DNA of 64,000 bases from positions 1,603,001-1,667,000 of the forward strand of contig NC_010337.2 in assembly GCF_000019165.1 (NCBI RefSeq), written 5' to 3'. A program made the position numbers and the translations under genes. Below, one piece after another: positions 1 to 64,000 of this stretch. This DNA is from Heliomicrobium modesticaldum Ice1 (GTDB lineage: Bacteria > Bacillota > Desulfitobacteriia > Heliobacteriales > Heliobacteriaceae). Below the pieces are notes generated by a model. That model saw nothing but the letters and a program-made list of their open reading frames with translations, was not told where the DNA came from and made no database searches. Position 1 is the stretch's first letter. Every line of letters starts with the position of its first letter.

Positions 1-1
1 C

Positions 2-2362
2 GATCATCGACGCGAGCGGGACGAAAAGGCGCAGATCGTCGAAGCCGCCACAGCGAGCGTCCAAGCGGCTCGGGAGGCCTTGGAGCAGGGACGGCGAGAT
101 AAAGAAAAACTGGAACGGTGGGCACGCCTGGAAGCGGAACTGGACCAGCTCCTGAAAGAACAGGATGGGGTTATGGAGAAAGAGGCGCGCCTTCTGCGCG
201 CGCAGAAGGCGGCCGGGCTGGCTGACGCCGAGAGCGTCCGCAACAGCCGCCGGCAAGAGGCGGAGAGGGAGCGCCAGGCCTGCGCCCGTCATGAGGCGGA
301 ATACGGCAAAGCGCTCCTCCGCCAAAAACAGGCCGAGGAAAGGCTCGTTGAAGAACAGTCTCGGCAGAAAGTCAGGGATGAAGCGCAAAAAAGGTTGACC
401 GTACTGGAAGAACTGGCGGAGAAGGTGGCGACGCTGGCCCCCCTTCGCCGCGCCTGCGAGGAATGGCAACGGCAGGTGGCTGAGGCGCAGAAAAAAGAAA
501 GCCGCCTGCAGATGGAACTGGCCGAACTGCAGAAACAAACCGACCGGTTGGCTAAGCGGCGACAAACCCTGTTGGTGGAAGTGGGCAAAGCGGAGTTTTT
601 GGAGACGGCGGCCAAACAGGCGATCCGGGCGTCGGAGAAACGGGCTGAACTGGAAGCGGCCCGCCAGCGCTTCCGCAAGGTCGAAGCGGATTATAAGCGC
701 ACCGAAAGCAAGCGACAAGCCTGCGAGGAGAACTTGGCCGAGGCCCGCCGGCGTTTCGATGAGATGACCGACTGCTGGCGAAAAGGCCAGGCGGCCATTC
801 TGGCCGGCGCCTTGAAGACCGGGGAGGCTTGTCCCGTTTGCGGATCTACCGCTCATCCCCGTCCTGCGACAGGCGGAGCGTCAGTGCCCACGGAAGGGGA
901 CCTGAAGACGGCCGAGGCGCTTGTCCGTCACCGACAGAAGGAACTGGAGGAACTGCAAAAAACCTTGGCCGACCTGGCAGCCCAAAAAGCAGAGGTGTCG
1001 ACCTTTGGGAAGGCGTTGCAGGCGGAACTGGGCGAAAAGGCGGCTCTGTCGGCGGCAGACTTGGCGGCTGAGGCCAAAAGAATGCAGGCGCTCGTAGAAG
1101 GGGCCCGCAGCGCAGAACAGGAACTGGCCACTACGATGGGGGAGCTCGAATCGCTGGAAAAGCGCAAACAGGCTGTCACAGAGTCCCTGGAGAAAGCGAC
1201 AGTCGAACTGCGGGACTGCCAGCTCAACGCCCGTGAGGCAGCAGCCGTACTGGAGGAGCGGGAAAAGGCGATCCCGCCGGAGGTGCGGCGGCCTGACGAT
1301 CTGCAGCGGGCGATCGACGATGCGAGGTTCGCCTGGCAGGCTTTGCAAAAGTCTTGGGATGCGGCGCAGCGAGAAGCGCAGCTATCGGCTCAGCAGGCGG
1401 CGGCTGCACAGGCTGCCTATGAGGCGGCCCGCAGGTCGTCAGAGGATGCCGATGGCCGTTTTGCCGCCGAAGAAGCGGCCTTCGTCATCCGCTTGACAGA
1501 AGCCGGATTCCAGGACATCGCCGAGTACGAAAGGAGCAAGCTGACCGGAGAAGCCATCCGAAGCCTAGAGAAGGAGATCCGCGAATATGGGCGCAGCGTC
1601 GAAAGGACCCGCGCGCGCCGGGACGAGGCTGAGGCGGCGGCCCGGGGGATTGTGGCGCCCGATCTCGACGCCTTCACTGCCGCGCTGGAGACTGCTGAAT
1701 CGCGCCGCGACGACGCCCTAAAAAAGGAAGCGACCTTGAAAGATCAGATCGCCCAGGAAGAGCGCTGGTTGGAGCGGTATCGCCAGCTGGAAAAATACAG
1801 CAAAGCGCGGGAAGGGCGTTACCGGGTGCTGGGTCACCTGGCCCGCGTCGCCAACGGCCGTAACGCAGAGGGTGTCACCTTCCAGCGCTTCGTCCTGGCT
1901 GCCTTTCTCAGCGATGTTCTTCTCGCCGCGAATGAACGGCTGAAGGTGATGAGCCGGGGTCGTTATCTGTTGGAACGCACATCCGATCGCGCCCGGGCCA
2001 ACGCCGCCGGCGGCCTGGACATGGTCGTATTTGACCACTATACCGGCCAGAGCCGGCCTGTCGCCACGCTGTCCGGCGGAGAATCCTTTCTCGCTGCCCT
2101 GTCCCTGGCCCTGGGTCTTGCCGACGTCGTTCAGTCTTACGCTGGCGGAATCCATCTGGAGACCATCTTTGTCGACGAGGGCTTTGGCAGTCTTGATCCC
2201 GAATCCCTTGACCTCGCCGTTAAGGCGCTCGTCGATCTCCAGCAGGAGGGAAGGCTTGTGGGCATCATCTCCCATGTGGCTGAACTGCGGGAGCGAGTCG
2301 ACGCGCGGCTGGAACTCGAAAAAAATGACAAAGGCAGCAGCGCCAAATTTAAAGTGGGCTAG
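2..2362 (+). CDS. sbcC: Exonuclease SbcC, 3' part (5' end outside window)
   Basis: C-terminal ~786 residues of the SMC-like ATPase subunit of the SbcCD (Rad50/Mre11-type) nuclease, which opens hairpins and trims double-strand breaks. The frame is open from base 2, so the start lies upstream. Visible features are a very long Glu/Lys/Gln/Ala-rich coiled coil, the zinc-hook motif CPVC at about 830-841, an ABC signature LSGGES near 2070-2087, and a Walker B/D-loop run (IFVDEGFGSLD) near 2164-2196. The N-terminal Walker A half and the partner sbcD should lie just before the window. The zinc hook plus C-terminal ATPase lobe make the family assignment firm. Confidence 0.95.
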   Translation, partial: DHRRERDEKAQIVEAATASVQAAREALEQGRRDKEKLERWARLEAELDQLLKEQDGVMEKEARLLRAQKAAGLADAESVRNSRRQEAERERQACARHEAEYGKALLRQKQAEERLVEEQSRQKVRDEAQKRLTVLEELAEKVATLAPLRRACEEWQRQVAEAQKKESRLQMELAELQKQTDRLAKRRQTLLVEVGKAEFLETAAKQAIRASEKRAELEAARQRFRKVEADYKRTESKRQACEENLAEARRRFDEMTDCWRKGQAAILAGALKTGEACPVCGSTAHPRPATGGASVPTEGDLKTAEALVRHRQKELEELQKTLADLAAQKAEVSTFGKALQAELGEKAALSAADLAAEAKRMQALVEGARSAEQELATTMGELESLEKRKQAVTESLEKATVELRDCQLNAREAAAVLEEREKAIPPEVRRPDDLQRAIDDARFAWQALQKSWDAAQREAQLSAQQAAAAQAAYEAARRSSEDADGRFAAEEAAFVIRLTEAGFQDIAEYERSKLTGEAIRSLEKEIREYGRSVERTRARRDEAEAAARGIVAPDLDAFTAALETAESRRDDALKKEATLKDQIAQEERWLERYRQLEKYSKAREGRYRVLGHLARVANGRNAEGVTFQRFVLAAFLSDVLLAANERLKVMSRGRYLLERTSDRARANAAGGLDMVVFDHYTGQSRPVATLSGGESFLAALSLALGLADVVQSYAGGIHLETIFVDEGFGSLDPESLDLAVKALVDLQQEGRLVGIISHVAELRERVDARLELEKNDKGSSAKFKVG

Positions 2363-2411
2363 GCGCCTTTCAGTCAGGAGACAGAAAGGCGACACAGATG
2401 AGGTGATAGGC

Positions 2412-2870
2412 GTGAATACCGGGATTATGGTGAGGACGGCGGTGCTGGTAGCGCTGGCTGTCGTCGTCCAACAGATCAAAGTTCAATGGCTGGCTGGACC
2501 TGCCGTCAATGCGCTGCTCATCATCGCAACCGGGTACAACGGTCTATGGAGCGGCCTTCTTCTGGGGTGCCTGACGCCCTTCTTGGCCTTCTTGGCCGGA
2601 ATCATGCCCCTTGTCGCCGTGTTGCCGGTGATCGCAGCCGGAAACAGCATCCTCTGCATCAGCTATCATCTATTGAAAAAACGAAACGCCCTGCTCGCCC
2701 TTGCCATAGGCGCATTGCTGAAGTTTGCGCTCATGGCGGCGGCAGTGAATTATCTGATTCAGGTTCCCCCACCGGTCGCAAAGGCGCTCTCGTTGCCTCA
2801 ACTCGCCACAGCTGTCACCGGCGGATTGGTGGGGATGCTGGTCCTGCGCTATCTTCCGCAAAATCACTAG
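2412..2870 (+). CDS. Small polytopic membrane protein, ECF S-component-like
   Basis: A 152-residue, very hydrophobic protein with about five predicted membrane segments and short loops. Start chosen at GTG 2412, which has the purine-rich GAGGTGATAG just upstream; an open frame further 5' runs back into sbcC and is not needed. Size and pattern (membrane-wide Ala/Leu/Gly, a Lys-Lys-Arg loop near residue 90) resemble substrate-binding S components of energy-coupling-factor transporters, but no substrate-defining motif is visible. It lies 49 bases after sbcC and 62 bases before murJ. Function is inferred only from topology. Confidence 0.6.
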   Translation: MNTGIMVRTAVLVALAVVVQQIKVQWLAGPAVNALLIIATGYNGLWSGLLLGCLTPFLAFLAGIMPLVAVLPVIAAGNSILCISYHLLKKRNALLALAIGALLKFALMAAAVNYLIQVPPPVAKALSLPQLATAVTGGLVGMLVLRYLPQNH

Positions 2871-2932
2871 AAGACAGTGGGGGAGCGGTGGTAAAATGAC
2901 GAAGATACTTTCATGCAACGGGGGCACGGAAA

Positions 2933-4525
2933 TTGACCGAACAGCGAATCGCGAAAGCCGCCGCACTGATCATGGTCCTCACCTTGCTGGGAAGGGCTAT
3001 CGGCCTTGTCCGGGAGATGTTCGTGGGCGCCAAGTTCGGCGCCGAGGTTCTTGGTCCTTTTGTGGTGGCTTTCAACCTGCCGAACATCGTCGGCATCACG
3101 CTGACGGGCGCTTTTAGCGCTGCCTTCATCCCCCTTTTTACCGCCGAGATGGAAAAGGGCAACAGGGACGCCGCCTGGCGGTTGGCCAGCGCTGTTTTGA
3201 ACACGGTGCTGTTCGGCATTTCCTTGCTGGTGGCCTTCGGCATGGTCTTCTCACGAGAGGTCGCTTTCCTCTTGGCTACCGACTTTTCTGCGCCGCTGCT
3301 CGATCTGACGGCGGAACTGCTCTTTATTCTCTTTCCGACGCTGATATTGTCATCGCTGGGCGGCGTAACCATGGCCATGCTCAGCTCCTTAAACCGCTAC
3401 TTCGTCTCCTCCATCGGACCCTTGTTGTCGAGCCTTGTTGTCATCGTTTCCATCTTCTTGCTTGCCCCGCGCTGGGGCATCCACGGGGTCGCATGGGGGA
3501 CCACCTTGGGGGCCTTGCTATCTTTTCTGGTCATGATCCCAAGCCTGATGAAAGAAGGTTTTCGTTACTACCCTACGCTGGGCCTGGATAACCCTCTCGT
3601 CCGGCAGCTCTGGACGATGATCCTGCCTGTCTTGTTCGGTGTCGGTGTGAGCCAGATTCACATTCTGATCGACAGCAATATGGCGGCGTCCATCTCTGAG
3701 GAGAGCGTCGTCGCCCTGAAATACGCCAACACGGTGGCGCAACTCCCCATGGGGGTTTTCGTTTCCGCTGTCGCGATCCCCATGCTGCCGGCGCTATCGG
3801 CCCTGTTGGCCGTGGGCGATCGGGAGGGTTTTAAAAAGACCTTGGCTCGCGGTGTCAGCTATTACGCCTTGATCCTGCTGCCCATCATGGCGGTTACGGT
3901 GATCCTGAGCGGGCCGATCATCCAGGTGCTTTTTCAACGAGAGGAATTTGATGCCACACGGACTGCGATGACCGCCTTCGCCCTCGTTTTTTACGGACTG
4001 GGCTTTTTTCCCTCTGCCGTCCGGGACTTGTACACCCGAGCTTTTTACTCGCTCCATGATACAGCTACGCCGGTCAAGATCGGCGCGCTGACGGTGTTCA
4101 TCCATGTGGCCATGAACTTCCTCTTCATCCCCTGGCTTTCCCATGGCGGGTTGGCCTTGGCCACATCCATCTCTAACGCCTTGAATATGGTGATTTTGGG
4201 CTGGCTGCTTTATCGTCGCGTCGGCGGCTGGTCCTTCGGGAATCAGTGGAAGGTCTTTTATCAGGCGCTGATCGCGTCGACCTTGATGGGGATTGTCCTG
4301 GCTGTGGGTTTTCCTTGGTTCCTTTCTTTCTTCCCCGGGGGCGGGTGGTGGGCCACGCTCCTCTCCTTGATCCTTGTGGGTCTAGTCGCCGCGGCTGTGT
4401 ACGGGGGAACGCTCCTCGTCCTGGGCACACCTGAAGTCAAAGAACTCGTCCAACGGCTCCTCGCCAGGGTCAGAGGGCCGCGGAATGTGCCTCCAGCCCT
4501 GCGATTGTCCAAAGGCGACCAGTGA
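2933..4525 (+). CDS. murJ: Lipid II flippase MurJ (MviN family)
   Basis: A 530-residue polytopic protein of the MurJ/MviN branch of the MOP superfamily, which flips the peptidoglycan precursor lipid II to the outer face of the membrane. The N-terminus carries the family hallmarks: TLLGRAIGLVREMFVGAKFG, followed by FNLPNI and GAFSAAFIPLF. Length and about 14 hydrophobic segments match the family. The start is TTG 2933 after a GGGGGCACGGA purine stretch. The next gene, a MurF-like/M23 protein, also concerns the cell wall, which supports the role. Confidence 0.92.
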   Translation: MTEQRIAKAAALIMVLTLLGRAIGLVREMFVGAKFGAEVLGPFVVAFNLPNIVGITLTGAFSAAFIPLFTAEMEKGNRDAAWRLASAVLNTVLFGISLLVAFGMVFSREVAFLLATDFSAPLLDLTAELLFILFPTLILSSLGGVTMAMLSSLNRYFVSSIGPLLSSLVVIVSIFLLAPRWGIHGVAWGTTLGALLSFLVMIPSLMKEGFRYYPTLGLDNPLVRQLWTMILPVLFGVGVSQIHILIDSNMAASISEESVVALKYANTVAQLPMGVFVSAVAIPMLPALSALLAVGDREGFKKTLARGVSYYALILLPIMAVTVILSGPIIQVLFQREEFDATRTAMTAFALVFYGLGFFPSAVRDLYTRAFYSLHDTATPVKIGALTVFIHVAMNFLFIPWLSHGGLALATSISNALNMVILGWLLYRRVGGWSFGNQWKVFYQALIASTLMGIVLAVGFPWFLSFFPGGGWWATLLSLILVGLVAAAVYGGTLLVLGTPEVKELVQRLLARVRGPRNVPPALRLSKGDQ

Positions 4526-4535
4526 GGCCCCAAAA

Positions 4536-4604
4536 CCGATAGGGTGACAGTCGGAAAAGATTACCATATCTTGGTAGTATATACGATTGAAAATTCCCTA
4601 TCGG
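4536..4604 (+). promoter_or_regulatory. Long-range inverted repeat reaching the ribosome-binding site of the MurF-M23 gene
   Basis: CCGATAGGG (4536-4544) and CCCTATCGG (4596-4604) are perfect 9-base complements. The right arm overlaps the first bases of the Shine-Dalgarno GGAGG (4603-4607). Between them sits a smaller hairpin, TACCATATCTTGGTA (4562-4576). If transcribed, the leader could fold so that the ribosome site is partly masked. This is seen in sequence; the regulatory role is inference. Confidence 0.5.
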
Positions 4605-4614
4605 AGGTATGGCC

Positions 4615-6408
4615 GTGAACGAATGGAATGTTCGCGCCGTGGCGGCAATAACGGGGGGGCAGCTCCTGTCCGGGCGCCCGGAGGATCCCCTTCGCTACGT
4701 CTGTGAGCGATTGGTCGATTGCGGAAAAGGCGACGTCTTGATCCCCTTGGTGAATCTCACCGATCCTGCGGGATATGCCGCTCGGGCGGCCCGCAAGGGG
4801 GTAGGCGTTCTTGTGTTGCCGGACCGGACAGCTTCTGCGGCAGCCAATGCCGCTGTGGCTGTCATCGGTGTAGGCTCCGTGAGGGACGCCTATTTTCGCC
4901 TGGTCAAGGCCTATCGGCACCGCTGCAAGGCGCGCATCGTAGCGGTGACGGGTTCGGCAGGTAAAACCACCACTAAGGAGATGATCGCCGCCGTATTGGC
5001 CGAAGCGGGAGAGGTACAAAAAAACTGGCGCAACTACAACGGTCCCTACGGGATCGGCTATACGCTCTTTCGCCTTCGTCCGCATCACACCTTCGGGGTC
5101 GTTAAAATCGGCGCCTACATCCCCAACAGCATCGATTTCGGCGCCCGGCTGGTGGCGCCGGAAGTCGGCGTCATCACCTGTATTGGATTGGGCCATGCCG
5201 CAGCGCTCGGAGGAGGCGAGGGTGTCCGCCGGGAAAAAGAGAAGTTGCTGACGCACCTTCCCAAAAAGGGCCTGCTGGTATTAAACGGCGATGATCCTGG
5301 TTGCCGGAGCGTCGATCTTTCGCGTTGCCAGGCGCCTGTTCGTTGGGTCGGTGTAGAGTGCGAGCGGGAGGATCTTTCCCTCTGGGCGGAGCGAATCCAG
5401 GTGCACCGCGATGGAACTCGGTTTCTGCTCTGCGGTTTGGAGCGGGAGATCGAGGTAGAACTGCCTGGATTTTTTGGTCGCCCGGCGGTGATCGATGCGC
5501 TGTTGGCTGCAGCCGTCGGCGATCATATGGGGCTTCCGCCCGAGTCCATCGCCAGCGGATTGACCAAAGTGGAGTATACACCAAGGCGGTTTTCCCCGAT
5601 CCGCTTGCCGGGGAGGCGATTGCTGATCGATGCGACGTACAACGCCAACCCGCATTCCATGTCGGCATCCCTGGAAAGCGCCGCCAAACTCGCAGTTGAG
5701 GGGAAAGGCCTGGCGCTCCTCGGGACCATGAGCAATCTTGGCGAAGAGGCGCCGGAGCAACACCGCGCTATCGGCAGGCGGGCAGCAGAACTTGGCTTTG
5801 CCCTCATCGCCCTGGGAGAACAGGCGGAAACTATGGCGTCCGGGGCGACTGAGGCTGGTGGAAGGGTGATCTACGCCTCCAAGCAATGGGAGAAAGGGCA
5901 CGTCGTTGCCCTTGCCCTGAAGGAGCTGCCCGAAGAAGGGGTCCTGCTGGTCAAGGCTTCCAACAGCGTGGAACTCGAAATCGTGGCTGAAGCGATTGAG
6001 AAGGAAGCCGCCCGCCGTTCCGGCCTGGTTCCGCCCTTGGCAAAAATCGAGCCAACCTGTTATTACGGTTTTCGACGGCATCCGCTCACCCGTGAGTGGT
6101 TCTTTCACGAGGGGATCGACCTTTCTGCTCGCCGGGGGACCCCGATTGCGGCTGTCGCTGATGGAACGGTTGTGAAGGTGCAAAAGGATCATCCTACCTA
6201 CGGCAATCACCTGGAAATCGATCACGGCGGAGGAATGGTGACAGGCTATGCCCACGCCCAGAAGATCTACGTCGAGGTGGGAGAACAGGTGACCCAGGGA
6301 CAGTCCATCGCAGAGGTTGGCAATACCGGCCGGACGACGGGACCACACCTGCACTTTGAGGTGCGCATCGATGGAAAGACGGTCGATCCCTATTACTATG
6401 TGATCTGA
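4615..6408 (+). CDS. MurF-like Mur ligase domain fused to an M23 (LytM) metallopeptidase domain
   Basis: A 597-residue two-domain protein. Residues ~1-460 resemble MurF, which adds D-Ala-D-Ala to the UDP-MurNAc-tripeptide: P-loop TGSAGKTTT (~112-120), the YNANP motif, and VLNGDD. Residues ~475-597 are an M23 Zn-endopeptidase with H498xxxD502 and HLH 578-580, so its metal ligands are intact. Oddly, the usual Mur-ligase acidic residue in the V-x-E-x-G segment is Lys164 (VVKIG), and the D-D before YNANP is D-A, so ligase activity is doubtful. No signal peptide is seen, although M23 enzymes normally act outside the cell. Start: ATG 4609 is one base from GGAGG, whereas GTG 4615 is seven bases away and was preferred. 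A terminator follows. Confidence 0.85.
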   Translation: MNEWNVRAVAAITGGQLLSGRPEDPLRYVCERLVDCGKGDVLIPLVNLTDPAGYAARAARKGVGVLVLPDRTASAAANAAVAVIGVGSVRDAYFRLVKAYRHRCKARIVAVTGSAGKTTTKEMIAAVLAEAGEVQKNWRNYNGPYGIGYTLFRLRPHHTFGVVKIGAYIPNSIDFGARLVAPEVGVITCIGLGHAAALGGGEGVRREKEKLLTHLPKKGLLVLNGDDPGCRSVDLSRCQAPVRWVGVECEREDLSLWAERIQVHRDGTRFLLCGLEREIEVELPGFFGRPAVIDALLAAAVGDHMGLPPESIASGLTKVEYTPRRFSPIRLPGRRLLIDATYNANPHSMSASLESAAKLAVEGKGLALLGTMSNLGEEAPEQHRAIGRRAAELGFALIALGEQAETMASGATEAGGRVIYASKQWEKGHVVALALKELPEEGVLLVKASNSVELEIVAEAIEKEAARRSGLVPPLAKIEPTCYYGFRRHPLTREWFFHEGIDLSARRGTPIAAVADGTVVKVQKDHPTYGNHLEIDHGGGMVTGYAHAQKIYVEVGEQVTQGQSIAEVGNTGRTTGPHLHFEVRIDGKTVDPYYYVI

Positions 6409-6426
6409 CCGAAATCACCAAAAAAA

Positions 6427-6455
6427 AGCGCGGCGCCCTTGGCCGCGCTTTTTTT
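6427..6455 (+). terminator. Rho-independent terminator
   Basis: Perfect 8-base stem AGCGCGGC / GCCGCGCT with a 7-base loop, followed by a run of T and preceded by a run of A, so it could work on both strands. It closes the murJ-MurF/M23 unit. Confidence 0.9.
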
Positions 6456-6607
6456 GGTGAGGATAGGGAAAGAGGAAGGTGGATAAAATCTCAGTGTTCA
6501 CTTTGGCCGCATCGCCCCGAAATCGGGGAATGCAGGATTTGGCGATATAGATGGAGAATGAACGAACAAATCCAATGCGGAGGCAGCGTCAGTGCGCAGG
6601 AGGTAGT

Positions 6608-7177
6608 ATGGGATTTTTAGAAACGATCATGGAAGGAACCAAGATCGGAGGCGCCCTTCGGCGGCTCGAGGACCTGGAAGAGCTGATCGGCCATCCCAAG
6701 ATTCGCACGATCTTTCTTCTTGGCGGTGACGTCAACCAACTGCCCAACGCGATCAAGCGGATCCGAGTGGCGCAAAAAAACGTGCTCGCCCATATCGATC
6801 TCATCGAGGGCATCGGGAAGGACAAGGCCGGCATCCATCTGCTCAAGCGCATGGGTGTGCAAGGCATCGTCACCACCAAGTCTAACCTGGTCAAACTCAC
6901 CCACGACGAAGGCCTCTGGGTTGTGCAACGGGTGTTCATCGTCGATTCCGAATCGATCAAGACGGCCATCCGCGTCGCCAGTGATATGAAACCCAGCGCT
7001 GTGGAGATCCTTCCCGCGACGGTGCCCCGCTTCGTCATTCGCGACTTGAAAAAGTCCCTCGGCATCCCCGTCCTCGCCGGCGGATTGTTGCGCACGGAAG
7101 CCGATGTGCGGGAGGCCTTTGAAAAAGGCATCGATGCCGTCTCCACAAGCCTGCGCCATCTCTGGCAGTTTTCCTAA
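6608..7177 (+). CDS. glpP: Glycerol-3-phosphate responsive antiterminator GlpP
   Basis: A 189-residue protein of the GlpP antiterminator family. In Bacillus subtilis GlpP with glycerol-3-phosphate prevents termination in the leaders of the glp transcripts and stabilises the mRNA. Family features are FLLGGDVNQLPNAIKRI, AHIDLIEGIGKDKAGIHLLKRMG, GIVTTKSNLV and EILPATVPRFV. The start at ATG 6608 has AGGAGG at 6598-6603; an in-frame ATG at 6551 exists but lacks this. It heads the glycerol cluster, and the three motif/terminator leaders downstream are its probable RNA targets. Confidence 0.93.
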   Translation: MGFLETIMEGTKIGGALRRLEDLEELIGHPKIRTIFLLGGDVNQLPNAIKRIRVAQKNVLAHIDLIEGIGKDKAGIHLLKRMGVQGIVTTKSNLVKLTHDEGLWVVQRVFIVDSESIKTAIRVASDMKPSAVEILPATVPRFVIRDLKKSLGIPVLAGGLLRTEADVREAFEKGIDAVSTSLRHLWQFS

Positions 7178-7268
7178 CATTTTTTTAATGAACGAGCAGG
7201 ATTTTGAGCCGACATGGCGAATGATATCACTAACACAAGGATGCAGATCCGCAGATGGAAGCGATAAG

Positions 7269-7342
7269 ACAATTTGATCGATGGGTTGGAGTCGTGGAGA
7301 ACCCCCGAACAAGCATGGTATGATGCTTTTCGGGGGGTTTTT
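7269..7342 (+). promoter_or_regulatory. Candidate GlpP antitermination leader 1 (motif plus hairpin)
   Basis: The motif ACAATTTGATCGATGGGTT then GGAG...GGAG (7269-7299) leads directly into a terminator hairpin: AACCCCCGAA from 7300 pairs with TTCGGGGGGTT, with an inner AAGCAT/ATGCTT stem and a T run to 7342. The same motif recurs before two other terminators in this cluster. It may also end the glpP transcript. The GlpP target role is inferred from position and repetition. Confidence 0.75.
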
Positions 7343-7464
7343 GTTCCAGAGGGGGGATGTGGGCATTCGCAGCGCCAGAGGGAACGGCTCTCGTCAGTAA
7401 ATTTTAAATAATTTCAATCTTTCAGCAGGAATTAGCCCGAAGACGTAGAATGTTATAACTAAGA

Positions 7465-7545
7465 ACAATTTGATAACGGGTTAGGAGTAAAAGAGTTAAC
7501 CCCCGATGCGGCATCGATGCGATGTCGAATTGGGGGTTATTCTTT
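7465..7545 (+). promoter_or_regulatory. Candidate GlpP antitermination leader 2 (motif plus hairpin) upstream of glpF
   Basis: The motif ACAATTTGATAACGGGTTAG then GAG...GAG (7466-7495) is followed by a hairpin TAACCCCC (7497-7504) / GGGGGTTA (7532-7539) with an inner GCATCGATGC palindrome and a T-rich tail. It is nearly identical to leader 1 in the motif but not in the rest, as expected for a protein-binding RNA element placed before an attenuator. Confidence 0.78.
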
Positions 7546-7828
7546 TTTGCTCACTGGACCCGGGCTATGGAGTTCAGGAGACGGCCGCTTAGACGCTCGA
7601 GCCTTTCGCGCGCGTAGATGTGGTCGTGAAATCTTACGCAAGGAAGGGAGTGATCTGCAAAAAAGCGGCCAACCTCCTATTGCTCCGGATAATACCGGCA
7701 AGGGGGATGATTCCGATTCAAGCGATGAAATACCAATTGGGGCAAGCAGTAAGCGAAAAACCGGCGCGTAAAATCCGCTGGTTGTATGCGAAAAAGCAAA
7801 AGGAAAAACAGTACGAGGAGGACAAACT

Positions 7829-8539
7829 ATGTCGCCGTTTGCAGCAGAAATTATCGGTACGATGATCCTGATTCTCCTGGGTGACGGTGTTGTCGCCGGT
7901 GTGTTGCTGAACAAATCGAAAGGCCAGAACGCCGGCTGGATCGTCATCACTGTCGCCTGGGGTCTCGCCGTTCTGATCGCCGCCTTCAGCGTCGGCCAGT
8001 ACAGCGGCGCCCACCTCAACCCCGCCCTGACTATCGGCCTCGCCGCGATCGGCAAATTCTCCTGGGACCTCGTTCCCACCTATATCGCCGCTCAGATGAT
8101 CGGCGCTTTCCTCGGCGCAGTGCTCGTCTACCTGGCTTATCTGCCCCACTGGAAGGAAACCGACGATGCCGGCCTCAAACTGGCTGTCTTCAGCACCGGC
8201 CCGGCCATCCGCAACTACGGCGCCAACGTGGTCACTGAAGCCATCGCCACTGCCATGCTGGTTCTGGGCATCCTCGCCCTCGGCGCCAACAAGATGGCCG
8301 ACGGCGTCGGCACCATCTCCGTGGCGCTGCTGATCGTCGCACTCGGTATGTCCCTCGGCGGCCCCACCGGCTACGCCCTGAACCCTGCCCGCGACCTTGG
8401 CCCCCGTATCGCCCACGCCATCCTGCCCATCCCCGGCAAAGGCAGCTCTGACTGGGCCTACTCTTGGGTTCCCGTCGTTGGCCCCATCATCGGCGCATTG
8501 CTCGGTGCCTTCTTCTACGCCACCTTCTTCGGCGCTTAA
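7829..8539 (+). CDS. glpF: Glycerol uptake facilitator GlpF (aquaglyceroporin)
   Basis: A 236-residue MIP-family channel for facilitated diffusion of glycerol across the cytoplasmic membrane. Both pore NPA motifs are present: HLNPALT (Asn64) and LNPARDLGPR (Asn185). The Asp after the second NPA-R is the usual glyceroporin mark. Six hydrophobic segments and length fit the family. ATG 7829 follows GAGGAGGACAAACT. It lies downstream of the second GlpP-type leader and 270 bases before glpK. Confidence 0.95.
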   Translation: MSPFAAEIIGTMILILLGDGVVAGVLLNKSKGQNAGWIVITVAWGLAVLIAAFSVGQYSGAHLNPALTIGLAAIGKFSWDLVPTYIAAQMIGAFLGAVLVYLAYLPHWKETDDAGLKLAVFSTGPAIRNYGANVVTEAIATAMLVLGILALGANKMADGVGTISVALLIVALGMSLGGPTGYALNPARDLGPRIAHAILPIPGKGSSDWAYSWVPVVGPIIGALLGAFFYATFFGA

Positions 8540-8776
8540 TCTATCCCCGCGAAGGAAGGCTTCACAAGAGAACCAAAGAAGCGAATCTTTTCTGCAATCA
8601 TAACTATTGACGCCGGCGGTATCGCCCCATCCGCCGGGCGCTTGAAACGGGAGACCCATCCCGAAAGCCGCATCCCGGTTGGACCTTTTGTGAAAAAGAA
8701 AAATACTCAGCGAATTGACGGTGAACGAGTTCAACACAAGAGCAGCCCGTGCAGCGATCTTTCGGGCCAAATTTGA

Positions 8777-10312
<1,536 letters not shown>

Positions 10313-10780
10313 TCACCGAGCAGCGAAGTGCGCTCAGAGCCAGTGCAACAGTCGCTTCGTAAGAACCGCCGAGCGACAGTGCAAACCTTAGATAGAGCGC
10401 TGGAGTGAAACGGTGGCTCATCAGGTCACAGAAGCAAAGTGAGTAGGGGGGGAGGCCGCGTCATCTGTCTGACAGGTGGCGCCGTTTCCTCCCGGCTCCT
10501 CTTTCTCCCTTACGCACAATGCCGATAACATCGTCAATTCTGGCCGTCGGTCTTCGTGGTGATACCTGACCGGAAGCCAATTCGATAGAGTTAGTCCAGC
10601 GACCCCAATTTTCTTCTACTGCTCGAAGTCAGTACCATCGAACTTGATAGGGGCTTGTGAGTTTGGAGAAGCCGCAGCAGTACCGGGGGATTCCGGCATT
10701 GGCGGCTTTTTTTCATAAAATTGGATAATCATCGACGGGATGAATGCTTCCTATATGAAGAAAGGGACGGAGGGTTAACC
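10313..10780. other. glpK-glpA intergenic region
   Basis: No gene seen. A long imperfect hairpin at about 10451-10492 (GGAGGCCGCG...CTGTC / GACAGGTGGCGCC...CCTCC) may terminate the glpFK transcript. The 3' part contains the third copy of the GlpP-type leader motif and its terminator (10639-10714). Confidence 0.55.
10639..10714 (+). promoter_or_regulatory. Candidate GlpP antitermination leader 3 upstream of glpA
   Basis: CGAACTTGATAGGGGCTTGT then GAG...GGAG (10639-10668) matches the two glpF leader motifs in order and spacing, and runs directly into the hairpin AAGCCGC (10669-10675) / GCGGCTT (10702-10708) with a T run. It precedes glpA by about 70 bases, the arrangement expected for glycerol-3-phosphate dependent antitermination. 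Confidence 0.75.
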
Positions 10781-12385
10781 ATGGTAACCGAACGCGTTCA
10801 GGTGGTGGTGATCGGAGGCGGCGCCACTGGGACAGGCATCCTGCGCGACCTGGCCATGCGGGGCATTTCGGCCCTCCTGGTTGAGCAAGGCGACTTGGCC
10901 CACGGCACCAGTTCCCGCTTCCACGGGCTGCTGCACAGCGGCGGTCGCTATGCCGTCAAGGACAAAGAGGCGGCGAAAGAGTGCATCGAAGAGAATCTCC
11001 TGCTGCGTCGCCTGGCGCCCGACTGCATCGAGCCGACGGGTGGCCTCTTCGCCCAACTGCCGAGCGACGACCCGGCCTATGCCGACCAGTGGGTGAAGGC
11101 TTGCGCTGAGGCGGGCATCGAAACGGAAGAACTCGACGTGAAGACTTTGATCAAAAAATACCCCGTCCTCTCACCGAAGATCACCCGCGCCTTTACGGTG
11201 CCCGATGCGGCCGTCGATGGCTTCCGTCTGCTCTGGAGCAACGTCCATTCGGCTCGACGTTACGGCGCCCAAATGGCCAACTACAGCAAACTGACGGCGA
11301 TCCATTGTTCAAATGGCCGCGTCACCGGTGTGGAGATCACCAACACCCTAACCGGCGAAAAGCGCCCGATCGAATGCGAGATGGTGATCAACGCCGCCGG
11401 CGCCTGGGCCGGCGAAGTGACGGCACTGGCCGGCCTCGACGTGAGCATCATCAAGGATAAGGGCACCCTGCTCGCCTTTAACCATCGGTTGACCAACCAG
11501 GTCGTCAACCGCCTGCGCCCCCCCGGCGACGCCGACATCTTCGTTCCCCACGGCACCATTACGCTGCTGGGCACGACCTCAGTGGCGGTAGACGATCCCA
11601 ACAGCTTTAAGACGACTGATAAAGAGGTCCGGGAGATGCTTGCCGTCGGCCGGGAGATGATGCCCCGCATCGACGACTACCGAATCATCCGGGCCTTTGC
11701 GGGCGTGCGGCCCCTTTACCAAGCGGACAAGGGCGCCGGAGGCCGGGCGGTGACGCGCAACTTCGCGCTCATCGACCACGCGCAACGTGATGGCCTCACC
11801 GGCCTGATCAGCATCGTCGGCGGCAAGTTCACCACCTTCCGGTTGATGGCCGAAAAGACCGTTGACCTGGCTGCCAAAAAACTCGGCAACAGCACCCCCT
11901 GTCGGACGAAGGAAGAACCCCTCAGCGCGGCCCAGCCGGCGGAACTGATGGAGCGGGGGAAAAAGGTCTTCGGCGTCCCCGGCGCCAAGAAGGCGGCAGA
12001 GCGGCTCGGACAAGATTTCGCCAAGGTCGTCGCTGAGGCGGAGAAAGACCGCACCAAGCGCCGCATGTTCTGCGAGTGCGAGATGGTCAGCGCCGCCGAG
12101 ATCGACCATGTGGCCAGTGACGGCGACAGCAAGACCTTGAGCGATATCCGCCGCAAAACCCGCATGGGCATGGGCACCTGTCAGGGCATCTTCTGCAGCT
12201 ACCGCACCCTGGGGGCGATGAGCGACCACAAGCAGTTCACCGGCACCCACCGCGAGTTTTTGGCTGAGTTTTTGCAAAACCGCTGGCGCGGCGTCCGGGC
12301 GGTCCTCTGGGGCCAGCAACTGCGGGAAGCCCAACTGTCCTCGGAGATCTTCTGCACACTCTTCGGCATGGAGAGAATGAAATGA
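10781..12385 (+). CDS. glpA: Anaerobic glycerol-3-phosphate dehydrogenase subunit A
   Basis: A 534-residue FAD-dependent dehydrogenase oxidising glycerol-3-phosphate to dihydroxyacetone phosphate. The N-terminal dinucleotide fold is VVVIGGGATGTGILRDLA, and HGTSSRFHGLLHSGGRYAV is the family FAD motif. The C-terminal third has a BFD-like iron-sulfur cysteine set, CEC...GTCQGIFC, which is typical of GlpA rather than GlpD. ATG 10781 follows GGACGGAGGGTTAACC; an in-frame codon 60 bases upstream lacks a ribosome site. It overlaps glpB by the ATGATG junction, and glpABC is clearly one operon. Confidence 0.94.
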   Translation: MVTERVQVVVIGGGATGTGILRDLAMRGISALLVEQGDLAHGTSSRFHGLLHSGGRYAVKDKEAAKECIEENLLLRRLAPDCIEPTGGLFAQLPSDDPAYADQWVKACAEAGIETEELDVKTLIKKYPVLSPKITRAFTVPDAAVDGFRLLWSNVHSARRYGAQMANYSKLTAIHCSNGRVTGVEITNTLTGEKRPIECEMVINAAGAWAGEVTALAGLDVSIIKDKGTLLAFNHRLTNQVVNRLRPPGDADIFVPHGTITLLGTTSVAVDDPNSFKTTDKEVREMLAVGREMMPRIDDYRIIRAFAGVRPLYQADKGAGGRAVTRNFALIDHAQRDGLTGLISIVGGKFTTFRLMAEKTVDLAAKKLGNSTPCRTKEEPLSAAQPAELMERGKKVFGVPGAKKAAERLGQDFAKVVAEAEKDRTKRRMFCECEMVSAAEIDHVASDGDSKTLSDIRRKTRMGMGTCQGIFCSYRTLGAMSDHKQFTGTHREFLAEFLQNRWRGVRAVLWGQQLREAQLSSEIFCTLFGMERMK

Positions 12386-13647
12386 TGAATAAAAAAACAG
12401 ATGTGTTGATCATAGGCGCCGGACTGTCCGGCCTGCTGGCCGCCGCCAAAGCGGTTGAATCGGGTAAAGGAGTCACTGTAGCCGCTAAAGGCATGGGCTC
12501 GCTCAGCCTGTCTTCAGGCTGCATCGACCTCTGGGGATACGACATCGATGACCCCCAACGGGTCTGCCAAAACCCTTTGGCCCAGATCGCCCGCCTGAAC
12601 GAAGTAAACCCTGAACACCCCTACACGAAAGTGGCCGATGTGCTCGAAGAGAGCCTGCGCTACTTCCAGGGCCTGACGGAACGCTACGGCTGCCCGTACC
12701 GCGACAACGGCGGCGCCAACTGGCTGCTGCCGACAGCCCTCGGCACCTTCCGGCCCTCCTTCCTGGCGCCGCCTTCGATGGCCCTCAGGGACCTGGACAA
12801 GGCTAAGCGGATCGTCATCGTCGGCTATGAAGAACTGAAGGATTTTTACCCCGAAGTGATGGCTTCCAACCTGGCCCGCAACGGCAACCTGCCTGAATCG
12901 GTGAAGCTGACCGTCGTCAAGCTGCGCAGCGCCTGGAAAAAACTTTACGCCACCACCCTGGCCCACCGTTTAGAGCAAGCCGAGGGGATCCGGGAAGCGG
13001 TGGAGCAGATCAAAGCCCACATCGTCGATGGAACGGTGGTCCTCTTCCCGCCGGTGCTCGGCGAACGCCTCGATATCGACGTGACCGGCCAGCTCGCGAA
13101 AGCCCTGGGCGCACCCGTCTACGAAGTGGCCAACATCCCGCCGGCCCTCCCGGGACAGCGATTGCAGCAACTGCTGCTCAAGCACCTGCGCAACGCCGGC
13201 GTCGATGTGATCATCGGCTGCACCTTCACCGGCGCCAAGGTAGAGGGCAACCGCTGCCTTCAGGTGACAGCCGAAGGGGCAGGCAAGACCTTCACCTTCT
13301 CGGCCAAGACCTATATCCTGGCCACGGGCGCCTTCGTCGGCGGCGGCCTGGACAGCCGGATCGGCGAGGCGCGGGAAGTCATCTTCAACCTGCCTGTCCG
13401 CACGGCAGAAAAATGGGCTTCCGGCGAGTTCCTCTCCATGAACGGCCACGGCTTCAACCGCTTCGGCATCGCCGTCAACGATCGGTTGCAGCCCCTTGAC
13501 AGGGAAGGCCGGGTCTGCCTGGAAAATGTGCGGATCACCGGCGCCAACCTGGCCGGCGCCAACGGTCCCATTGAGAAATGCGGCAACGGCATCGCCGTCG
13601 CTTCCGGCTACAAGGCCGGCAAGCTCGCCGGGGAGGTGGCACAATGA
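12382..13647 (+). CDS. glpB: Anaerobic glycerol-3-phosphate dehydrogenase subunit B
   Basis: A 421-residue flavoprotein subunit of the GlpABC complex. It starts with DVLIIGAGLSGLLAAAKAVE, an FAD/NAD-binding fold, and ends with the FAD-contact region ITGANLAGANGPIEKCGNGI. It overlaps glpA by four bases at its start and glpC by four at its end, so it is translationally coupled to both. In the E. coli complex GlpB passes electrons between GlpA and the membrane-anchored GlpC. Confidence 0.92.
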   Translation: MMNKKTDVLIIGAGLSGLLAAAKAVESGKGVTVAAKGMGSLSLSSGCIDLWGYDIDDPQRVCQNPLAQIARLNEVNPEHPYTKVADVLEESLRYFQGLTERYGCPYRDNGGANWLLPTALGTFRPSFLAPPSMALRDLDKAKRIVIVGYEELKDFYPEVMASNLARNGNLPESVKLTVVKLRSAWKKLYATTLAHRLEQAEGIREAVEQIKAHIVDGTVVLFPPVLGERLDIDVTGQLAKALGAPVYEVANIPPALPGQRLQQLLLKHLRNAGVDVIIGCTFTGAKVEGNRCLQVTAEGAGKTFTFSAKTYILATGAFVGGGLDSRIGEAREVIFNLPVRTAEKWASGEFLSMNGHGFNRFGIAVNDRLQPLDREGRVCLENVRITGANLAGANGPIEKCGNGIAVASGYKAGKLAGEVAQ

Positions 13648-14840
13648 GTCAGGACCGTCATCTCATCCTCGACAACTGCATCAAATGCAACATCTGTGTG
13701 GCCAACTGCCCCGTCGTCAAGGTGACCGACCAGTATGCCGGACCGAAACAGAACGGCCCCGACCTGGAGCGCTTCCGCCTCGACGAACCGGCCGCCGTTC
13801 ATCCCTCCATCGGCTACTGCAGCAACTGCAAGACCTGTGACTTCGTCTGTCCCTCCGGCGTCAACGTAGCGACCATGAACTGCAAGGCCAAAGGGGAGTA
13901 TGTGGCCCTCAACGGCGCCCCACTTCGCGACCAGGTGCTAGGCCGGGTCGAATTGATCTGCAAAGCCGCCCAGATCGCGCCGTCTATCGTCAACTGGGCC
14001 GCCGGCGTCGGTCCCTTCCGGGCCATGGGGGAAGCTCTCTTCGGCGTCGCCGCCCAAATGCCCTTCCCGCGCTTCGCCACCAAAACGTTCCTGCAACAGT
14101 TTAAGCCGAAAAAGATCGCCCACCCGAAAGGGAAGGTGCTCTATTATCCCGGCTGCTATGTGAACTACTACACCCCCGAGGTGGGCCTGGCGCTGGCTAA
14201 GGTCTTCGCCCACAACGGTATCGAGATGGTTGTCGATGACTTCAACTGCTGCGGCCTGCCGACCGTCTCCAACGGCCTCATGGATGCGGCCAAAGCCTAC
14301 GGCGTCAACAACCTGGCCAAGCTGAACCGCTACATCAAGGAAGGCTACGCCGTCGTTACCACCTGTCCGAGCTGCAACCTGATGCTGCGTCAGGAGTACC
14401 ATGAACTCTTCGACATGGACACGACCTTGGTGACGGAAAACACCTACGACGCCTTCGAGTACCTACTGATGTGCCATGAGAAGGGACAACTGGACAGGAA
14501 CCTGAAACGGCTGCCCCGGCGTTACGGCTACCACCAGCCCTGTCACCTGCGCGCCGTCGGCTATGGCGTTCCCTCCCTGGAGATCCTGCGGCTCATCCCC
14601 GAACTCCAGGTAACTGCCCTCGACGCCGGTTGTTGCGGCCTTTCGGGCAGCTACGGCTTCAAAAAAGAAAAATACCCCATCGCCCGCGAGATCGGCCAGA
14701 ACATCGTCCGGGCCGTGGCAGACACGGGCGTCAAACAGGCCGTCACCGAATGCGGCATGTGCCAGTTGCAGGTCAATCATGTGACCGGTCTGCCCGTGGT
14801 CCATCCCATCCAGCTGCTGGCTGAAGCTTACGGGCTGTAG
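13644..14840 (+). CDS. glpC: Anaerobic glycerol-3-phosphate dehydrogenase subunit C
   Basis: A 398-residue iron-sulfur subunit. Two 4Fe-4S motifs lie near the N-terminus (CIKCNICVANCP and CSNCKTCDFVCP), and two CCG domains follow (FNCCGLP and GCCGLSGSYG), as in heterodisulfide-reductase-like electron carriers. It probably links GlpAB to the quinone pool at the membrane. ATG 13644 overlaps the glpB stop. pyk begins only 13 bases after its stop, so the glycerol and glycolysis genes are probably co-transcribed. Confidence 0.94.
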   Translation: MSQDRHLILDNCIKCNICVANCPVVKVTDQYAGPKQNGPDLERFRLDEPAAVHPSIGYCSNCKTCDFVCPSGVNVATMNCKAKGEYVALNGAPLRDQVLGRVELICKAAQIAPSIVNWAAGVGPFRAMGEALFGVAAQMPFPRFATKTFLQQFKPKKIAHPKGKVLYYPGCYVNYYTPEVGLALAKVFAHNGIEMVVDDFNCCGLPTVSNGLMDAAKAYGVNNLAKLNRYIKEGYAVVTTCPSCNLMLRQEYHELFDMDTTLVTENTYDAFEYLLMCHEKGQLDRNLKRLPRRYGYHQPCHLRAVGYGVPSLEILRLIPELQVTALDAGCCGLSGSYGFKKEKYPIAREIGQNIVRAVADTGVKQAVTECGMCQLQVNHVTGLPVVHPIQLLAEAYGL

Positions 14841-14853
14841 AAAGAGGTATCCC

Positions 14854-16590
14854 ATGCGAAGGACAAAAATCGTCTGCACCATCGGGCCGGCCAGTGAACA
14901 CCCGGACACCCTGAGAGAGATCATCCGTTCCGGCATGAACGTGGCCCGCCTCAACTTCTCTCACGGCTCCCATGAGGAACATGGACGCCGCATAGAGAAC
15001 ATCCGCCGCATCGCTGCCGAACTCGGCGCCAACGTAGCCATCCTGCTGGATACCAAGGGACCGGAGATCCGCACCGGCGATTTTGCCGCTCCGCCGATCT
15101 TTTTGGAAGCAGGTCAGCGCTTCACCTTGACGACCGATCCCATCCTCGGCGACGCCTCGCGGGTCTCCGTCACCTATGCCGACCTGCCCAAGGACGTGTC
15201 GCCGGGCGTCCGCATCCTCGTCGATGACGGCCTCATCGAACTGGAAGTAGAGGCAGTCGAAGGCAACGACGTCATCTGCCGCGTCCTCAACGGCGGTAAG
15301 GTCTCCAACAAAAAAGGCGTCAATGTTCCCGGCATCTCCATCAACCTGCCCTCGGTCACCGAAAAGGACATCGCCGACATCCGCTTCGGCATCGAACAGA
15401 AGGTCGATTTCATCGCCGCTTCCTTCGTCCGCAAGGCCGCCGATGTGCTGGCTATCCGCAAGATCCTAGAAGAGGGCGGCGCTGACATCGAGATCATCTC
15501 CAAGATCGAGAGCAGCGAAGCGGTGGACAACCTGGACGAGATCATCCAGGCCTCTGACGGCATCATGGTCGCCCGGGGCGACCTGGGCGTGGAGATCCCC
15601 GCCGAAGAGGTGCCTATCCTGCAAAAATCGATCATCGCCGAATGCAACCGCCTCGGCAAACCGGTGATCACGGCCACCCAGATGCTCGACTCCATGATGA
15701 ACAACCCCCGGCCGACCCGCGCCGAGGCCAGCGACGTGGCCAACGCCATCTTCGACGGCACCGACGCCATCATGCTCTCGGGCGAGACGGCCAACGGCAA
15801 GTACCCTGTCGTCGCCGTTCAGACGATGGACCGCATCGCCCGGCGCGCCGAATCGTCCTTGCAAAGGAACCAGCCGGTCCACAACGGCAAGACCAGCGTC
15901 ACCGACGCCATCGGTCAGGCCGTCTGCGTCACAGCGACCCAATTGGGGGCGGCGGCCATCATCACCGCAACAGCCTCCGGTTACACGGCCCGCATGATCG
16001 CCCGCTACCGTCCCCAGGCGCCCATCGTCGCCGTCACCCCTCGACCGGAAGTGCTGCGCCGTTTGGCCCTCCTCTGGGGCGTCGTTCCCTTGCCATCGGT
16101 CCAATTGACCGATACGGACCGCATGCTGGCGACAGCCGTCGATGTGGCCGTCGAACATGACCTGATCCAAGGCGGCGACCTCGTCGTCATCACCGCCGGC
16201 GTGCCCGTCGGCGTGCAGGGCTCGACAAACCTGCTCAAGGTCCACACCGTCGGCAAAGCAGCGGCACGGGGCACCGGCATCGTCGCCCGGTCGGTCACCG
16301 GCAAGGCGAGGGTTGCCCGCACCGTCACCGAAGCTGCTGACCTGCAAGCAGGCGAGATCCTCATCGCCATCGGCACCGATGCCGACTACGTCCCTTACCT
16401 GAAAAACGCTGCCGCCATCGTCTGCGAAGAGGGCGGCCTCACCTCCCACGCCGCCATCATGGCCTTAGAGTACCGCATCCCTGCCATCGTCGGTGTCGAC
16501 AATGCCCTGTCCCTCTTTGAGACAGGGGAGACGATCACCGTCGACGGCCGGCGCGGCCTGATCTACCGGGGGACGGCGAAAGTCCTCTAG
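14854..16590 (+). CDS. pyk: Pyruvate kinase with C-terminal PEP-utiliser mobile domain
   Basis: A 578-residue pyruvate kinase, making ATP and pyruvate from PEP and ADP. It begins RRTKIVCTIGPASE; the substrate-site segments DTKGPEIRTG, ISKIESSEAVDN and MVARGDLGVEIP are intact. Beyond the usual ~475 residues it carries the extra domain of many Firmicutes enzymes, with the phosphohistidine-type motif GGLTSHAAI near residue 530. It follows glpC by 13 bases and is followed by a 350-base gap, so it seems to end the glpA transcript. Confidence 0.96.
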   Translation: MRRTKIVCTIGPASEHPDTLREIIRSGMNVARLNFSHGSHEEHGRRIENIRRIAAELGANVAILLDTKGPEIRTGDFAAPPIFLEAGQRFTLTTDPILGDASRVSVTYADLPKDVSPGVRILVDDGLIELEVEAVEGNDVICRVLNGGKVSNKKGVNVPGISINLPSVTEKDIADIRFGIEQKVDFIAASFVRKAADVLAIRKILEEGGADIEIISKIESSEAVDNLDEIIQASDGIMVARGDLGVEIPAEEVPILQKSIIAECNRLGKPVITATQMLDSMMNNPRPTRAEASDVANAIFDGTDAIMLSGETANGKYPVVAVQTMDRIARRAESSLQRNQPVHNGKTSVTDAIGQAVCVTATQLGAAAIITATASGYTARMIARYRPQAPIVAVTPRPEVLRRLALLWGVVPLPSVQLTDTDRMLATAVDVAVEHDLIQGGDLVVITAGVPVGVQGSTNLLKVHTVGKAAARGTGIVARSVTGKARVARTVTEAADLQAGEILIAIGTDADYVPYLKNAAAIVCEEGGLTSHAAIMALEYRIPAIVGVDNALSLFETGETITVDGRRGLIYRGTAKVL

Positions 16591-16942
16591 GGATCTGCGC
16601 GAATAGCAGGGGTCGCTCAAGAGAATCACTCCTGCCGAAAAGTGGAGAAGCGCCGCTCGACTCCTCGCACTGTCCATTCAACTTGACACAAGGGCCCGGA
16701 GGATTAGAGCAGGCCGCGGAGTGGATCGGAGATCCATTCTTCGCGCCTGCTCCTCCTGTAACACTGAGCAGCGACGAAAAGCTGCCCCAATAAGATCTTG
16801 ACAAAAACAGGCATCCCGACAAAGACAAGCATCCCGTTAAAGGCAAACACTCCATCGAAAACAAAGGCCCATCAAAAACAAAGGCCCCGTCGAAAACAAA
16901 CACCCCACCAAAAATGAAAAAATGATGCGGAGGAATGCAACC
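16591..16942. other. pyk-gapA intergenic region
   Basis: About 350 bases without a gene. Two TTGACA boxes (16683-16688 and 16798-16803) are possible -35 elements, but no matching -10 was found at 16-18 bases. The 3' third is an 18-bp tandem repeat (see 16804-16910), followed by the gapA ribosome site GCGGAGGA at 16927-16934. Confidence 0.5.
16804..16910 (+). repeat. 18-bp imperfect tandem repeat upstream of gapA (six units)
   Basis: Six consecutive units of 18, 18, 18, 17, 18 and 18 bases share the pattern AAAACAAAG-C-CCC-TCG. Starts are 16804, 16822, 16840, 16858, 16875 and 16893. The array stops 33 bases before the gapA ATG and lies in its untranslated leader or promoter region. On the plus strand it is C- and A-rich with almost no G-C pairing potential, so it would be an unstructured leader. 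Confidence 0.8.
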
Positions 16943-17968
16943 ATGACTACCAAAATCGCCATCAACGGATTTGGCCGGATCGGCCGCAACGTGCTGCGGG
17001 CCATGCTGAAGCGGGACATGCTGAAAGCCGGTTCTGACCTAGAGATCGTCGCCCTCAACGACCTGACCAGCCCGGAAACGCTGGCTCACCTGCTCCAGTA
17101 CGACTCTGTCCATGGCGAACTGCCTTACGAAGTCACCGTCTCCGACAAGGCGATCGCCGTCAACGGCGTCGAGATCAAGGTCTGCGCCGAAACAGATCCC
17201 GCCAAACTGCCCTGGAAAGAGCTCGGCGTCGACATCGTCGTCGAATCGACAGGCCGCTTCACGAAAGGCCCCGATGCGGCCAAGCACATCCAGGCCGGCG
17301 CCAAAAAGGTGATCATCTCGGCTCCCGGCAAAGACATCGACGCCACCATCGTCATGGGCGTCAATGACCATACATACGACGCCGCCAACCACCACGTCGT
17401 CTCCAACGCCTCCTGCACCACCAACTGCCTGGCCCCCTTCGCCAAGGTGCTCCATGAGCAGTTCGGCATCGTCCGCGGCCTGATGACGACGGTTCACGCC
17501 TACACGAACGACCAGCGCATCCTCGACCTGCCCCACAGCGACCTGCGCCGCGCCCGCGCCGCCGGTCAGTCGATCATCCCCACCACCACCGGCGCCGCCA
17601 AGGCCGTCGCCCTCGTCCTGCCCGAACTGAAAGGCAAGCTGAACGGCTTTGCCATGCGCGTCCCCACCCCCAACGTCTCCGTCGTCGACTTGGTAGCTGA
17701 ACTGGAAAAACCGGCCACCGAAGAAGCGATCAACAGCGCCCTGAAGGCCGCCGCTGAAGGCCCCTTAAAAGGCATCCTGGCCTTCTGTGAAAAACCCCTC
17801 GTCTCCCGCGACTTCAACGGCAATCCCCACTCCTCCATCGTCGACGCCCCCTCCACGATGGTCCTCGACGGCAAGATGGCCAAAGTCGTCGCCTGGTATG
17901 ACAACGAGTGGGGCTATTCCAACCGCGTTGTCGACCTGGCCCTGCTGATGGCCGCAAAGGGGCTGTAA
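16943..17968 (+). CDS. gapA: Glyceraldehyde-3-phosphate dehydrogenase
   Basis: A 341-residue NAD-dependent GAPDH. N-terminal Rossmann motif [15 protein letters not shown]; catalytic [12 protein letters not shown] with the nucleophile at about Cys158; C-terminal [15 protein letters not shown]. The residue pattern [21 protein letters not shown] region is that of glycolytic, NAD-type enzymes. ATG 16943 is placed 8 bases after GCGGAGGA. First gene of a gap-pgk-tpi unit; pgk starts 2 bases after its stop. Confidence 0.97.
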
Positions 17969-17970
17969 GC

Positions 17971-19155
17971 ATGGAGAAGATCTCCCTTCGCGATATCGAC
18001 GTGCGGGGCAAGCGCGTCCTCGTCCGGGAGGACCTGAACGTCCCCCTCAAAAAGGGCGTCATCACCGACGACACGCGCATCCGCATGACCTTGCCGACGC
18101 TGCAATACCTGATCGACCGGGGGGCGCGGGTGATCGTCGCCTCCCACCTGGGCCGCCCGAAAGGCCAGCCTGTCGATGAATTCCGCCTGACCCCCGTGGC
18201 CAAGCGCCTGGCCGAGCTCCTCGGCAAACCAGTCGCCAAGGTCGACGACGTCATCGGTCCGGAAGTCCAGGCCGCCGTCGCTGCCATGCAAGAGGGCGAC
18301 GTGCTTCTCTTAGAGAACGTCCGCTTCTATAAGGAAGAAGAAAAGAACGATAAGGCTTACGCCAAAGCCTTGGCCGACTTGGCCGACATCTACGTCAACG
18401 ACGCCTTCGGCACCTCCCACCGCGCCCACGCCTCCACGGCTGGCGTCGCCGACTTCCTGCCGGCCGTGGCCGGATTTCTCATGGAAAAAGAGTTGTCCAT
18501 GCTCGGCAAGGCCGTCACCAACCCGGAAAGACCCTTCGTCGCCGTCATCGGCGGCGCCAAGGTCTCTGACAAGATCGGCGTCATCGAAAACCTCTTGAAC
18601 AAGGTGGACAGCCTGATCATTGGCGGCGGCATGGCCAACACCTTCCTGCGCGCCCTCGGCTACGAGACGGGCAATTCCCTCGTCGAGACCGATAAGGTCG
18701 ACCTGGCCGGCGAACTGATCCTGCGCGCCAAGGCGCAGAAGGTCAACCTGCTGCTGCCCACCGATGTCGTCGTCGCCCAGGCCTTTGAGGCCGGCGCGCC
18801 CCAGAAGACGGTCGCCGTCAACGCCATCGAGCCCGGCTGGATGGCCCTCGACATCGGCCCCGAGACGGCCAAAGGCTACGCTGACGTGGTCAAAGAGGCG
18901 GCTACCGTGCTGTGGAACGGCCCCATGGGCGTCTTCGAGATCGACGACTTCGCCAAGGGAACGGAAGCCGTCGCCCGGGCCATGGCCGAGTGCCGGGGCA
19001 TCACCGTCATCGGCGGCGGTGACTCGGTGGCCGCTGTCAACAAGGTCGGTGTGGCCGAACGGATGAGCCACATCTCCACCGGCGGCGGCGCCTCCCTGGA
19101 ATTCCTGGAAGGCAAGACCTTGCCTGGCGTGGCCGTCCTACGGGACAAAAAATAG
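17971..19155 (+). CDS. pgk: Phosphoglycerate kinase
   Basis: A 394-residue monofunctional kinase passing the acyl phosphate of 1,3-bisphosphoglycerate to ADP. Signatures: [33 protein letters not shown] and the C-terminal nucleotide loop [13 protein letters not shown] followed by [15 protein letters not shown]. The start at ATG 17971 gives the usual length and removes a non-homologous extension into gapA. It is not fused to triosephosphate isomerase, unlike in some thermophiles. Confidence 0.97.
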
Positions 19156-19248
19156 AGATCTCGAACAGAGAAAAAAACACCTATATCTGTAGAAAACGAG
19201 ACCACTCACATTTTGGAACGCCATACAGAAGGGGAGCGGAATAAAGAC

Positions 19249-20001
19249 ATGCGCAGACCCATCATTGCCGGCAACTGGAAGATGCACAAGACCATTGCGG
19301 AGGCCGTTCAACTGGCCGAGGCCTTGAAAAGGCAGCAGGGAGAACCGCAGGCGGAGATCGTCCTCTGCCCGCCCTTTACGGCCCTGGCCGCCGTGGCAGC
19401 CGTCATCCAAGACAGCCCCATCGCCTTGGGCGCCCAGAACATGCACTGGGAAGAGCAGGGCGCCTTCACCGGCGAGATCTCACCGAATATGCTCAAAGAC
19501 GTCGGCTGCGCCTATGTGATCCTCGGCCATTCGGAGCGGCGCCAGTACTTCGGTGAAACGGACGAACTCGTCAACGGCAAAGTGAAAGCCGCTCTCACCC
19601 ATGCCTTGACGCCCATCGTCTGCGTCGGCGAGACCCTGGCCCAGCGGGAAGCGGGGGAGACGGAGGCCATCGTCGCCACCCAGACCCGCGGCGCCTTGGC
19701 CGGACTCGCGCCTGAGGCCGTCGCCTCCCTGGTCATCGCCTACGAGCCTGTCTGGGCCATCGGCACCGGCAAAACCGCCTCTGACGACGACGCCCAGCAG
19801 GTCATCGCCTTCATCCGCGCCACCGTGGCCGCCGAATTCGGCAACGCGGCGGCAGAGGCGGTCCGCATCCAATACGGCGGCAGCGTGAAAGCGGCCAATG
19901 CGGCGAGCCTCCTCTCCCGCCCCGACATTGACGGCGCCCTCGTCGGAGGCGCCAGTTTGAAAGCGGCAGATTTTCAAGGGATCATCGACGGCGTCCGCTA
20001 G
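19249..20001 (+). CDS. tpiA: Triosephosphate isomerase
   Basis: A 250-residue TIM-barrel enzyme interconverting dihydroxyacetone phosphate and glyceraldehyde-3-phosphate. It is the step that feeds GlpABC product into the lower glycolysis encoded next to it. Motifs: IIAGNWKMHKT (catalytic Lys), ILGHSERR (catalytic His) and AYEPVWAIGTGKTA (catalytic Glu). ATG 19249 has GGGGAGCGGA upstream. An imperfect hairpin without a T run follows the stop (about 20002-20038). Confidence 0.97.
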   Translation: MRRPIIAGNWKMHKTIAEAVQLAEALKRQQGEPQAEIVLCPPFTALAAVAAVIQDSPIALGAQNMHWEEQGAFTGEISPNMLKDVGCAYVILGHSERRQYFGETDELVNGKVKAALTHALTPIVCVGETLAQREAGETEAIVATQTRGALAGLAPEAVASLVIAYEPVWAIGTGKTASDDDAQQVIAFIRATVAAEFGNAAAEAVRIQYGGSVKAANAASLLSRPDIDGALVGGASLKAADFQGIIDGVR

Positions 20002-20123
20002 GGCCGGTTGCGCAGAACATACTGACGCAATCGGGCCTAGTCAATACGGCGAATCAATGAGGCGAGAGGATCCCCAACAGATGGTTGACTTGAATACAGC
20101 ATCATGGCGCCTTTATGCGCTGA

Positions 20124-21561
<1,438 letters not shown>

Positions 21562-21689
21562 CGATACAACAACCCCTGCAGGGCCATGCCATGGTAAGAC
21601 ACCCCTCTTTGCTGTAATTCAACTGAATGCGGGCAGAAGGGAAACCATCGGCATGGCGCTTTTTTTTAACCGTGTGGAGGAGCGATACC

Positions 21690-23384
21690 ATGAAAAAGAC
21701 GATGTGCCCCCAGCCCGATGAAGAACCGAAGCTCGACATCCTGCCTCTCTCGGAAAAACTCGGCCTCGATGCCCATCAGGTCAAGTGGACCGTCGGTGAA
21801 ACGGCAGAAGTCGCCCGCAGCCTCGTCAACATCACCGAACGGAACGGCCGGGATCTGAACGACGGCTCAGCTCGCCTGCAGGAAATGACTGGTGTCGCCC
21901 GGCTGCTGGAAGAACGGGCCCGTCAGGTGGCCGGCCTGTCAGCGTCACGGTTGGAAGAAGCCAAGGAAGGCGAAAAACGCGTCGCTGAGGCGGAGCGGCT
22001 CCTGCGTCAGATCGCTTCCGATGTGCTCACATACGCCCGTGCGGCCATGAAACTGAGGGAGGAGTCGGAGCAGATCTCCCGTTTTGTCCGGGAAGCCCGC
22101 GATATTGCCAAAAAGACGAACCTCCTCGCCCTCAACGCCTCCATCGAAGCGGCTCGCGCTGGCACAGCCGGGAGGGGCTTTGCCATCGTCGCCGACGAGG
22201 TTCGCAAACTCGCTGAAAAAAGCGCTCAGTCGGCCCAGGGCATTCAAAAGGCGGCAGACCAGATCAATCAAGACATTCACATCGTCGCCGCCGGCGCCGA
22301 TTTCAGCTCTAAACAGTTAAAGGCCATCGTCGAAGATGTCCGTTCAGGACGGGATGTCCTTTCCCATACGGTCAACACCTTCGGCGAGATCACCGACCTG
22401 AACAAGGAACTCTTCGAGGCCACGGCCCAACATGCTGAGCGGGCGGAACAGCTGGCCGCCATCTTCGTCTCTCTCGGCGACGGCATGCAGGACATCATGG
22501 CCCGCGTGCGGGACCAGGAGAAGCACCACAGCAAGCTGCTCGATCTGGCTGAGGAGCTGAACAGCAACGTCCATCAACTGCAGAAACAGGCCGCCCGGCT
22601 CAAGCAGGACGACGAACTCATCATCGGTATCAACCCGGCCTTGAGTCCCGACAGGATCCGCCGACAGTATCTGCCCGTCATCGCTGCCCTCTGCGAGAAC
22701 CTCGGCATCAAGCCACGCATCCTCATCGCCGCTGACTACAACGCCCTGGCCGACTGCCTCATCGATGAGATCGTCGACGTGGGCTGGTTTTCGCCGCTGG
22801 CCTATGTCAACGCAGCCGCCAAGGGGAGGGTCATCCCGCTGGCCACACCCATCGTCAACGGCAACGCCTCCTATAAGGGCTACATCATCGCCCGCAAAGG
22901 GAGTGGCATCGCGAGTCTGACGGCGTTAAAGGGCAAACGGATGGCCTTCGTCGATCCCCAGTCCGCCTCGGGATACGCCTACCCGCGCCTGCTCCTGCGC
23001 CGAGCCGGTCTCAACCCGGATAGGGACCTGGGTGAGGTTATCTTCCAGGGCACCCACAGCCGCGTCATCGAGACGGTCCTCAAAGGTGACGTCGCCGCCG
23101 GCGCTACCTATTCCGAGGCGATAGACGACGCCCGCCGGCGCAACCTGCCTGTCGACGACCTGGTCTTCTTGGCCGAGACGGAGGCGATTCCCAAGGACTG
23201 CATCGCCGCCCGGGGCCGGCTGGACAGCAGCCTTGTTGAACGGTTAAAAGCAGGTCTATTGGCCCTCAGCCGCACCGACAAGGGGAGAAGGGTGATGTCC
23301 GAATCGGCGATCCAGGGGTTCATCGATACGCGCGATGAGAACTACAACATCATCCGGGAGGTCTTGCGCGAAGGCGGGCGGTAA
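21690..23384 (+). CDS. Soluble chemotaxis receptor fused to a PhnD-like ligand-binding domain
   Basis: A 564-residue protein. Residues ~20-300 are an MCP signalling coiled coil with the CheA/CheW hairpin tip, [20 protein letters not shown] then [16 protein letters not shown] (about 144-180). Residues ~309-560 match PhnD/TRAP-type periplasmic-binding domains for phosphonate-like ligands ([61 protein letters not shown]). No signal peptide or membrane segment is visible, so the sensor domain is apparently cytoplasmic and C-terminal, the reverse of a classical receptor. ATG 21690 follows GTGGAGGAGCG. It is monocistronic. Confidence 0.88.
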
Positions 23385-23506
23385 GACGCTTTCTAAACAG
23401 ATTCTTATCCTGACAGATCTTGACATACAATTCAAAGAGAAACAGAGTGACGGAAGTCGTCTCCCTCCAAAATCTGGACAGGTCGAATCGGACTTGGGAA
23501 AACCGC

Positions 23507-23866
23507 ATGGCCTTCACCATCCGCGTGCTTGTCGGCGTCGTCTGCGCCATCAGCCCCTTCAACTACCCCCTGAACCTGCTCTGTCACAAGGTCGGCCCGG
23601 CCATCGCAGCCGGAAACGCCGTGGTGGCCAAACCGACTTCGACGACTCCCCTCTCGGCGCTCTCCCTCGCTCGGCTCATGCAGGAAGCTGGTTTGCCGGA
23701 GGGCTGGCTGAACGTGGTCGTCGGCCCCGGCTGGACTGTCGGCGAGTGGCTCCTTGAGAACCCCGGCATCGAACAGCGGCTCAGGAAAAGAAGGCCCGGC
23801 CTACGCCGTCCGGGAGATGACGGAAAGCCGCATCATTGTCTTCAACCACCGACCGCCGAAGGATTG
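23507..23866 (+). pseudogene. Aldehyde dehydrogenase remnant with internal deletion
   Basis: A fragment in one frame (23507-23776) matches the NAD-binding core of aldehyde dehydrogenases: GVVCAISPFNYPLNLLCHKV, AGNAVVAKPTSTTPLSAL, EAGLPEGWLNVVVGPG. Just after, in a different frame (about 23771-23866), comes the family C-terminus SGSGKEGPAYAVREMTESRI ending in TGA. About 200 residues between them, including the catalytic cysteine, and the first ~130 residues are missing. The joint is out of frame, so no active enzyme is made. Confidence 0.85.
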
Positions 23867-23932
23867 AAAAAAAGAAGCCGCGCGATGAAGGCAACGGCTT
23901 CCTCATGTCCTTGGACAGAAGGCTCTCTGTGG

Positions 23933-24364
23933 TTATCGATGAATCTGCAACTTCTGGCTGCGCGGATCGAAGGTGGCCAGGGTGACCCTGTGCAGACCCC
24001 AACCCTTCAAATAGTTTCTGGCATGTTCCACCGGTCCGCCCTCGAGGAAACGGCTGAGGCAGTCCTGAGGGATGACGAGCACCGTCGGGTAGGTTAGAGA
24101 AAAGGCGGCCAGTTGTTCGCGCGTGTGGATGTCGCTGATGGTGGAGCAGGTCTCTACCTCGAAAACGGTGGTCTGGTCACCCTTTTTGGCCAGGATGTCG
24201 GGCACGCAGTGGCTGATTTCGTGGGGCGCCCCCGGTTCCCAGTGGATGTGATCGGCCAGCACATGGTACCCATCGGCAGCGAGGTTCTCTGCCACCGCCT
24301 GGACGCAACGGTCATGGGTGGACTGCTCGACGTGAACGCGGTTAGGGTTTTTTCCTCGATACAT
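23933..24364 (-). CDS. Small protein with a PD-(D/E)XK-like core, function unknown
   Basis: A 143-residue protein, start taken at ATG (24364-24362) because AAAGGAGGGGG precedes it at ideal distance; an upstream in-frame ATG has none. The centre reads VPDILAKKGDQTTVFEVET: a Pro-Asp, a beta turn, then E-V-E, close to the PD-(D/E)XK nuclease core but with Glu in place of the usual Lys. Remaining features are a conserved-looking VLVIPQDCL and a basic N-terminus. No partner gene is adjacent. Nuclease ancestry is suggested; activity is uncertain. Confidence 0.6.
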   Translation of the reverse strand: MYRGKNPNRVHVEQSTHDRCVQAVAENLAADGYHVLADHIHWEPGAPHEISHCVPDILAKKGDQTTVFEVETCSTISDIHTREQLAAFSLTYPTVLVIPQDCLSRFLEGGPVEHARNYLKGWGLHRVTLATFDPRSQKLQIHR

Positions 24365-24451
24365 AAATGCCCCCTCCTTTAATTTCATTAACCTTCATTC
24401 ACCGGAATAAAACGTTCATGACTAGTCTGGCCGCAAGCGATGATGAAAAGG

Positions 24452-24513
24452 GCTTTTCCATAAAAAGAACTTTTTCCATAAAAAGACCCTTTTCCATAAA
24501 AAGACCCTTTTCG
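24452..24513 (-). repeat. 18-bp tandem repeat (3.5 units)
   Basis: Units CTTTTCCATAAAAAGAC start at about 24452, 24470 and 24488, with a partial fourth from 24506. The array is upstream of the minus-strand gene starting at 24364, about 90-150 bases away. The last unit forms the left arm of the hairpin at 24501-24548. Confidence 0.8.
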
Positions 24514-24548
24514 GTTACTGACCATGCTGTCAAACCTAAAAGGGTCTT
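24501..24548. terminator. Strong hairpin, possible terminator
   Basis: AAGACCCTTTTCGGTT (24501-24516) pairs with AACCTAAAAGGGTCTT (24533-24548), 15 of 16 bases. It lies 90 bases beyond the stop of the minus-strand sensor kinase, which would read through it. The T run is weak on either strand, so terminator function is not certain. Confidence 0.5.
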
Positions 24549-24636
24549 CATGTCGCATATGCGGTTGTCCTTGTGAGGATTATTGCTTTAGGATTTTGGT
24601 CTATTATAGCACGATTTGCCTAAACCGCCAATGCCC

Positions 24637-27468
24637 TTAATCCGTTCCCGTCTCCTCGTCGGCGCTCACGCTCAGCCAGCGGGCGAGCACGGCCGTCAAC
24701 TGCTTCCGATCGATCGGTTTGCTGACATAATCGTCCATCCCTGCCTGGAGGCATTTCTCCCGGTCTCCCTGCATGGACAAGGCGGTCATGGCGATGATGG
24801 GGATGTGCTGCCCTGTCTCGGCCTCGCTGTCGCGGATCACTTGGGTCGTTTCAAAGCCGTTCAGATCGGGAAGCTGGCAGTCCATCAGGATGAGGGCATA
24901 CTCCTCTTCCCCTAATGCGTCGATGGCTTCAAAACCGCTGCTGGCCAAGCGGACGGATAAGCCCATCTTTCGCAGCAGCGCGGTGACCAGTTTTTGGTTG
25001 ACCGGATTGTCTTCCACCACGAGGACGGAGGCTTGACGAAGCCCTGTCGGACGAGCCGACGTTAAGGAAACTGGCGGCGGCAGGGGAGCTTGGCGGGATT
25101 CGGCGGCGTGGACAGGCGATTGCGATGTCTGAAGCGGTTTGCGCACCGGCAGAGTGAACCAGAAGGTGGATCCTTCGCCGGGTTTGCTCTGGACGCCGAT
25201 CTTGCCGCCCATCAGCTCCACGAGGTTTCGGGAGATGGCGAGACCCAAACCGGTTCCGCCGTATTTGCGCGTCATGGACGTGTTTCCCTGGCTGAAGGGC
25301 TGAAAGAGACAGTCGCGAATCTCCGGCGCGATGCCGATCCCTGTGTCGATCACTTCGAAACGGATGGTGACCTGGGATCCCGTATCGGAAACGGGAAAGA
25401 CACGGATGTCGATAGTGCCTCTCTCCGTAAATTTGACGGCGTTGCTGACGAGGTTGAGCAGCACCTGCCGCAGCCGTCCCGGATCGCCTTGGAAGAGGAA
25501 GCGCGCCTCATCGGCGATAAACGTGGAGATGGTCAGGCCTTTTTCCCGTGCTTTGCCCTGAAGCAGCCGGGCTACGCCGTCGACGACCGGAACGGGATCG
25601 AAGTCGATCGATTCCAGTTCCATCTTGCCGGCCTCAACCTTCGAGTAGTCCAGGATATCATTGATCACCGTGAGCAGGAGCTCGGCCGATTCCTGCACTG
25701 CCTGGGCGTAATCGAGTTGTTCCGACGTCAGCCGAGTGCCCAGCAGCAGTTCGTTCATGCCGATGATTCCATTCATAGGCGTGCGGATCTCATGGCTCAT
25801 CATGGCCAAGAAGGAGCTTTTCGCCAAACTGGCCTCTTCGGCACGGACCTTGGCGATCCGCAGCTCCATATCGACCTGTTTCTTTTCCGTGATGTCCATG
25901 AGCATGCCGTCAAGACGGACAACCTTCCCGGAACTGTCGGCGACGGGGATGACATGACCGCTGACCCAGCGCAGATCGCCGTTATTGCGGATAATACGGA
26001 ATTCATCCTGAATGGCCTTGCCGACGAGCACCCGTTTTGATATGCGTCGCAAGCGAGGCAGATCGTCGGGGTGGGTGGCCTGCATCCATGTATCGGGGTG
26101 ATCAAAGAAAGCCTGGGCGGGAACGCCGAAGAGCCCCTCGCAGGCAGGGGAGAGCTGCAGAAGGCGGCGCTGTGTCACGTCGTAGGACCAGAAGACGATA
26201 TTCAGACTGTTGAAGAGGTTCTTCAACTGCTCCCTTGTCTCCAGCAGTGTCTGTTCGATCCTGCGCCGTTCCGTGATATCGGTGAAGGTCGCCACCACCC
26301 GAAAAGGCTCGCTTTCGCCGGGACGAAAGAGCGGTTCGGCGTTGACCAAGATCCAGCACATCTCTCCATTCGGCTTGTAGACGCCCATGACCACATTGTG
26401 GCAAGGCTTCCCTGTGCGCAGGGAGACCATGGCCGGGTGTTCCTCGCCGGGGAAGGGAGATCCGTCCTCGCGGACAGCGCGCCAGCGCGGGTCGCAAGAA
26501 GTCCGCCCCATCAACTGGTCTGCCGTTAAGCCCAGAATGGCCTCCGCTTTTCGGTTAAAAGACACGATCCGACCGTCTCGCTCCTGGACAACCATGCCCT
26601 CGGCGATGGCCGTCACGATGGAGCGGTAGTGCTCCTCGCTGTCGCGCAAGGCGGCCTCCGCGGCTTTCTGCTTCGTAATATCCAGCGTGGCGCCGCGAAA
26701 ACCGATCAACGTCCCCTGTTCATTGAAGACCGGGACGCCGTTCGCGCTCAACCAACGAAGCTCCCCGGAGGCGGAGCGCCGGCGGTACTCCAGGTTGCGG
26801 ACCAGTTTGTTCTCGGCAGCAGCTTGGCGGAAGATGTTCAAAAATCGTTCCACGTCATCGGGATAGACATACTGCCAAACAGGTGTACCGATCAATGCTT
26901 CCGGCGCGACACCCAAGATGGAATGGATCTGAGGTGAGACGTAGGCATACCGACCTTCTCCATCGAGTTCCCAAATATATTCGTCGAAGGCCCGTTCCAC
27001 GTCGCGAAAACGCTGCTCCCTTTTGCGCAATTCGGTTTTTAATTGTCTGTACTGTTCCAGCAGCGAAGAATAGGCAGCTGTCAGGCGGCGACAGGCGCCA
27101 TGGCAGGAGGGGGAACCATGCTCCCCCACAGGAACGGCTTTCAGGACGACCAAAAAAGCATCTGCCCTTTCACCGTTTGAGGCGAGGCCATGGGCTTGCA
27201 CACAGAGGGAGAGGGACGTTCCTTCCGGCGTGACGATGCGACCGCAATGGGCGGACAGGCCGGCAGCATCTGTTTCGTCCAGGTGAAAAAAGTCGTCGCC
27301 TCGGCGACCGGCCACATCTTGGCTGCTCCATCCGGTCAAACGTTCGGCGGAGGGATTCAAAAAACGGATGATTCGGTCAGGATCCAATACCGCCAAAGGC
27401 AACGGGAATTGTCGGACAAGAGACAGGAATGTCTCGGACGAACCCGAGGCAGTTATCAAGAGGATCAC
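24637..27468 (-). CDS. Hybrid sensor histidine kinase with PAS array and receiver domain
   Basis: A 943-residue cytoplasmic hybrid kinase. Order: about four PAS/PAC units over residues 15-540 (N-terminal PAS SLVRQFPLPLAVLDPDRII; later PAC ends GFRGATLDIT, VVATFTDIT and GMLMDIT), HisKA with SFLAMMSHEIRTPMNGIIG (His ~560), HATPase_c with NLVSNAVKF, DTGIGI and GGTGLGLAISRNL, and a C-terminal receiver with SVLVVEDNPVNQK and the phosphoacceptor MDCQLPD (Asp ~863). No membrane segment. It starts at GTG with a modest AAGGCGG; a TATAAT on the minus strand near 27536 could be its -10. No output regulator is adjacent. Confidence 0.9.
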   Translation of the reverse strand: MILLITASGSSETFLSLVRQFPLPLAVLDPDRIIRFLNPSAERLTGWSSQDVAGRRGDDFFHLDETDAAGLSAHCGRIVTPEGTSLSLCVQAHGLASNGERADAFLVVLKAVPVGEHGSPSCHGACRRLTAAYSSLLEQYRQLKTELRKREQRFRDVERAFDEYIWELDGEGRYAYVSPQIHSILGVAPEALIGTPVWQYVYPDDVERFLNIFRQAAAENKLVRNLEYRRRSASGELRWLSANGVPVFNEQGTLIGFRGATLDITKQKAAEAALRDSEEHYRSIVTAIAEGMVVQERDGRIVSFNRKAEAILGLTADQLMGRTSCDPRWRAVREDGSPFPGEEHPAMVSLRTGKPCHNVVMGVYKPNGEMCWILVNAEPLFRPGESEPFRVVATFTDITERRRIEQTLLETREQLKNLFNSLNIVFWSYDVTQRRLLQLSPACEGLFGVPAQAFFDHPDTWMQATHPDDLPRLRRISKRVLVGKAIQDEFRIIRNNGDLRWVSGHVIPVADSSGKVVRLDGMLMDITEKKQVDMELRIAKVRAEEASLAKSSFLAMMSHEIRTPMNGIIGMNELLLGTRLTSEQLDYAQAVQESAELLLTVINDILDYSKVEAGKMELESIDFDPVPVVDGVARLLQGKAREKGLTISTFIADEARFLFQGDPGRLRQVLLNLVSNAVKFTERGTIDIRVFPVSDTGSQVTIRFEVIDTGIGIAPEIRDCLFQPFSQGNTSMTRKYGGTGLGLAISRNLVELMGGKIGVQSKPGEGSTFWFTLPVRKPLQTSQSPVHAAESRQAPLPPPVSLTSARPTGLRQASVLVVEDNPVNQKLVTALLRKMGLSVRLASSGFEAIDALGEEEYALILMDCQLPDLNGFETTQVIRDSEAETGQHIPIIAMTALSMQGDREKCLQAGMDDYVSKPIDRKQLTAVLARWLSVSADEETGTD

Positions 27469-27695
27469 CGCCTTATCAGCAATTCAGGAACGGTGCAGCA
27501 TGCGGCGCGTATACTTTGCAATCGTAATTTCATTATACAGATTTTTCTTCCCCCGAATAAGAGGCAAAGCGGCCAAAAGTTCAAAAATTGTAAAAAACCC
27601 TTTTCACCGTTTTCGGTAGGAAAAAGGGATTTACGATGCCGGCCGCCAATAAAAAAGGGAACTGGCGATCATCTTGGCAAAGGGAGTGACCTCCA

Positions 27696-28355
27696 TTGGC
27701 GTGCAAGGCCGTGATCTTTGATCTGGACGGAACCCTGCTGGACACCTTGGCCGATCTGGCCGATTCGATGAACCGCGTGCTCTCTCGCGCCGGCTTTCCC
27801 GCTCATTCTTTGGACGAATACCGGTACTTTGTCGGTGACGGCCTCGCCACAATGGTGAGGCGCGCCCTGCCGGAGGCAGGTTGCGACGAGGAGACGCTGC
27901 GGCGCTGTTTCACCGATATGCAAGAGGAATACGGCCGGAATTGGGCCGTAAAAACCGCCCCCTACACCGGGGTGATGGAAATGCTCGAGGGCCTGGCGGC
28001 CCGGAACATCTCCATGGCTGTCTTATCCAATAAGCCCCACGATTGGACCGTCGAGATGACCGATTATTTTTTCCCGCAGCGGCCCTTTGCCATGGTATTC
28101 GGTCAGCGCCCGTCCGTTCCCAAGAAGCCCGATCCGGCCGGGGCGCTGGAGATCGCCGCGCGATTCGCTTTCGCGCCGGCGGATATCCTCTATTTGGGCG
28201 ATACGAATACGGATATGAAGACGGCGAGAGGGGCGGGCATGCCGGCCATCGGCGTCCTCTGGGGCTTCCGCCCGGCGGAAGAACTGTTGGCGAGCGGAGC
28301 GGACAGGCTGATCGGGCATCCTAGCGAGTTGTTCAATTTGATTGATGAAGGGTAG
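27696..28355 (+). CDS. gph: HAD-family phosphatase, probable phosphoglycolate phosphatase
   Basis: A 219-residue HAD hydrolase of the Gph/PGP type: motif I FDLDGTLLDT (residues 8-17), a helical cap, motif II VLSNKP, a Lys in KKPDPAGAL, and motif IV YLGDTNTDMKTARGAGM. These are the features of phosphoglycolate phosphatases, but other small phosphates are possible. The start is TTG 27696 after GGGAGTG; a GTG six bases later is an alternative. The 3' end is followed by a duplication of the region around the stop codon. Confidence 0.85.
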   Translation: MACKAVIFDLDGTLLDTLADLADSMNRVLSRAGFPAHSLDEYRYFVGDGLATMVRRALPEAGCDEETLRRCFTDMQEEYGRNWAVKTAPYTGVMEMLEGLAARNISMAVLSNKPHDWTVEMTDYFFPQRPFAMVFGQRPSVPKKPDPAGALEIAARFAFAPADILYLGDTNTDMKTARGAGMPAIGVLWGFRPAEELLASGADRLIGHPSELFNLIDEG

Positions 28356-28460
28356 ATAGACGTACAAGATATGTGAACATCCGATGGGACTTTAGCCACG
28401 GTGTCGAAGCCCGAAAAGGGATGTAGCATAGACGAACAAGATATGGAAACGCCTGATGGG
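28353..28460 (+). repeat. Imperfect 36/37-bp direct repeat beginning at the gph stop codon
   Basis: Copy 1 (28353-28388) starts with the gph stop, TAGATAGACGTACAAGATAT, and ends CCGATGGG. Copy 2 (28424-28460) begins TAGCATAGACGAACAAGATA and ends CTGATGGG. The offset is 71 bases. Confidence 0.75.
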
Positions 28461-28515
28461 CGAGACGCTTCGCGATAGTGCCTATGACAATGGGTGATGA
28501 GGGGAGTGGCTGAAG

Positions 28516-29700
28516 ATGCGTTATACACCAGCTGATGAGCTTAAGCGGCGGATCGCCCGGTTCCAATCGATGCTGCGTCAGGAAGGCCTTGACGGCGCTT
28601 TGATCGTCCAAAATGCCGACCTCTTTTATTTTTCCGGCACCATCCAGCGCGCCCACCTTTATATCCCGGCCGAGGGCAAGGCCTTGCTGATGGTCAAGCG
28701 GAACCTGGAGCGGGCGCGCCGGGAGTCTGCCCTGGAACAGATCGTTCCGCTGGACAACCCCAAGGAACTGCCGGCCATGCTGGATGCCTACGGCTTCGGC
28801 GTCCCGGTTCGGCTCGGTCTCGAACTGGACGTGTTGCCGGTGGTCCACTTCCAGCGCTACCAGAAGCTCTTCGCCGCCAGCCGCCTGGAGGATGCCTCCG
28901 GGCTGATCCGGAGGGCCCGGGCCGTCAAGACGCCCTTTGAGTTGGAACGGCTGGCGGAAGCGGCCGAACTGTGCCGCATCGTCTTCGGCAACGTTCCCCG
29001 GTCGTTGCGGGCGGGGATGACCGAGTTGGAACTGGCCGCTGAGGTGGAGGCTTGTTTCCGGCGTCACGGGCATCAGGGCTTGACGCGCACCCGCGGCTTT
29101 AACATGGACATCAGCTACGGCCACACCCTCTCCGGCGCCAACCTGGCCATGCCGTCTTTCTTCGAGGGGCCCATCGGCGGCGTCGGCCTCAATCCCTCCT
29201 TTTCCATGGGATCCGGCACCAAGGCGATCGGCCGCGATGAGCCGATCATGGTCGATCAGGTAGGCATCATCGACGGCTATGGCGTCGACAAATCTCGTGT
29301 CTTCTGCATGGGCCGCCTGCCGGCGCACCTGGAGCGGGCCCACAGCGTCGCGCTGGAGATCCTGGCCGGGATCCGGGAAAAAGCACGGCCGGGCGTGACG
29401 GGCGGGGAACTCTTTGCTTATGCCCTTCAGAAGGCGAAGGAATACGGCCTGGCCGATCACTTCATGGGCCATAAAGAAAAAGTGGCCTTTGTAGGCCACG
29501 GTGTCGGCATTGAATTGGACGAGCTCCCTGTCCTGGCGAAAGGCGCCACTATGGCGCTGGAGGAAGGGATGGTCTTTGCCCTCGAACCCAAGTTTGTCTT
29601 CCCCGAAGGCGCCGTCGGCATCGAAGACACCTTCGTCGTCGGTGCGAATGGGTTGGAGAGGATCACCTCATTCGACGAAGGGATTATCTATCTTCCTTAG
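28516..29700 (+). CDS. M24-family Xaa-Pro peptidase-like protein
   Basis: A 394-residue protein with a creatinase-like N-terminal domain (1-150) and a C-terminal pita-bread metallopeptidase domain. All five expected metal ligands can be placed: Asp in MVDQVG, Asp in GVDKSR, His in FVGHGVGIELDELP, Glu in VFALEP and Glu in GIEDTFVV. It probably removes N-terminal residues before proline, using two Mn or Co ions. Start ATG 28516 follows GAGGGGAGTGGCTGAAG. Monocistronic; its stop codon region is duplicated downstream. Confidence 0.85.
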   Translation: MRYTPADELKRRIARFQSMLRQEGLDGALIVQNADLFYFSGTIQRAHLYIPAEGKALLMVKRNLERARRESALEQIVPLDNPKELPAMLDAYGFGVPVRLGLELDVLPVVHFQRYQKLFAASRLEDASGLIRRARAVKTPFELERLAEAAELCRIVFGNVPRSLRAGMTELELAAEVEACFRRHGHQGLTRTRGFNMDISYGHTLSGANLAMPSFFEGPIGGVGLNPSFSMGSGTKAIGRDEPIMVDQVGIIDGYGVDKSRVFCMGRLPAHLERAHSVALEILAGIREKARPGVTGGELFAYALQKAKEYGLADHFMGHKEKVAFVGHGVGIELDELPVLAKGATMALEEGMVFALEPKFVFPEGAVGIEDTFVVGANGLERITSFDEGIIYLP

Positions 29701-29790
29701 TCATCGCCAAGTTGCAACGGGAGCTTGGAGTACAGCATAAAGGGTGGTCCGCTGATTATCTAGCTTCTTTAGTCGTCGCCAAGTTGCAAC
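29682..29790 (+). repeat. 37-bp direct repeat spanning the M24 peptidase stop codon
   Basis: Copy 1 (29682-29718) covers the last codons and TAG stop, GATTATCTATCTTCCTTAGT, and ends GCCAAGTTGCAAC. Copy 2 (29754-29790) matches it at 34 of 37 bases. The offset is 72 bases. Confidence 0.85.
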
Positions 29791-29838
29791 ACTCTGGTGA
29801 TCCTATGGTGTCGCCGGATCGGGGCAGGAGTATATAAA

Positions 29839-29885
29839 AAAACAACGGTCCGGCGGTTACTTTTGTACCGCCGGACCGTTGTTTT
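29839..29885 (+). terminator. Strong Rho-independent terminator
   Basis: AAAACAACGGTCCGGCGGT pairs with ACCGCCGGACCGTTGTTTT around a TTTTG loop, with A and T runs at the two ends, so it can act in both directions. It lies between the M24 peptidase and the tiny membrane peptides. Confidence 0.92.
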
Positions 29886-29947
29886 CCATACTTTGTTATT
29901 GGAGACAGCTCCAACAGGAGGATTCCCTTTGAAAGGAGGCTACAGGC

Positions 29948-30070
29948 ATGGGTGGTTACGGCGGTTATATTGGCACCAGTTTCGGCGTTGTCGCCGGTCT
30001 GGTCATCACCCTGATCGTTATTGGGGCCTTTTACCCCAGCATTGTCGGATTCGGATACACCAACCAGTAA
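29948..30070 (+). CDS. Tiny glycine-rich membrane peptide 1 (YjcZ-like)
   Basis: A 40-residue peptide starting MGGYGGYIGTSFGVVAG and running into one hydrophobic helix (about residues 12-28), then a polar C-terminus. Preceded by AAAGGAGG. Size, the Gly/Tyr start and single membrane span resemble the YjcZ-type peptides made during sporulation in Bacillus and Clostridia. That function is by resemblance only. It is paired with a second such gene 63 bases downstream. Confidence 0.7.
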   Translation: MGGYGGYIGTSFGVVAGLVITLIVIGAFYPSIVGFGYTNQ

Positions 30071-30133
30071 CGATCAGGCGCCGGTCCGTCCGGCGAGGGT
30101 TGATGGATAGAAAGAATGAAAGGAGGGTCTCCT

Positions 30134-30268
30134 ATGAGCCATTGTGGTCCTGTCGCTCCCGCTTGCGCACAGGGCGGCTATGTGGGCAACTGCATCGTCG
30201 CGCTGGCCATCCTGATCATCATCATCGCCATCCTGGGAACGGGTTTTGGTTTTGGATATGGGGGGTAA
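30134..30268 (+). CDS. Tiny membrane peptide 2 (YjcZ-like)
   Basis: A 44-residue peptide with Cys at 4, 11 and 20, a hydrophobic span VALAILIIIIAILG and a Gly/Phe/Tyr-rich tail (GFGFGYGG). The ribosome site AAAGGAGGG lies at good distance before ATG 30134. It is probably co-transcribed with the preceding peptide. Such paired short membrane peptides are common near sporulation loci in Firmicutes, but no direct evidence of role is visible. Confidence 0.7.
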   Translation: MSHCGPVAPACAQGGYVGNCIVALAILIIIIAILGTGFGFGYGG

Positions 30269-30373
30269 CAAAAACCGGGGAAACAGCGTGGGGAAAGTCC
30301 CTACGCTGTTTCCTATCGATACCTTTGTCTTGTGAGGGAACGTGAACAGCGGCGCCGCATCGCTGCCTTCTCC

Positions 30374-31855
30374 TTAGGGTGTCTCGATGGCGGAAAGGGC
30401 CTCGGTGATGGTTTTGGCTTTCGTCTCTTCGCTGTATGTATCGATGATCTGGCGGGCCTTGCGGGTATGGTTCAACGACGCGGGACCGCCGACACAGCCG
30501 CCGACGCAGGCCATGCCTTCGATGAAGTTGCCCGGCGGTCGGCCCACCTTGGCTTGCCGGAGCACCTTGATGCAGGCGTCGAGGCCGTCCACCTGAACGG
30601 GTTTCAGTTCTACCTGCACGCCGGCCTCCTTCAAGGCCTGGGCGATGGCCTCCGACACGCCGCCGCAGCGGGCGAAGCGGCGACCGAAGGGAGAGGCCTG
30701 CTGGAGCGGTTCGTCGGGGCAGTCGGCCAGCGAGATGCCGGCGGCGTCGAACATGGCGAAGATCTCCTCAAAGGTGAGGGCCAGGTCGATATGGCCTTTG
30801 CACTTGGGTAGGCCGATCTCCACCTTCTTGGCGTAGCAGGGGCCGATGAAGACCGTCTTCGCCTCCGGGTGCAGCTTTTTGACGTAGCGGCCTACGGCGA
30901 CCATGGGCGAGACGGAGGTGGAGATGTTCCCTTTTAAGGTGGGGAAGTGCTTTTCAATGAGAGAAACGAAGGCGGGGCAGCAGGAGTTGGTCAGGAAAGA
31001 ACCTTCCTTCAACTTTTCCGCCAGTTCCTTCGCCTCGTGGTCGACGATCATGTCGGCGCCCAGAGCCGCCTCGTGGACGGCGGCAAAGCCGAGTTTTTTG
31101 AGGGCATGGTGGACCTGGCCGATGGAGATGCCGGGAAACTGGCTGGCCACGGACGGCGCCAGGACCGCATGGACCGTTCCGTCTTGCGTCTTCAGCATTT
31201 CCACCGCCTGGGGGATGTAAGAGAGATCGGAGATGGCCCCGAAGGGGCAACTGACGGCGCAGTGGCCGCAGGAGACGCACTTGTTGGGATCGATGCGGGC
31301 GATCTTGTCCTCGCCGTATTGGATGGCTTTGACGGGACAAGCCTTGATGCAGGGGCGCTGCATGTCGGTGATGGCGCCGTAGGGGCAGACCTGGTGACAG
31401 CGGCCGCATTCGATGCACTTCTGCTGATTGATGTAGGCGAGGCGGTTGATCTGGGCGATGGCGTCGACGGGGCAGGCCTCGATGCAGCGGTGGGTGATGC
31501 AACCGCGGCAGGCGCCGGTGACGGTGAAGCGGTCGACGGGGCACTCGTCACAGGCGATGGCGATGACCCGGACGAGCGGATCCGGGATGCCGCTTTCAGC
31601 GGCTTCATATGCCACACCTGATTGGGGCGCCTCTCCACAGGCGAGGCGAACCCGTTCGGCCGCGACGGCCCGCTCCTTATAGACACAGCAGCGAAAACGC
31701 GCCTTGTTTCCCTGAAAAACGATGACCGGAATAAACTCACGATGGGCCTGCAAGCTCCCTTCCATGGCCATCTTGGCGACCTGATAAAAGACCTCATGGC
31801 GGATCATCTGGATCGTCGTCTCGTATTTTCTTCCGTTCACCGATCCGTTCGACAT
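30374..31855 (-). CDS. [FeFe]-hydrogenase-like iron-sulfur protein (group B-like)
   Basis: A 493-residue protein. After an ~80-residue unknown N-terminal part it has a run of 4Fe-4S motifs (CRGCITHRCIEACP, CIECGRCHQVCP, CIKACP, CVSCGHCAVSCP) and an H-cluster domain with L1 TNSCCPAF, L2 IGPCYAKKVE and L3 EGMACVGGCVGGP. These loops carry the cysteines that bind the H-cluster in [FeFe]-hydrogenases, in the variant seen in the clostridial group B lineage. Start ATG 31855-31853 has AAAGGAGG. Transcribed away from the IS element only 70 bases upstream. Catalysis versus redox sensing cannot be decided from sequence. Confidence 0.85.
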   Translation of the reverse strand: MSNGSVNGRKYETTIQMIRHEVFYQVAKMAMEGSLQAHREFIPVIVFQGNKARFRCCVYKERAVAAERVRLACGEAPQSGVAYEAAESGIPDPLVRVIAIACDECPVDRFTVTGACRGCITHRCIEACPVDAIAQINRLAYINQQKCIECGRCHQVCPYGAITDMQRPCIKACPVKAIQYGEDKIARIDPNKCVSCGHCAVSCPFGAISDLSYIPQAVEMLKTQDGTVHAVLAPSVASQFPGISIGQVHHALKKLGFAAVHEAALGADMIVDHEAKELAEKLKEGSFLTNSCCPAFVSLIEKHFPTLKGNISTSVSPMVAVGRYVKKLHPEAKTVFIGPCYAKKVEIGLPKCKGHIDLALTFEEIFAMFDAAGISLADCPDEPLQQASPFGRRFARCGGVSEAIAQALKEAGVQVELKPVQVDGLDACIKVLRQAKVGRPPGNFIEGMACVGGCVGGPASLNHTRKARQIIDTYSEETKAKTITEALSAIETP

Positions 31856-31919
31856 GGCTCGGCCTCCTTTGTGAATGAAATACCACCTCGTGTAGGATTG
31901 TGCATTCCGATCTCTGTAC

Positions 31920-31948
31920 ATATTAGAGGCCGTCTAGAAAATAAGCAA
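31920..31948 (-). promoter_or_regulatory. Possible IS-created hybrid promoter for the hydrogenase-like gene
   Basis: On the minus strand TTGCTT (31948-31943, inside the IS end) and TAATAT (31925-31920, in the target duplication) are separated by exactly 17 bases and point to the gene starting at 31855. Many IS elements carry outward -35 boxes in their ends. The -35 match is only moderate, so this is a candidate. Confidence 0.4.
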
Positions 31949-33839
31949 ATTCCCTAGCCAGCCCTTGCAAAAGCATGATTTTTTAATACAAACAGCAAAA
32001 AACTAGAGTCTTTTTATCGGTCTCACCGGCCCTTTTTGAGGATTTTCCTCAAAAAGGGCAGATCTCCCCCTTGCACCTTATGCGGCTTTTTTGAAAGCAA
32101 CACCGCGTAAGGCACTCACCTCCAACACCATGGTTGCATTCTTATCATTTCGTAGACGGTTGAGTTTTTGAAAGTTCGCCGCTAACGCGCTGAGCCGGGC
32201 GGCATAAGCCAGATTTCGTTTTCCGATACGGCGAACCCGGCGCAGTCCGTAACGGTTGACCAGTTCATTTTGCTTGGCTTCGATGCGGCTGCGAAGACGC
32301 ATCTGTTCCTTATAGATTTTCGTTTGGGAGTGCTTTGCCGCCTCGAGCATGACACCATAGGCGTTGTGAATAAAAATCGTGCGCCGATGTTTCTTTTCTT
32401 TAAAACAGGTCGTGTAACGAGGGCAGTGCTTGCAATCATGGTCCTTGGCGCGAAGCACGAAGTTCTTCCCATCTGCCACTTCCGAATAGGTGGTGATGAC
32501 TTTTCCTCTCGGGCAGATCAGTTGTGTTTGGTCTTCGGAAACTTGAAATCCCTCGCCCGCGAGGATATCACATTTTGTCTTTGGTGAAAGTGGCGCCACT
32601 ACGTCAATGCCTTTTTCCTTGAGGGTGACACGGTCATCGCCCGCACCATAGTGGGTATCTCCAATGATCGTCGGGTTTTCTACACAATCGGTGGGAAGCT
32701 GATCCGCTAACGGCACCAGACTGGAGCCGTCATAGTCGTTGGCTTTCATGGCCTCGGCGGCGGCGATAAATCCGGAATTTCCGACTTCGACGATGGCCAT
32801 CTTATACCCGCGCCATTTCGTCTTGCCCTTACAACCGAAACGGGCTTCGCTGTCTACAGCCGAAACTATCATATCTTTGACAGAACCGCCGGGGGCTATC
32901 TCAAGAGTTCCATCATCTTTCCGAATGATTCGTTCACGGAGGATACGGCAAAGCAAAAGGGCGTAATGAATGACATCGGGCTTCTTCTTCCACGAAGCCT
33001 CCGATGACTCCACGTAGGCCAGCAGTTCGTCAGCCTCGCTGACCACTTCAACAAGCCGTTCCATTTTGGCCTTATCGTCCAGGTTATGCTCTTTCACTTC
33101 CGTCACTGTTTCCAGGTAACGTACCGCCCGAGGGGCATGGGGGATTGCATGCCATGGAACACTGTATTGCTTCGCCAAAAGACGCACCAACAGGCGCATG
33201 GCTTGGCGGATCAGTTCGATGGTCGTGGGGGCACTGATGGGAGCTATGACATGGGTCGTGTCCGTTATCCAAGGTTCTTTCCCTGTCAAAACGCCCAGGT
33301 AGTACATCAACCGGATAAAGCGATCGAGATAGACCTTATCAAGTTCCTTTTGGATGAGCCGTTGCCGGTGGACGCCAAAATTGGCGTGATCAATGCCCGG
33401 TTCATCGAGGGCCATTCCTAACGCAAACTTGACCTCGATGTTCACACGTGTCTGTGCTTCCATCCCCCGGTCTGTTTCGCCCAGCATTTCCTGTAACATG
33501 CAGGCCATCGTCATCTGCCGGGCCGCATGACTGGGACGTCCGTTGTCAAGGCAATAGAGACCTGTAAAATCCTCCGGTTGTATTAATAGGGGCGCCAATT
33601 CACGAAACAGGCGAAAGACGGAATCGGCAGGCACAAGTTGGTCCCAGAGGGCTGCAAAGTCGTAAAAGCTAACTTGGGGGTCCACATCGAATCGAAACAA
33701 GGTACATCGCCTCGCTATAAACAGTCTTTGTACCTATATCCTTCGACGCGAAGAGTCGAATTCCCTTTAAATTCCACCAATTTCCATATAAAAACGTCTT
33801 GCTTTTTGCCCTCTCTTGAGGGGGTTTTTAGACAGACTC
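31926..33839 (-). mobile_element. IS1182-type insertion sequence, copy 1 (1914 bp, apparently intact)
   Basis: Ends are GAGGCCGTCTAGAAAA and, inverted, GAGTCTGTCTAAAAAC, 12 of 16 matched. It is flanked by TATTA at 31921-31925 and 33840-33844, read as the target duplication. One transposase gene. A second copy lies at 60750-62665; comparison of the two fixes both borders. A 14-bp hairpin GCCCTTTTTGAGGA / TCCTCAAAAAGGGC (32029-32059) follows the transposase stop. Confidence 0.93.
32078..33700 (-). CDS. IS1182-family transposase (intact copy)
   Basis: A 540-residue DDE transposase. The N-terminal DUF772-like domain includes NRGRPSHAARQMTMACMLQE-type sequence and GMALDEPGIDHANFGVHRQR; the middle has ITDTTHVIAPIS and the catalytic-domain segment IIGDTHYGAGDDR; a CPRGKV...CKHCPRYTTC cysteine cluster and GYKMAIVEVG follow, then the basic C-terminus RRVRRIGKRNLAYAARLSAL. 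Length equals the family norm and there are no interruptions, in contrast to the second copy. Confidence 0.93.
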   Translation of the reverse strand: MFRFDVDPQVSFYDFAALWDQLVPADSVFRLFRELAPLLIQPEDFTGLYCLDNGRPSHAARQMTMACMLQEMLGETDRGMEAQTRVNIEVKFALGMALDEPGIDHANFGVHRQRLIQKELDKVYLDRFIRLMYYLGVLTGKEPWITDTTHVIAPISAPTTIELIRQAMRLLVRLLAKQYSVPWHAIPHAPRAVRYLETVTEVKEHNLDDKAKMERLVEVVSEADELLAYVESSEASWKKKPDVIHYALLLCRILRERIIRKDDGTLEIAPGGSVKDMIVSAVDSEARFGCKGKTKWRGYKMAIVEVGNSGFIAAAEAMKANDYDGSSLVPLADQLPTDCVENPTIIGDTHYGAGDDRVTLKEKGIDVVAPLSPKTKCDILAGEGFQVSEDQTQLICPRGKVITTYSEVADGKNFVLRAKDHDCKHCPRYTTCFKEKKHRRTIFIHNAYGVMLEAAKHSQTKIYKEQMRLRSRIEAKQNELVNRYGLRRVRRIGKRNLAYAARLSALAANFQKLNRLRNDKNATMVLEVSALRGVAFKKAA

Positions 33840-34098
33840 TATTAGACACAAAGCTTGCAAAACCTTGCTTCAGCGGTGTTGAAAGCCGCGAAAAACCGAC
33901 TTGTTTATGACCATGCCACTGCCCGCCGGCCAGAAAAGCGGCGCAGAAGGATGGGCAGCAGGGGGCCTGGTTCTTCCGCGTGGCTGAAAATCGGCCATAT
34001 TTTTTTTACTTTACATCGATAATTCGACAAGATTTTTTTGGGCTGTACGGCATAATGAAGCTGTTGTGACGATATGAGATGGTGGGGAGAGACAGAGA

Positions 34099-35976
34099 GT
34101 GAGGTATGAAAGTCAAGCCTGCCGTGAGGAAACCGCGACAGGGTGGAGCGTGAAGGCGCAGGCCAGGGTTATGTCGTCGATAGGGCGCACCTTCACAGCA
34201 GTACTATCGGCAGCCCTTTTATTTTCGGTCGCTCTCTTACCGTTCTGGGAAAGGCAGTACCATGTCGCCCATGCCCTTTTTGAACTCCTCTGCGTGTTGC
34301 TCGCCTTGTCCGGCTTTATCATCACCTGGATTCTCTTCGATAAAGGAAGTCCGGAAAGCCATCTCTTCGGCTTCGGATTCTTGGCCGTCGGTCTGTTTAC
34401 GATTCTCCATGTCTGTGCCTTCCTCGGAATCCTGGCGATACCGTCGGAAGCCCCTGACGTGGTATGTTGGTTTTGGTTGACGGAGCGACTCGTCGAATCG
34501 ATGATCTTTCTTTTCGCTTCTCCCGTTGCGTCCTTCCGAATGAATCGGTGGGCCTGGCTCTTTCTGACGCTGCTGGGAACTTCGGCGATCTCCATTGCCT
34601 TTCTCTCCCAGCCAGGCCTGTTTCCCACGCTGTTTCTCGAAGGTCAGGGCGTGTCCACGACGGCGAAAATGGTCATAGAATATGGCATCACCGGCTTCTT
34701 TTTCGCCAGCCTCATCATGCAGTTGCGGAAAAGTTCGCTGCAACAACAGGGATATACGCCGCAGGTCATATTGGCCCTCTTGCTGGCCCTGCCGGTGGGG
34801 GCGCTCTCGAACGTCGCCTCAATGCACTCCTTCGGCAGCCTGCTCGTCCACACGCTGAAAGTCTGCTATTATTACTTTTTATTCAAAGGACTTTTTGCCC
34901 ACATGATTCTGTCGCCATACCAGGAGCTGTCGGCGGCTTCCGAGCGCTTTTATAAAATATTTCATGCGAGCCCGGCGAGCATCTCCATCGTCACCATCCA
35001 CGGATACCGGTACGTCGATGTCAATGACGCCTGGACGAAGTTGACGGGCTATTCGCGAGAGGAGGTCATCGGCAAGACTCAACGGGAATGCGGATGCCTC
35101 GACCGGGAAACCCACCGGGCCATCGCCAACCGGCCGGTGCGGAACATCATCGGCAAATTCACTACGAAAAGCGGCGACGTGCGGGAAGGGCTCATCACCA
35201 CGGAAGTCATCGAATTGGACGGCGTGCCTTGCCTGTTATACGTCACCATCGATGTGACTGAAAAGAACGAGTTCGAGCGGGAGCTGGCCCGTCTCGATCG
35301 CCTACACCTCGTCGGGCAGGTGGCCGCAGGGATCGGCCATGAGATCCGCAATCCTCTGACAACGGTGCGCGGATTCCTGCAACTCTTTGGCGCCAAAGCG
35401 GACCTGGTCCAATATGACGAGTATTTTCGGTTGATGATCAGCGAACTGGACCGGGCCAATGATATCATCACCGAATTTCTCTCTCTGGCTAAAACCAAAC
35501 CAAAGCAACTGAGGCTGCAAGACCTCAACGAGATCATCACCAGTCTGCATCCCTTATTGATGGCACAAGCCTTCAAAAAGGACAAACAACTGGTCATTGA
35601 TCTCGGCCGAATACCCTTATTGGCGCTGGACGAACATGAAATCCGCCAACTCCTCTTAAACCTCGTGAACAACGCCATGGATGCGATGAAACAAAGGGGG
35701 ACGGTGACGATCCGCACATACGTCGATGGCGAGCGCGTCCTGTTGGCCGTCCGCGACGAGGGAGAGGGGATCGCCGAGGAAATCCAAAGCAAGATCGGCA
35801 CCCCTTTTTTCACCACGAAGGCCCACGGAACGGGATTGGGGCTGGCCACCTGCTATTCCATCGTCGAGCGCCATCGCGGGCGGATCGACTATGAAACCGG
35901 TCCGAAGGGGACCACCTTCTTTATCGCCTTTCCACTTGAAGCCGAAGCGAAGGGAGATCTGAACATCGCATCTTAG
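34099..35976 (+). CDS. Membrane sensor histidine kinase (MASE3-like sensor, PAS, HisKA)
   Basis: A 625-residue kinase. Residues ~35-275 hold about seven to eight membrane segments resembling a MASE3-type sensor. A PAS domain follows (FYKIFHASPASISIV, VNDAWTKLTGYSREE, ~290-390). The transmitter has GQVAAGIGHEIRNPLTTVRG (His ~414), NLVNNAMDAMKQRG, RDEGEGI and GTGLGLATCYSIVE. The HisKA/HATPase sequence resembles Bacillus sporulation kinases (KinA-E type), so input to Spo0F/Spo0A is a reasonable guess. GTG 34099 follows GTGGGGAGAGA. No regulator gene is adjacent. Confidence 0.85.
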   Translation: MRYESQACREETATGWSVKAQARVMSSIGRTFTAVLSAALLFSVALLPFWERQYHVAHALFELLCVLLALSGFIITWILFDKGSPESHLFGFGFLAVGLFTILHVCAFLGILAIPSEAPDVVCWFWLTERLVESMIFLFASPVASFRMNRWAWLFLTLLGTSAISIAFLSQPGLFPTLFLEGQGVSTTAKMVIEYGITGFFFASLIMQLRKSSLQQQGYTPQVILALLLALPVGALSNVASMHSFGSLLVHTLKVCYYYFLFKGLFAHMILSPYQELSAASERFYKIFHASPASISIVTIHGYRYVDVNDAWTKLTGYSREEVIGKTQRECGCLDRETHRAIANRPVRNIIGKFTTKSGDVREGLITTEVIELDGVPCLLYVTIDVTEKNEFERELARLDRLHLVGQVAAGIGHEIRNPLTTVRGFLQLFGAKADLVQYDEYFRLMISELDRANDIITEFLSLAKTKPKQLRLQDLNEIITSLHPLLMAQAFKKDKQLVIDLGRIPLLALDEHEIRQLLLNLVNNAMDAMKQRGTVTIRTYVDGERVLLAVRDEGEGIAEEIQSKIGTPFFTTKAHGTGLGLATCYSIVERHRGRIDYETGPKGTTFFIAFPLEAEAKGDLNIAS

Positions 35977-36009
35977 CCGGGAAGCAGGTTAGCCGGAAAA
36001 GGACAGGAA

Positions 36010-36042
36010 AAGGCCACCTACGCTTGTGACGCAGGTGGCCTT
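36010..36042 (+). terminator. Hairpin after the sensor kinase
   Basis: AAGGCCACCT (36010-36019) and AGGTGGCCTT (36033-36042) are perfect complements with a 13-base loop. The following TTGTTACCT is only weakly T-rich. Confidence 0.65.
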
Positions 36043-36162
36043 GTTACCTACGTTCATGATCGCATCTAAGATCGGCGGGCATGACGCTGATCGCGCCCTT
36101 CGGTTTTGGAAGAGTAGCGCCGGAAGAAGGAGACCCTGGCTCGCGACGGAGGCTTGTGGTTG

Positions 36163-36384
36163 TTATGGTCGTGTATCCTTGGTGAAATAATCGGTGATAA
36201 ATCGCTCCACGTCGTCTAAGCTTGAGAGCAAATGATCATGCACATAGTCGCCTATCGTGACTTGGTACTCCTCCACTTCAAACAATCTGGGTTTTTTGAC
36301 TTCGATAACCATGCCGTTTTTATGACTTGTCCATTTGTAGAACGCTGCAAACGGTAGTGTTTCGTGCGGCTGCAAAGAAGACAC
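36163..36384 (-). CDS. Hypothetical protein, 73 residues
   Basis: A small soluble protein starting at GTG (36384-36382) with an excellent GGAGGTGA six bases upstream. It contains the stretch MVIEVKKPRLFEVEEYQVTI, suggesting a beta-rich N-terminal half, then a helical acidic tail with DDVERFITDYF. No family was recognised. It is convergent with the kinase upstream and divergent from the small-gene island that follows. Confidence 0.55.
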   Translation of the reverse strand: MSSLQPHETLPFAAFYKWTSHKNGMVIEVKKPRLFEVEEYQVTIGDYVHDHLLSSLDDVERFITDYFTKDTRP

Positions 36385-36718
36385 TGGACGTCACCTCCAG
36401 GCAGGTATGATTAGACCGGGCGGGACAATATTAAACCGGAAGCCCCTCCAGCAGTACTTTCTTCAATGATATTATATAAAGACATACATTAAAAGAATTT
36501 TCTGTAAATTTTCTCTTAGATAACCATCCGAAATCTCCACCTTTTCAAAGAAGTCGGCACCGTCAAGGGACAGAGAGGCGGGCGCGGACCTATTTGACAT
36601 TATTTAACAATGAAATCTTTTGAAAAAACCCATGCAAAAAAACATGTTTTCAATAAAGGATCTGAGTCGTTGCGTTATAATAATATGTGGTATTACATTA
36701 AGGTTAAAGGTGTTGGAT
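36385..36718. other. Divergent intergenic region with an AT-rich inverted repeat and -10 box
   Basis: About 330 bases, clearly AT-rich, with no gene. TTGAAAA...CATG and CATG...TTTTCAA (about 36619-36653) form an inverted repeat around a run of A. A perfect TATAAT at 36676-36681 lies 38 bases before the next ATG, but a matching -35 is not evident. Confidence 0.5.
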
Positions 36719-37018
36719 ATGACTGGAAAGCGGAAGCAGGGGATAAAACAATATCCGATTCGTGGAGACGAGAGCAGATTAGCTCGCATTGATGCCGTCA
36801 TCGATAAACTGAATGCACTGTATCGAGAGCGGACAGGTGTGCTGGACCGGACGATCACACGGAATGCTTTTTGCATCGAGGGGATCGAGCTCTACCTCTA
36901 CGCACATGAATTAGCCTTAGGCATTATAAAACCGGCAGAAGGGACACGCGAAAAGGTGACCAATCCCCTTGTGGAGGAAATACGGAGGATTCACGGCATT
37001 AAAGACGACGATCAGTGA
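36719..37018 (+). CDS. Hypothetical small basic protein, 99 residues
   Basis: Start ATG 36719 with AAAGGTG upstream. The protein begins with a basic tail (MTGKRKQGIKQ), then two probable helices (ESRLARIDAVIDKLNALYRE and ITRNAFCIEGIELYLYAHEL). The layout of a charged first helix, a short loop with TITRNAF and a hydrophobic second helix recalls small DNA-binding proteins of ribbon-helix-helix or plasmid-partition type, but no family can be named. It precedes the palindrome-controlled cysteine-rich genes and could be their regulator; that is a guess. Confidence 0.55.
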   Translation: MTGKRKQGIKQYPIRGDESRLARIDAVIDKLNALYRERTGVLDRTITRNAFCIEGIELYLYAHELALGIIKPAEGTREKVTNPLVEEIRRIHGIKDDDQ

Positions 37019-37037
37019 CGAGCTGGTCGTCTTTTTT
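37002..37037 (+). terminator. Rho-independent terminator
   Basis: AAGACGAC (37002-37009) pairs with GTCGTCTT (37026-37033) and a T run follows. The stem overlaps the stop codon of the preceding gene, so the next gene needs its own promoter, which is present. Confidence 0.85.
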
Positions 37038-37056
37038 TGTCGAGTAGTGAAATTTG

Positions 37057-37085
37057 TTGTTAGGTGGATATCCACCTGCTATAAT
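37057..37085 (+). promoter_or_regulatory. Sigma-A promoter with a perfect 16-bp palindrome as spacer
   Basis: -35 TTGTTA (37057-37062), 17-base spacer, -10 TATAAT (37080-37085). The spacer carries the perfect palindrome AGGTGGATATCCACCT (37062-37077). This is the geometry of a repressor site blocking RNA polymerase. It drives the cysteine-rich gene at 37129. Confidence 0.8.
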
Positions 37086-37128
37086 GAGATTAGCAAATGA
37101 TCCTGCGTTTTACAAGGGGGGTGTGTCC

Positions 37129-37653
37129 ATGGCTTGCAATTATCGGGAAAGATTGGGCGAGATTCAGGAGATGCTGGTGGAATATTGTTCATTTTGTTCG
37201 GAGGAACAATGCGACCCCGTCGACTGTCTGGTTGATTTTGTGGCGCGCATGCTCCACACGGCTAGGGCGCGCGGACCTCGTCATCGAGTAAAGAATGGAC
37301 TTAGCCTGATGCCAAGCACAGATGTGCGTATATACGAAAGGGACCGCGCGATCCCGATGCTGTTTCATGCGATGATGCTGTGCCAGCAGTGTCTGCATGA
37401 GGATCACGATTACAATTGCGTCACCCATTTATTGTGCAGCGCCTTAGAGAGGATGGTTTTCGGCGGCTGTCTCCAGGACATGAGTCAAGGGCATTCGATG
37501 CGGTGGCCGACGCGCAACCGACGAATGCTCACCCTTCAGCTGTACGCTCTGGATCCGGACCGGGCGGAGACGTTGCGGTCAATGATAGACCAATCATATG
37601 CGGAGGGGAGGATGAAGGCGCATGGTAGGCACAACGATGGAAGGCCCGAATAA
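37129..37653 (+). CDS. Cysteine-rich protein A, unknown function
   Basis: A 174-residue protein, ATG 37129 with AAGGGGGG upstream. Two cysteine clusters stand out: YCSFCSEEQCDPVDCLVDF (residues ~19-37) and MLCQQCLHEDHDYNC followed by a further Cys (~84-105), with His residues between. It looks like a metal- or Fe-S-binding protein. The next gene encodes a diverged paralogue with the same two clusters, and the two overlap by 32 bases, so they are probably made together. No family was recognised. A strong promoter with a palindromic spacer lies just upstream. Confidence 0.7.
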   Translation: MACNYRERLGEIQEMLVEYCSFCSEEQCDPVDCLVDFVARMLHTARARGPRHRVKNGLSLMPSTDVRIYERDRAIPMLFHAMMLCQQCLHEDHDYNCVTHLLCSALERMVFGGCLQDMSQGHSMRWPTRNRRMLTLQLYALDPDRAETLRSMIDQSYAEGRMKAHGRHNDGRPE

Positions 37654-38143
37654 ATCGAAAACCCGGGAGAAGCTCGAAATGTTACTGGATGCCCTGCAAT
37701 GCGACGGCCGTGATGTCGGTCCGCAGGATGTGCTTGGGGGACTGACGATCTACTGTATGGAGAATAAACCGTACTGTGGGGAATGTTCGGAATCTGATTG
37801 TTTGGTTGGGTTCGCCCGGCAGGCGGCCGCCTACGGACTGGAAAAGGGCGATCCTCGGGCGGTGTATCCTCACCGGTTGCCAATGCAAGACCGCAAGCAC
37901 TTTCGGGACCTGCCCATGGCAAAGGCCTTATTGGTGCTTGTTCTCTATACCTGTGCCCAGTGCGATGTAAAGTGTCATCGTGAAACGTGCTGCGTCAATC
38001 TGGAGGCTCATGCGCTGGAGATGGCCATATATCGGCGGGTGGCTCGGTATGCGCAGGGGGCCGTCGGACTCATCATCCGGCAGCTTGACGATATGTCGCT
38101 TGTCGATGCGATGAAGATGCTCCAGGAGCGGAGTGTCAGGTGA
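37622..38143 (+). CDS. Cysteine-rich protein B, paralogue of protein A
   Basis: A 173-residue protein overlapping the end of protein A. Its clusters YCGECSESDCLVGFARQA and YTCAQCDVKCHRETCCV align with those of protein A (C-x2-C-x4/7-C-L-V-x-F and C-x2-C), and both are followed by a helical LE-x-A/ALE-M segment. Start ATG 37622 lies near AGGGGAGGATGAAGG; an in-frame ATG at 37637 is an alternative. Together the two look like a duplicated gene forming a heteromer, perhaps a metal-binding pair. Function unknown. Confidence 0.7.
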   Translation: MVGTTMEGPNKSKTREKLEMLLDALQCDGRDVGPQDVLGGLTIYCMENKPYCGECSESDCLVGFARQAAAYGLEKGDPRAVYPHRLPMQDRKHFRDLPMAKALLVLVLYTCAQCDVKCHRETCCVNLEAHALEMAIYRRVARYAQGAVGLIIRQLDDMSLVDAMKMLQERSVR

Positions 38144-38205
38144 TGTAGCTGTCGGAAAAGAACATGTCTTTTCCACAGGCGCAGAAAGGAGGTCAAGGGA
38201 ACGTC

Positions 38206-38481
38206 ATGACGTTTCAAATGCTTGCCTCTGAAGGTCGGATGATCAGCTTTATGGTTAATCATCTTGACGCTGAGCATTTCGACAGGTACGTGAGGACTTG
38301 GGTATATCAATGTGACGCGCACTTGAGGAAGATGATGCCGAAGTCATCTTTCACAAAACATTTCTATCAATTGTGGAGCAACGCAGACAAGATTGATGAG
38401 TTGATTTTCGAGCAGTTGCTCTATATTATTCAGGGAATGGCAGCGGCGGAGAGTTATTCAAATCGACAAAGTGCCGGGTAA
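38206..38481 (+). CDS. Hypothetical protein, 91 residues
   Basis: Third gene after the palindrome promoter, 62 bases downstream of protein B. Start taken at ATG 38206 after AAAGGAGGTCAAGGGAACGTC; an earlier in-frame ATG at 38164 has no ribosome site. The product is helical with Met/His/Phe-rich segments (MISFMVNHLDAEHFDRYV, KHFYQLWSNADKIDEL). No family recognised. A terminator follows, so the unit probably is protein A, protein B and this gene. Confidence 0.6.
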   Translation: MTFQMLASEGRMISFMVNHLDAEHFDRYVRTWVYQCDAHLRKMMPKSSFTKHFYQLWSNADKIDELIFEQLLYIIQGMAAAESYSNRQSAG

Positions 38482-38491
38482 TTATACAGGG

Positions 38492-38556
38492 AGACCCCTC
38501 CCCCTTTTTCCTGCGATGCTCTCGATCGTGGGAAATTGGGTGGAGGGGTCTTTTGA
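38492..38556 (+). terminator. Rho-independent terminator closing the cysteine-rich operon
   Basis: AGACCCCTCC (38492-38501) pairs with GGAGGGGTCT (38542-38551), then TTT. The 40-base loop is long but part of it (GATGCTCTCGATCGTG) can fold as well. Confidence 0.75.
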
Positions 38557-38725
38557 ATTTTTTGGCTCTTCGTTATTTTTTTGTAGGTTCACAATCGCTG
38601 AAATGCTAAAATGAGGCTATGAACGATACGGGTTTATTTTAATCGGCCCTCGGCATGCGATCGAACATATGTAAGGATAAGCGCCGATTCATGTTCCAGA
38701 TCTTCCGAAGAAAGGAGCGCGCACG

Positions 38726-39043
38726 ATGGCAACCGTTACCCACAACAAACTCGTCCGCGATCTCATCCCTCAGATCATCCTCCGCGCCGGCAAGTACCCG
38801 GAAATGCGCATCGCCGGCGACGGGGAGTATCGTGAACTGCTCCTTGCAAAGCTCCAGGAGGAAATGCAGGAATATATATCTAGCGGCAGTCCCGACGAGT
38901 TGGCCGATATCCTGGAGGTTCTCATCGCCTTAGCTGAGAGTGACGGGCTGTCCTGGGCGGAGATCGTAGCGTTGGCTGACCAGAAGCGGGAGGAGCGGGG
39001 GGCTTTTCGAGAAAAAATCGTCTTGATCCGGGTAGAAGACTGA
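38726..39043 (+). CDS. MazG/HisE-like nucleoside polyphosphate pyrophosphohydrolase
   Basis: A 105-residue helical protein: HNKLVRDLIPQIIL at the start, then AKLQEEMQEYI and SPDELADILEVLIALAES, the E-x2-E and E-x2-D metal-binding pattern of the all-alpha NTP pyrophosphohydrolase superfamily (PRA-PH/MazG-like). It begins like the common Firmicutes house-cleaning proteins of this class. The ribosome site GAAAGGAG precedes ATG 38726. The substrate is unknown; house-cleaning of modified nucleotides is typical. Confidence 0.82.
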   Translation: MATVTHNKLVRDLIPQIILRAGKYPEMRIAGDGEYRELLLAKLQEEMQEYISSGSPDELADILEVLIALAESDGLSWAEIVALADQKREERGAFREKIVLIRVED

Positions 39044-39218
39044 TCTCCCGCCCCATGAACAGTCCATCACCCGGGATGGCAAGGCTTTCGTGCGCATTAC
39101 CGCCGTTTACGATGATGCAAAGCGGGTCTATCAGCACTATAAACCCAACTACCCCAACATTGGTCCTCTCAAGCGGGACCGATACAAAAAAGACACCTTT
39201 TACTTCTATCTGACGTGA
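39036..39218 (+). pseudogene. Possible C-terminal remnant of an unknown protein
   Basis: An open stretch without a start codon runs from after a TAG at 39033 to TGA 39216-39218. It reads protein-like in this frame only (GKAFVRITAVYDDAKRVYQ then YPNIGPLKRDRY and a Phe/Tyr-rich end). It looks like the tail of a lost gene. The rest of 39044-39551 holds no gene that could be supported, only the terminator at 39463-39496. Confidence 0.4.
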
Positions 39219-39462
39219 CGGCACGGAGTCGATTTTTTCACAGATCCGCTCCCTTTTTTTCGGAAAAAAGACGGTCATCGACACGACCGTTCCTGTCTTT
39301 GTGGCCTTTTATCGCCACTCCGACATCCCTGTTTCATCGACCGCGGCTAGAGGGACCTTCGCTCGTGCCCGCCGAAGGGCTCTCCGCCTATCGAACGATA
39401 AAAAAGTGAGAAGGGAAGTCTTGTTTTTCCTTGCCTGATATTGACAGCCGGCACAACCTGTG

Positions 39463-39496
39463 AGAAGATAGATTTGTGAAGGTCTATCTTCTTTTT
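39463..39496 (+). terminator. Rho-independent terminator
   Basis: AGAAGATAGA (39463-39472) pairs with TCTATCTTCT (39483-39492), a 10-base loop between, then TTTTT. It lies upstream of the FliD-like gene with no intact gene before it, which supports loss of a gene in this interval. Confidence 0.85.
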
Positions 39497-39551
39497 GCCA
39501 TGGCGAACGCTGTTTCTCCCAGGGGGGAAGCGACACGAAGGAGGTGTCGTC

Positions 39552-40853
39552 ATGGTCGGTTCGATCAGTTCCATCGGGTACAGCCGGCATATCGGCGCTT
39601 ACCGGACATCTCTGGTCAACTCGCTGAGTTCAACGGCAGCTGCGACGTTTACGCCCTTCGTGCCTTCTATTACGCCGGGGTCGACGTTGCTGGAGAACCG
39701 GAACCGCTACCTGTCGTCTGTCCAGAGTGCCCGGGAGCAGTTCGTCGATCTGGCGAAGCAGGCGAGGGAACTCGCCGGCGGCGAGAACGTCTTTGACCGG
39801 CGAAGTGTCGACGCGGGCGGATCCGCCGCCATCACCGGGTCGGCCGCCAAGAACGCGTCCTTTGCTACCTACAACGTGGCTGTCACCCAAGTGGCCAAAG
39901 CTCAGCAGAACAGCGGCAATGCCATCACGTCCACCGCCCTCTCCGGCGAGGCCGGATTTGCGGCGGGGACGAACCAGTTCACCATCACCGGCAACGGCGT
40001 CAACAGGATTCTTTCTGTTGATGTGAGCGTCGGCGACAGTGGGAAGACGGTCTTGAAGAAAATGGCCGACGCCATCAACAACGCCGCCGTCGGCGTCTCC
40101 GCGCAGGTGGTCGACACGACCTCGGGCGGCGTCATGAAGAGCCAGCTGACCCTGACAGCGCAAAAAACCGGCACCGACAACACCTTTGCCCTGACCGACA
40201 CGTCCGGCAACCTGGTCGCGGTCAGCGGCGCCGGCAACCAGACGACGGCCGCCCAGGATGCTCAGTATAGGGTCAACGGTGTGGCTTTTACGAGCCATAG
40301 CAACGACGTCAAACTGGACGGGGGCAAGGTCAACCTTACTCTGAAGGCGGTTACCGTCGGTGATGTGGCGGTGAAGGTCGGCTATGACGCGAAGGCCATC
40401 ACTGATGAGATCAACAGCTTCGTTAAGTCCTTCAACGGTACGAGCGATTTGCTTCGGAAAAAGGCCGGCCTGCTCGGTTCTTTGAGCCGCGGGATGGAGC
40501 GCTTCGTCTCTGAAAGTCGCAACGCCCTGAAAGATGTGGGCATCACCGTTACTCCCGGCAATACGTTGAAGGTCGATGCCGACAAGTTGAAGTCGACCCT
40601 GGCTGACAATCCTGGTCGCGTCGAAGAGGCGATGGCTGGCTACGGCGGCTTTGCCTACAAGGTTGGCCAGTTTGCTCAAGGCGTCTCCACCTTGCCCCTC
40701 TCTTCGTTGGCCGCCCCTTCTAGCCGCTACGGCGACGGAGGCACGTACAGCCTCTTGCGCCAACAGTTCGGCCTCTACCAGCAAAAGGCGAACATGGGAC
40801 TCTACATGCCGCAGGTGTTCGGTACCGGGAGTTTTTACGACTCTTACATTTGA
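39552..40853 (+). CDS. FliD-like flagellar hook-associated protein
   Basis: A 433-residue secreted-type protein with no cysteine, rich in Ala, Gly, Ser, Thr and Asn as flagellar axial proteins are. An N-terminal coiled region (LENRNRYLSSVQSAREQFVD) is followed by a FliD_N-type segment (YNVAVTQVAKAQQN), a middle D2/D3-like beta region and a C-terminal part with ITDEINSFVKSFNGTSDLL, as in FliD. Flagellar caps usually sit beside fliS and flagellin genes; none is here, so this is an orphan paralogue that may cap another filament or act as a surface protein. Start ATG 39552 follows GAAGGAGGTG. Confidence 0.7.
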   Translation: MVGSISSIGYSRHIGAYRTSLVNSLSSTAAATFTPFVPSITPGSTLLENRNRYLSSVQSAREQFVDLAKQARELAGGENVFDRRSVDAGGSAAITGSAAKNASFATYNVAVTQVAKAQQNSGNAITSTALSGEAGFAAGTNQFTITGNGVNRILSVDVSVGDSGKTVLKKMADAINNAAVGVSAQVVDTTSGGVMKSQLTLTAQKTGTDNTFALTDTSGNLVAVSGAGNQTTAAQDAQYRVNGVAFTSHSNDVKLDGGKVNLTLKAVTVGDVAVKVGYDAKAITDEINSFVKSFNGTSDLLRKKAGLLGSLSRGMERFVSESRNALKDVGITVTPGNTLKVDADKLKSTLADNPGRVEEAMAGYGGFAYKVGQFAQGVSTLPLSSLAAPSSRYGDGGTYSLLRQQFGLYQQKANMGLYMPQVFGTGSFYDSYI

Positions 40854-40906
40854 TGTGACGAAATTGAACGATATACGACGAATCAGAAGATCTGAACTGA
40901 CGCAAC

Positions 40907-40932
40907 GGTCCGGCTTCGCGCCGGGCCTTTTT
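40907..40932 (+). terminator. Rho-independent terminator
   Basis: GGTCCGGC and GCCGGGCC (one G-T pair) around TTCGC, then TTTTT. It ends the FliD-like gene. Confidence 0.8.
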
Positions 40933-41023
40933 GTTGTCTGGTTGCGGAAGGGAACGTCAATGGTTGATAATAAGGATGAACAGCGAACCGACCGGCGCTG
41001 CCACAACCGGAGGTGGACATGAC

Positions 41024-41626
41024 ATGTATAAGAATCGGGAAATTTTTGCTGTCGGCGATTCCCTGACCTGGGGATACCCTTACGGACCGGATGATTCCTG
41101 GACAGCTATGGTGGAACGGGAGTTGGCCTACCCTGTCATCAACCTGGGCTTAAACGGCGCGACGACCGATGACATGCGCCGTGAACTGATCAACATCCTC
41201 CCCGATGTAGAGCCCCGGTCTGTCGTCATCATCACCGGCGGCGCCAATGACGCCTACAACCTTGTTTCGCCGGCCAAAAGCCTGCGCCACTACCAGGACA
41301 TGGTTGAGCGGATCCTCATCGCCCGCTGCCTCCCTGTCATCGGGCTGACGGGGCCCATCAACGATGAGCCCTTCCAGACGCGTCTCCTGGAGTTTCGCGC
41401 CTTGATGCGCGATCATCTGGGAGAGATGCTCGCGCCGGTGACGCGGCAGTGGGGAGCGCAGTTGTCGGGGCATGGGCCGGTGATCGATTTCTTTTCCGCT
41501 CTTGTCGCTGCTGATGGTCGTTCTCTTCTTCCTGACCTTGCCTCGGGTGACTGTCACCCGAACCGGGCAGGTTACGCAAAGATGGGGGAGACCGCCGTCG
41601 CCGCGCTGCGGCAGATCGTCAAATAA
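41024..41626 (+). CDS. SGNH/GDSL hydrolase
   Basis: A 200-residue esterase-like hydrolase. Block I is AVGDSLTWG (nucleophile Ser), block II NLGLNGATTDD, block III GGANDAYN, block V SGDCHPNRAGY with the catalytic Asp and His. No signal peptide, so probably cytoplasmic; the TesA-like size suggests a small acyl ester or deacetylation substrate. ATG 41024 follows CCGGAGGTGGACATGAC. Monocistronic. Confidence 0.88.
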   Translation: MYKNREIFAVGDSLTWGYPYGPDDSWTAMVERELAYPVINLGLNGATTDDMRRELINILPDVEPRSVVIITGGANDAYNLVSPAKSLRHYQDMVERILIARCLPVIGLTGPINDEPFQTRLLEFRALMRDHLGEMLAPVTRQWGAQLSGHGPVIDFFSALVAADGRSLLPDLASGDCHPNRAGYAKMGETAVAALRQIVK

Positions 41627-41875
41627 CCGCTCAGACGGGCGAAGTCATTCGGTGAGGGCTCCGACCATCTGGGCGCTCGTCCGTCGCCCTGTTGCTCAAG
41701 GCTGGTTTGCAGAGCCGGACCGCAGAAGATTGAGCGCAGGAGGTAAAACTTCAATAATAGAGAAATAGAGAAAAGAAGCGGTCCGGCAAGATAGTCGTCG
41801 CAGGATAGGACGAAAATAAGTCGAAAGATTGAAAGCAAATCGTGAAAGAGACGATAATGATAAGGAGAGCTTCCG

Positions 41876-42442
41876 ATGGAATTGCGCGAGGTCATCTATG
41901 GGCGCCGATCGGTGCGCAAATATACGGCGCAGAAGGTGGAGCGCCAACAGGTCGAGGCGTTGCTGGAGGCGGCGGTGCAGGCGCCGAGCGCTATGAACAG
42001 CCAGCCGTGGGCCTTTGTCGTCATCCAGGACGAAGGGCAGCTCAAAGCCTATTCCGATCAGGCTAAAGCGATGATGCTGGCCCTCTGTGACGGTCGGCCG
42101 CTCTTTGAGAAGTACCGGTCGCTCTTTACCGATCCTGATTACAACATTTTTTACGACGCCGCCACGTTGATCGTCGTCTATGCGAAGCCGGCCGGTCCCA
42201 ACCCGACCATCGACTGCGCCCTGGCGGCCCAGAACATCATGCTGGCGGCAAGGGACATGGGGCTGGGGAGTTGCTGGATCGGCTTTGCCTTGGGGCTGTT
42301 CAACGACCCGGCGGTGAAAGCCGATTTGGGCGTTCCCGAGGGCTGCCAGGCGGTGGCGCCGCTGATCGTCGGCTATCCCCAGGGCGAGTTTCGGCTCATG
42401 CGCAAGAAAGCACCAGAGGTGATAGCCTGGCTGGAAGGCTGA
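41876..42442 (+). CDS. Nitroreductase-family FMN oxidoreductase
   Basis: A 188-residue protein starting ELREVIYGRRSVRKYTAQKV, the FMN-phosphate-binding RRSVR motif, followed by APSAMNSQPWAFVVI and a late MGLGSCWIGFALGL, all diagnostic for the nitroreductase superfamily. It reduces nitroaromatics or quinones with NAD(P)H, or another flavin-linked substrate; the natural substrate cannot be read from sequence. ATG 41876 follows AAGGAGAGCTTCCG. Confidence 0.88.
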   Translation: MELREVIYGRRSVRKYTAQKVERQQVEALLEAAVQAPSAMNSQPWAFVVIQDEGQLKAYSDQAKAMMLALCDGRPLFEKYRSLFTDPDYNIFYDAATLIVVYAKPAGPNPTIDCALAAQNIMLAARDMGLGSCWIGFALGLFNDPAVKADLGVPEGCQAVAPLIVGYPQGEFRLMRKKAPEVIAWLEG

Positions 42443-42506
42443 TCATTCACAGAGGCGGGTGTAGAGGCCTAGCCGGTTGATGGACGATTATAAGGAGGTG
42501 GGGCTT

Positions 42507-43694
42507 GTGGAATCATCATCCGCCTTTTCCATTGAATTCAGCGTCAACATGCTGGCGGAGCGGCTGAGCCGTCGCGAGGTGGAGGCGCAGGCAAACCTGA
42601 TCGAAAAACTGGAAGGCGTGCAGGTTGCCTTTAACGCCCTGCCTCATGTCATCATGGTGCTCAACCGGCAGCGCCAGATCATCTTCACCAATTCGGCGCT
42701 CCTTGCTCTGCTGGGCGATGTGGATATGGAAATGGTGCTGGGGGTGCGCCCTGGCGAGGTGTTGCGTTGCATCCACGCTCAGAATGAGACGGGCGGTTGC
42801 GGCACTACCGAATCCTGCCGCACCTGCGGCGCTTTTTTTGCCCTGATGAACGGCCTGGAAGGGAAACTCGATTGCCGGGATTGCCGGATATCTGTCCGCG
42901 CCGGTGATTCTGTTCGTGCCCTTGATGTGCGCGTCCTGGCTAGCCCCTTCGAGGTGGAGGGCCAGAAATTTTTGATCGTGACGATGACGGACATCAGCCA
43001 TGAAAAGCGGCGCAAGATGTTGGAGCGGATCTTTTTTCATGATGTGATGAACACGGCCAGCGGTCTGCAGGGGCTCCTGGAGTTGGGCCGTGACGTGGAG
43101 GATCTGGAAGAGGCCAAGCACCTCTTCGTTGCGCTTGAATCGGTGGCGAGCGGTCTTGTCGATGAGATCGCCGAGCAGCGCGACTTGATCGCCGCAGAAA
43201 ATGATGAGCTCAAGGTGAATCCCGCTTATATCCGCTCGCGGGAACTGTTGGACGGGCTGGTGCGCCAGTTTGCCGCCAATGACCAGTATGGGCGTTGGTC
43301 CGTCCGTCTCGACGGGCGCTCGGAGAATGTTACTTTTCTCAGTTCACCGGTGCTGCTGCGCCGGGTCTTGAAAAACATGCTGAAAAACGCCGTCGAGGCC
43401 TCGCCGCCTGGCGCTGTCATCACAGCCGGCTGCCGCAAGACGGGCGACTGGGTAGAATTCTGGGTGAATAACCCTGTGCCCATGTCGCGGGAGGTGCAAC
43501 TCCAGGTCTTCAATCGCTCCTTTTCAACGAAAGGGGAGGGCCGGGGGTTCGGCACCTACAGCATGAAACTGCTGACAGAGCGTTACCTGAACGGGCGGAT
43601 CTATTTTACGGTGTCGGCCGAGACGGGAACGACCTTCGTCGCCGCCTACCCCCTCGATAACAAAGAATGGAAGAACGAAGAATTTGCCGGGTAA
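42507..43694 (+). CDS. PAS-domain sensor histidine kinase with a cysteine-rich PAS loop
   Basis: About 395 residues. Start preferred at GTG 42507 because AAGGAGG ends eight bases before; in-frame upstream codons lack a site. One PAS domain (FNALPHVIMVLNRQRQIIF) carries six Cys in a 40-residue segment (RCIHAQ, GGCGTTESCRTCG, DCRDC), likely a metal or redox site. The transmitter has FFHDVMNTASGLQGLLELG as phosphorylation region, LKNMLKNAVEASPPG as N box and GRGFGTYSMKLL as G box. No membrane segment. Its end nearly meets the next gene. Confidence 0.82.
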   Translation: MESSSAFSIEFSVNMLAERLSRREVEAQANLIEKLEGVQVAFNALPHVIMVLNRQRQIIFTNSALLALLGDVDMEMVLGVRPGEVLRCIHAQNETGGCGTTESCRTCGAFFALMNGLEGKLDCRDCRISVRAGDSVRALDVRVLASPFEVEGQKFLIVTMTDISHEKRRKMLERIFFHDVMNTASGLQGLLELGRDVEDLEEAKHLFVALESVASGLVDEIAEQRDLIAAENDELKVNPAYIRSRELLDGLVRQFAANDQYGRWSVRLDGRSENVTFLSSPVLLRRVLKNMLKNAVEASPPGAVITAGCRKTGDWVEFWVNNPVPMSREVQLQVFNRSFSTKGEGRGFGTYSMKLLTERYLNGRIYFTVSAETGTTFVAAYPLDNKEWKNEEFAG

Positions 43695-43722
43695 AACAGT
43701 GGAAGCGGTTGAGGTGTTGCCG

Positions 43723-44190
43723 ATGCATGTGGCCCTGCAATACTCCAAACCGGATCTGTGGCCTCTGGAGCCGGGACCGCTGGGGTGGAAGCTGCTTCGC
43801 CAGGGGCTGATGACCTTGGAACCGAGGACCTCCAGGGCGCCCTCGGAGGAGCGCCGCCACAGCAGTTGGGTCTATGTAGAGATCCCGGAAACAGCGCCAG
43901 CCGTCTACTGGCTGGTGCGGGAGTTGCTGCCCGGACCGATCAGCGGTCACGTCTGGCTGCACATCCGGGCGCCGCAGCGCTTCTGGGAGATCTATGAGGA
44001 ATACGCCTCCGGCTTGGCTGAAGGCGGACCGGGACAGGTGGAATGCATCGTTGAAGCGGTTGCCCCGCCGGAAAACGCGACGGTCCATCGCTTGGAAGAC
44101 CTCCTGCCGGAGCATTTTCACTCAGGACCGGTCTGGCGCTTCGTCCAGTTCTTGCTGGAACGCTGGGGTCGCCCCCTGTCCGCCGATTAG
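43723..44190 (+). CDS. Hypothetical protein, 155 residues
   Basis: Start chosen at ATG 43723 (GAGGTG six bases before); an upstream TTG overlaps the kinase gene. The product is rich in Trp, Pro and Glu (SKPDLWPLEPGPLGWKLL, SGHVWLHIRAPQRFWEIYEE, GPVWRFVQFLLERWGR), predicted soluble alpha/beta. No family was recognised. It lies 28 bases after the cysteine-rich PAS kinase and may be co-transcribed with it. Confidence 0.55.
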   Translation: MHVALQYSKPDLWPLEPGPLGWKLLRQGLMTLEPRTSRAPSEERRHSSWVYVEIPETAPAVYWLVRELLPGPISGHVWLHIRAPQRFWEIYEEYASGLAEGGPGQVECIVEAVAPPENATVHRLEDLLPEHFHSGPVWRFVQFLLERWGRPLSAD

Positions 44191-44268
44191 CCGAAGAATC
44201 TGCTGATGAGCGCATAGCCTTTTTTTGCGTGGGGAAACTGATAAAAACGCAAAAGGGGGATTTCAGAG

Positions 44269-44520
44269 ATGCCGCAACAGCACATCCATTGCATTGTCAG
44301 CAACTGCCATTACTATGCTGCTGGGAACAAGTGTGTCGCCAACGAGATTCTCGTCGCCAGCGATAAGTTCGGCGCCAACCAGCCTGACAATGTGGACGCC
44401 TCCATGTCGGCCCAACTGACCGCCGTCTCTGTCAACGACTGCATGTCCACTTGCTGCAAGTCCTTCGTGCCGAAGGACTCCGGCAAGGTGGGCGTCGACG
44501 GGATCAAGAAAATGCAGTAA
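44269..44520 (+). CDS. DUF1540 protein
   Basis: An 83-residue protein with the DUF1540 pattern at the start: HCIVSNCHYYAAGNKCVANE, and a second cysteine group VNDCMSTCCKSF. Six cysteines in all, probably binding a metal. DUF1540 proteins are frequent in spore-forming Clostridia; their function is unknown. ATG 44269 follows AAAAGGGGGATTTCAGAG. The terminator behind it is the apparent landing site of the group II intron. Confidence 0.8.
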   Translation: MPQQHIHCIVSNCHYYAAGNKCVANEILVASDKFGANQPDNVDASMSAQLTAVSVNDCMSTCCKSFVPKDSGKVGVDGIKKMQ

Positions 44521-44552
44521 AGGATACTTTGGTTAGAGGACGATTTCGAATG

Positions 44553-44585
44553 AGCCGCCGGCTGATTGCCGACGGCTTATTTTTC
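44553..44585 (+). terminator. Terminator of the DUF1540 gene and presumed intron target
   Basis: AGCCGCCGGC and GCCGACGGCT (one mismatch) around TGATT, followed by TTATTTTT. The intron starts two bases after the T run. Confidence 0.85.
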
Positions 44586-44586
44586 G

Positions 44587-46470
44587 GTGCGCCCGGCATG
44601 GGCGTTGTCTCTAGGGTGGAAGTCCCGAACGCCGAAGGTGGCAGTAGGCGTTAGCTTAAGGCAAGGGTGTCCGCCGCGAGGCGGAATCTGAAGGAAGCCA
44701 GCGGCAAACCTCCGGCCCGAGGACCACGAACCCCAGGTGAGGCTAGCGGCAGTTGGATGAGCTTGCCGAACAAAGCGAAGTCCTTGTCACCGAAGGCTGC
44801 CGAGAGTAAATGGGGCGGGTAGATGGAGGGAAAGGCAACGTTCTTACCCGGGGAGGCCTGCCGGGGGACCAAGTAACTTGGGAAACCACGCCGAAAGGCG
44901 TGGCTGAACCGGCAGGAGTCAGCAGAGGTCATAGTAGGCTGGCCCGACGTCCGGCCAGATGAAGGACCGAACATGATGGAAGGGGAAGCGACGATGCGTT
45001 CGCGTGACGCGCAGAGACAGCCGAATATCCCGAAAGGGAACTGCCAACGGGAGGAAGCGGTGAATCCGCAGGGGACCGGTGGAGTGCCGAGCGCGTTACC
45101 GGCACAAGAAGCGAAGCAACCCCGCGAAGAGACGTATGATCTGATGGAGAAAGTCGTCGAACGAGGGAACATGACGGAAGCGTATAAGCGAGTCATGGCC
45201 AACAAAGGCGCGGCCGGAATCGACGGTATGGGGCTAGAATCCCTGCGCCCGTACCTAAAAGAGGAATGGTCGCGCATTAAACAGGAATTGTTGGAGGGGA
45301 CCTATCGACCGCAACCGGTCCGGCGGGTTGAAATTCCCAAACCCCAAGGCGGAACACGGAAGCTGGGCATTCCCACTGTCGTCGATCGACTGATCCAACA
45401 GGCCCTGAACCAGATCCTGATGCCGATCTTCGACCCTGACTTTTCCACGAACAGCTACGGATTTCGTCCGGGAAAGAGTGCGCACCAAGCGGTGAAGAAA
45501 GCGAAGGAATACATCGCCGACGGCTACCGATGGGTGGTTGACATGGACCTGGCCCAGTTCTTTGATCGCGTCAATCACGACATTCTCATGGCGCGCGTAG
45601 CGCGCAAGGTGAAGGACAAACGAATCTTGAAGTTGATCCGAGAATACCTCAAGGCCGGGGTCATGCTCAACGGGATTCGTGTGAAGAGCGAGGAAGGAAC
45701 ACCCCAGGGAGGTCCACTCAGCCCTTTGCTGGCGAACATCATCCTGGATGATTTGGATAAGGCACTGGAAAGCCGGGGACATCGCTTCTGCCGGTACGCC
45801 GACGACTGTAACGTCTACGTCCGCAGTCGACGGGCAGGGCAACGAGTGATGGAGGGTATGGCAAAGTTTCTGGAGGGGCGGTTAAAACTGCAGGTCAACT
45901 GGGAGAAAAGCGCAGTCGACCGACCCTGGAACCGAAAGTTTCTGGGGTTTTCATTTACGTGGCATAAGGCAGCAAAGATTCGGCTCGCCCCCCAAACGGT
46001 GAAACGGGTGAAAGAGAAGATCCGCCAGTTCACTGGGCGGAACCGAAGCATTGCGATGGAGGACCGACTGGTCACCCTCAACCAATACCTGAAAGGCTGG
46101 ATGGGCTACTTTCGACTCATTGACACGCCAAGCGTACTTAAAGAGTTGGATGAGTGGCTTCGCCGACGACTGCGGATGTGCCTGCTCAAGCAATGGAAGC
46201 GCCCGAAGACACGAAGACGAAACTTAGTGGCGTTGGGGATCCCGGAGGAATGGGCATGCAACATCAGCGGCTCACGAAAAGGATATTGGCGTCTGTCCTT
46301 GACCCCGCAAATGAATAAAGCCCTTGGCCTCGCCTACTGGCGGGAACAGGGCTTAGTCAGTTTAGTCGAAACATACCAATCTCATCGTCAACCAGCATGA
46401 ACCGCCGTATACCGAACGGTACGTACGGTGGTGTGAGAGGACGGGGGTTAATCACCCCCTCCTACTCGAT
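44587..46470 (+). mobile_element. Group II intron, bacterial class C-like, with maturase gene
   Basis: The 5' end GTGCGCCCGGCATGGGCG is typical of class C introns. Domain V is visible as CCGCCGTATACCGAACGG / TACGTACGGTGG near 46402-46433, and a domain VI hairpin with a GGGGGTTAATCACCCCC stem ends CCTACTCGAT at about 46470. The reverse transcriptase lies in the central domain. Insertion right behind a Rho-independent terminator is the known habit of class C introns. Confidence 0.88.
44973..46400 (+). CDS. ltrA: Group II intron reverse transcriptase/maturase
   Basis: A 475-residue protein with RT domains in order: ANKGAAGIDGM, the RRVEIPKPQGGTRKLGIPTV block, YGFRPGKSAHQAV, VDMDLAQFFDRVNHDIL, GTPQGGPLSPLLANIIL and the catalytic FCRYADDCNV. 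A thumb/maturase domain X follows (FLGFSFTWHKAAKIRLAP, LNQYLKGWMGYFRLID). There is no H-N-H endonuclease domain, as usual for class C. Start ATG 44973; ATG 44994 is also possible. Intact. Confidence 0.93.
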   Translation: MMEGEATMRSRDAQRQPNIPKGNCQREEAVNPQGTGGVPSALPAQEAKQPREETYDLMEKVVERGNMTEAYKRVMANKGAAGIDGMGLESLRPYLKEEWSRIKQELLEGTYRPQPVRRVEIPKPQGGTRKLGIPTVVDRLIQQALNQILMPIFDPDFSTNSYGFRPGKSAHQAVKKAKEYIADGYRWVVDMDLAQFFDRVNHDILMARVARKVKDKRILKLIREYLKAGVMLNGIRVKSEEGTPQGGPLSPLLANIILDDLDKALESRGHRFCRYADDCNVYVRSRRAGQRVMEGMAKFLEGRLKLQVNWEKSAVDRPWNRKFLGFSFTWHKAAKIRLAPQTVKRVKEKIRQFTGRNRSIAMEDRLVTLNQYLKGWMGYFRLIDTPSVLKELDEWLRRRLRMCLLKQWKRPKTRRRNLVALGIPEEWACNISGSRKGYWRLSLTPQMNKALGLAYWREQGLVSLVETYQSHRQPA

Positions 46471-46600
46471 TCTTTACTTAAAAAAAGGAGATCCCTGGAG
46501 GAGCGTCGAAGAAATAAAACTCAATAGATGCTACGGGTGGTGATATGTAAGGCAAACCACTTTTGTCGCGAAATAAACACTGTTGAAGAGAGGGGATGCA

Positions 46601-48196
46601 ATGCAAAAACGGTGGTTGTTTTTCTGGGCCATTTTGCTCAGCCTCAGCGCTATCCTGATTTCCCCCTTGCCGCCCTTCCCGGTTCTGCCGCCGGCTGAGG
46701 CCGCAACGGTCACCTTAGGCAATGAACGCCTGATGAGTACATACCATAGCCTCATCGCCGGCAAGCGCGTCGGCCTCGTCACCAACCAGACAGGTGTCAA
46801 CAGCCGCGGTGAGCGCACTGTCGATATGCTGGCTCGGGATCAGTCAACGAAGCTCGTGGCCCTTTTCGGTCCCGAACACGGCGTCGACGGGACGGCCAAG
46901 GCGGGTGAGTACGTGGCCTCTTACCAGCATCCCACCTTGAACATCCCCGTCTACAGCCTCTACGGGCCGACGCGGATGCCCACCGAAGAGATGCTCCGCA
47001 ATCTCGATGTGCTGCTCTTCGATATCCAGGACATCGGCGCACGCTCCTATACATACATGTCGACATTGAACTACTGCATGGTGGCCGCCCAGAAGTACAA
47101 TAAACCGATCGTCGTTCTCGACCGGCCCAACCCTTTGGGCGGCGTCATCGCCGACGGTCCGGTGCTGGAGGATCCCTATAAAACTTTTGTCGGCGTAGAT
47201 ACTTTGCCTATGTCTCACGGCATGACTGCCGGTGAACTGGCCCTCTATTTCAATCGCAACATCGGCGCCAAGCTCACCGTCGTGCCGATGGCCGGCTGGC
47301 ATCGCAACATGGTCTTCCAGGATACGGGGCTGCCTTGGGTAAACACGTCGCCTGCCATCGTCGATCTCGATGCTGCCTTTGGCTATATGGCCACCGGTCT
47401 CGGCGAAGGCACCGGCGTCTTCCAATCGAACTTCAAGTGGATCGGCGCCAAGGGCATCGACGCCGACAGGTATGCCGAACTGCTCAACGGAGCCGGCCTC
47501 CCCGGTGTCACCTTTGTTCCCGACCGGCGCGGCTCAGCCGGCGGGGTGCGGCTCCAGATCACCGATTACCATGCCTTCAATCCGGCCAAGACAGGCATCT
47601 ACGCCTTGGCTTACGCTCATTCCCTCAACCGTTTCCCTGTGCCCAAAAGCGGTGACAAGGTGGTCATGTTCGACAAGATCATGGGCACCGACAAGGTGGG
47701 CATCTGGCTGGAGGCCGGCCTGTCGCCCCAGGAGATGGAGGAGAACTACCGTCCCGCTCTAGAGGCCTTTCGAGAAGAACGAAAGCGTTACCTGATCTAT
47801 GGCGACCGGCTTGATTCGCCGCCGGGATTGATCGAACCGATCCGGGTGGTCGTCGACGGGCGTGAGGTTCCCTTTGATTCTGCTCCCTATCTGGACCGCA
47901 ACGACCGGGTGATGGTCCCCTTGCGGGCCATCGCGGAGGCGCTCGGCGCTTCGGTCACCTGGAGCGGCGCCACCGGGACGATCACCGTCGAGAAGGCAGG
48001 GAAGAGGAGCATCTTTGTGGTCGGCAGCCCTTCTGCCGTGATCCAGGGGGCGCAAAAGCGTCTGGACGCCGCCCCTGTCATCTTGGGGGCTCGGACGATG
48101 ATCCCTGCCCGTTATGTGACCGAGGCCGTCGGCGGCGCCGTCGAGTGGGACGGTGTGAGGCGAACGGTGATCGTGATGTCAAAAACAGAGAGGTGA
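46601..48196 (+). CDS. Exported DUF1343 (NamZ-like) protein with C-terminal copper-amine-oxidase-type domain
   Basis: About 531 residues. A signal peptide is evident (KR, then WLFFWAILLSLSAILI, cleavage near AEAAT). Residues ~40-400 match DUF1343, the family of NamZ exo-N-acetylmuramidases: GLVTNQTGVNSRGERTVDML, FGPEHGVDGTAKAGE, SLYGPTRMPT and DIQDIGARSYTYMS. The last ~115 residues are a stalk domain of the copper-amine-oxidase N-terminal type (IRVVVDGREV, DRVMVPLRAIAEALGASVTW, RTMIPARYVTEAVGG), often found in clostridial surface proteins. Probably acts on cell-wall fragments outside the cell. ATG 46601 follows GAGGGGATGCA. Confidence 0.85.
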   Translation: MQKRWLFFWAILLSLSAILISPLPPFPVLPPAEAATVTLGNERLMSTYHSLIAGKRVGLVTNQTGVNSRGERTVDMLARDQSTKLVALFGPEHGVDGTAKAGEYVASYQHPTLNIPVYSLYGPTRMPTEEMLRNLDVLLFDIQDIGARSYTYMSTLNYCMVAAQKYNKPIVVLDRPNPLGGVIADGPVLEDPYKTFVGVDTLPMSHGMTAGELALYFNRNIGAKLTVVPMAGWHRNMVFQDTGLPWVNTSPAIVDLDAAFGYMATGLGEGTGVFQSNFKWIGAKGIDADRYAELLNGAGLPGVTFVPDRRGSAGGVRLQITDYHAFNPAKTGIYALAYAHSLNRFPVPKSGDKVVMFDKIMGTDKVGIWLEAGLSPQEMEENYRPALEAFREERKRYLIYGDRLDSPPGLIEPIRVVVDGREVPFDSAPYLDRNDRVMVPLRAIAEALGASVTWSGATGTITVEKAGKRSIFVVGSPSAVIQGAQKRLDAAPVILGARTMIPARYVTEAVGGAVEWDGVRRTVIVMSKTER

Positions 48197-48205
48197 ACTC
48201 CCCTG

Positions 48206-48349
48206 TTGCAGGAACGCGCAAGCGGGGTGCCGCTGCACCCCACCTCGTTGCCCGGTCCCCACGGTGTCGGCGATCTTGGCGCCGATGCCTACCGGTTTGC
48301 CGACTTTTTATCCGGGCATGCAGATCAAGCCCCTTTCCTTCAGCGGTGA
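48206..48349 (+). pseudogene. malQ: N-terminal remnant of 4-alpha-glucanotransferase (malQ)
   Basis: Forty-seven codons from TTG 48206 (GAGGTG upstream) read ERASGVPLHPTSLPGPHGVG then DLGADAYRFADFLSG, the N-terminal signature of MalQ amylomaltase, and then diverge to a TGA. The other ~450 residues are absent, larA following at once. A deletion remnant whose ribosome site and start seem retained. Confidence 0.8.
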
Positions 48350-48378
48350 CGATGGTTTCAACGGGCTCTTTTACGTCC

Positions 48379-48407
48379 TTCCGAAAGACCACTTTTTTCG
48401 TTATAAT
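48379..48407 (+). promoter_or_regulatory. Candidate promoter for larA
   Basis: A perfect TATAAT -10 at 48402-48407 lies 32 bases before the larA ATG; a weak -35 (TTCCGA) is 17 bases upstream. No LarR-type operator was recognised. Confidence 0.5.
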
Positions 48408-48439
48408 GATTTTGTCACCACTATCACGAAAAGGGGTCG

Positions 48440-49714
48440 ATGTTTTTGATTAAGTTGCCCTATCATAAGACCCACCTGGAGCTTCCCCTGGAGCCGGGCC
48501 CTAAGGTGCGCCTGCTGACCCCGGAGAACCACGGATACACCCCGGGTGGAACTCAAGAAGAGATCGTCCGCCGTGCCCTGGCCAACCCCATCGCTTCACC
48601 GCCCCTGTCGGAACTCGTCAAGGGGAAGCGGAATATCGTCATCATCTCGAGCGATCATACCCGCCCTGTGCCGAGTCATATCAATATCCCGCTCATGCTC
48701 GAAGAGATCAAAAAGGGCAACCCTGACGCCGATGTGACCATCCTGGTCGCCACCGGCATGCACCGCCCGACGACCGACGAGGAACTGTTGGCCAAGTTCG
48801 GTCAGAAGGTCGTCGACGAGGTCAAGATCGTCAATCACCTCTCGGAAAAAGATGAGGACATGGCCTTTTTGGGCATCCTGCCTTCCGGCGGCGAACTGTG
48901 GGTGAACAAGCTGGCTGTCGAGGCCGATCTGCTCCTGGCCGACGGCTTCATCGAGCCCCACTTCTTCGCCGGCTTCTCCGGCGGCCGCAAGAGCGTCCTG
49001 CCCGGTGTCGCCTCCCGCAAGACGGTCATGTACAACCACAACTCCACCTTTATCTCCAGCCCCTATGCCCGCACGGGCAACCTGGAGAACAACCCGATTC
49101 ACCGCGATATGCTCTTCGCCGCCGAAAAGGCCAAGCTGGCCTTTATCCTCAACGTGGTGATCAACGCCCAAAAAGAGATCATCTATGCTGTGGCCGGAGA
49201 CACCGTCGAGGCCCACCTCAAGGGCTGCGCTTTTGTCCGTGAGCTGGTGGCCGTCAAGCCGATCCCCGGCGATATCGTCATCTCCACGAACGGCGGCTAT
49301 CCCCTCGACCAGAACCTGTATCAAGCTGTCAAAGGCATGACAGCGGCAGAGGCGACGGCCAAGCCGGGCGCTGTCATCATCATGGTCGCCGGCTGCTCCG
49401 ATGGGCTTGGCGGCGAGGACTTCTATCACCAGTTGGCCGATTTCCCCTCTCCTCAGGCTGCCATGGACACTTTCCTGGCGACAGCCAAAGAAGACACGCC
49501 GGCTGATCAGTGGGAATCGCAGATCCTCTGCCGCATGCTGATCAAGCATAAGGTGATCATGGTCAGCGACCCCAAATTGGCAGGCCTTTTCCGTGACATG
49601 CACCTCGACTACGCGAAAACGCTTGAGGAGGCGCTGGCTATGGCCAAAGCCGTCAAGGGCGATGATGCAGAGATCACCGTCATCCCCGACGGCGTCGGCG
49701 TCATCGTCGGATAG
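48440..49714 (+). CDS. larA: LarA, nickel-pincer lactate racemase
   Basis: A 424-residue LarA-family enzyme. The residues known from Lactobacillus plantarum LarA fall at identical numbers here: Asp72, Arg75 (SDHTRP), His108 (GMHRP), His174 (EPHFF), Lys184 (GGRKS, cofactor attachment) and His200 (NHN). That agreement makes a nickel-pincer racemase very likely; lactate is the best substrate guess, although other 2-hydroxyacids occur in the family. larB and larC follow after a terminator. ATG 48440 has AAAAGGGG upstream. Confidence 0.9.
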   Translation: MFLIKLPYHKTHLELPLEPGPKVRLLTPENHGYTPGGTQEEIVRRALANPIASPPLSELVKGKRNIVIISSDHTRPVPSHINIPLMLEEIKKGNPDADVTILVATGMHRPTTDEELLAKFGQKVVDEVKIVNHLSEKDEDMAFLGILPSGGELWVNKLAVEADLLLADGFIEPHFFAGFSGGRKSVLPGVASRKTVMYNHNSTFISSPYARTGNLENNPIHRDMLFAAEKAKLAFILNVVINAQKEIIYAVAGDTVEAHLKGCAFVRELVAVKPIPGDIVISTNGGYPLDQNLYQAVKGMTAAEATAKPGAVIIMVAGCSDGLGGEDFYHQLADFPSPQAAMDTFLATAKEDTPADQWESQILCRMLIKHKVIMVSDPKLAGLFRDMHLDYAKTLEEALAMAKAVKGDDAEITVIPDGVGVIVG

Positions 49715-49815
49715 GACGGGCAGGCTGCCGAAAGGCTGGCTGGTCAGTTAGAAAAAAAGCTTTGGAACAAGCGCTTGAGATGAAAATGCTTCAGACAATA
49801 ACGTCCAATAACGTT

Positions 49816-49845
49816 GCGCCCTCTCTGCAAAGGGAGGGCGCTTCG
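49816..49845 (+). terminator. Terminator-like hairpin between larA and larB
   Basis: GCGCCCTC (49816-49823) and GAGGGCGC (49834-49841) with a 10-base loop, followed by TTCG. Downstream are two short direct repeats GCGTAAGCGGACAAA and GCGTAAGTGGACAAA (about 49868 and 49887) of unknown meaning. Confidence 0.7.
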
Positions 49846-49986
49846 CTTCAGAAGCTTCTTTGTTTATGCGTAAGCGGACAAAGGTAAAGCGTAAGTGGAC
49901 AAATCGCCGAATAATTACCAGCAGGCTACATACTGCTACACTTGTGGTATGATAAGGATTGAACTTGTCGGGAGGAGTCGGTTTTC

Positions 49987-50769
49987 ATGGATCATTCGAG
50001 GCTGACCCATCTGTTGCGGGCGGTTCAGGACGGGCAGATGCCTGTGGAAGAGGCTGTCGATCGGCTGAAAGGTTGGCCCTATGAGGATATCGGTTTTGCC
50101 AAAGTCGATCACTACCGGGCTATCCACCAGGGTTTTCCTGAAGTCATCTTCGGCCTCGGCAAACGGCCGGAACAGACGGCGGTCATCTTCGAGCGGTTGG
50201 CCCGGACGGGGCTGCCGGTGCTGGCGACGCGCTGCACGGCGGAAGCCTTTGCTGCCGTCCAGGCCAAGGTTCCTGAAGCGGTCTTTCACGAACTGGCTCA
50301 GGTCATCACCCTGCGGGTGCCGGAAGAAAACGAGCGGCCCATCGGGACCATCGCTGTCGTTACGGCGGGCACGGCTGACCTGCCGGTGGCCGAGGAGGCT
50401 GCTGTCAGCGCTCTCGCCATGGGATGCCGGGTGAAGCGGATCTTTGACGTCGGTGTGGCCGGGTTGCACCGGCTGTTATCAAAACGGAATGAACTGAAGG
50501 AGGCGCAGGTGATCGTCGTCATCGCCGGCATGGAAGGCGCCCTGGCCTCTGTCGTGGCCGGCATGGTGGACATCCCCGTTGTGGCCGTGCCGACGAGCAT
50601 CGGCTATGGCGCCAATTTCGGCGGTCTCTCGGCGTTGCTGGGCATGCTGAACTCTTGCGCCCTCGGCGTCGGTGTCGTCAATATCGACAATGGATTCGGC
50701 GCGGCGGCCTTGGCGGCGACGATCGTCCGCAGCGGAAGCCGTGAAGCAGGGAGGTTCCACGATGTGTAA
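49987..50769 (+). CDS. larB: LarB, pyridinium-3,5-biscarboxylic acid mononucleotide synthase
   Basis: A 260-residue LarB protein, which carboxylates and hydrolyses nicotinic acid adenine dinucleotide in the first step of the nickel-pincer cofactor. It has a short helical N-terminal part (GFAKVDHYRAIHQGFPEVIF) and a PurE-like domain (IAVVTAGTADLPVAEEAA, VAGMEGALASVVAGMV-type loop, PTSIGYGANFGGLSALLGML). ATG 49987 follows GGGAGGAGTCGGTTTTC. It overlaps larC by eight bases, so translation is coupled. Confidence 0.93.
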   Translation: MDHSRLTHLLRAVQDGQMPVEEAVDRLKGWPYEDIGFAKVDHYRAIHQGFPEVIFGLGKRPEQTAVIFERLARTGLPVLATRCTAEAFAAVQAKVPEAVFHELAQVITLRVPEENERPIGTIAVVTAGTADLPVAEEAAVSALAMGCRVKRIFDVGVAGLHRLLSKRNELKEAQVIVVIAGMEGALASVVAGMVDIPVVAVPTSIGYGANFGGLSALLGMLNSCALGVGVVNIDNGFGAAALAATIVRSGSREAGRFHDV

Positions 50770-52426
50770 TAGCGATGAGCATGACCACGTTCACGATCAC
50801 AGCCATCGCCAGAGCCACGATCACGGCCATTGCCACAGCCACGGCCATGAACATGCCTATAAAAAATCGCATGCAACGGGACGGGGACAGGGGCGAACGG
50901 CCGGCCATGGTCATGGGGAAAGCTGTAAATATGCCCAGGGCTGTCGGAATGATGCGTCTACGAATGGTCATAACATCCTCGTCGTCGATCCCGTCTCCGG
51001 CGCGGCTGGTGACATGTGGCTGGGCGCCCTGGTCGACCTGGGTGTTCCCTGGGAAGAACTGACGGAAGCCTTGCGAGGGCTCGGCGTCGACGGTTACGAA
51101 CTGCGCTGTGACTCTGTTATATCCAAGGGGATCCGGGCCACGAAGGTGGAGGTCCTTCTCGATGACCGGCCCCAGCCCCATCGCCACCTCCATCATGTGG
51201 CGCAGATCATCGAAAATTCCGCCATGGCGGCCTCTGTGAAGGAGATGGCCATCCGGGTTTTTACGCGTCTGGCTGAATCGGAAGCCAAGGTGCACGGCTG
51301 TCCCGTCGAAAAGGTTCACTTTCATGAAGTGGGCGCTGTCGACGCCATCGTTGACATTGTCGGGACCTGCTGGGCGCTGGCATACCTGAAGGTGGAGGAG
51401 ATCCTCGTCCTGCCCCTGCCGCTCGGATCGGGCACGGTCCGCTGCGCCCACGGGGTGATGCCCGTCCCTGCGCCGGCTACGGCCGACCTCGTCCGTGATT
51501 TCCCCGTCTACCTCGGCGGCGGGGAAGGTGAACTGGTCACGCCGACCGGCGCTGCCCTCTGCACAACCTTGGGGCGTCCCCATGACAGCCATTCGCAAGG
51601 GATGCCTTTGCGGATCGAACGGATCGGCCACGGGGCAGGCACCCGGCCGGCGAAGGACCGGCCCAATGTGTTGCGGTTGCTGCTCGGCCGGCGCGAAGAA
51701 GCGGGGAAAAGCTGGCTCGTCTGCATCGGCGGAACGGCTCATGCCCACGGACATAGCGACAGGCATGGACAGGGACATGGCAGCCATGGGGGTCATGTCG
51801 GTCACGGCGACCAGGGCGGTTACGGTGAGGGACGCGGTCAGGTGCTTGGGCAAGGTGCTCAAGGTCATGATGGCGTACATCATTCCCTTGTCGGACAGGC
51901 AGGAATTTGCCTGGGGGAGATGCAACGGGGCGGGAGTGAAAATAGCGCCGGCGCTATGCCGGCGCTCCTGTGGGAGGATGTACAGGTCATCGAGACGACC
52001 GTTGATGATATGAATCCTCAGTGGCTCTCGCCCCTGACAGCTCGGCTTTTTGATGCCGGCGCGCTGGATGTGCAAGCGGTTTCGGTGATGATGAAGAAAG
52101 GCCGTCTTGGCTGCCACCTGACGGTGCTTTGTCCACCGGAGCGCGGGGCGGTCGTGCTGGAGCAGCTCTTTGCCGAGTCGACGACGCTCGGTGTTCGCTC
52201 CCGCCTGGAGCGGCGGGCCTGCTTGGATCGGGACTGGGTGACGGTGACCACCGATGGCGGTCCGGTTCGACTGAAGCGAGGCATCTTAGGGGGGCGCGTC
52301 GTCAACATCCATCCCGAATTTGATGACTGTCAGGCGGCGGCGCGCCGGGGGAATCTGCCTGTCAAAGAGATTCACCGGCAGGCGTTGGCGGCTTACGAAG
52401 AGGAAAGGTCTAGAAAAGCCGAATAA
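50762..52426 (+). CDS. larC: LarC, nickel insertase with two histidine-rich segments
   Basis: A 554-residue LarC, which inserts nickel into the pincer nucleotide in a CTP-dependent step. The core begins at ILVVDPVSGAAGDMWLGALV (~70) and contains VHFHEVGAVDAIVDIVG and PVPAPAT; the C-terminal half (VIETTVDDMNPQWLSPLTARLF) is the LarC2 part. Two additions stand out: an N-terminal tail with 15 His in the first 51 residues, and a Gly/His-rich linker (~350-390) between the halves. In L. plantarum the halves are joined by ribosomal frameshifting; here one continuous frame joins them. Start ATG 50762 overlaps the end of larB. Confidence 0.92.
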   Translation: MCNSDEHDHVHDHSHRQSHDHGHCHSHGHEHAYKKSHATGRGQGRTAGHGHGESCKYAQGCRNDASTNGHNILVVDPVSGAAGDMWLGALVDLGVPWEELTEALRGLGVDGYELRCDSVISKGIRATKVEVLLDDRPQPHRHLHHVAQIIENSAMAASVKEMAIRVFTRLAESEAKVHGCPVEKVHFHEVGAVDAIVDIVGTCWALAYLKVEEILVLPLPLGSGTVRCAHGVMPVPAPATADLVRDFPVYLGGGEGELVTPTGAALCTTLGRPHDSHSQGMPLRIERIGHGAGTRPAKDRPNVLRLLLGRREEAGKSWLVCIGGTAHAHGHSDRHGQGHGSHGGHVGHGDQGGYGEGRGQVLGQGAQGHDGVHHSLVGQAGICLGEMQRGGSENSAGAMPALLWEDVQVIETTVDDMNPQWLSPLTARLFDAGALDVQAVSVMMKKGRLGCHLTVLCPPERGAVVLEQLFAESTTLGVRSRLERRACLDRDWVTVTTDGGPVRLKRGILGGRVVNIHPEFDDCQAAARRGNLPVKEIHRQALAAYEEERSRKAE

Positions 52427-52487
52427 GCCTAAAAATAATTGCAGGCTCCTTGAGGAATAATGCTATCTGAAAGGAGATCTGCTGTGG

Positions 52488-52889
52488 ATGAATGTGTTGG
52501 GCAATCCCCTCGGTGTGCAGTTGCTGGCTGAAGTATGGGAATGCAATCCCGATAAACTCAACGACGTGAAGACGGTGGAAGCGATCATGATTCGCGCTGC
52601 CGAGAAATCAGGGGCCGATATTCGGGAAGTGGTCTTTCACCGCTTTGAACCGCAAGGTGTCAGCGGCGTTGTCGTCATCTCCGAATCCCACCTGACGGTC
52701 CACACCTGGCCGGAACTGGGATATGCCGCCGTTGACATTTTCACCTGTGGAGAACGGGTAAATCCTTGGGATGCGCTGGAGTCCATCGCCCAGGAACTCG
52801 ATGCAGAAGAGGCTCATGCGATGGAGATCAGCCGAGGAATGAAAAACTTGAGCCGGTTGAAGAAAAAGATAGACCGGTCAAAAGAATAA
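52488..52889 (+). CDS. speD: S-adenosylmethionine decarboxylase proenzyme (SpeH type)
   Basis: A 133-residue prokaryotic class 1B AdoMetDC, supplying the aminopropyl donor for spermidine. The self-cleavage site is [13 protein letters not shown] with Ser67 becoming the pyruvoyl group, and the conserved DIFTCG carries the catalytic Cys. ATG 52488 follows AAAGGAG at 52470-52476. It stands alone 61 bases after larC; speE is not in the window. Confidence 0.93.
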
Positions 52890-52968
52890 CCCTGGAAAAG
52901 AACCAGGGTTCAATCACGGTGATTCGCTGTTTAGCAGGAAGCCGGAGCATTTTGCTTGGCTTTTTTTT
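52888..52968. terminator. Tandem hairpins between convergent speD and aminotransferase
   Basis: AACCCTGG / CCAGGGTT (52888-52910) without a T run, then an imperfect AAGCCGGAGCA / TGCTTGGCTT hairpin (52939-52961) with an eight-T tail. They probably serve both convergent genes. Confidence 0.7.
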
Positions 52969-52980
52969 ATTTCCCTTCGT

Positions 52981-54270
52981 CTAACCGGGCAGTCCCAATT
53001 CCTTCGCCAGCGCTCGGAAGGCCTCCAGCGAGTTTTCGATGATCCGCTTCTCGACACAGTAGGCGATGCGGAAATAGCCGGGCTTGCCGAAACCGCTGCC
53101 GGGGACGAGGAGGATGTTGTACTTCTGGGCGCGCCGGACGAACTCGACGTCATCAGCCAGGGGAGACTTGGGGAAGAGGTAGAAGGCCCCCTGAGGCTTG
53201 ACCATCTCGTAGCCCATGGCGGTCAGGTTGTCGTAAAAGAGATCCCGTTTTTCCCGGTACTCGTCGATGTTCACCGATGCGTTCTGCAGTTTAGCCACCA
53301 GGCGCTGCATCAAGGCCGGCGCATTGACGAAGCCCAGGATGCGGTTGGCCAGCACCAAGCCGTCGAAAAGCAGGGGCGCTTCTTCGATTTCAGGACTGAT
53401 GGCGATATAGCCGATGCGCTCTCCAGGCAAGGCCAGGTCTTTGCTGTGGGAGGTTACGACGATGCTGTTGCGGATGTGGGCGAAGACGGGAGGAACGGTC
53501 ACCCCGTCGTAGACGATTTTCGCATAGGGCTCATCGGAGACGACGAACAGGGTTCGTCCGAACTCGGCGCCCTTGGCTTCCAAGAGTCGGTTCAATGCGT
53601 CGAGGCTGTCGGCGGGGTAGACGACGCCGGTAGGGTTGTTGGGGGAGTTGATGATGACAGCCCGCGTTTTCGCCGTCACCGCTGCGGCGATGGCGTCCAG
53701 GTCCAATTGAAAGTCTTCCTTTGACTGGACGATGACCGCCTTGCCGCCATGGTTGGCAAGGTAGCCTTTATATTCGACAAAGAAGGGAGCGGAGATGATC
53801 ACCTCGTCGCCGGGGTCGAGGATCGTCTTGAAGACGACGTTCAGACCGCCGCCGGCGCCGACGGTCATCACCACATGGTCGGCGGTCAAGGCTTTGCCGC
53901 TGGCTGTGCTGAGGGCGTCGGCCACAGCCTGGCGGGTCTCGGGGTAGCCGGCGTTGCTCATGTAGCGGTGCATGCCGGGAACAGGGTGGCTGGCCAATTC
54001 CAAGAGGGCTTCCCGGAAAGCGGCCGGCGGTTCGTTGTTCGGGTTGCCGATGGTGAAGTCATAAACCTTGTCTTCGCCGTAAATCGGTTTCAGGCGCTCG
54101 CCCTCTTCGAACATCTTGCGGATCCAGGAGGACTGGCTGATCTGCGCGCGGATATGTTGTGCGACTGGGATAAGAATCGCTCCCTTCGGTGCGGAATGGT
54201 TTGTCCCTATGATAGCCTCTTCCGAGGCGCAGCTAAGTACAATTATACAGACCATACCCTTATCAGGCAA
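52981..54270 (-). CDS. Class I/II PLP-dependent aminotransferase
   Basis: The PLP lysine is in SHSKDLALPGERIGY; INSPNNPTGVVYPADSL and YGEDKVYDFTIGNPN are also typical of the aspartate-aminotransferase fold. The protein resembles clostridial enzymes that start near VAQHIRAQI...SSWIRKMFEEG. The listed start ATG 54270 gives 429 residues with ~35 extra, poorly conserved residues. A ribosome site AAGGGAG lies near 54184, but only ATT/ATC codons follow it, so a non-standard start around 54170-54176 is possible. Substrate unknown. Confidence 0.85.
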   Translation of the reverse strand: MPDKGMVCIIVLSCASEEAIIGTNHSAPKGAILIPVAQHIRAQISQSSWIRKMFEEGERLKPIYGEDKVYDFTIGNPNNEPPAAFREALLELASHPVPGMHRYMSNAGYPETRQAVADALSTASGKALTADHVVMTVGAGGGLNVVFKTILDPGDEVIISAPFFVEYKGYLANHGGKAVIVQSKEDFQLDLDAIAAAVTAKTRAVIINSPNNPTGVVYPADSLDALNRLLEAKGAEFGRTLFVVSDEPYAKIVYDGVTVPPVFAHIRNSIVVTSHSKDLALPGERIGYIAISPEIEEAPLLFDGLVLANRILGFVNAPALMQRLVAKLQNASVNIDEYREKRDLFYDNLTAMGYEMVKPQGAFYLFPKSPLADDVEFVRRAQKYNILLVPGSGFGKPGYFRIAYCVEKRIIENSLEAFRALAKELGLPG

Positions 54271-54310
54271 ATCTTACTTTAAGTGATGGACTCTTCACGG
54301 AAGCATAAAT

Positions 54311-54355
54311 AAAAGCCGGGAAGGAGCGCTTCATGGCGCCGCCTCCCGGCTTTTT
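54311..54355. terminator. Bidirectional terminator
   Basis: AAAAGCCGGGA (54311-54321) pairs with TCCCGGCTTTT (54344-54354) with a further inner stem. It ends the minus-strand YyaL-type gene. Confidence 0.88.
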
Positions 54356-54426
54356 GTGGTTGCGCAATGGGAAGGTTTGATTTTTGTCTGAGTGAACAGC
54401 CTACCCTTTCCAAATCAGAACGGCCG

Positions 54427-56490
54427 TTAACGGGCCAGGATCTCCCAGACCTCTCTCGGGTTCGTCGTCGGCGGCTTGCAGGCGAAGTTTTCGCAGACAT
54501 AGTAGGTGGGACTATCGCCTTGGGGCGCCATATTCTCCACGAAAGGAGCCAACTCAGCCAGGTCCTTGTACTCACGATCGGCCAGCCGGTATAGGAAGAC
54601 CGTTTCCGGGGAAAAGGGGCTGTGCAGCCGTTCCAACTCCTGCCGAAAGGTTTCCCGCTTCCGGTCGGCGACGACAACGACTTCTTTGCCGGGTCTGCGG
54701 GCGAAGAGCAGCGCCATGAGGGCGAAGGTGTGCCCGGCCGGCTGAGCGTTGATGTTGCCGGAAAAGCTCTCCAGGAGCGTCTCCGCTTGTCGGGCATAGG
54801 CGTTGCGACCGGTGATGCGGGCCAAGCGGAGCAGGTTGAGGGCGGAGACGGAGTTGCCTGAAGGGGTGGCGCCGTCGTAGATCTCTTTGGGTCGCGTCAG
54901 CAGTTCCTCGCTGTCGCTGCCATAGAAGAAGTAGCCTCCCTGATCGGGATCCCAAAAAAGCCGGTTCTGGTCCTCCTGGAGCGTCAGCGCCCGTTTCAGC
55001 CAGAGCGGGTTCGTGTCGGCCTGGTACAGTTCGATGAGCGCCCAGATCATGAAGGCGTAATCGTCGATATAGCCCTTATAGGCCGCTTCGCCGTCGCGGT
55101 AGCGGGCGAGCAGTCGGCCTTTGTCGTCGCGCAGTTTCTCCCAGATGAAGTCGGCGGCGCCTATGGCAGCGTCGAGGTAGGAGCGGTCGTAGAGGATGCG
55201 AAAGCCCATAGCTAGAGCGGCGATCATCAGGCCGTTCCAGGCGGTGAGGATCTTTTCATCTTTAAGCGGATGGACTCGCTTTTCTCGGGCGACGAAGAGC
55301 TTCTCTTCAGCGTCAGTGAGGATCTGGTGCCAGCCCATGGGCGGCGTGAAGGGGCGCCTGTCGGCGTCGATGCGGTTTAAGATGTTCTGGCCTTCAAAGT
55401 TGCCTTTTTCGGTGATATCATACCACTGGCAGAAGAGCTTGCCCGTCTCTTCGCCGAGGATCTCCTTGACCTCCTGGGGCGTCCAGAGGTAAAACTTGCC
55501 TTCGACGCCTTCCGAATCGGCGTCTTCGGCCGAGTAAAAGCCGCCCTCGGGCGCGTGCATGTCCCGCAGCACATAGGAGAAGATCTCCCGGGCCACCTCA
55601 GCGTACTCGTCCTTTGCGGTGACTTGGTACGCCTCCAGGTAGGCCATGGCCAGTTGAGCGTTGTCGTAGAGCATCTTTTCAAAGTGGGGGACGAGCCACT
55701 TCTCGTCGGTCGAGTAGCGGGAAAAGCCGTAGCCCAGGTGGTCGTAGATGCCGCCGGCGTGCATCTGCCGGAGCGTCTTTTCTACCATCGGCAGCGCTTC
55801 TTTCGCATTGATCAGTTTGTCGCAACGGAGCAGGAAGAGCAGGTTGTGGGGCGTCGGGAACTTGGGGGCGTGTCCGAAGCCGCCGTAGACGTCGTCGAAG
55901 CGCTTTTGCAGCCACGCATAGCCGCGCAGGATCGACGCATCGTCGAGGCTGCCGGCGCTGTTGGCTTGGACCTCTCGTTGCAGGTGTTGGGTCACCCGGT
56001 CGCCGGCGGCCACCAGTTTGCCCCGATCATTCTTCCACTGATCGACGACGGCTTCTAGGATATCGAGCAGGCCCGCCAAGCCCTGGCGGCTGCGCTTGGG
56101 GAAGTAGGTTCCGGCGAAAAAGGGCTTTTTGTCGGGCGTCATGATCACCGTCAGCGGCCAGCCGCCATGGCCGGTGATGGCTTGGCAGACGGTCATGTAG
56201 ATATGGTCCACATCGGGGCGCTCCTCCCGGTCGACCTTGACAGAGATGAAGTGCTCGTTCAGGTAGGCGGCCACTTCCTCGTCCTCGAAGGACTCGCGCT
56301 CCATCACGTGGCACCAATGGCAAGTCGAATATCCCACTGATAAAAATACAGGCTTGTCTTGTTCTTTGGCTCTTGTAAACGCTTCTTCTCCCCAGGGATA
56401 CCATTCCACGGGGTTATAGGCATGCTGGAGGAGGTAAGGGCTTTTCTCTTGGATCAGCCGATTCGGTTTCCTACTGGTTGGTCCGGTCAT
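54427..56490 (-). CDS. YyaL-type thioredoxin-domain protein (DUF255)
   Basis: A 687-residue protein of the YyaL/SPATA20 family. The N-terminal DUF255 thioredoxin-like domain has [31 protein letters not shown] (CxxC at ~54-57 after the chosen start) and [20 protein letters not shown]. The rest is an alpha/alpha-barrel like N-acylglucosamine epimerases. Start at ATG 56490 (GGAGG seven bases before); an in-frame codon 27 residues upstream lacks a site. The role of the family is unclear. An inverted repeat GTTGCGT / ACGCAAC at 56504-56541 lies in its leader. Confidence 0.9.
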
Positions 56491-56650
56491 CTCTCTAACC
56501 TCCGTTGCGTTGTAAGCGGTATATGTCGTAGTATACGCAACGAACGCTTGTCCATAAGATTCGACGCTCAAAACCGCCGGCTTGATGGAAGAACTGGGGA
56601 ATGATAAAGACAGATAGAATGCTTTAGATGAGATTCAAAAGGGGATTTCC

Positions 56651-57355
56651 ATGAGAAAAATTCTAATCGTCGAAGACGAAATCGATGTAGCCAAACTGGT
56701 GGCCGATCAGCTAAAAAGCGAAGGTTTTCAGGTTCTGATGGCTCATGATGGAAAGAGCGCCATCGATTCCATCGATGTGGAAGAATTTAATTTATTTATT
56801 TTGGATATCATGCTTCCGGACATGGATGGCAGTGAGGTATTGCAATATATTCGTCGGAAAACATCCAAACCCGTGATCATGTTAACGGCAAAAGATAATG
56901 ACATGGATAAAGTTGTCAACTTTACTCTCGGAGCCGATGACTACATTGTGAAGCCCTTCAGCCTAATCGAATTGACGGCTCGGGTAAAGGCGGTTTTGCG
57001 ACGAACAGAGGGAACCCATCATATCACCGAAAATCAAGTGGGAAAGGAAACCATTCTTCACTGTGGGTCCTTGGAAATCAATTGTGATACCACTGAAGTA
57101 AAAGTAAAGGGCAACGTGATCTCATTAAAAGCCAAAGAATTCACTCTATTGAAATATTTGGCTGAGCGACCGAATCGAGTGGTAACGATCGCGCAGATTT
57201 ATGAAAGTGTGTGGGGAAAAGAGTTTATCCATGATGACAATACCGTCATGGTTCACATCTCCCGATTGAGAAATAAAATCGAAGAGGATCCCGCTAACCC
57301 GCAGCGATTGCAAACCGTTCGCGGATTAGGGTATCGATTGGTATGTGGGAAATGA
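56651..57355 (+). CDS. OmpR-family response regulator
   Basis: A 234-residue regulator: receiver with KILIVEDEIDVAKL, phosphoacceptor Asp in FILDIMLPDMDG, VIMLTAKDND and DDYIVKPFS, followed by a winged-helix DNA-binding domain (LKAKEFTLLKYLAERPNRVV, VWGKEF, VRGLGYRLVCGK). The stop overlaps the ATG of the kinase gene, so the two are coupled. Base composition is visibly AT-richer than the genes before it, hinting at transfer. It likely controls the ABC exporter downstream. Confidence 0.93.
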   Translation: MRKILIVEDEIDVAKLVADQLKSEGFQVLMAHDGKSAIDSIDVEEFNLFILDIMLPDMDGSEVLQYIRRKTSKPVIMLTAKDNDMDKVVNFTLGADDYIVKPFSLIELTARVKAVLRRTEGTHHITENQVGKETILHCGSLEINCDTTEVKVKGNVISLKAKEFTLLKYLAERPNRVVTIAQIYESVWGKEFIHDDNTVMVHISRLRNKIEEDPANPQRLQTVRGLGYRLVCGK

Positions 57356-58242
57356 ACCTGTTCAAATGGGCTGCTGTTGTTTTTATCGTCTTCTTGGGAA
57401 CAGGCGTTGTGTTTATGGCGATTGTTTATCAAGAAGTCAGGCGTATGCAACGGCTGCTGGCGGAAGCGATTCAGGGAAATCGACAAGTACGTTTTTATTC
57501 GCACCTTTCATTGCTTCATCCGATCGCAGCGCAAGTCAATATCCTTCTCCAACAATTGCATATACAAGAGAGCAACAAGCGTAGGGACGATGAACAGCGC
57601 AGGCGATTTATCACCGCCATCACCCATGACCTGCGAACCCCGCTGGCATCTGTATTAGGGTATCTCGAAGCGGTGCACAAAGGGCTGACGAATCCCGATA
57701 AGAAAGACGAATATATAGAAACGGCTTACTATAAAGGACTGACGTTACTCAACACCCTGAACCGATTCTTTGAGTGGGCCAAGTTGGACTTGCATCAAGA
57801 GCAGCTTTCTCCCCAAACCATCAATCTTGCAGAAACCCACCGTGAAGTGCTGATAGAATTTTTACCGGGGCTGGAAGCCAGAGGTATTCAACTGATTGCC
57901 GAAATTCCACTGGTGGCCAACGTGACCATTGATCCGGAAACGGTTGCAAGGGTGATTCGAAACCTCATTCAAAATGCCATCGATCATGCCCTTGATGTGA
58001 CCATAATACGCGTGAGATTGGACGTAAATAAAAGACAGACGGTCATTGAAGACAACGGGAAAGGTAGACCGGAAGTCGATGATGATATCTTTGAGCCCTT
58101 TCAACGGCAACGAAAGTCGAAAGGCCTTGGATTGGGATTGGCGATTTCCCGGCAACTTCTGCGCATGCAAAAAGGCAATCTATATGCAGAACCGTCCGCG
58201 GAGGGAGGCCTTTCTTTTATCATCCAATGGCCTTCCGCATAG
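57352..58242 (+). CDS. Sensor histidine kinase with a single N-terminal membrane helix
   Basis: About 296 residues. One membrane segment (WAAVVFIVFLGTGVVFMAIVY) with no extracytoplasmic domain, then HisKA (FITAITHDLRTPLASVLGYL), HATPase (NLIQNAIDHALD, EDNGKG, GLGLGLAISRQLL). Small kinases of this layout often work with a peptide-antibiotic ABC transporter that does the sensing. ATG 57352 overlaps the regulator stop; ATG 57343 is an alternative. The exporter follows after ~90 bases. Confidence 0.9.
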   Translation: MNLFKWAAVVFIVFLGTGVVFMAIVYQEVRRMQRLLAEAIQGNRQVRFYSHLSLLHPIAAQVNILLQQLHIQESNKRRDDEQRRRFITAITHDLRTPLASVLGYLEAVHKGLTNPDKKDEYIETAYYKGLTLLNTLNRFFEWAKLDLHQEQLSPQTINLAETHREVLIEFLPGLEARGIQLIAEIPLVANVTIDPETVARVIRNLIQNAIDHALDVTIIRVRLDVNKRQTVIEDNGKGRPEVDDDIFEPFQRQRKSKGLGLGLAISRQLLRMQKGNLYAEPSAEGGLSFIIQWPSA

Positions 58243-58330
58243 ACCGATCAATTTAAGGAAAGGTTAAGGTTGAAGAAAAGTCTCTGTAAACTTCCTCGGA
58301 TATACTGTTATCTGAGGGAGGGAGAAAGAC

Positions 58331-59257
58331 ATGCAGCAGAGGACACCAATTTTAGAAGTCTCGAATCTGGGCAAAGTTTACAACGGAACCTGGGCGGTCA
58401 AAAGCTTGAATCTATCCGTGAGGACTGGGGAGATATATGGTTTTTTGGGAAGAAACGGCGCAGGGAAAACGACGACGATACGGATGATCATGGGCCTGAT
58501 TCGCCCATCTCAAGGTCAGATTCGACTTTTTGGCCGCCCTAAGGAATCCTTCGGGCAAGAAATGTTTCGCCGCATTGGTTCCATGATTGAGTATCCGGGG
58601 TTCTATACCCACTTAACGGCACGAGAAAATCTTCTCTATAACGCGAGAATGATTGGTCTGCCGAATCTGAAGGCCGTTGACGAGATTCTTTCTTTTATGG
58701 GGCTGGGGCAGGCTGCCGATAAACAGGTCAATCAGTTCTCGTTAGGAATGAAACAACGATTGGGTATCGCCAGAGCATTACTGCATGAACCGGAATTGTT
58801 GATCCTCGATGAACCGACGAATGGACTCGATCCGGCCGGGATTCGAGAAATTCGCCACATCATTCGAGATTTGAGTAAATATCGAAATATCACCATCTTT
58901 GTCTCTAGCCATATTCTTCCGGAAATTGAGCAGTTGGCCGATCGGGTCGGCATCATTCATCAAGGTCAATTGGTCGAAGAGATCGCCATGGATGAATTGG
59001 AGCGGAAGGGGAAGCAGTATCTCACGGTGAAATCTTCGAATCCACATCGCGCAGTACAGATATTGGAAGAAAAGCTTCGGATTCAACAGCTTCGTTTGCT
59101 TGACGACGGCGAAATCCAGGTCTTTGAGCAGCTAGAACAACCGCACGCCATGAACCGAGTTCTGGTTGAGGCAGGGGTTGATGTATTTCATTTATCCGTT
59201 CAAAAAGAGACTTTGGAGGATCGCTTCATGCGTCTGACAGGAGGGGAGACAAGATGA
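58331..59257 (+). CDS. ABC transporter ATP-binding protein (BcrA-type)
   Basis: A 308-residue ATPase: Walker A LGRNGAGKTTTIRM, Q loop, signature QFSLGMKQRLGIARAL, Walker B LLILDEPTNGLDP and H loop FVSSHIL, then a ~90-residue C-terminal domain as in bacitracin/lantibiotic-type exporters (BcrA, SpaF). ATG 58331 follows GAGGGAGGGAGAAAGAC. It overlaps the permease by four bases. With the regulator and kinase before it, the unit looks like a peptide-antibiotic defence system. Confidence 0.93.
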   Translation: MQQRTPILEVSNLGKVYNGTWAVKSLNLSVRTGEIYGFLGRNGAGKTTTIRMIMGLIRPSQGQIRLFGRPKESFGQEMFRRIGSMIEYPGFYTHLTARENLLYNARMIGLPNLKAVDEILSFMGLGQAADKQVNQFSLGMKQRLGIARALLHEPELLILDEPTNGLDPAGIREIRHIIRDLSKYRNITIFVSSHILPEIEQLADRVGIIHQGQLVEEIAMDELERKGKQYLTVKSSNPHRAVQILEEKLRIQQLRLLDDGEIQVFEQLEQPHAMNRVLVEAGVDVFHLSVQKETLEDRFMRLTGGETR

Positions 59258-59919
59258 TCTTGAGCATTCGATTAGAAATGACGAAATGGAAACGTTCCCG
59301 AATGGTATGGATGACTTTCCTTGGTTCGGTTGTCGCCCCCTTTTTTGCGCTCATTTCGTCGCTCCAGACAATGAGTCAGACCCAACAGTTCAAAAGCTGG
59401 GATGAACTCTTTGCGGTTGCTTTTCAGATTAACCATCTGTTGTTCTATCCCTTTATTTTTGGAGCAGTGGCTTCCTATGTATTTGTACAGGAATATCAAG
59501 GCGGGGCCATCATCAACCTTTTCACATTGCCTGTAAGCCGCGCCAGGATCATTGTATCAAAGATAATCACCGTATTTTTGTTTGTGATGCTGTTATCGTT
59601 GGTGTCGACGGCTGTGACATTTCTTTTTGGGTGGAAGTTCACATCGACGCCCTTGGATTGGAACCTTTTTATTCGCAATTTCCAACTGGCCATGGAAACG
59701 ACGCTGATGCAATTCATGCTGGTTCCTATCATCATTTGCATTGGCTTATGGACCAAGCACTTCGTTCCACCGCTGGTGGGTGCAGGTCTTTTCGTGGTGC
59801 TGAACTTCGTATCTTTTGTATCCAGCAGTGTGGGACCATTCATTCCGACCGCCATTCCTACCTTTGTCGTTTTACAACATGTCGGTTGGAATCAGTTTTT
59901 CATTCCCCTGAATCAGTGA
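59254..59919 (+). CDS. ABC-2 type permease, probably truncated at its 3' end
   Basis: A 221-residue membrane protein starting with the usual cytoplasmic stretch IRLEMTKWKRSRMVWM and having about five hydrophobic segments, typical of BcrB/SpaE-like exporter permeases. Such proteins normally have six segments and ~240-260 residues; this one ends HVGWNQFFIPLNQ just before IS1380-type sequence, suggesting that insertion removed the last segment. Whether it still works is uncertain. Confidence 0.75.
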   Translation: MILSIRLEMTKWKRSRMVWMTFLGSVVAPFFALISSLQTMSQTQQFKSWDELFAVAFQINHLLFYPFIFGAVASYVFVQEYQGGAIINLFTLPVSRARIIVSKIITVFLFVMLLSLVSTAVTFLFGWKFTSTPLDWNLFIRNFQLAMETTLMQFMLVPIIICIGLWTKHFVPPLVGAGLFVVLNFVSFVSSSVGPFIPTAIPTFVVLQHVGWNQFFIPLNQ

Positions 59920-60749
59920 CAGGATAAAAAGTAAATAGTCGAAATTCAGCGCATTTCCCCGTATAATAGAGATAAACGAGTTTAATCGGAGTGATTTAAA
60001 CTCACCGACGGGGTGAATGCATGACCATGAAGAAGTTCATTATCGAGCAATCGAATGAGGAGCTTACACCGGTAACTGGATTGGCGCTCGTGGGCGCCTT
60101 GTTAAGAAAGACTTCATTGAAATTGCGATTGGATAAGTTCACTGTGCCCACTTGTTTGACACCAGATATAAGCCACGGAACTGTTGCTCTGAGCTACCTG
60201 GGCCTTCTCTGTCAGGGAAAGAATGACTTCGATGCGATTGAGCTGGCTCGTGGAGATGACTTTTTTCGATACGCCATGGGCGTCGACATCGTACCCTCCA
60301 GTCCCACGTTACGACAACGATTTGAAAAGGTTGTTGAGACGGATTTGAAATGGAACGACATCATTATGGAAGAATCTGCTCGTCTCATCAAAAAAGCAAA
60401 AGCTCCCCTGACACCTGTTCGGGTCGGCGCTACAGACTATCTGACGGTAGACGTAGATGTGACGCCATTGGATAATTCCGGTTCCAAAAAAGAGGGGGTG
60501 ACGCGCACCTACAAAGGTCATGATGGCTTTGCGCCCATACTGGCCTACCTCGGTCAGGAAGGCTACTGCATAAACGTTGAGCTGCGTCCGGGCAAAGATC
60601 ATAGCCAGAAAGGAACGCCCCAGTTCTTAACAAAGAGCATCAATTACGCACGCCAGTGCGGAGCTGAGAAGCTTCTGGTACGCATGGATTCCGGCTTTGA
60701 CAGCGTCGATAACATACGTGTCCTCCGCGCAGAGAATGTTGACTACATA

Positions 60750-62665
60750 GAGGCCGTCTAGAAAATAAGCAAATTCCCTAGCCAGCCCTTGCAAAAGCAT
60801 GATTTTTTAATACAAACAGCAAAAAACTAGAGTCTTTTTATCGGTCTCACCGGCCCTTTTTGAGGATTTTCCTCAAAAAGGGCAGATCTCCCCCTTGCAC
60901 CTTATGCGGCTTTTTTGAAAGCAACACCGCGTAAGGCACTCACCTCCAACACCATGGTTGCATTCTTATCATTTCGTAGACGGTTGAGTTTTTGAAAGTT
61001 CGCCGCTAACGCGCTGAGCCGGGCGGCATAAGCCAGATTTCGTTTTCCGATACGGCGAACCCGGCGCAGTCCGTAACGGTTGACCAGTTCATTTTGCTTG
61101 GCTTCGATGCGGCTGCGAAGACGCATCTGTTCCTTATAGATTTTCGTTTGGGAGTGCTTTGCCGCCTCGAGCATGACACCATAGGCGTTGTGAATAAAAA
61201 TCGTGCGCCGATGTTTCTTTTCTTTAAAACAGGTCGTGTAACGAGGGCAGTGCTTGCAATCATGGTCCTTGGCGCGAAGCACGAAGTTCTTCCCATCTGC
61301 CACTTCCGAATAGGTGGTGATGACTTTTCCTCTCGGGCAGATCAGTTGTGTTTGGTCTTCGGAAACTTGAAATCCCTCGCCCGCGAGGATATCACATTTT
61401 GTCTTTGGTGAAAGTGGCGCCACTACGTCAATGCCTTTTTCCTTGAGGGTGACACGGTCATCGCCCGCACCATAGTGGGTATCTCCAATGATCGTCGGGT
61501 TTTCTACACAATCGGTGGGAAGCTGATCCGCTAACGGCACCAGACTGGAGCCGTCATAGTCGTTGGCTTTCATGGCCTCGGCGGCGGCGATAAATCCGGA
61601 ATTTCCGACTTCAACGATGGCCATCTTATACCCGCGCCATTTCGTCTTGCCCTTACAACCGAAACGGGCTTCGCTGTCTACAGCCGAAACTATCATATCT
61701 TTGACAGAACCGCCGGGGGCTATCTCAAGAGTTCCATCATCTTTCCGAATGATTCGTTCACGGAGGATACGGCAAAGCAAAAGGGCGTAATGAATGACAT
61801 CGGGCTTCTTCTTCCACGAAGCCTCCGATGACTCCACGTAGGCCAGCAGTTCGTCAGCCTCGCTGACCACTTCAACAAGCCGTTCCATTTTGGCCTTATC
61901 GTCCAGGTTATGCTCTTTCACTTCCGTCACTGTTTCCAGGTAACGTACCGCCCGAGGGGCATGGGGGATTGCATGCCATGGAACACTGTATTGCTTCGCC
62001 AAAAGACGCACCAACAGGCGCATGGCTTGGCGGATCAGTTCGATGGTCGTGGGGGCACTGATGGGAGCTATGACATGGGTCGTGTCCGTTATCCAAGGTT
62101 CTTTCCCTGTCAAAACGCCCAGGTAGTACATCAACCGGATAAAGCGATCGAGATAGACCTTATCAAGTTCCTTTTGGATGAGCCGTTGCCGGTGGACGCC
62201 AAAATTGGCGTGATCAATGCCCGGTTCATCGAGGGCCATTCCTAACGCAAACTTGACCTCGATGTTCACACGTGTCTGTGCTTCCATCCCCCGGTCTGTT
62301 TCGCCCAGCATTTTCCTGTAACATGCAGGCCATCGTCATCTGCCGGGCCGCATGACTGGGACGTCCGTTGTCAAGGCAATAGAGACCTGTAAAATCCTCC
62401 GGTTGTATTAATAGGGGGCGCCAATTCACGAAACAGGCGAAAGACGGAATCGGCAGGCACAAGTTGGTCCCAGAGGGCTGCAAAGTCGTAAAAGCTAACT
62501 TGGGGGTCCACATCGAATCGAAACAAGGTACATCGCCTCGCTATAAACAGTCTTTGTACCTATATCCTTCGACGCGAAGAGTCGAATTCCCTTTAAATTC
62601 CACCAATTTCCATATAAAAACGTCTTGCTTTTTGCCCTCTCTTGAGGGGGTTTTTAGACAGACTC
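60750..62665 (-). mobile_element. IS1182-type insertion sequence, copy 2 (1916 bp), inside the IS1380-type element
   Basis: It has the same ends as copy 1 and is flanked by TACATA at 60744-60749 and 62666-62671, the target duplication. It is two bases longer than copy 1: an extra T in the run at 62311-62314 and an extra G in the run at 62414-62418; one base change (near 61613) was also noticed. Otherwise the two look identical, so the spread is recent. Confidence 0.93.
60902..62526 (-). pseudogene. IS1182-family transposase, frameshifted copy
   Basis: It corresponds base for base to the gene at 32078-33700, but two single-base insertions about 100 bases apart throw the N-terminal ~70 codons out of frame. 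The largest intact piece starts at an internal Met (MLGETDRGMEAQ, 62311) and keeps the catalytic domain, without the DUF772-like N-terminus. Transposition by its own product is unlikely; the intact copy could still mobilise it in trans. Confidence 0.9.
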
Positions 62666-63286
62666 TACATAATCAAACGCAACCTTCGCCAAGAAACTCC
62701 CGAAATGTGGAGGGACATCGCCCTTAAAAATGGGCAGGCCCGAATTGTTCGGGAAGGAAAAGTGGAGTATATGGGCAGTGTAATGTGGAAGGTCGGCAAT
62801 ATGGAACAACGTGAACGGGTGGTTTTCCATGTCGTGGAACGAACCATCTTGTCCAATGGGCAGCAATTGCTGCTTCCAGAGTTAGAAGTGGCCACGTACT
62901 GGACGTCGTTACCCGTCTCGCCGGAAGAATTGATCCATTTGCAAAGAGATCACGGAACCAGCGAGCAATTCCATAGCGAGTTAAAAACGGACCTTGATTT
63001 GGAACGACTGCCTAGTGGAAAATTTAAGGTCAATGATCTGGTCTTTCATTTCGGTGCGCTTGCCTATAACCTGCTTCGCATCGTTGGTCAAATGAGCTTA
63101 CACCATCCGGATTCTCCCCTAAAGAGAAAGGCCCATACGCAGCGCCGCCGGATACGCACGGTACTTCAAAATGTGATCACCATTGCGTCTCGATTGGTGA
63201 GACATGCCAGACAAGTGAAGCTCCGGCTCGGGGCGCATAGTCCCTGGTACGCAACGTTTAAGGATCTCTATCTTGCTTTTTCGTAA

Positions 63287-63866
63287 ACGGCAAGAATTTC
63301 CTAAAAAATCAAATTCATTCGATGGGATAGACCTTTGGATGTAAAATGTGTCAAAGGTTAGCTTTGCTATACGCTTTTATGGATCTCGTTTCTTGACGGC
63401 ACCACCTTCTTTGATAAGGCGACGTGTTCAAATTGCTATCTAAGGAAATTGGATTAAATTCTTGTAATACGAATTACTTTTTGTGGAAAATCATTGGGGT
63501 ACTGCCAAGTCGACTCACGGATTCAGGATTCCCTTTGTCTGGACCATGCTGATACCCATATTCGTCCTATTTACAGGTATTTCATTCTATATTGTGATGG
63601 CCAGGGATGTAGCATAATCATAGGTGACCTCCATTGTTTTGTACTCATCAAGTCCCGCAGAAGGTCCTATAAGGGCCACAAGATGGCGCAGGCGGTGCGG
63701 CGTCTGGGGTGTGCACGTATCGGAGTCGTCTGCTGCAAGCAGCCCATGCCGGCCCTGAAAAGGCATGGGCGAAAAAGCCTAACCCTTTCTTAACCGAGCT
63801 GTTATTGACTTTCCTCTGCCGCTTGGTCGAATATAGAATCAAATGTTTGGCGGAGGGGAAAAAGAT
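63287..63866. other. Region without recognised gene
   Basis: About 580 bases. The first ~50-100 bases presumably contain the right end of the IS1380-type element. A perfect 9-base hairpin GCCCATGCC / GGCATGGGC stands at 63742-63770 without a T run. Nothing coding could be supported; some of it may be debris from the insertion. Confidence 0.4.
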
Positions 63867-64000
63867 ATGCAGCAAAATAAACGCTTTGGTGGGAAGCAAG
63901 TGAACATCGCTGTCATCGCCGATATCCACGCAAACGCCGAAGCCCTCAACGCTGTCCTGCGGGATATCGAGTCCCAGCATCCGGACTTGGTGCTATGCGC
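63867..64000 (+). CDS. Metallophosphoesterase, 5' part (runs out of window)
   Basis: The first 44 codons. The segment IAVIADIHANAEALNAVLRD is the N-terminal metal-binding motif (D-x-H) of calcineurin-like phosphoesterases of the YfcE/diadenosine-tetraphosphatase-like group. ATG 63867 follows GGCGGAGGGG. The rest lies beyond the window, so substrate class cannot be judged. Confidence 0.75.
   Translation, partial: MQQNKRFGGKQVNIAVIADIHANAEALNAVLRDIESQHPDLVLC

What the first reader, a model, noticed from the sequence alone, without database searches (positions are those of the whole stretch)
4615..6408. MurF-like ligase fused to an M23 endopeptidase, with a changed metal residue
One protein joins a cytoplasmic precursor-making fold to a domain that normally cuts finished peptidoglycan outside the cell. 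The M23 zinc ligands are intact, but the Mur-ligase acidic residue of V-x-E-x-G is Lys164 and the D-D before YNANP is D-A. The ligase half may have become a binding module for precursor-like muropeptides, for example in recycling or sporulation.
Basis: partly seen in the sequence, partly recalled or inferred. Interest (0 to 1): 0.65.

Follow-up and report, generated by a model that had tools for sequence, protein, structure and literature searches.

The report
MurF-like ligase fused to M23 endopeptidase
A photosynthetic bacterium and its two nearest relatives carry one gene that joins an enzyme type that builds cell-wall peptides to one that cuts them; it is a real, conserved gene of one genus whose parts are familiar but whose combination and job are not.

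Summary
Window 4615-6408 is one open frame (597 aa): a MurF-like ligase (residues 1-465) followed by an M23 peptidase domain (about 485-597) with all five active-site residues. It is not a sequencing error: two sibling genomes of the genus (very probably Heliomicrobium; the window is probably H. modesticaldum) carry the same single-frame fusion at 85% and 80% identity, under purifying selection in both halves. A separate canonical murF lies in the dcw cluster, so the fusion is a second copy. It occurs only in this genus: 3 of 82 genomes of the class, and only genus members in a 398-genome phylum sample.

The headline substitution needs correcting. Lys164 is private to this species; both siblings have the normal Glu (GAA, here AAA). 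Asp to Ala before YNANP is shared by all three. All three keep the ATP, magnesium and carbamate residues, but differ at a set of other positions invariant in 42 canonical MurFs. I therefore favour a ligase with a changed substrate, fused to a probably cytoplasmic M23 peptidase acting on a peptidoglycan-type peptide, over a dead binding module. In this species alone ligation may be lost. Substrate and reaction are inferred, not shown; nothing supports sporulation.

The parts
4615..6408 (+). MurF-like ligase / M23 endopeptidase fusion gene (597 aa, GTG start; alternative ATG at 4609)
   Evidence: single open frame; SD GGAGG 4603-4607 fits GTG 4615; same V(GTG)NEWNV start in all three species
4615..4944 (+). 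Mur N-terminal (UDP-sugar) domain, divergent: D-G-H motif of MurF replaced by D-P-A
   Evidence: no Pfam PF01225 hit; alignment with 42 canonical MurFs
4945..5517 (+). Mur ligase middle (ATPase) domain: P-loop K117/T118, N140, N142, H194, K208 kept
   Evidence: Pfam PF08245 E 3.2e-24; residue counts
5104..5106 (+). codon AAA, Lys164 in place of the Mg-binding Glu; GAA in both sibling species
5584..5961 (+). Mur ligase C-terminal domain
   Evidence: Pfam PF02875 E 8.8e-13
5632..5634 (+). codon GCG, Ala340 in place of the invariant ribose-contact Asp; shared by all three species
6010..6102 (+). linker between the two halves; least constrained stretch of the gene
6103..6390 (+). Peptidase_M23 domain, H498, D502, H547, H578, H580 all present
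   Evidence: Pfam PF01551 E 1.2e-33; invariant in three species
4536..4604 (+). leader hairpin (CCGATAGGG/CCCTATCGG outer stem, two inner stems) ending at the ribosome-binding site
   Evidence: RNA fold -37.8 kcal/mol, z -5.5 against shuffles; same fold in L010, weaker in L011; unique in genome
6421..6455 (+). intrinsic terminator after the fusion gene
   Evidence: 14-bp perfect inverted repeat plus T run
2933..4525 (+). murJ (lipid II flippase family), conserved upstream neighbour
   Evidence: TIGR01695 350 bits, above cut-off; order kept in G001 and G002
2427..2870 (+). ECF-transporter S-component-like membrane protein, conserved two genes upstream
   Evidence: PF12822 E 1.9e-8, above cut-off in the window protein, below it in the sibling tested; order kept in G001 and G002

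Best explanation
A genus-specific, probably cytoplasmic, two-domain enzyme for remodelling peptidoglycan-type peptides. The N-terminal half is an old, strongly diverged MurF paralogue that keeps the ATP-dependent ligation machinery but has a changed substrate pocket. The C-terminal half is an active-looking M23 metallopeptidase that would hydrolyse a peptide bond of the same or a related stem peptide (imported muropeptide or soluble precursor), so cutting and rejoining, or recognising and cutting, happen in one polypeptide. Shown here: the fusion, its conservation and selection, the kept and lost residues, the separate murF, the lack of an export signal, the conserved murJ neighbour. Inferred: that the M23 half is active, that the ligase half still ligates in the siblings, the cytoplasmic location, and the substrate. 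In the window species the Mg ligand Glu164 is Lys, so there the ligase half may act only as a binding part.
For: Single frame in three species; purifying selection in both halves; canonical murF elsewhere. Residues of ATP/Mg/carbamate chemistry kept in all three (K117, T118, N140, N142, H194, K208, R325, N343) plus E164 in two of three, while N143, E144, P148, M167, R168, N189, E210, D340, R450 and the D-G-H motif, invariant or nearly so in 42 canonical MurFs, are all changed. Mur half on a stem of 2.65-2.87 changes per site outside canonical MurFs, not a recent copy of the host's murF. M23 residues complete. No N-terminal hydrophobic segment. ECF-S, murJ, fusion order conserved.
Against: No structure: the single-sequence model was useless (pLDDT 37). 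No biochemical data. The changed positions were assigned to substrate recognition from family motifs and general knowledge, only partly from papers read. A cytoplasmic M23 enzyme is unusual, and no paper found describes this combination. murJ adjacency may be incidental: L011 has a terminator between the two genes.
Confidence: 0.42

Rival explanations
1. The Mur half is a catalytically dead binding module that presents a precursor-like peptide to the M23 peptidase, in all three species.
For: Asp340 to Ala in all three; Lys164 in the window species; many MurF-invariant positions changed; TIGR01143 score below the curated cut-off in all three.
Against: Glu164 present in both siblings; P-loop, metal His, carbamate Lys, Arg325, Asn343 strictly conserved in all three, which a binding module would not need. 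MurT lacks the acidic ribose contact and is active (PMC6085368).
Confidence: 0.25
2. Recent loss of function in the window species only: Glu164Lys has disabled the ligase half there while the siblings keep a working enzyme.
For: One-base GAA to AAA change private to this species; dN/dS in the middle domain is 0.110 for the window-G001 pair against 0.070 between the siblings, but 0.072 for the window-G002 pair.
Against: The gene is intact and still under constraint; a single difference could also be a sequencing error or be tolerated. Compatible with the best explanation rather than exclusive of it.
Confidence: 0.2
3. A second, functional MurF (ordinary D-Ala-D-Ala addition) that happens to carry an M23 domain.
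For: MurF fold and 34% identity to the host's MurF; best hits of the Mur half are MurFs.
Against: Below the TIGR01143 cut-off in all three species; D-G-H, N-N-E-x-G-x-P and other MurF-invariant residues lost in all three; a canonical murF scoring 390 bits exists in the genome.
Confidence: 0.08
4. Assembly or sequencing error joining two genes.
For: None found.
Against: Same single-frame fusion in three separate genomes; purifying selection on both sides of the junction.
Confidence: 0.01

Closest known systems
MurF (UDP-MurNAc-tripeptide--D-Ala-D-Ala ligase, TIGR01143)
   Same: Mur ligase middle and C-terminal domains in the same order; P-loop, N-x-N, metal His, carbamate Lys, Arg hinge, Y-N-A motif; about 30-39% identity
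   Different: Below the curated cut-off (268-284 of 288.6 bits); MurF-specific D-G-H, N-N-E-x-G-x-P, M-R, K-x-S-R and second Asp of D-D-x-Y-N-A-N-P lost; carries an M23 domain; long separate branch
M23 peptidases (PF01551; MepM, ShyA, DipM, SpoIIQ, LytM type)
   Same: Complete domain, zinc and catalytic residues; nearest in the own genome 54% identical over the domain (hydrophobic N-terminus, L087)
   Different: Known members are exported or membrane anchored (general knowledge); this one follows a cytoplasmic-type ligase with no signal peptide
Known Mur fusions (MurE-MurF, MurF-alanine racemase, MurC-Ddl as NCBIfam models; Ddl-MurF in G006)
   Same: Cell-wall precursor ligase fused to another enzyme
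   Different: Those join two biosynthetic steps; this joins a ligase to a hydrolase
Mpl murein peptide ligase (recycling; PMC3060825)
   Same: Mur-type ligase working beside canonical Mur enzymes
   Different: Mpl is MurC-like; this is MurF-like and has a hydrolase half
VanX/VanY with MurF (by analogy only, from memory)
   Same: Hydrolysis of D-Ala-D-Ala or terminal D-Ala plus MurF ligation edits stem peptides
   Different: Separate proteins and other peptidase families; no resistance context seen here

Membership tests
MurF (TIGR01143) | Curated score cut-off 288.6 bits | tested here: not met
   268, 283.9 and 270.3 bits in the three species
MurF (TIGR01143) | P-loop G-K-T, metal His, carbamate Lys, Y-N-A | tested here: met
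   identical in all three species and in 42 of 42 canonical MurFs
MurF (TIGR01143) | Mg-binding Glu of V-x-E-x-G | tested here: inconclusive
   Lys in the window species, Glu in both siblings
MurF (TIGR01143) | D-G-H, N-[NT]-E-x-G-x-P, second Asp before Y-N-A-N-P, K-x-S-R | tested here: not met
   all changed in all three species
MurF (TIGR01143) | ATP-dependent addition of D-Ala-D-Ala to UDP-MurNAc-tripeptide | not testable with these tools
   needs enzyme assay
Mur ligase superfamily (PF08245 + PF02875) | Both domains above gathering scores | tested here: met
   86.4 and 49.6 bits against 24 and 28.4
Peptidase M23 (PF01551) | Domain above gathering score | tested here: met
   115.6 bits against 28.7
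Peptidase M23 (PF01551) | H-x-x-x-D, H-x-H zinc ligands and catalytic His | tested here: met
   H498, D502, H547, H578, H580, invariant in three species
Peptidase M23 (PF01551) | Export to the cell wall (usual, not strictly defining) | tested here: inconclusive
   no N-terminal hydrophobic stretch (19-residue mean at most 1.1 near the N-terminus) and only about six codons of open frame before the first ATG, so no ordinary signal peptide; unconventional export not excluded
Peptidase M23 (PF01551) | Peptidase activity | not testable with these tools
   needs assay

The most novel reading that the evidence does not exclude
A single cytoplasmic polypeptide that both hydrolyses and re-ligates stem peptides of soluble peptidoglycan precursors or recycled muropeptides: an editing enzyme in which an M23 peptidase works inside the cell.
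Probability: 0.2. Interest if true: 0.72.

Novelty: new variant of a known kind. Interest (0 to 1): 0.45.

Why it matters
Building and cutting of wall peptides are normally kept on opposite sides of the membrane. A conserved gene that fuses the two, beside a lipid II flippase gene and in bacteria reported to have a thin wall (PMC11448272, PMC13209566), gives a defined target for asking whether M23 enzymes can edit precursors inside the cell. The natural Glu/Lys difference between sibling species is a ready-made control for the ligase half.

Tried and rejected
Sigma-K-like promoter upstream (mACm-N15-CATAtttTg): dropped, because the conserved block folds as a hairpin (z -5.5) and the 18-mer recurs nowhere else within two mismatches. 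Kinship with the MurF-like paralogues of family f14: the joint branch is probably long-branch attraction, since HMM scores do not favour it. Recent duplication of the host murF: rejected by the tree. Wider homologues: two genome-contig scans, plasmids, phages and viral contigs gave no other fusion; the first genome scan used poor peptide patterns (one began with ATG where the siblings use GTG), and genome contigs seems not to hold the sibling genomes. Structure: single-sequence AlphaFold2 gave pLDDT 37, no conclusions drawn and no fold search run; the sibling sequences came from a tool not on the permitted list for folding, so they were not submitted. Rfam had no match to the leader.

Full report
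What is there. Window 4615-6408 is one open frame. GTG 4615 is the better start: GGAGG at 4603-4607 stands 7 nt before it and the V-N-E-W-N-V start is shared by all three species. Pfam finds Mur_ligase_M, Mur_ligase_C and Peptidase_M23, each well above its gathering score. An intrinsic terminator follows at 6421-6455. Numbering below is for the 597-residue protein.

Identity of the genome. The window lies at 1603001-1667000 of a single 3,075,407-base contig. From memory this is the size of Heliomicrobium modesticaldum Ice1, and the table in PMC13209566 gives 3.1 Mb in one contig for that species; the two siblings (3.8 Mb in about 70 contigs, 3.7 Mb in about 50) fit Hmi. undosum and Hmi. gestii. 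These names are inferences.

It is a real, conserved fusion. Two genomes of the same genus carry it in one frame at 85% and 80% identity. Pairwise dN/dS is 0.07-0.19 in the three Mur domains and 0.14-0.15 in the M23 domain, against 0.07 in murJ and 0.14-0.17 in canonical murF. All 82 held genomes of the class were searched: only the three of this genus have it. In a 398-genome sample of the phylum only genus members match over the whole length; every other match above the threshold is to the MurF part alone, at about 232 bits or less. Plasmid and phage collections hold no place covering 80% of the query. The six other genomes of the family lack it, although they have a murJ, in another neighbourhood.

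It is a second copy. A canonical murF (390 bits, above the cut-off of 288.6) lies at 2053930-2055306 among murE-, murD- and murC-like frames, and all nine genomes of the family have a canonical MurF. The fusion scores 268-284 bits in the three species, below the cut-off. In trees its Mur half sits on a stem of 2.65-2.87 changes per site outside the canonical MurFs sampled, far from the host's own MurF clade, so it is an old or acquired paralogue. Its exact placement is unsure because the branch is long.

The substitutions. Lys164 stands at the position of the Mg-binding Glu (E158 in the E. coli MurF numbering); a paper on MurT infers that this Glu coordinates Mg, and one on Mpl names Glu178 as a likely metal ligand (PMC6085368, PMC3060825; that these are the same position is general knowledge of the family). 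Both siblings have Glu there, by GAA against AAA, so the change is private to the window species. Ala340 replaces an Asp that is invariant in 42 canonical MurFs, in all three species. The corresponding acidic residue contacts the ATP ribose, but MurT has no acid there (PMC6085368), so its loss need not abolish activity.

The larger pattern. All three species keep K117, T118, N140, N142, H194, K208, R325, Y342, N343 and A344, which are invariant or nearly so in canonical MurFs. All three have lost D-G-H (now D-P-A), N143 and E144 (G-P), P148 (G), M167 and R168 (A-Y), N189 (C), E210 (K), D340 (A) and R450 (N or H). The energy-coupling part is kept and other family-specific parts are replaced by residues that are themselves conserved in the genus (for example W-R-N-Y-N-G-P-Y-G-I-G, identical in all three). 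I read this as a change of substrate under selection, not decay. Which of these positions touch the substrate is taken from family motifs and not from a structure of this protein.

The M23 half. H498, D502, H547, H578 and H580 are present in all three species. The nearest M23 in the own genome is 54% identical over 116 residues and belongs to a protein with a strong N-terminal hydrophobic segment (L087). The fusion has no such segment and only about six open codons before its first ATG, so a cytoplasmic location is the simplest reading; unconventional export is not excluded.

Neighbourhood. The order ECF S-like protein, murJ, fusion is the same in all three genomes, with glp genes downstream (in one sibling a bile-acid-symporter-family gene lies between). 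In L011 the sequence between murJ and the fusion holds a terminator-like hairpin with a T run (read by eye), so the fusion can have its own transcript. Directly before the ribosome-binding site lies a hairpin of -37.8 kcal/mol (z -5.5), found again in L010 and less clearly in L011. With three sequences covariation is not significant. The element is unique in the genome and matches no Rfam family.

Judgement. The parts are known; the combination was not found in the papers searched (only open-licence papers are held). My best explanation, at 0.42, is a cytoplasmic remodelling enzyme for peptidoglycan-type peptides with a substrate-shifted ligase half and an active peptidase half, the ligase half perhaps silenced in the window species. 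The dead-module reading holds 0.25.

Noticed in passing
window 4536-4604: Strong three-tier RNA hairpin ending at the ribosome-binding site of the fusion gene, unique in the genome, partly conserved in siblings; may control translation.
   Followed up: partly
window 2427-2870: ECF-transporter S-component-like gene in conserved order before murJ and the fusion.
   Followed up: partly
L101-L106 (family f14 genomes): MurF-like paralogues with an altered N-x-N-L-P motif lie beside a run of YheC/D-like ATP-grasp genes (one tested, PF14398) and a COOH-NH2 ligase gene (PF14395): a possible peptide-making cluster.
   Followed up: partly
L013 124-2631 (G006): In another genus of the family the only canonical MurF is fused behind what looks like a D-Ala-D-Ala ligase (835 aa); the MurF part scores 431.7 bits.
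   Followed up: no
window 44670-44967: Group II intron domains (two Rfam matches).
   Followed up: no
L098 6069-7055 (G001): A bile-acid-symporter-family gene lies between the fusion and glpP in one sibling only.
   Followed up: no
G000:C1:2420692-2422092: A second, more distant murJ (33% identity) elsewhere in the genome; every genome of the family has two matches.
   Followed up: no
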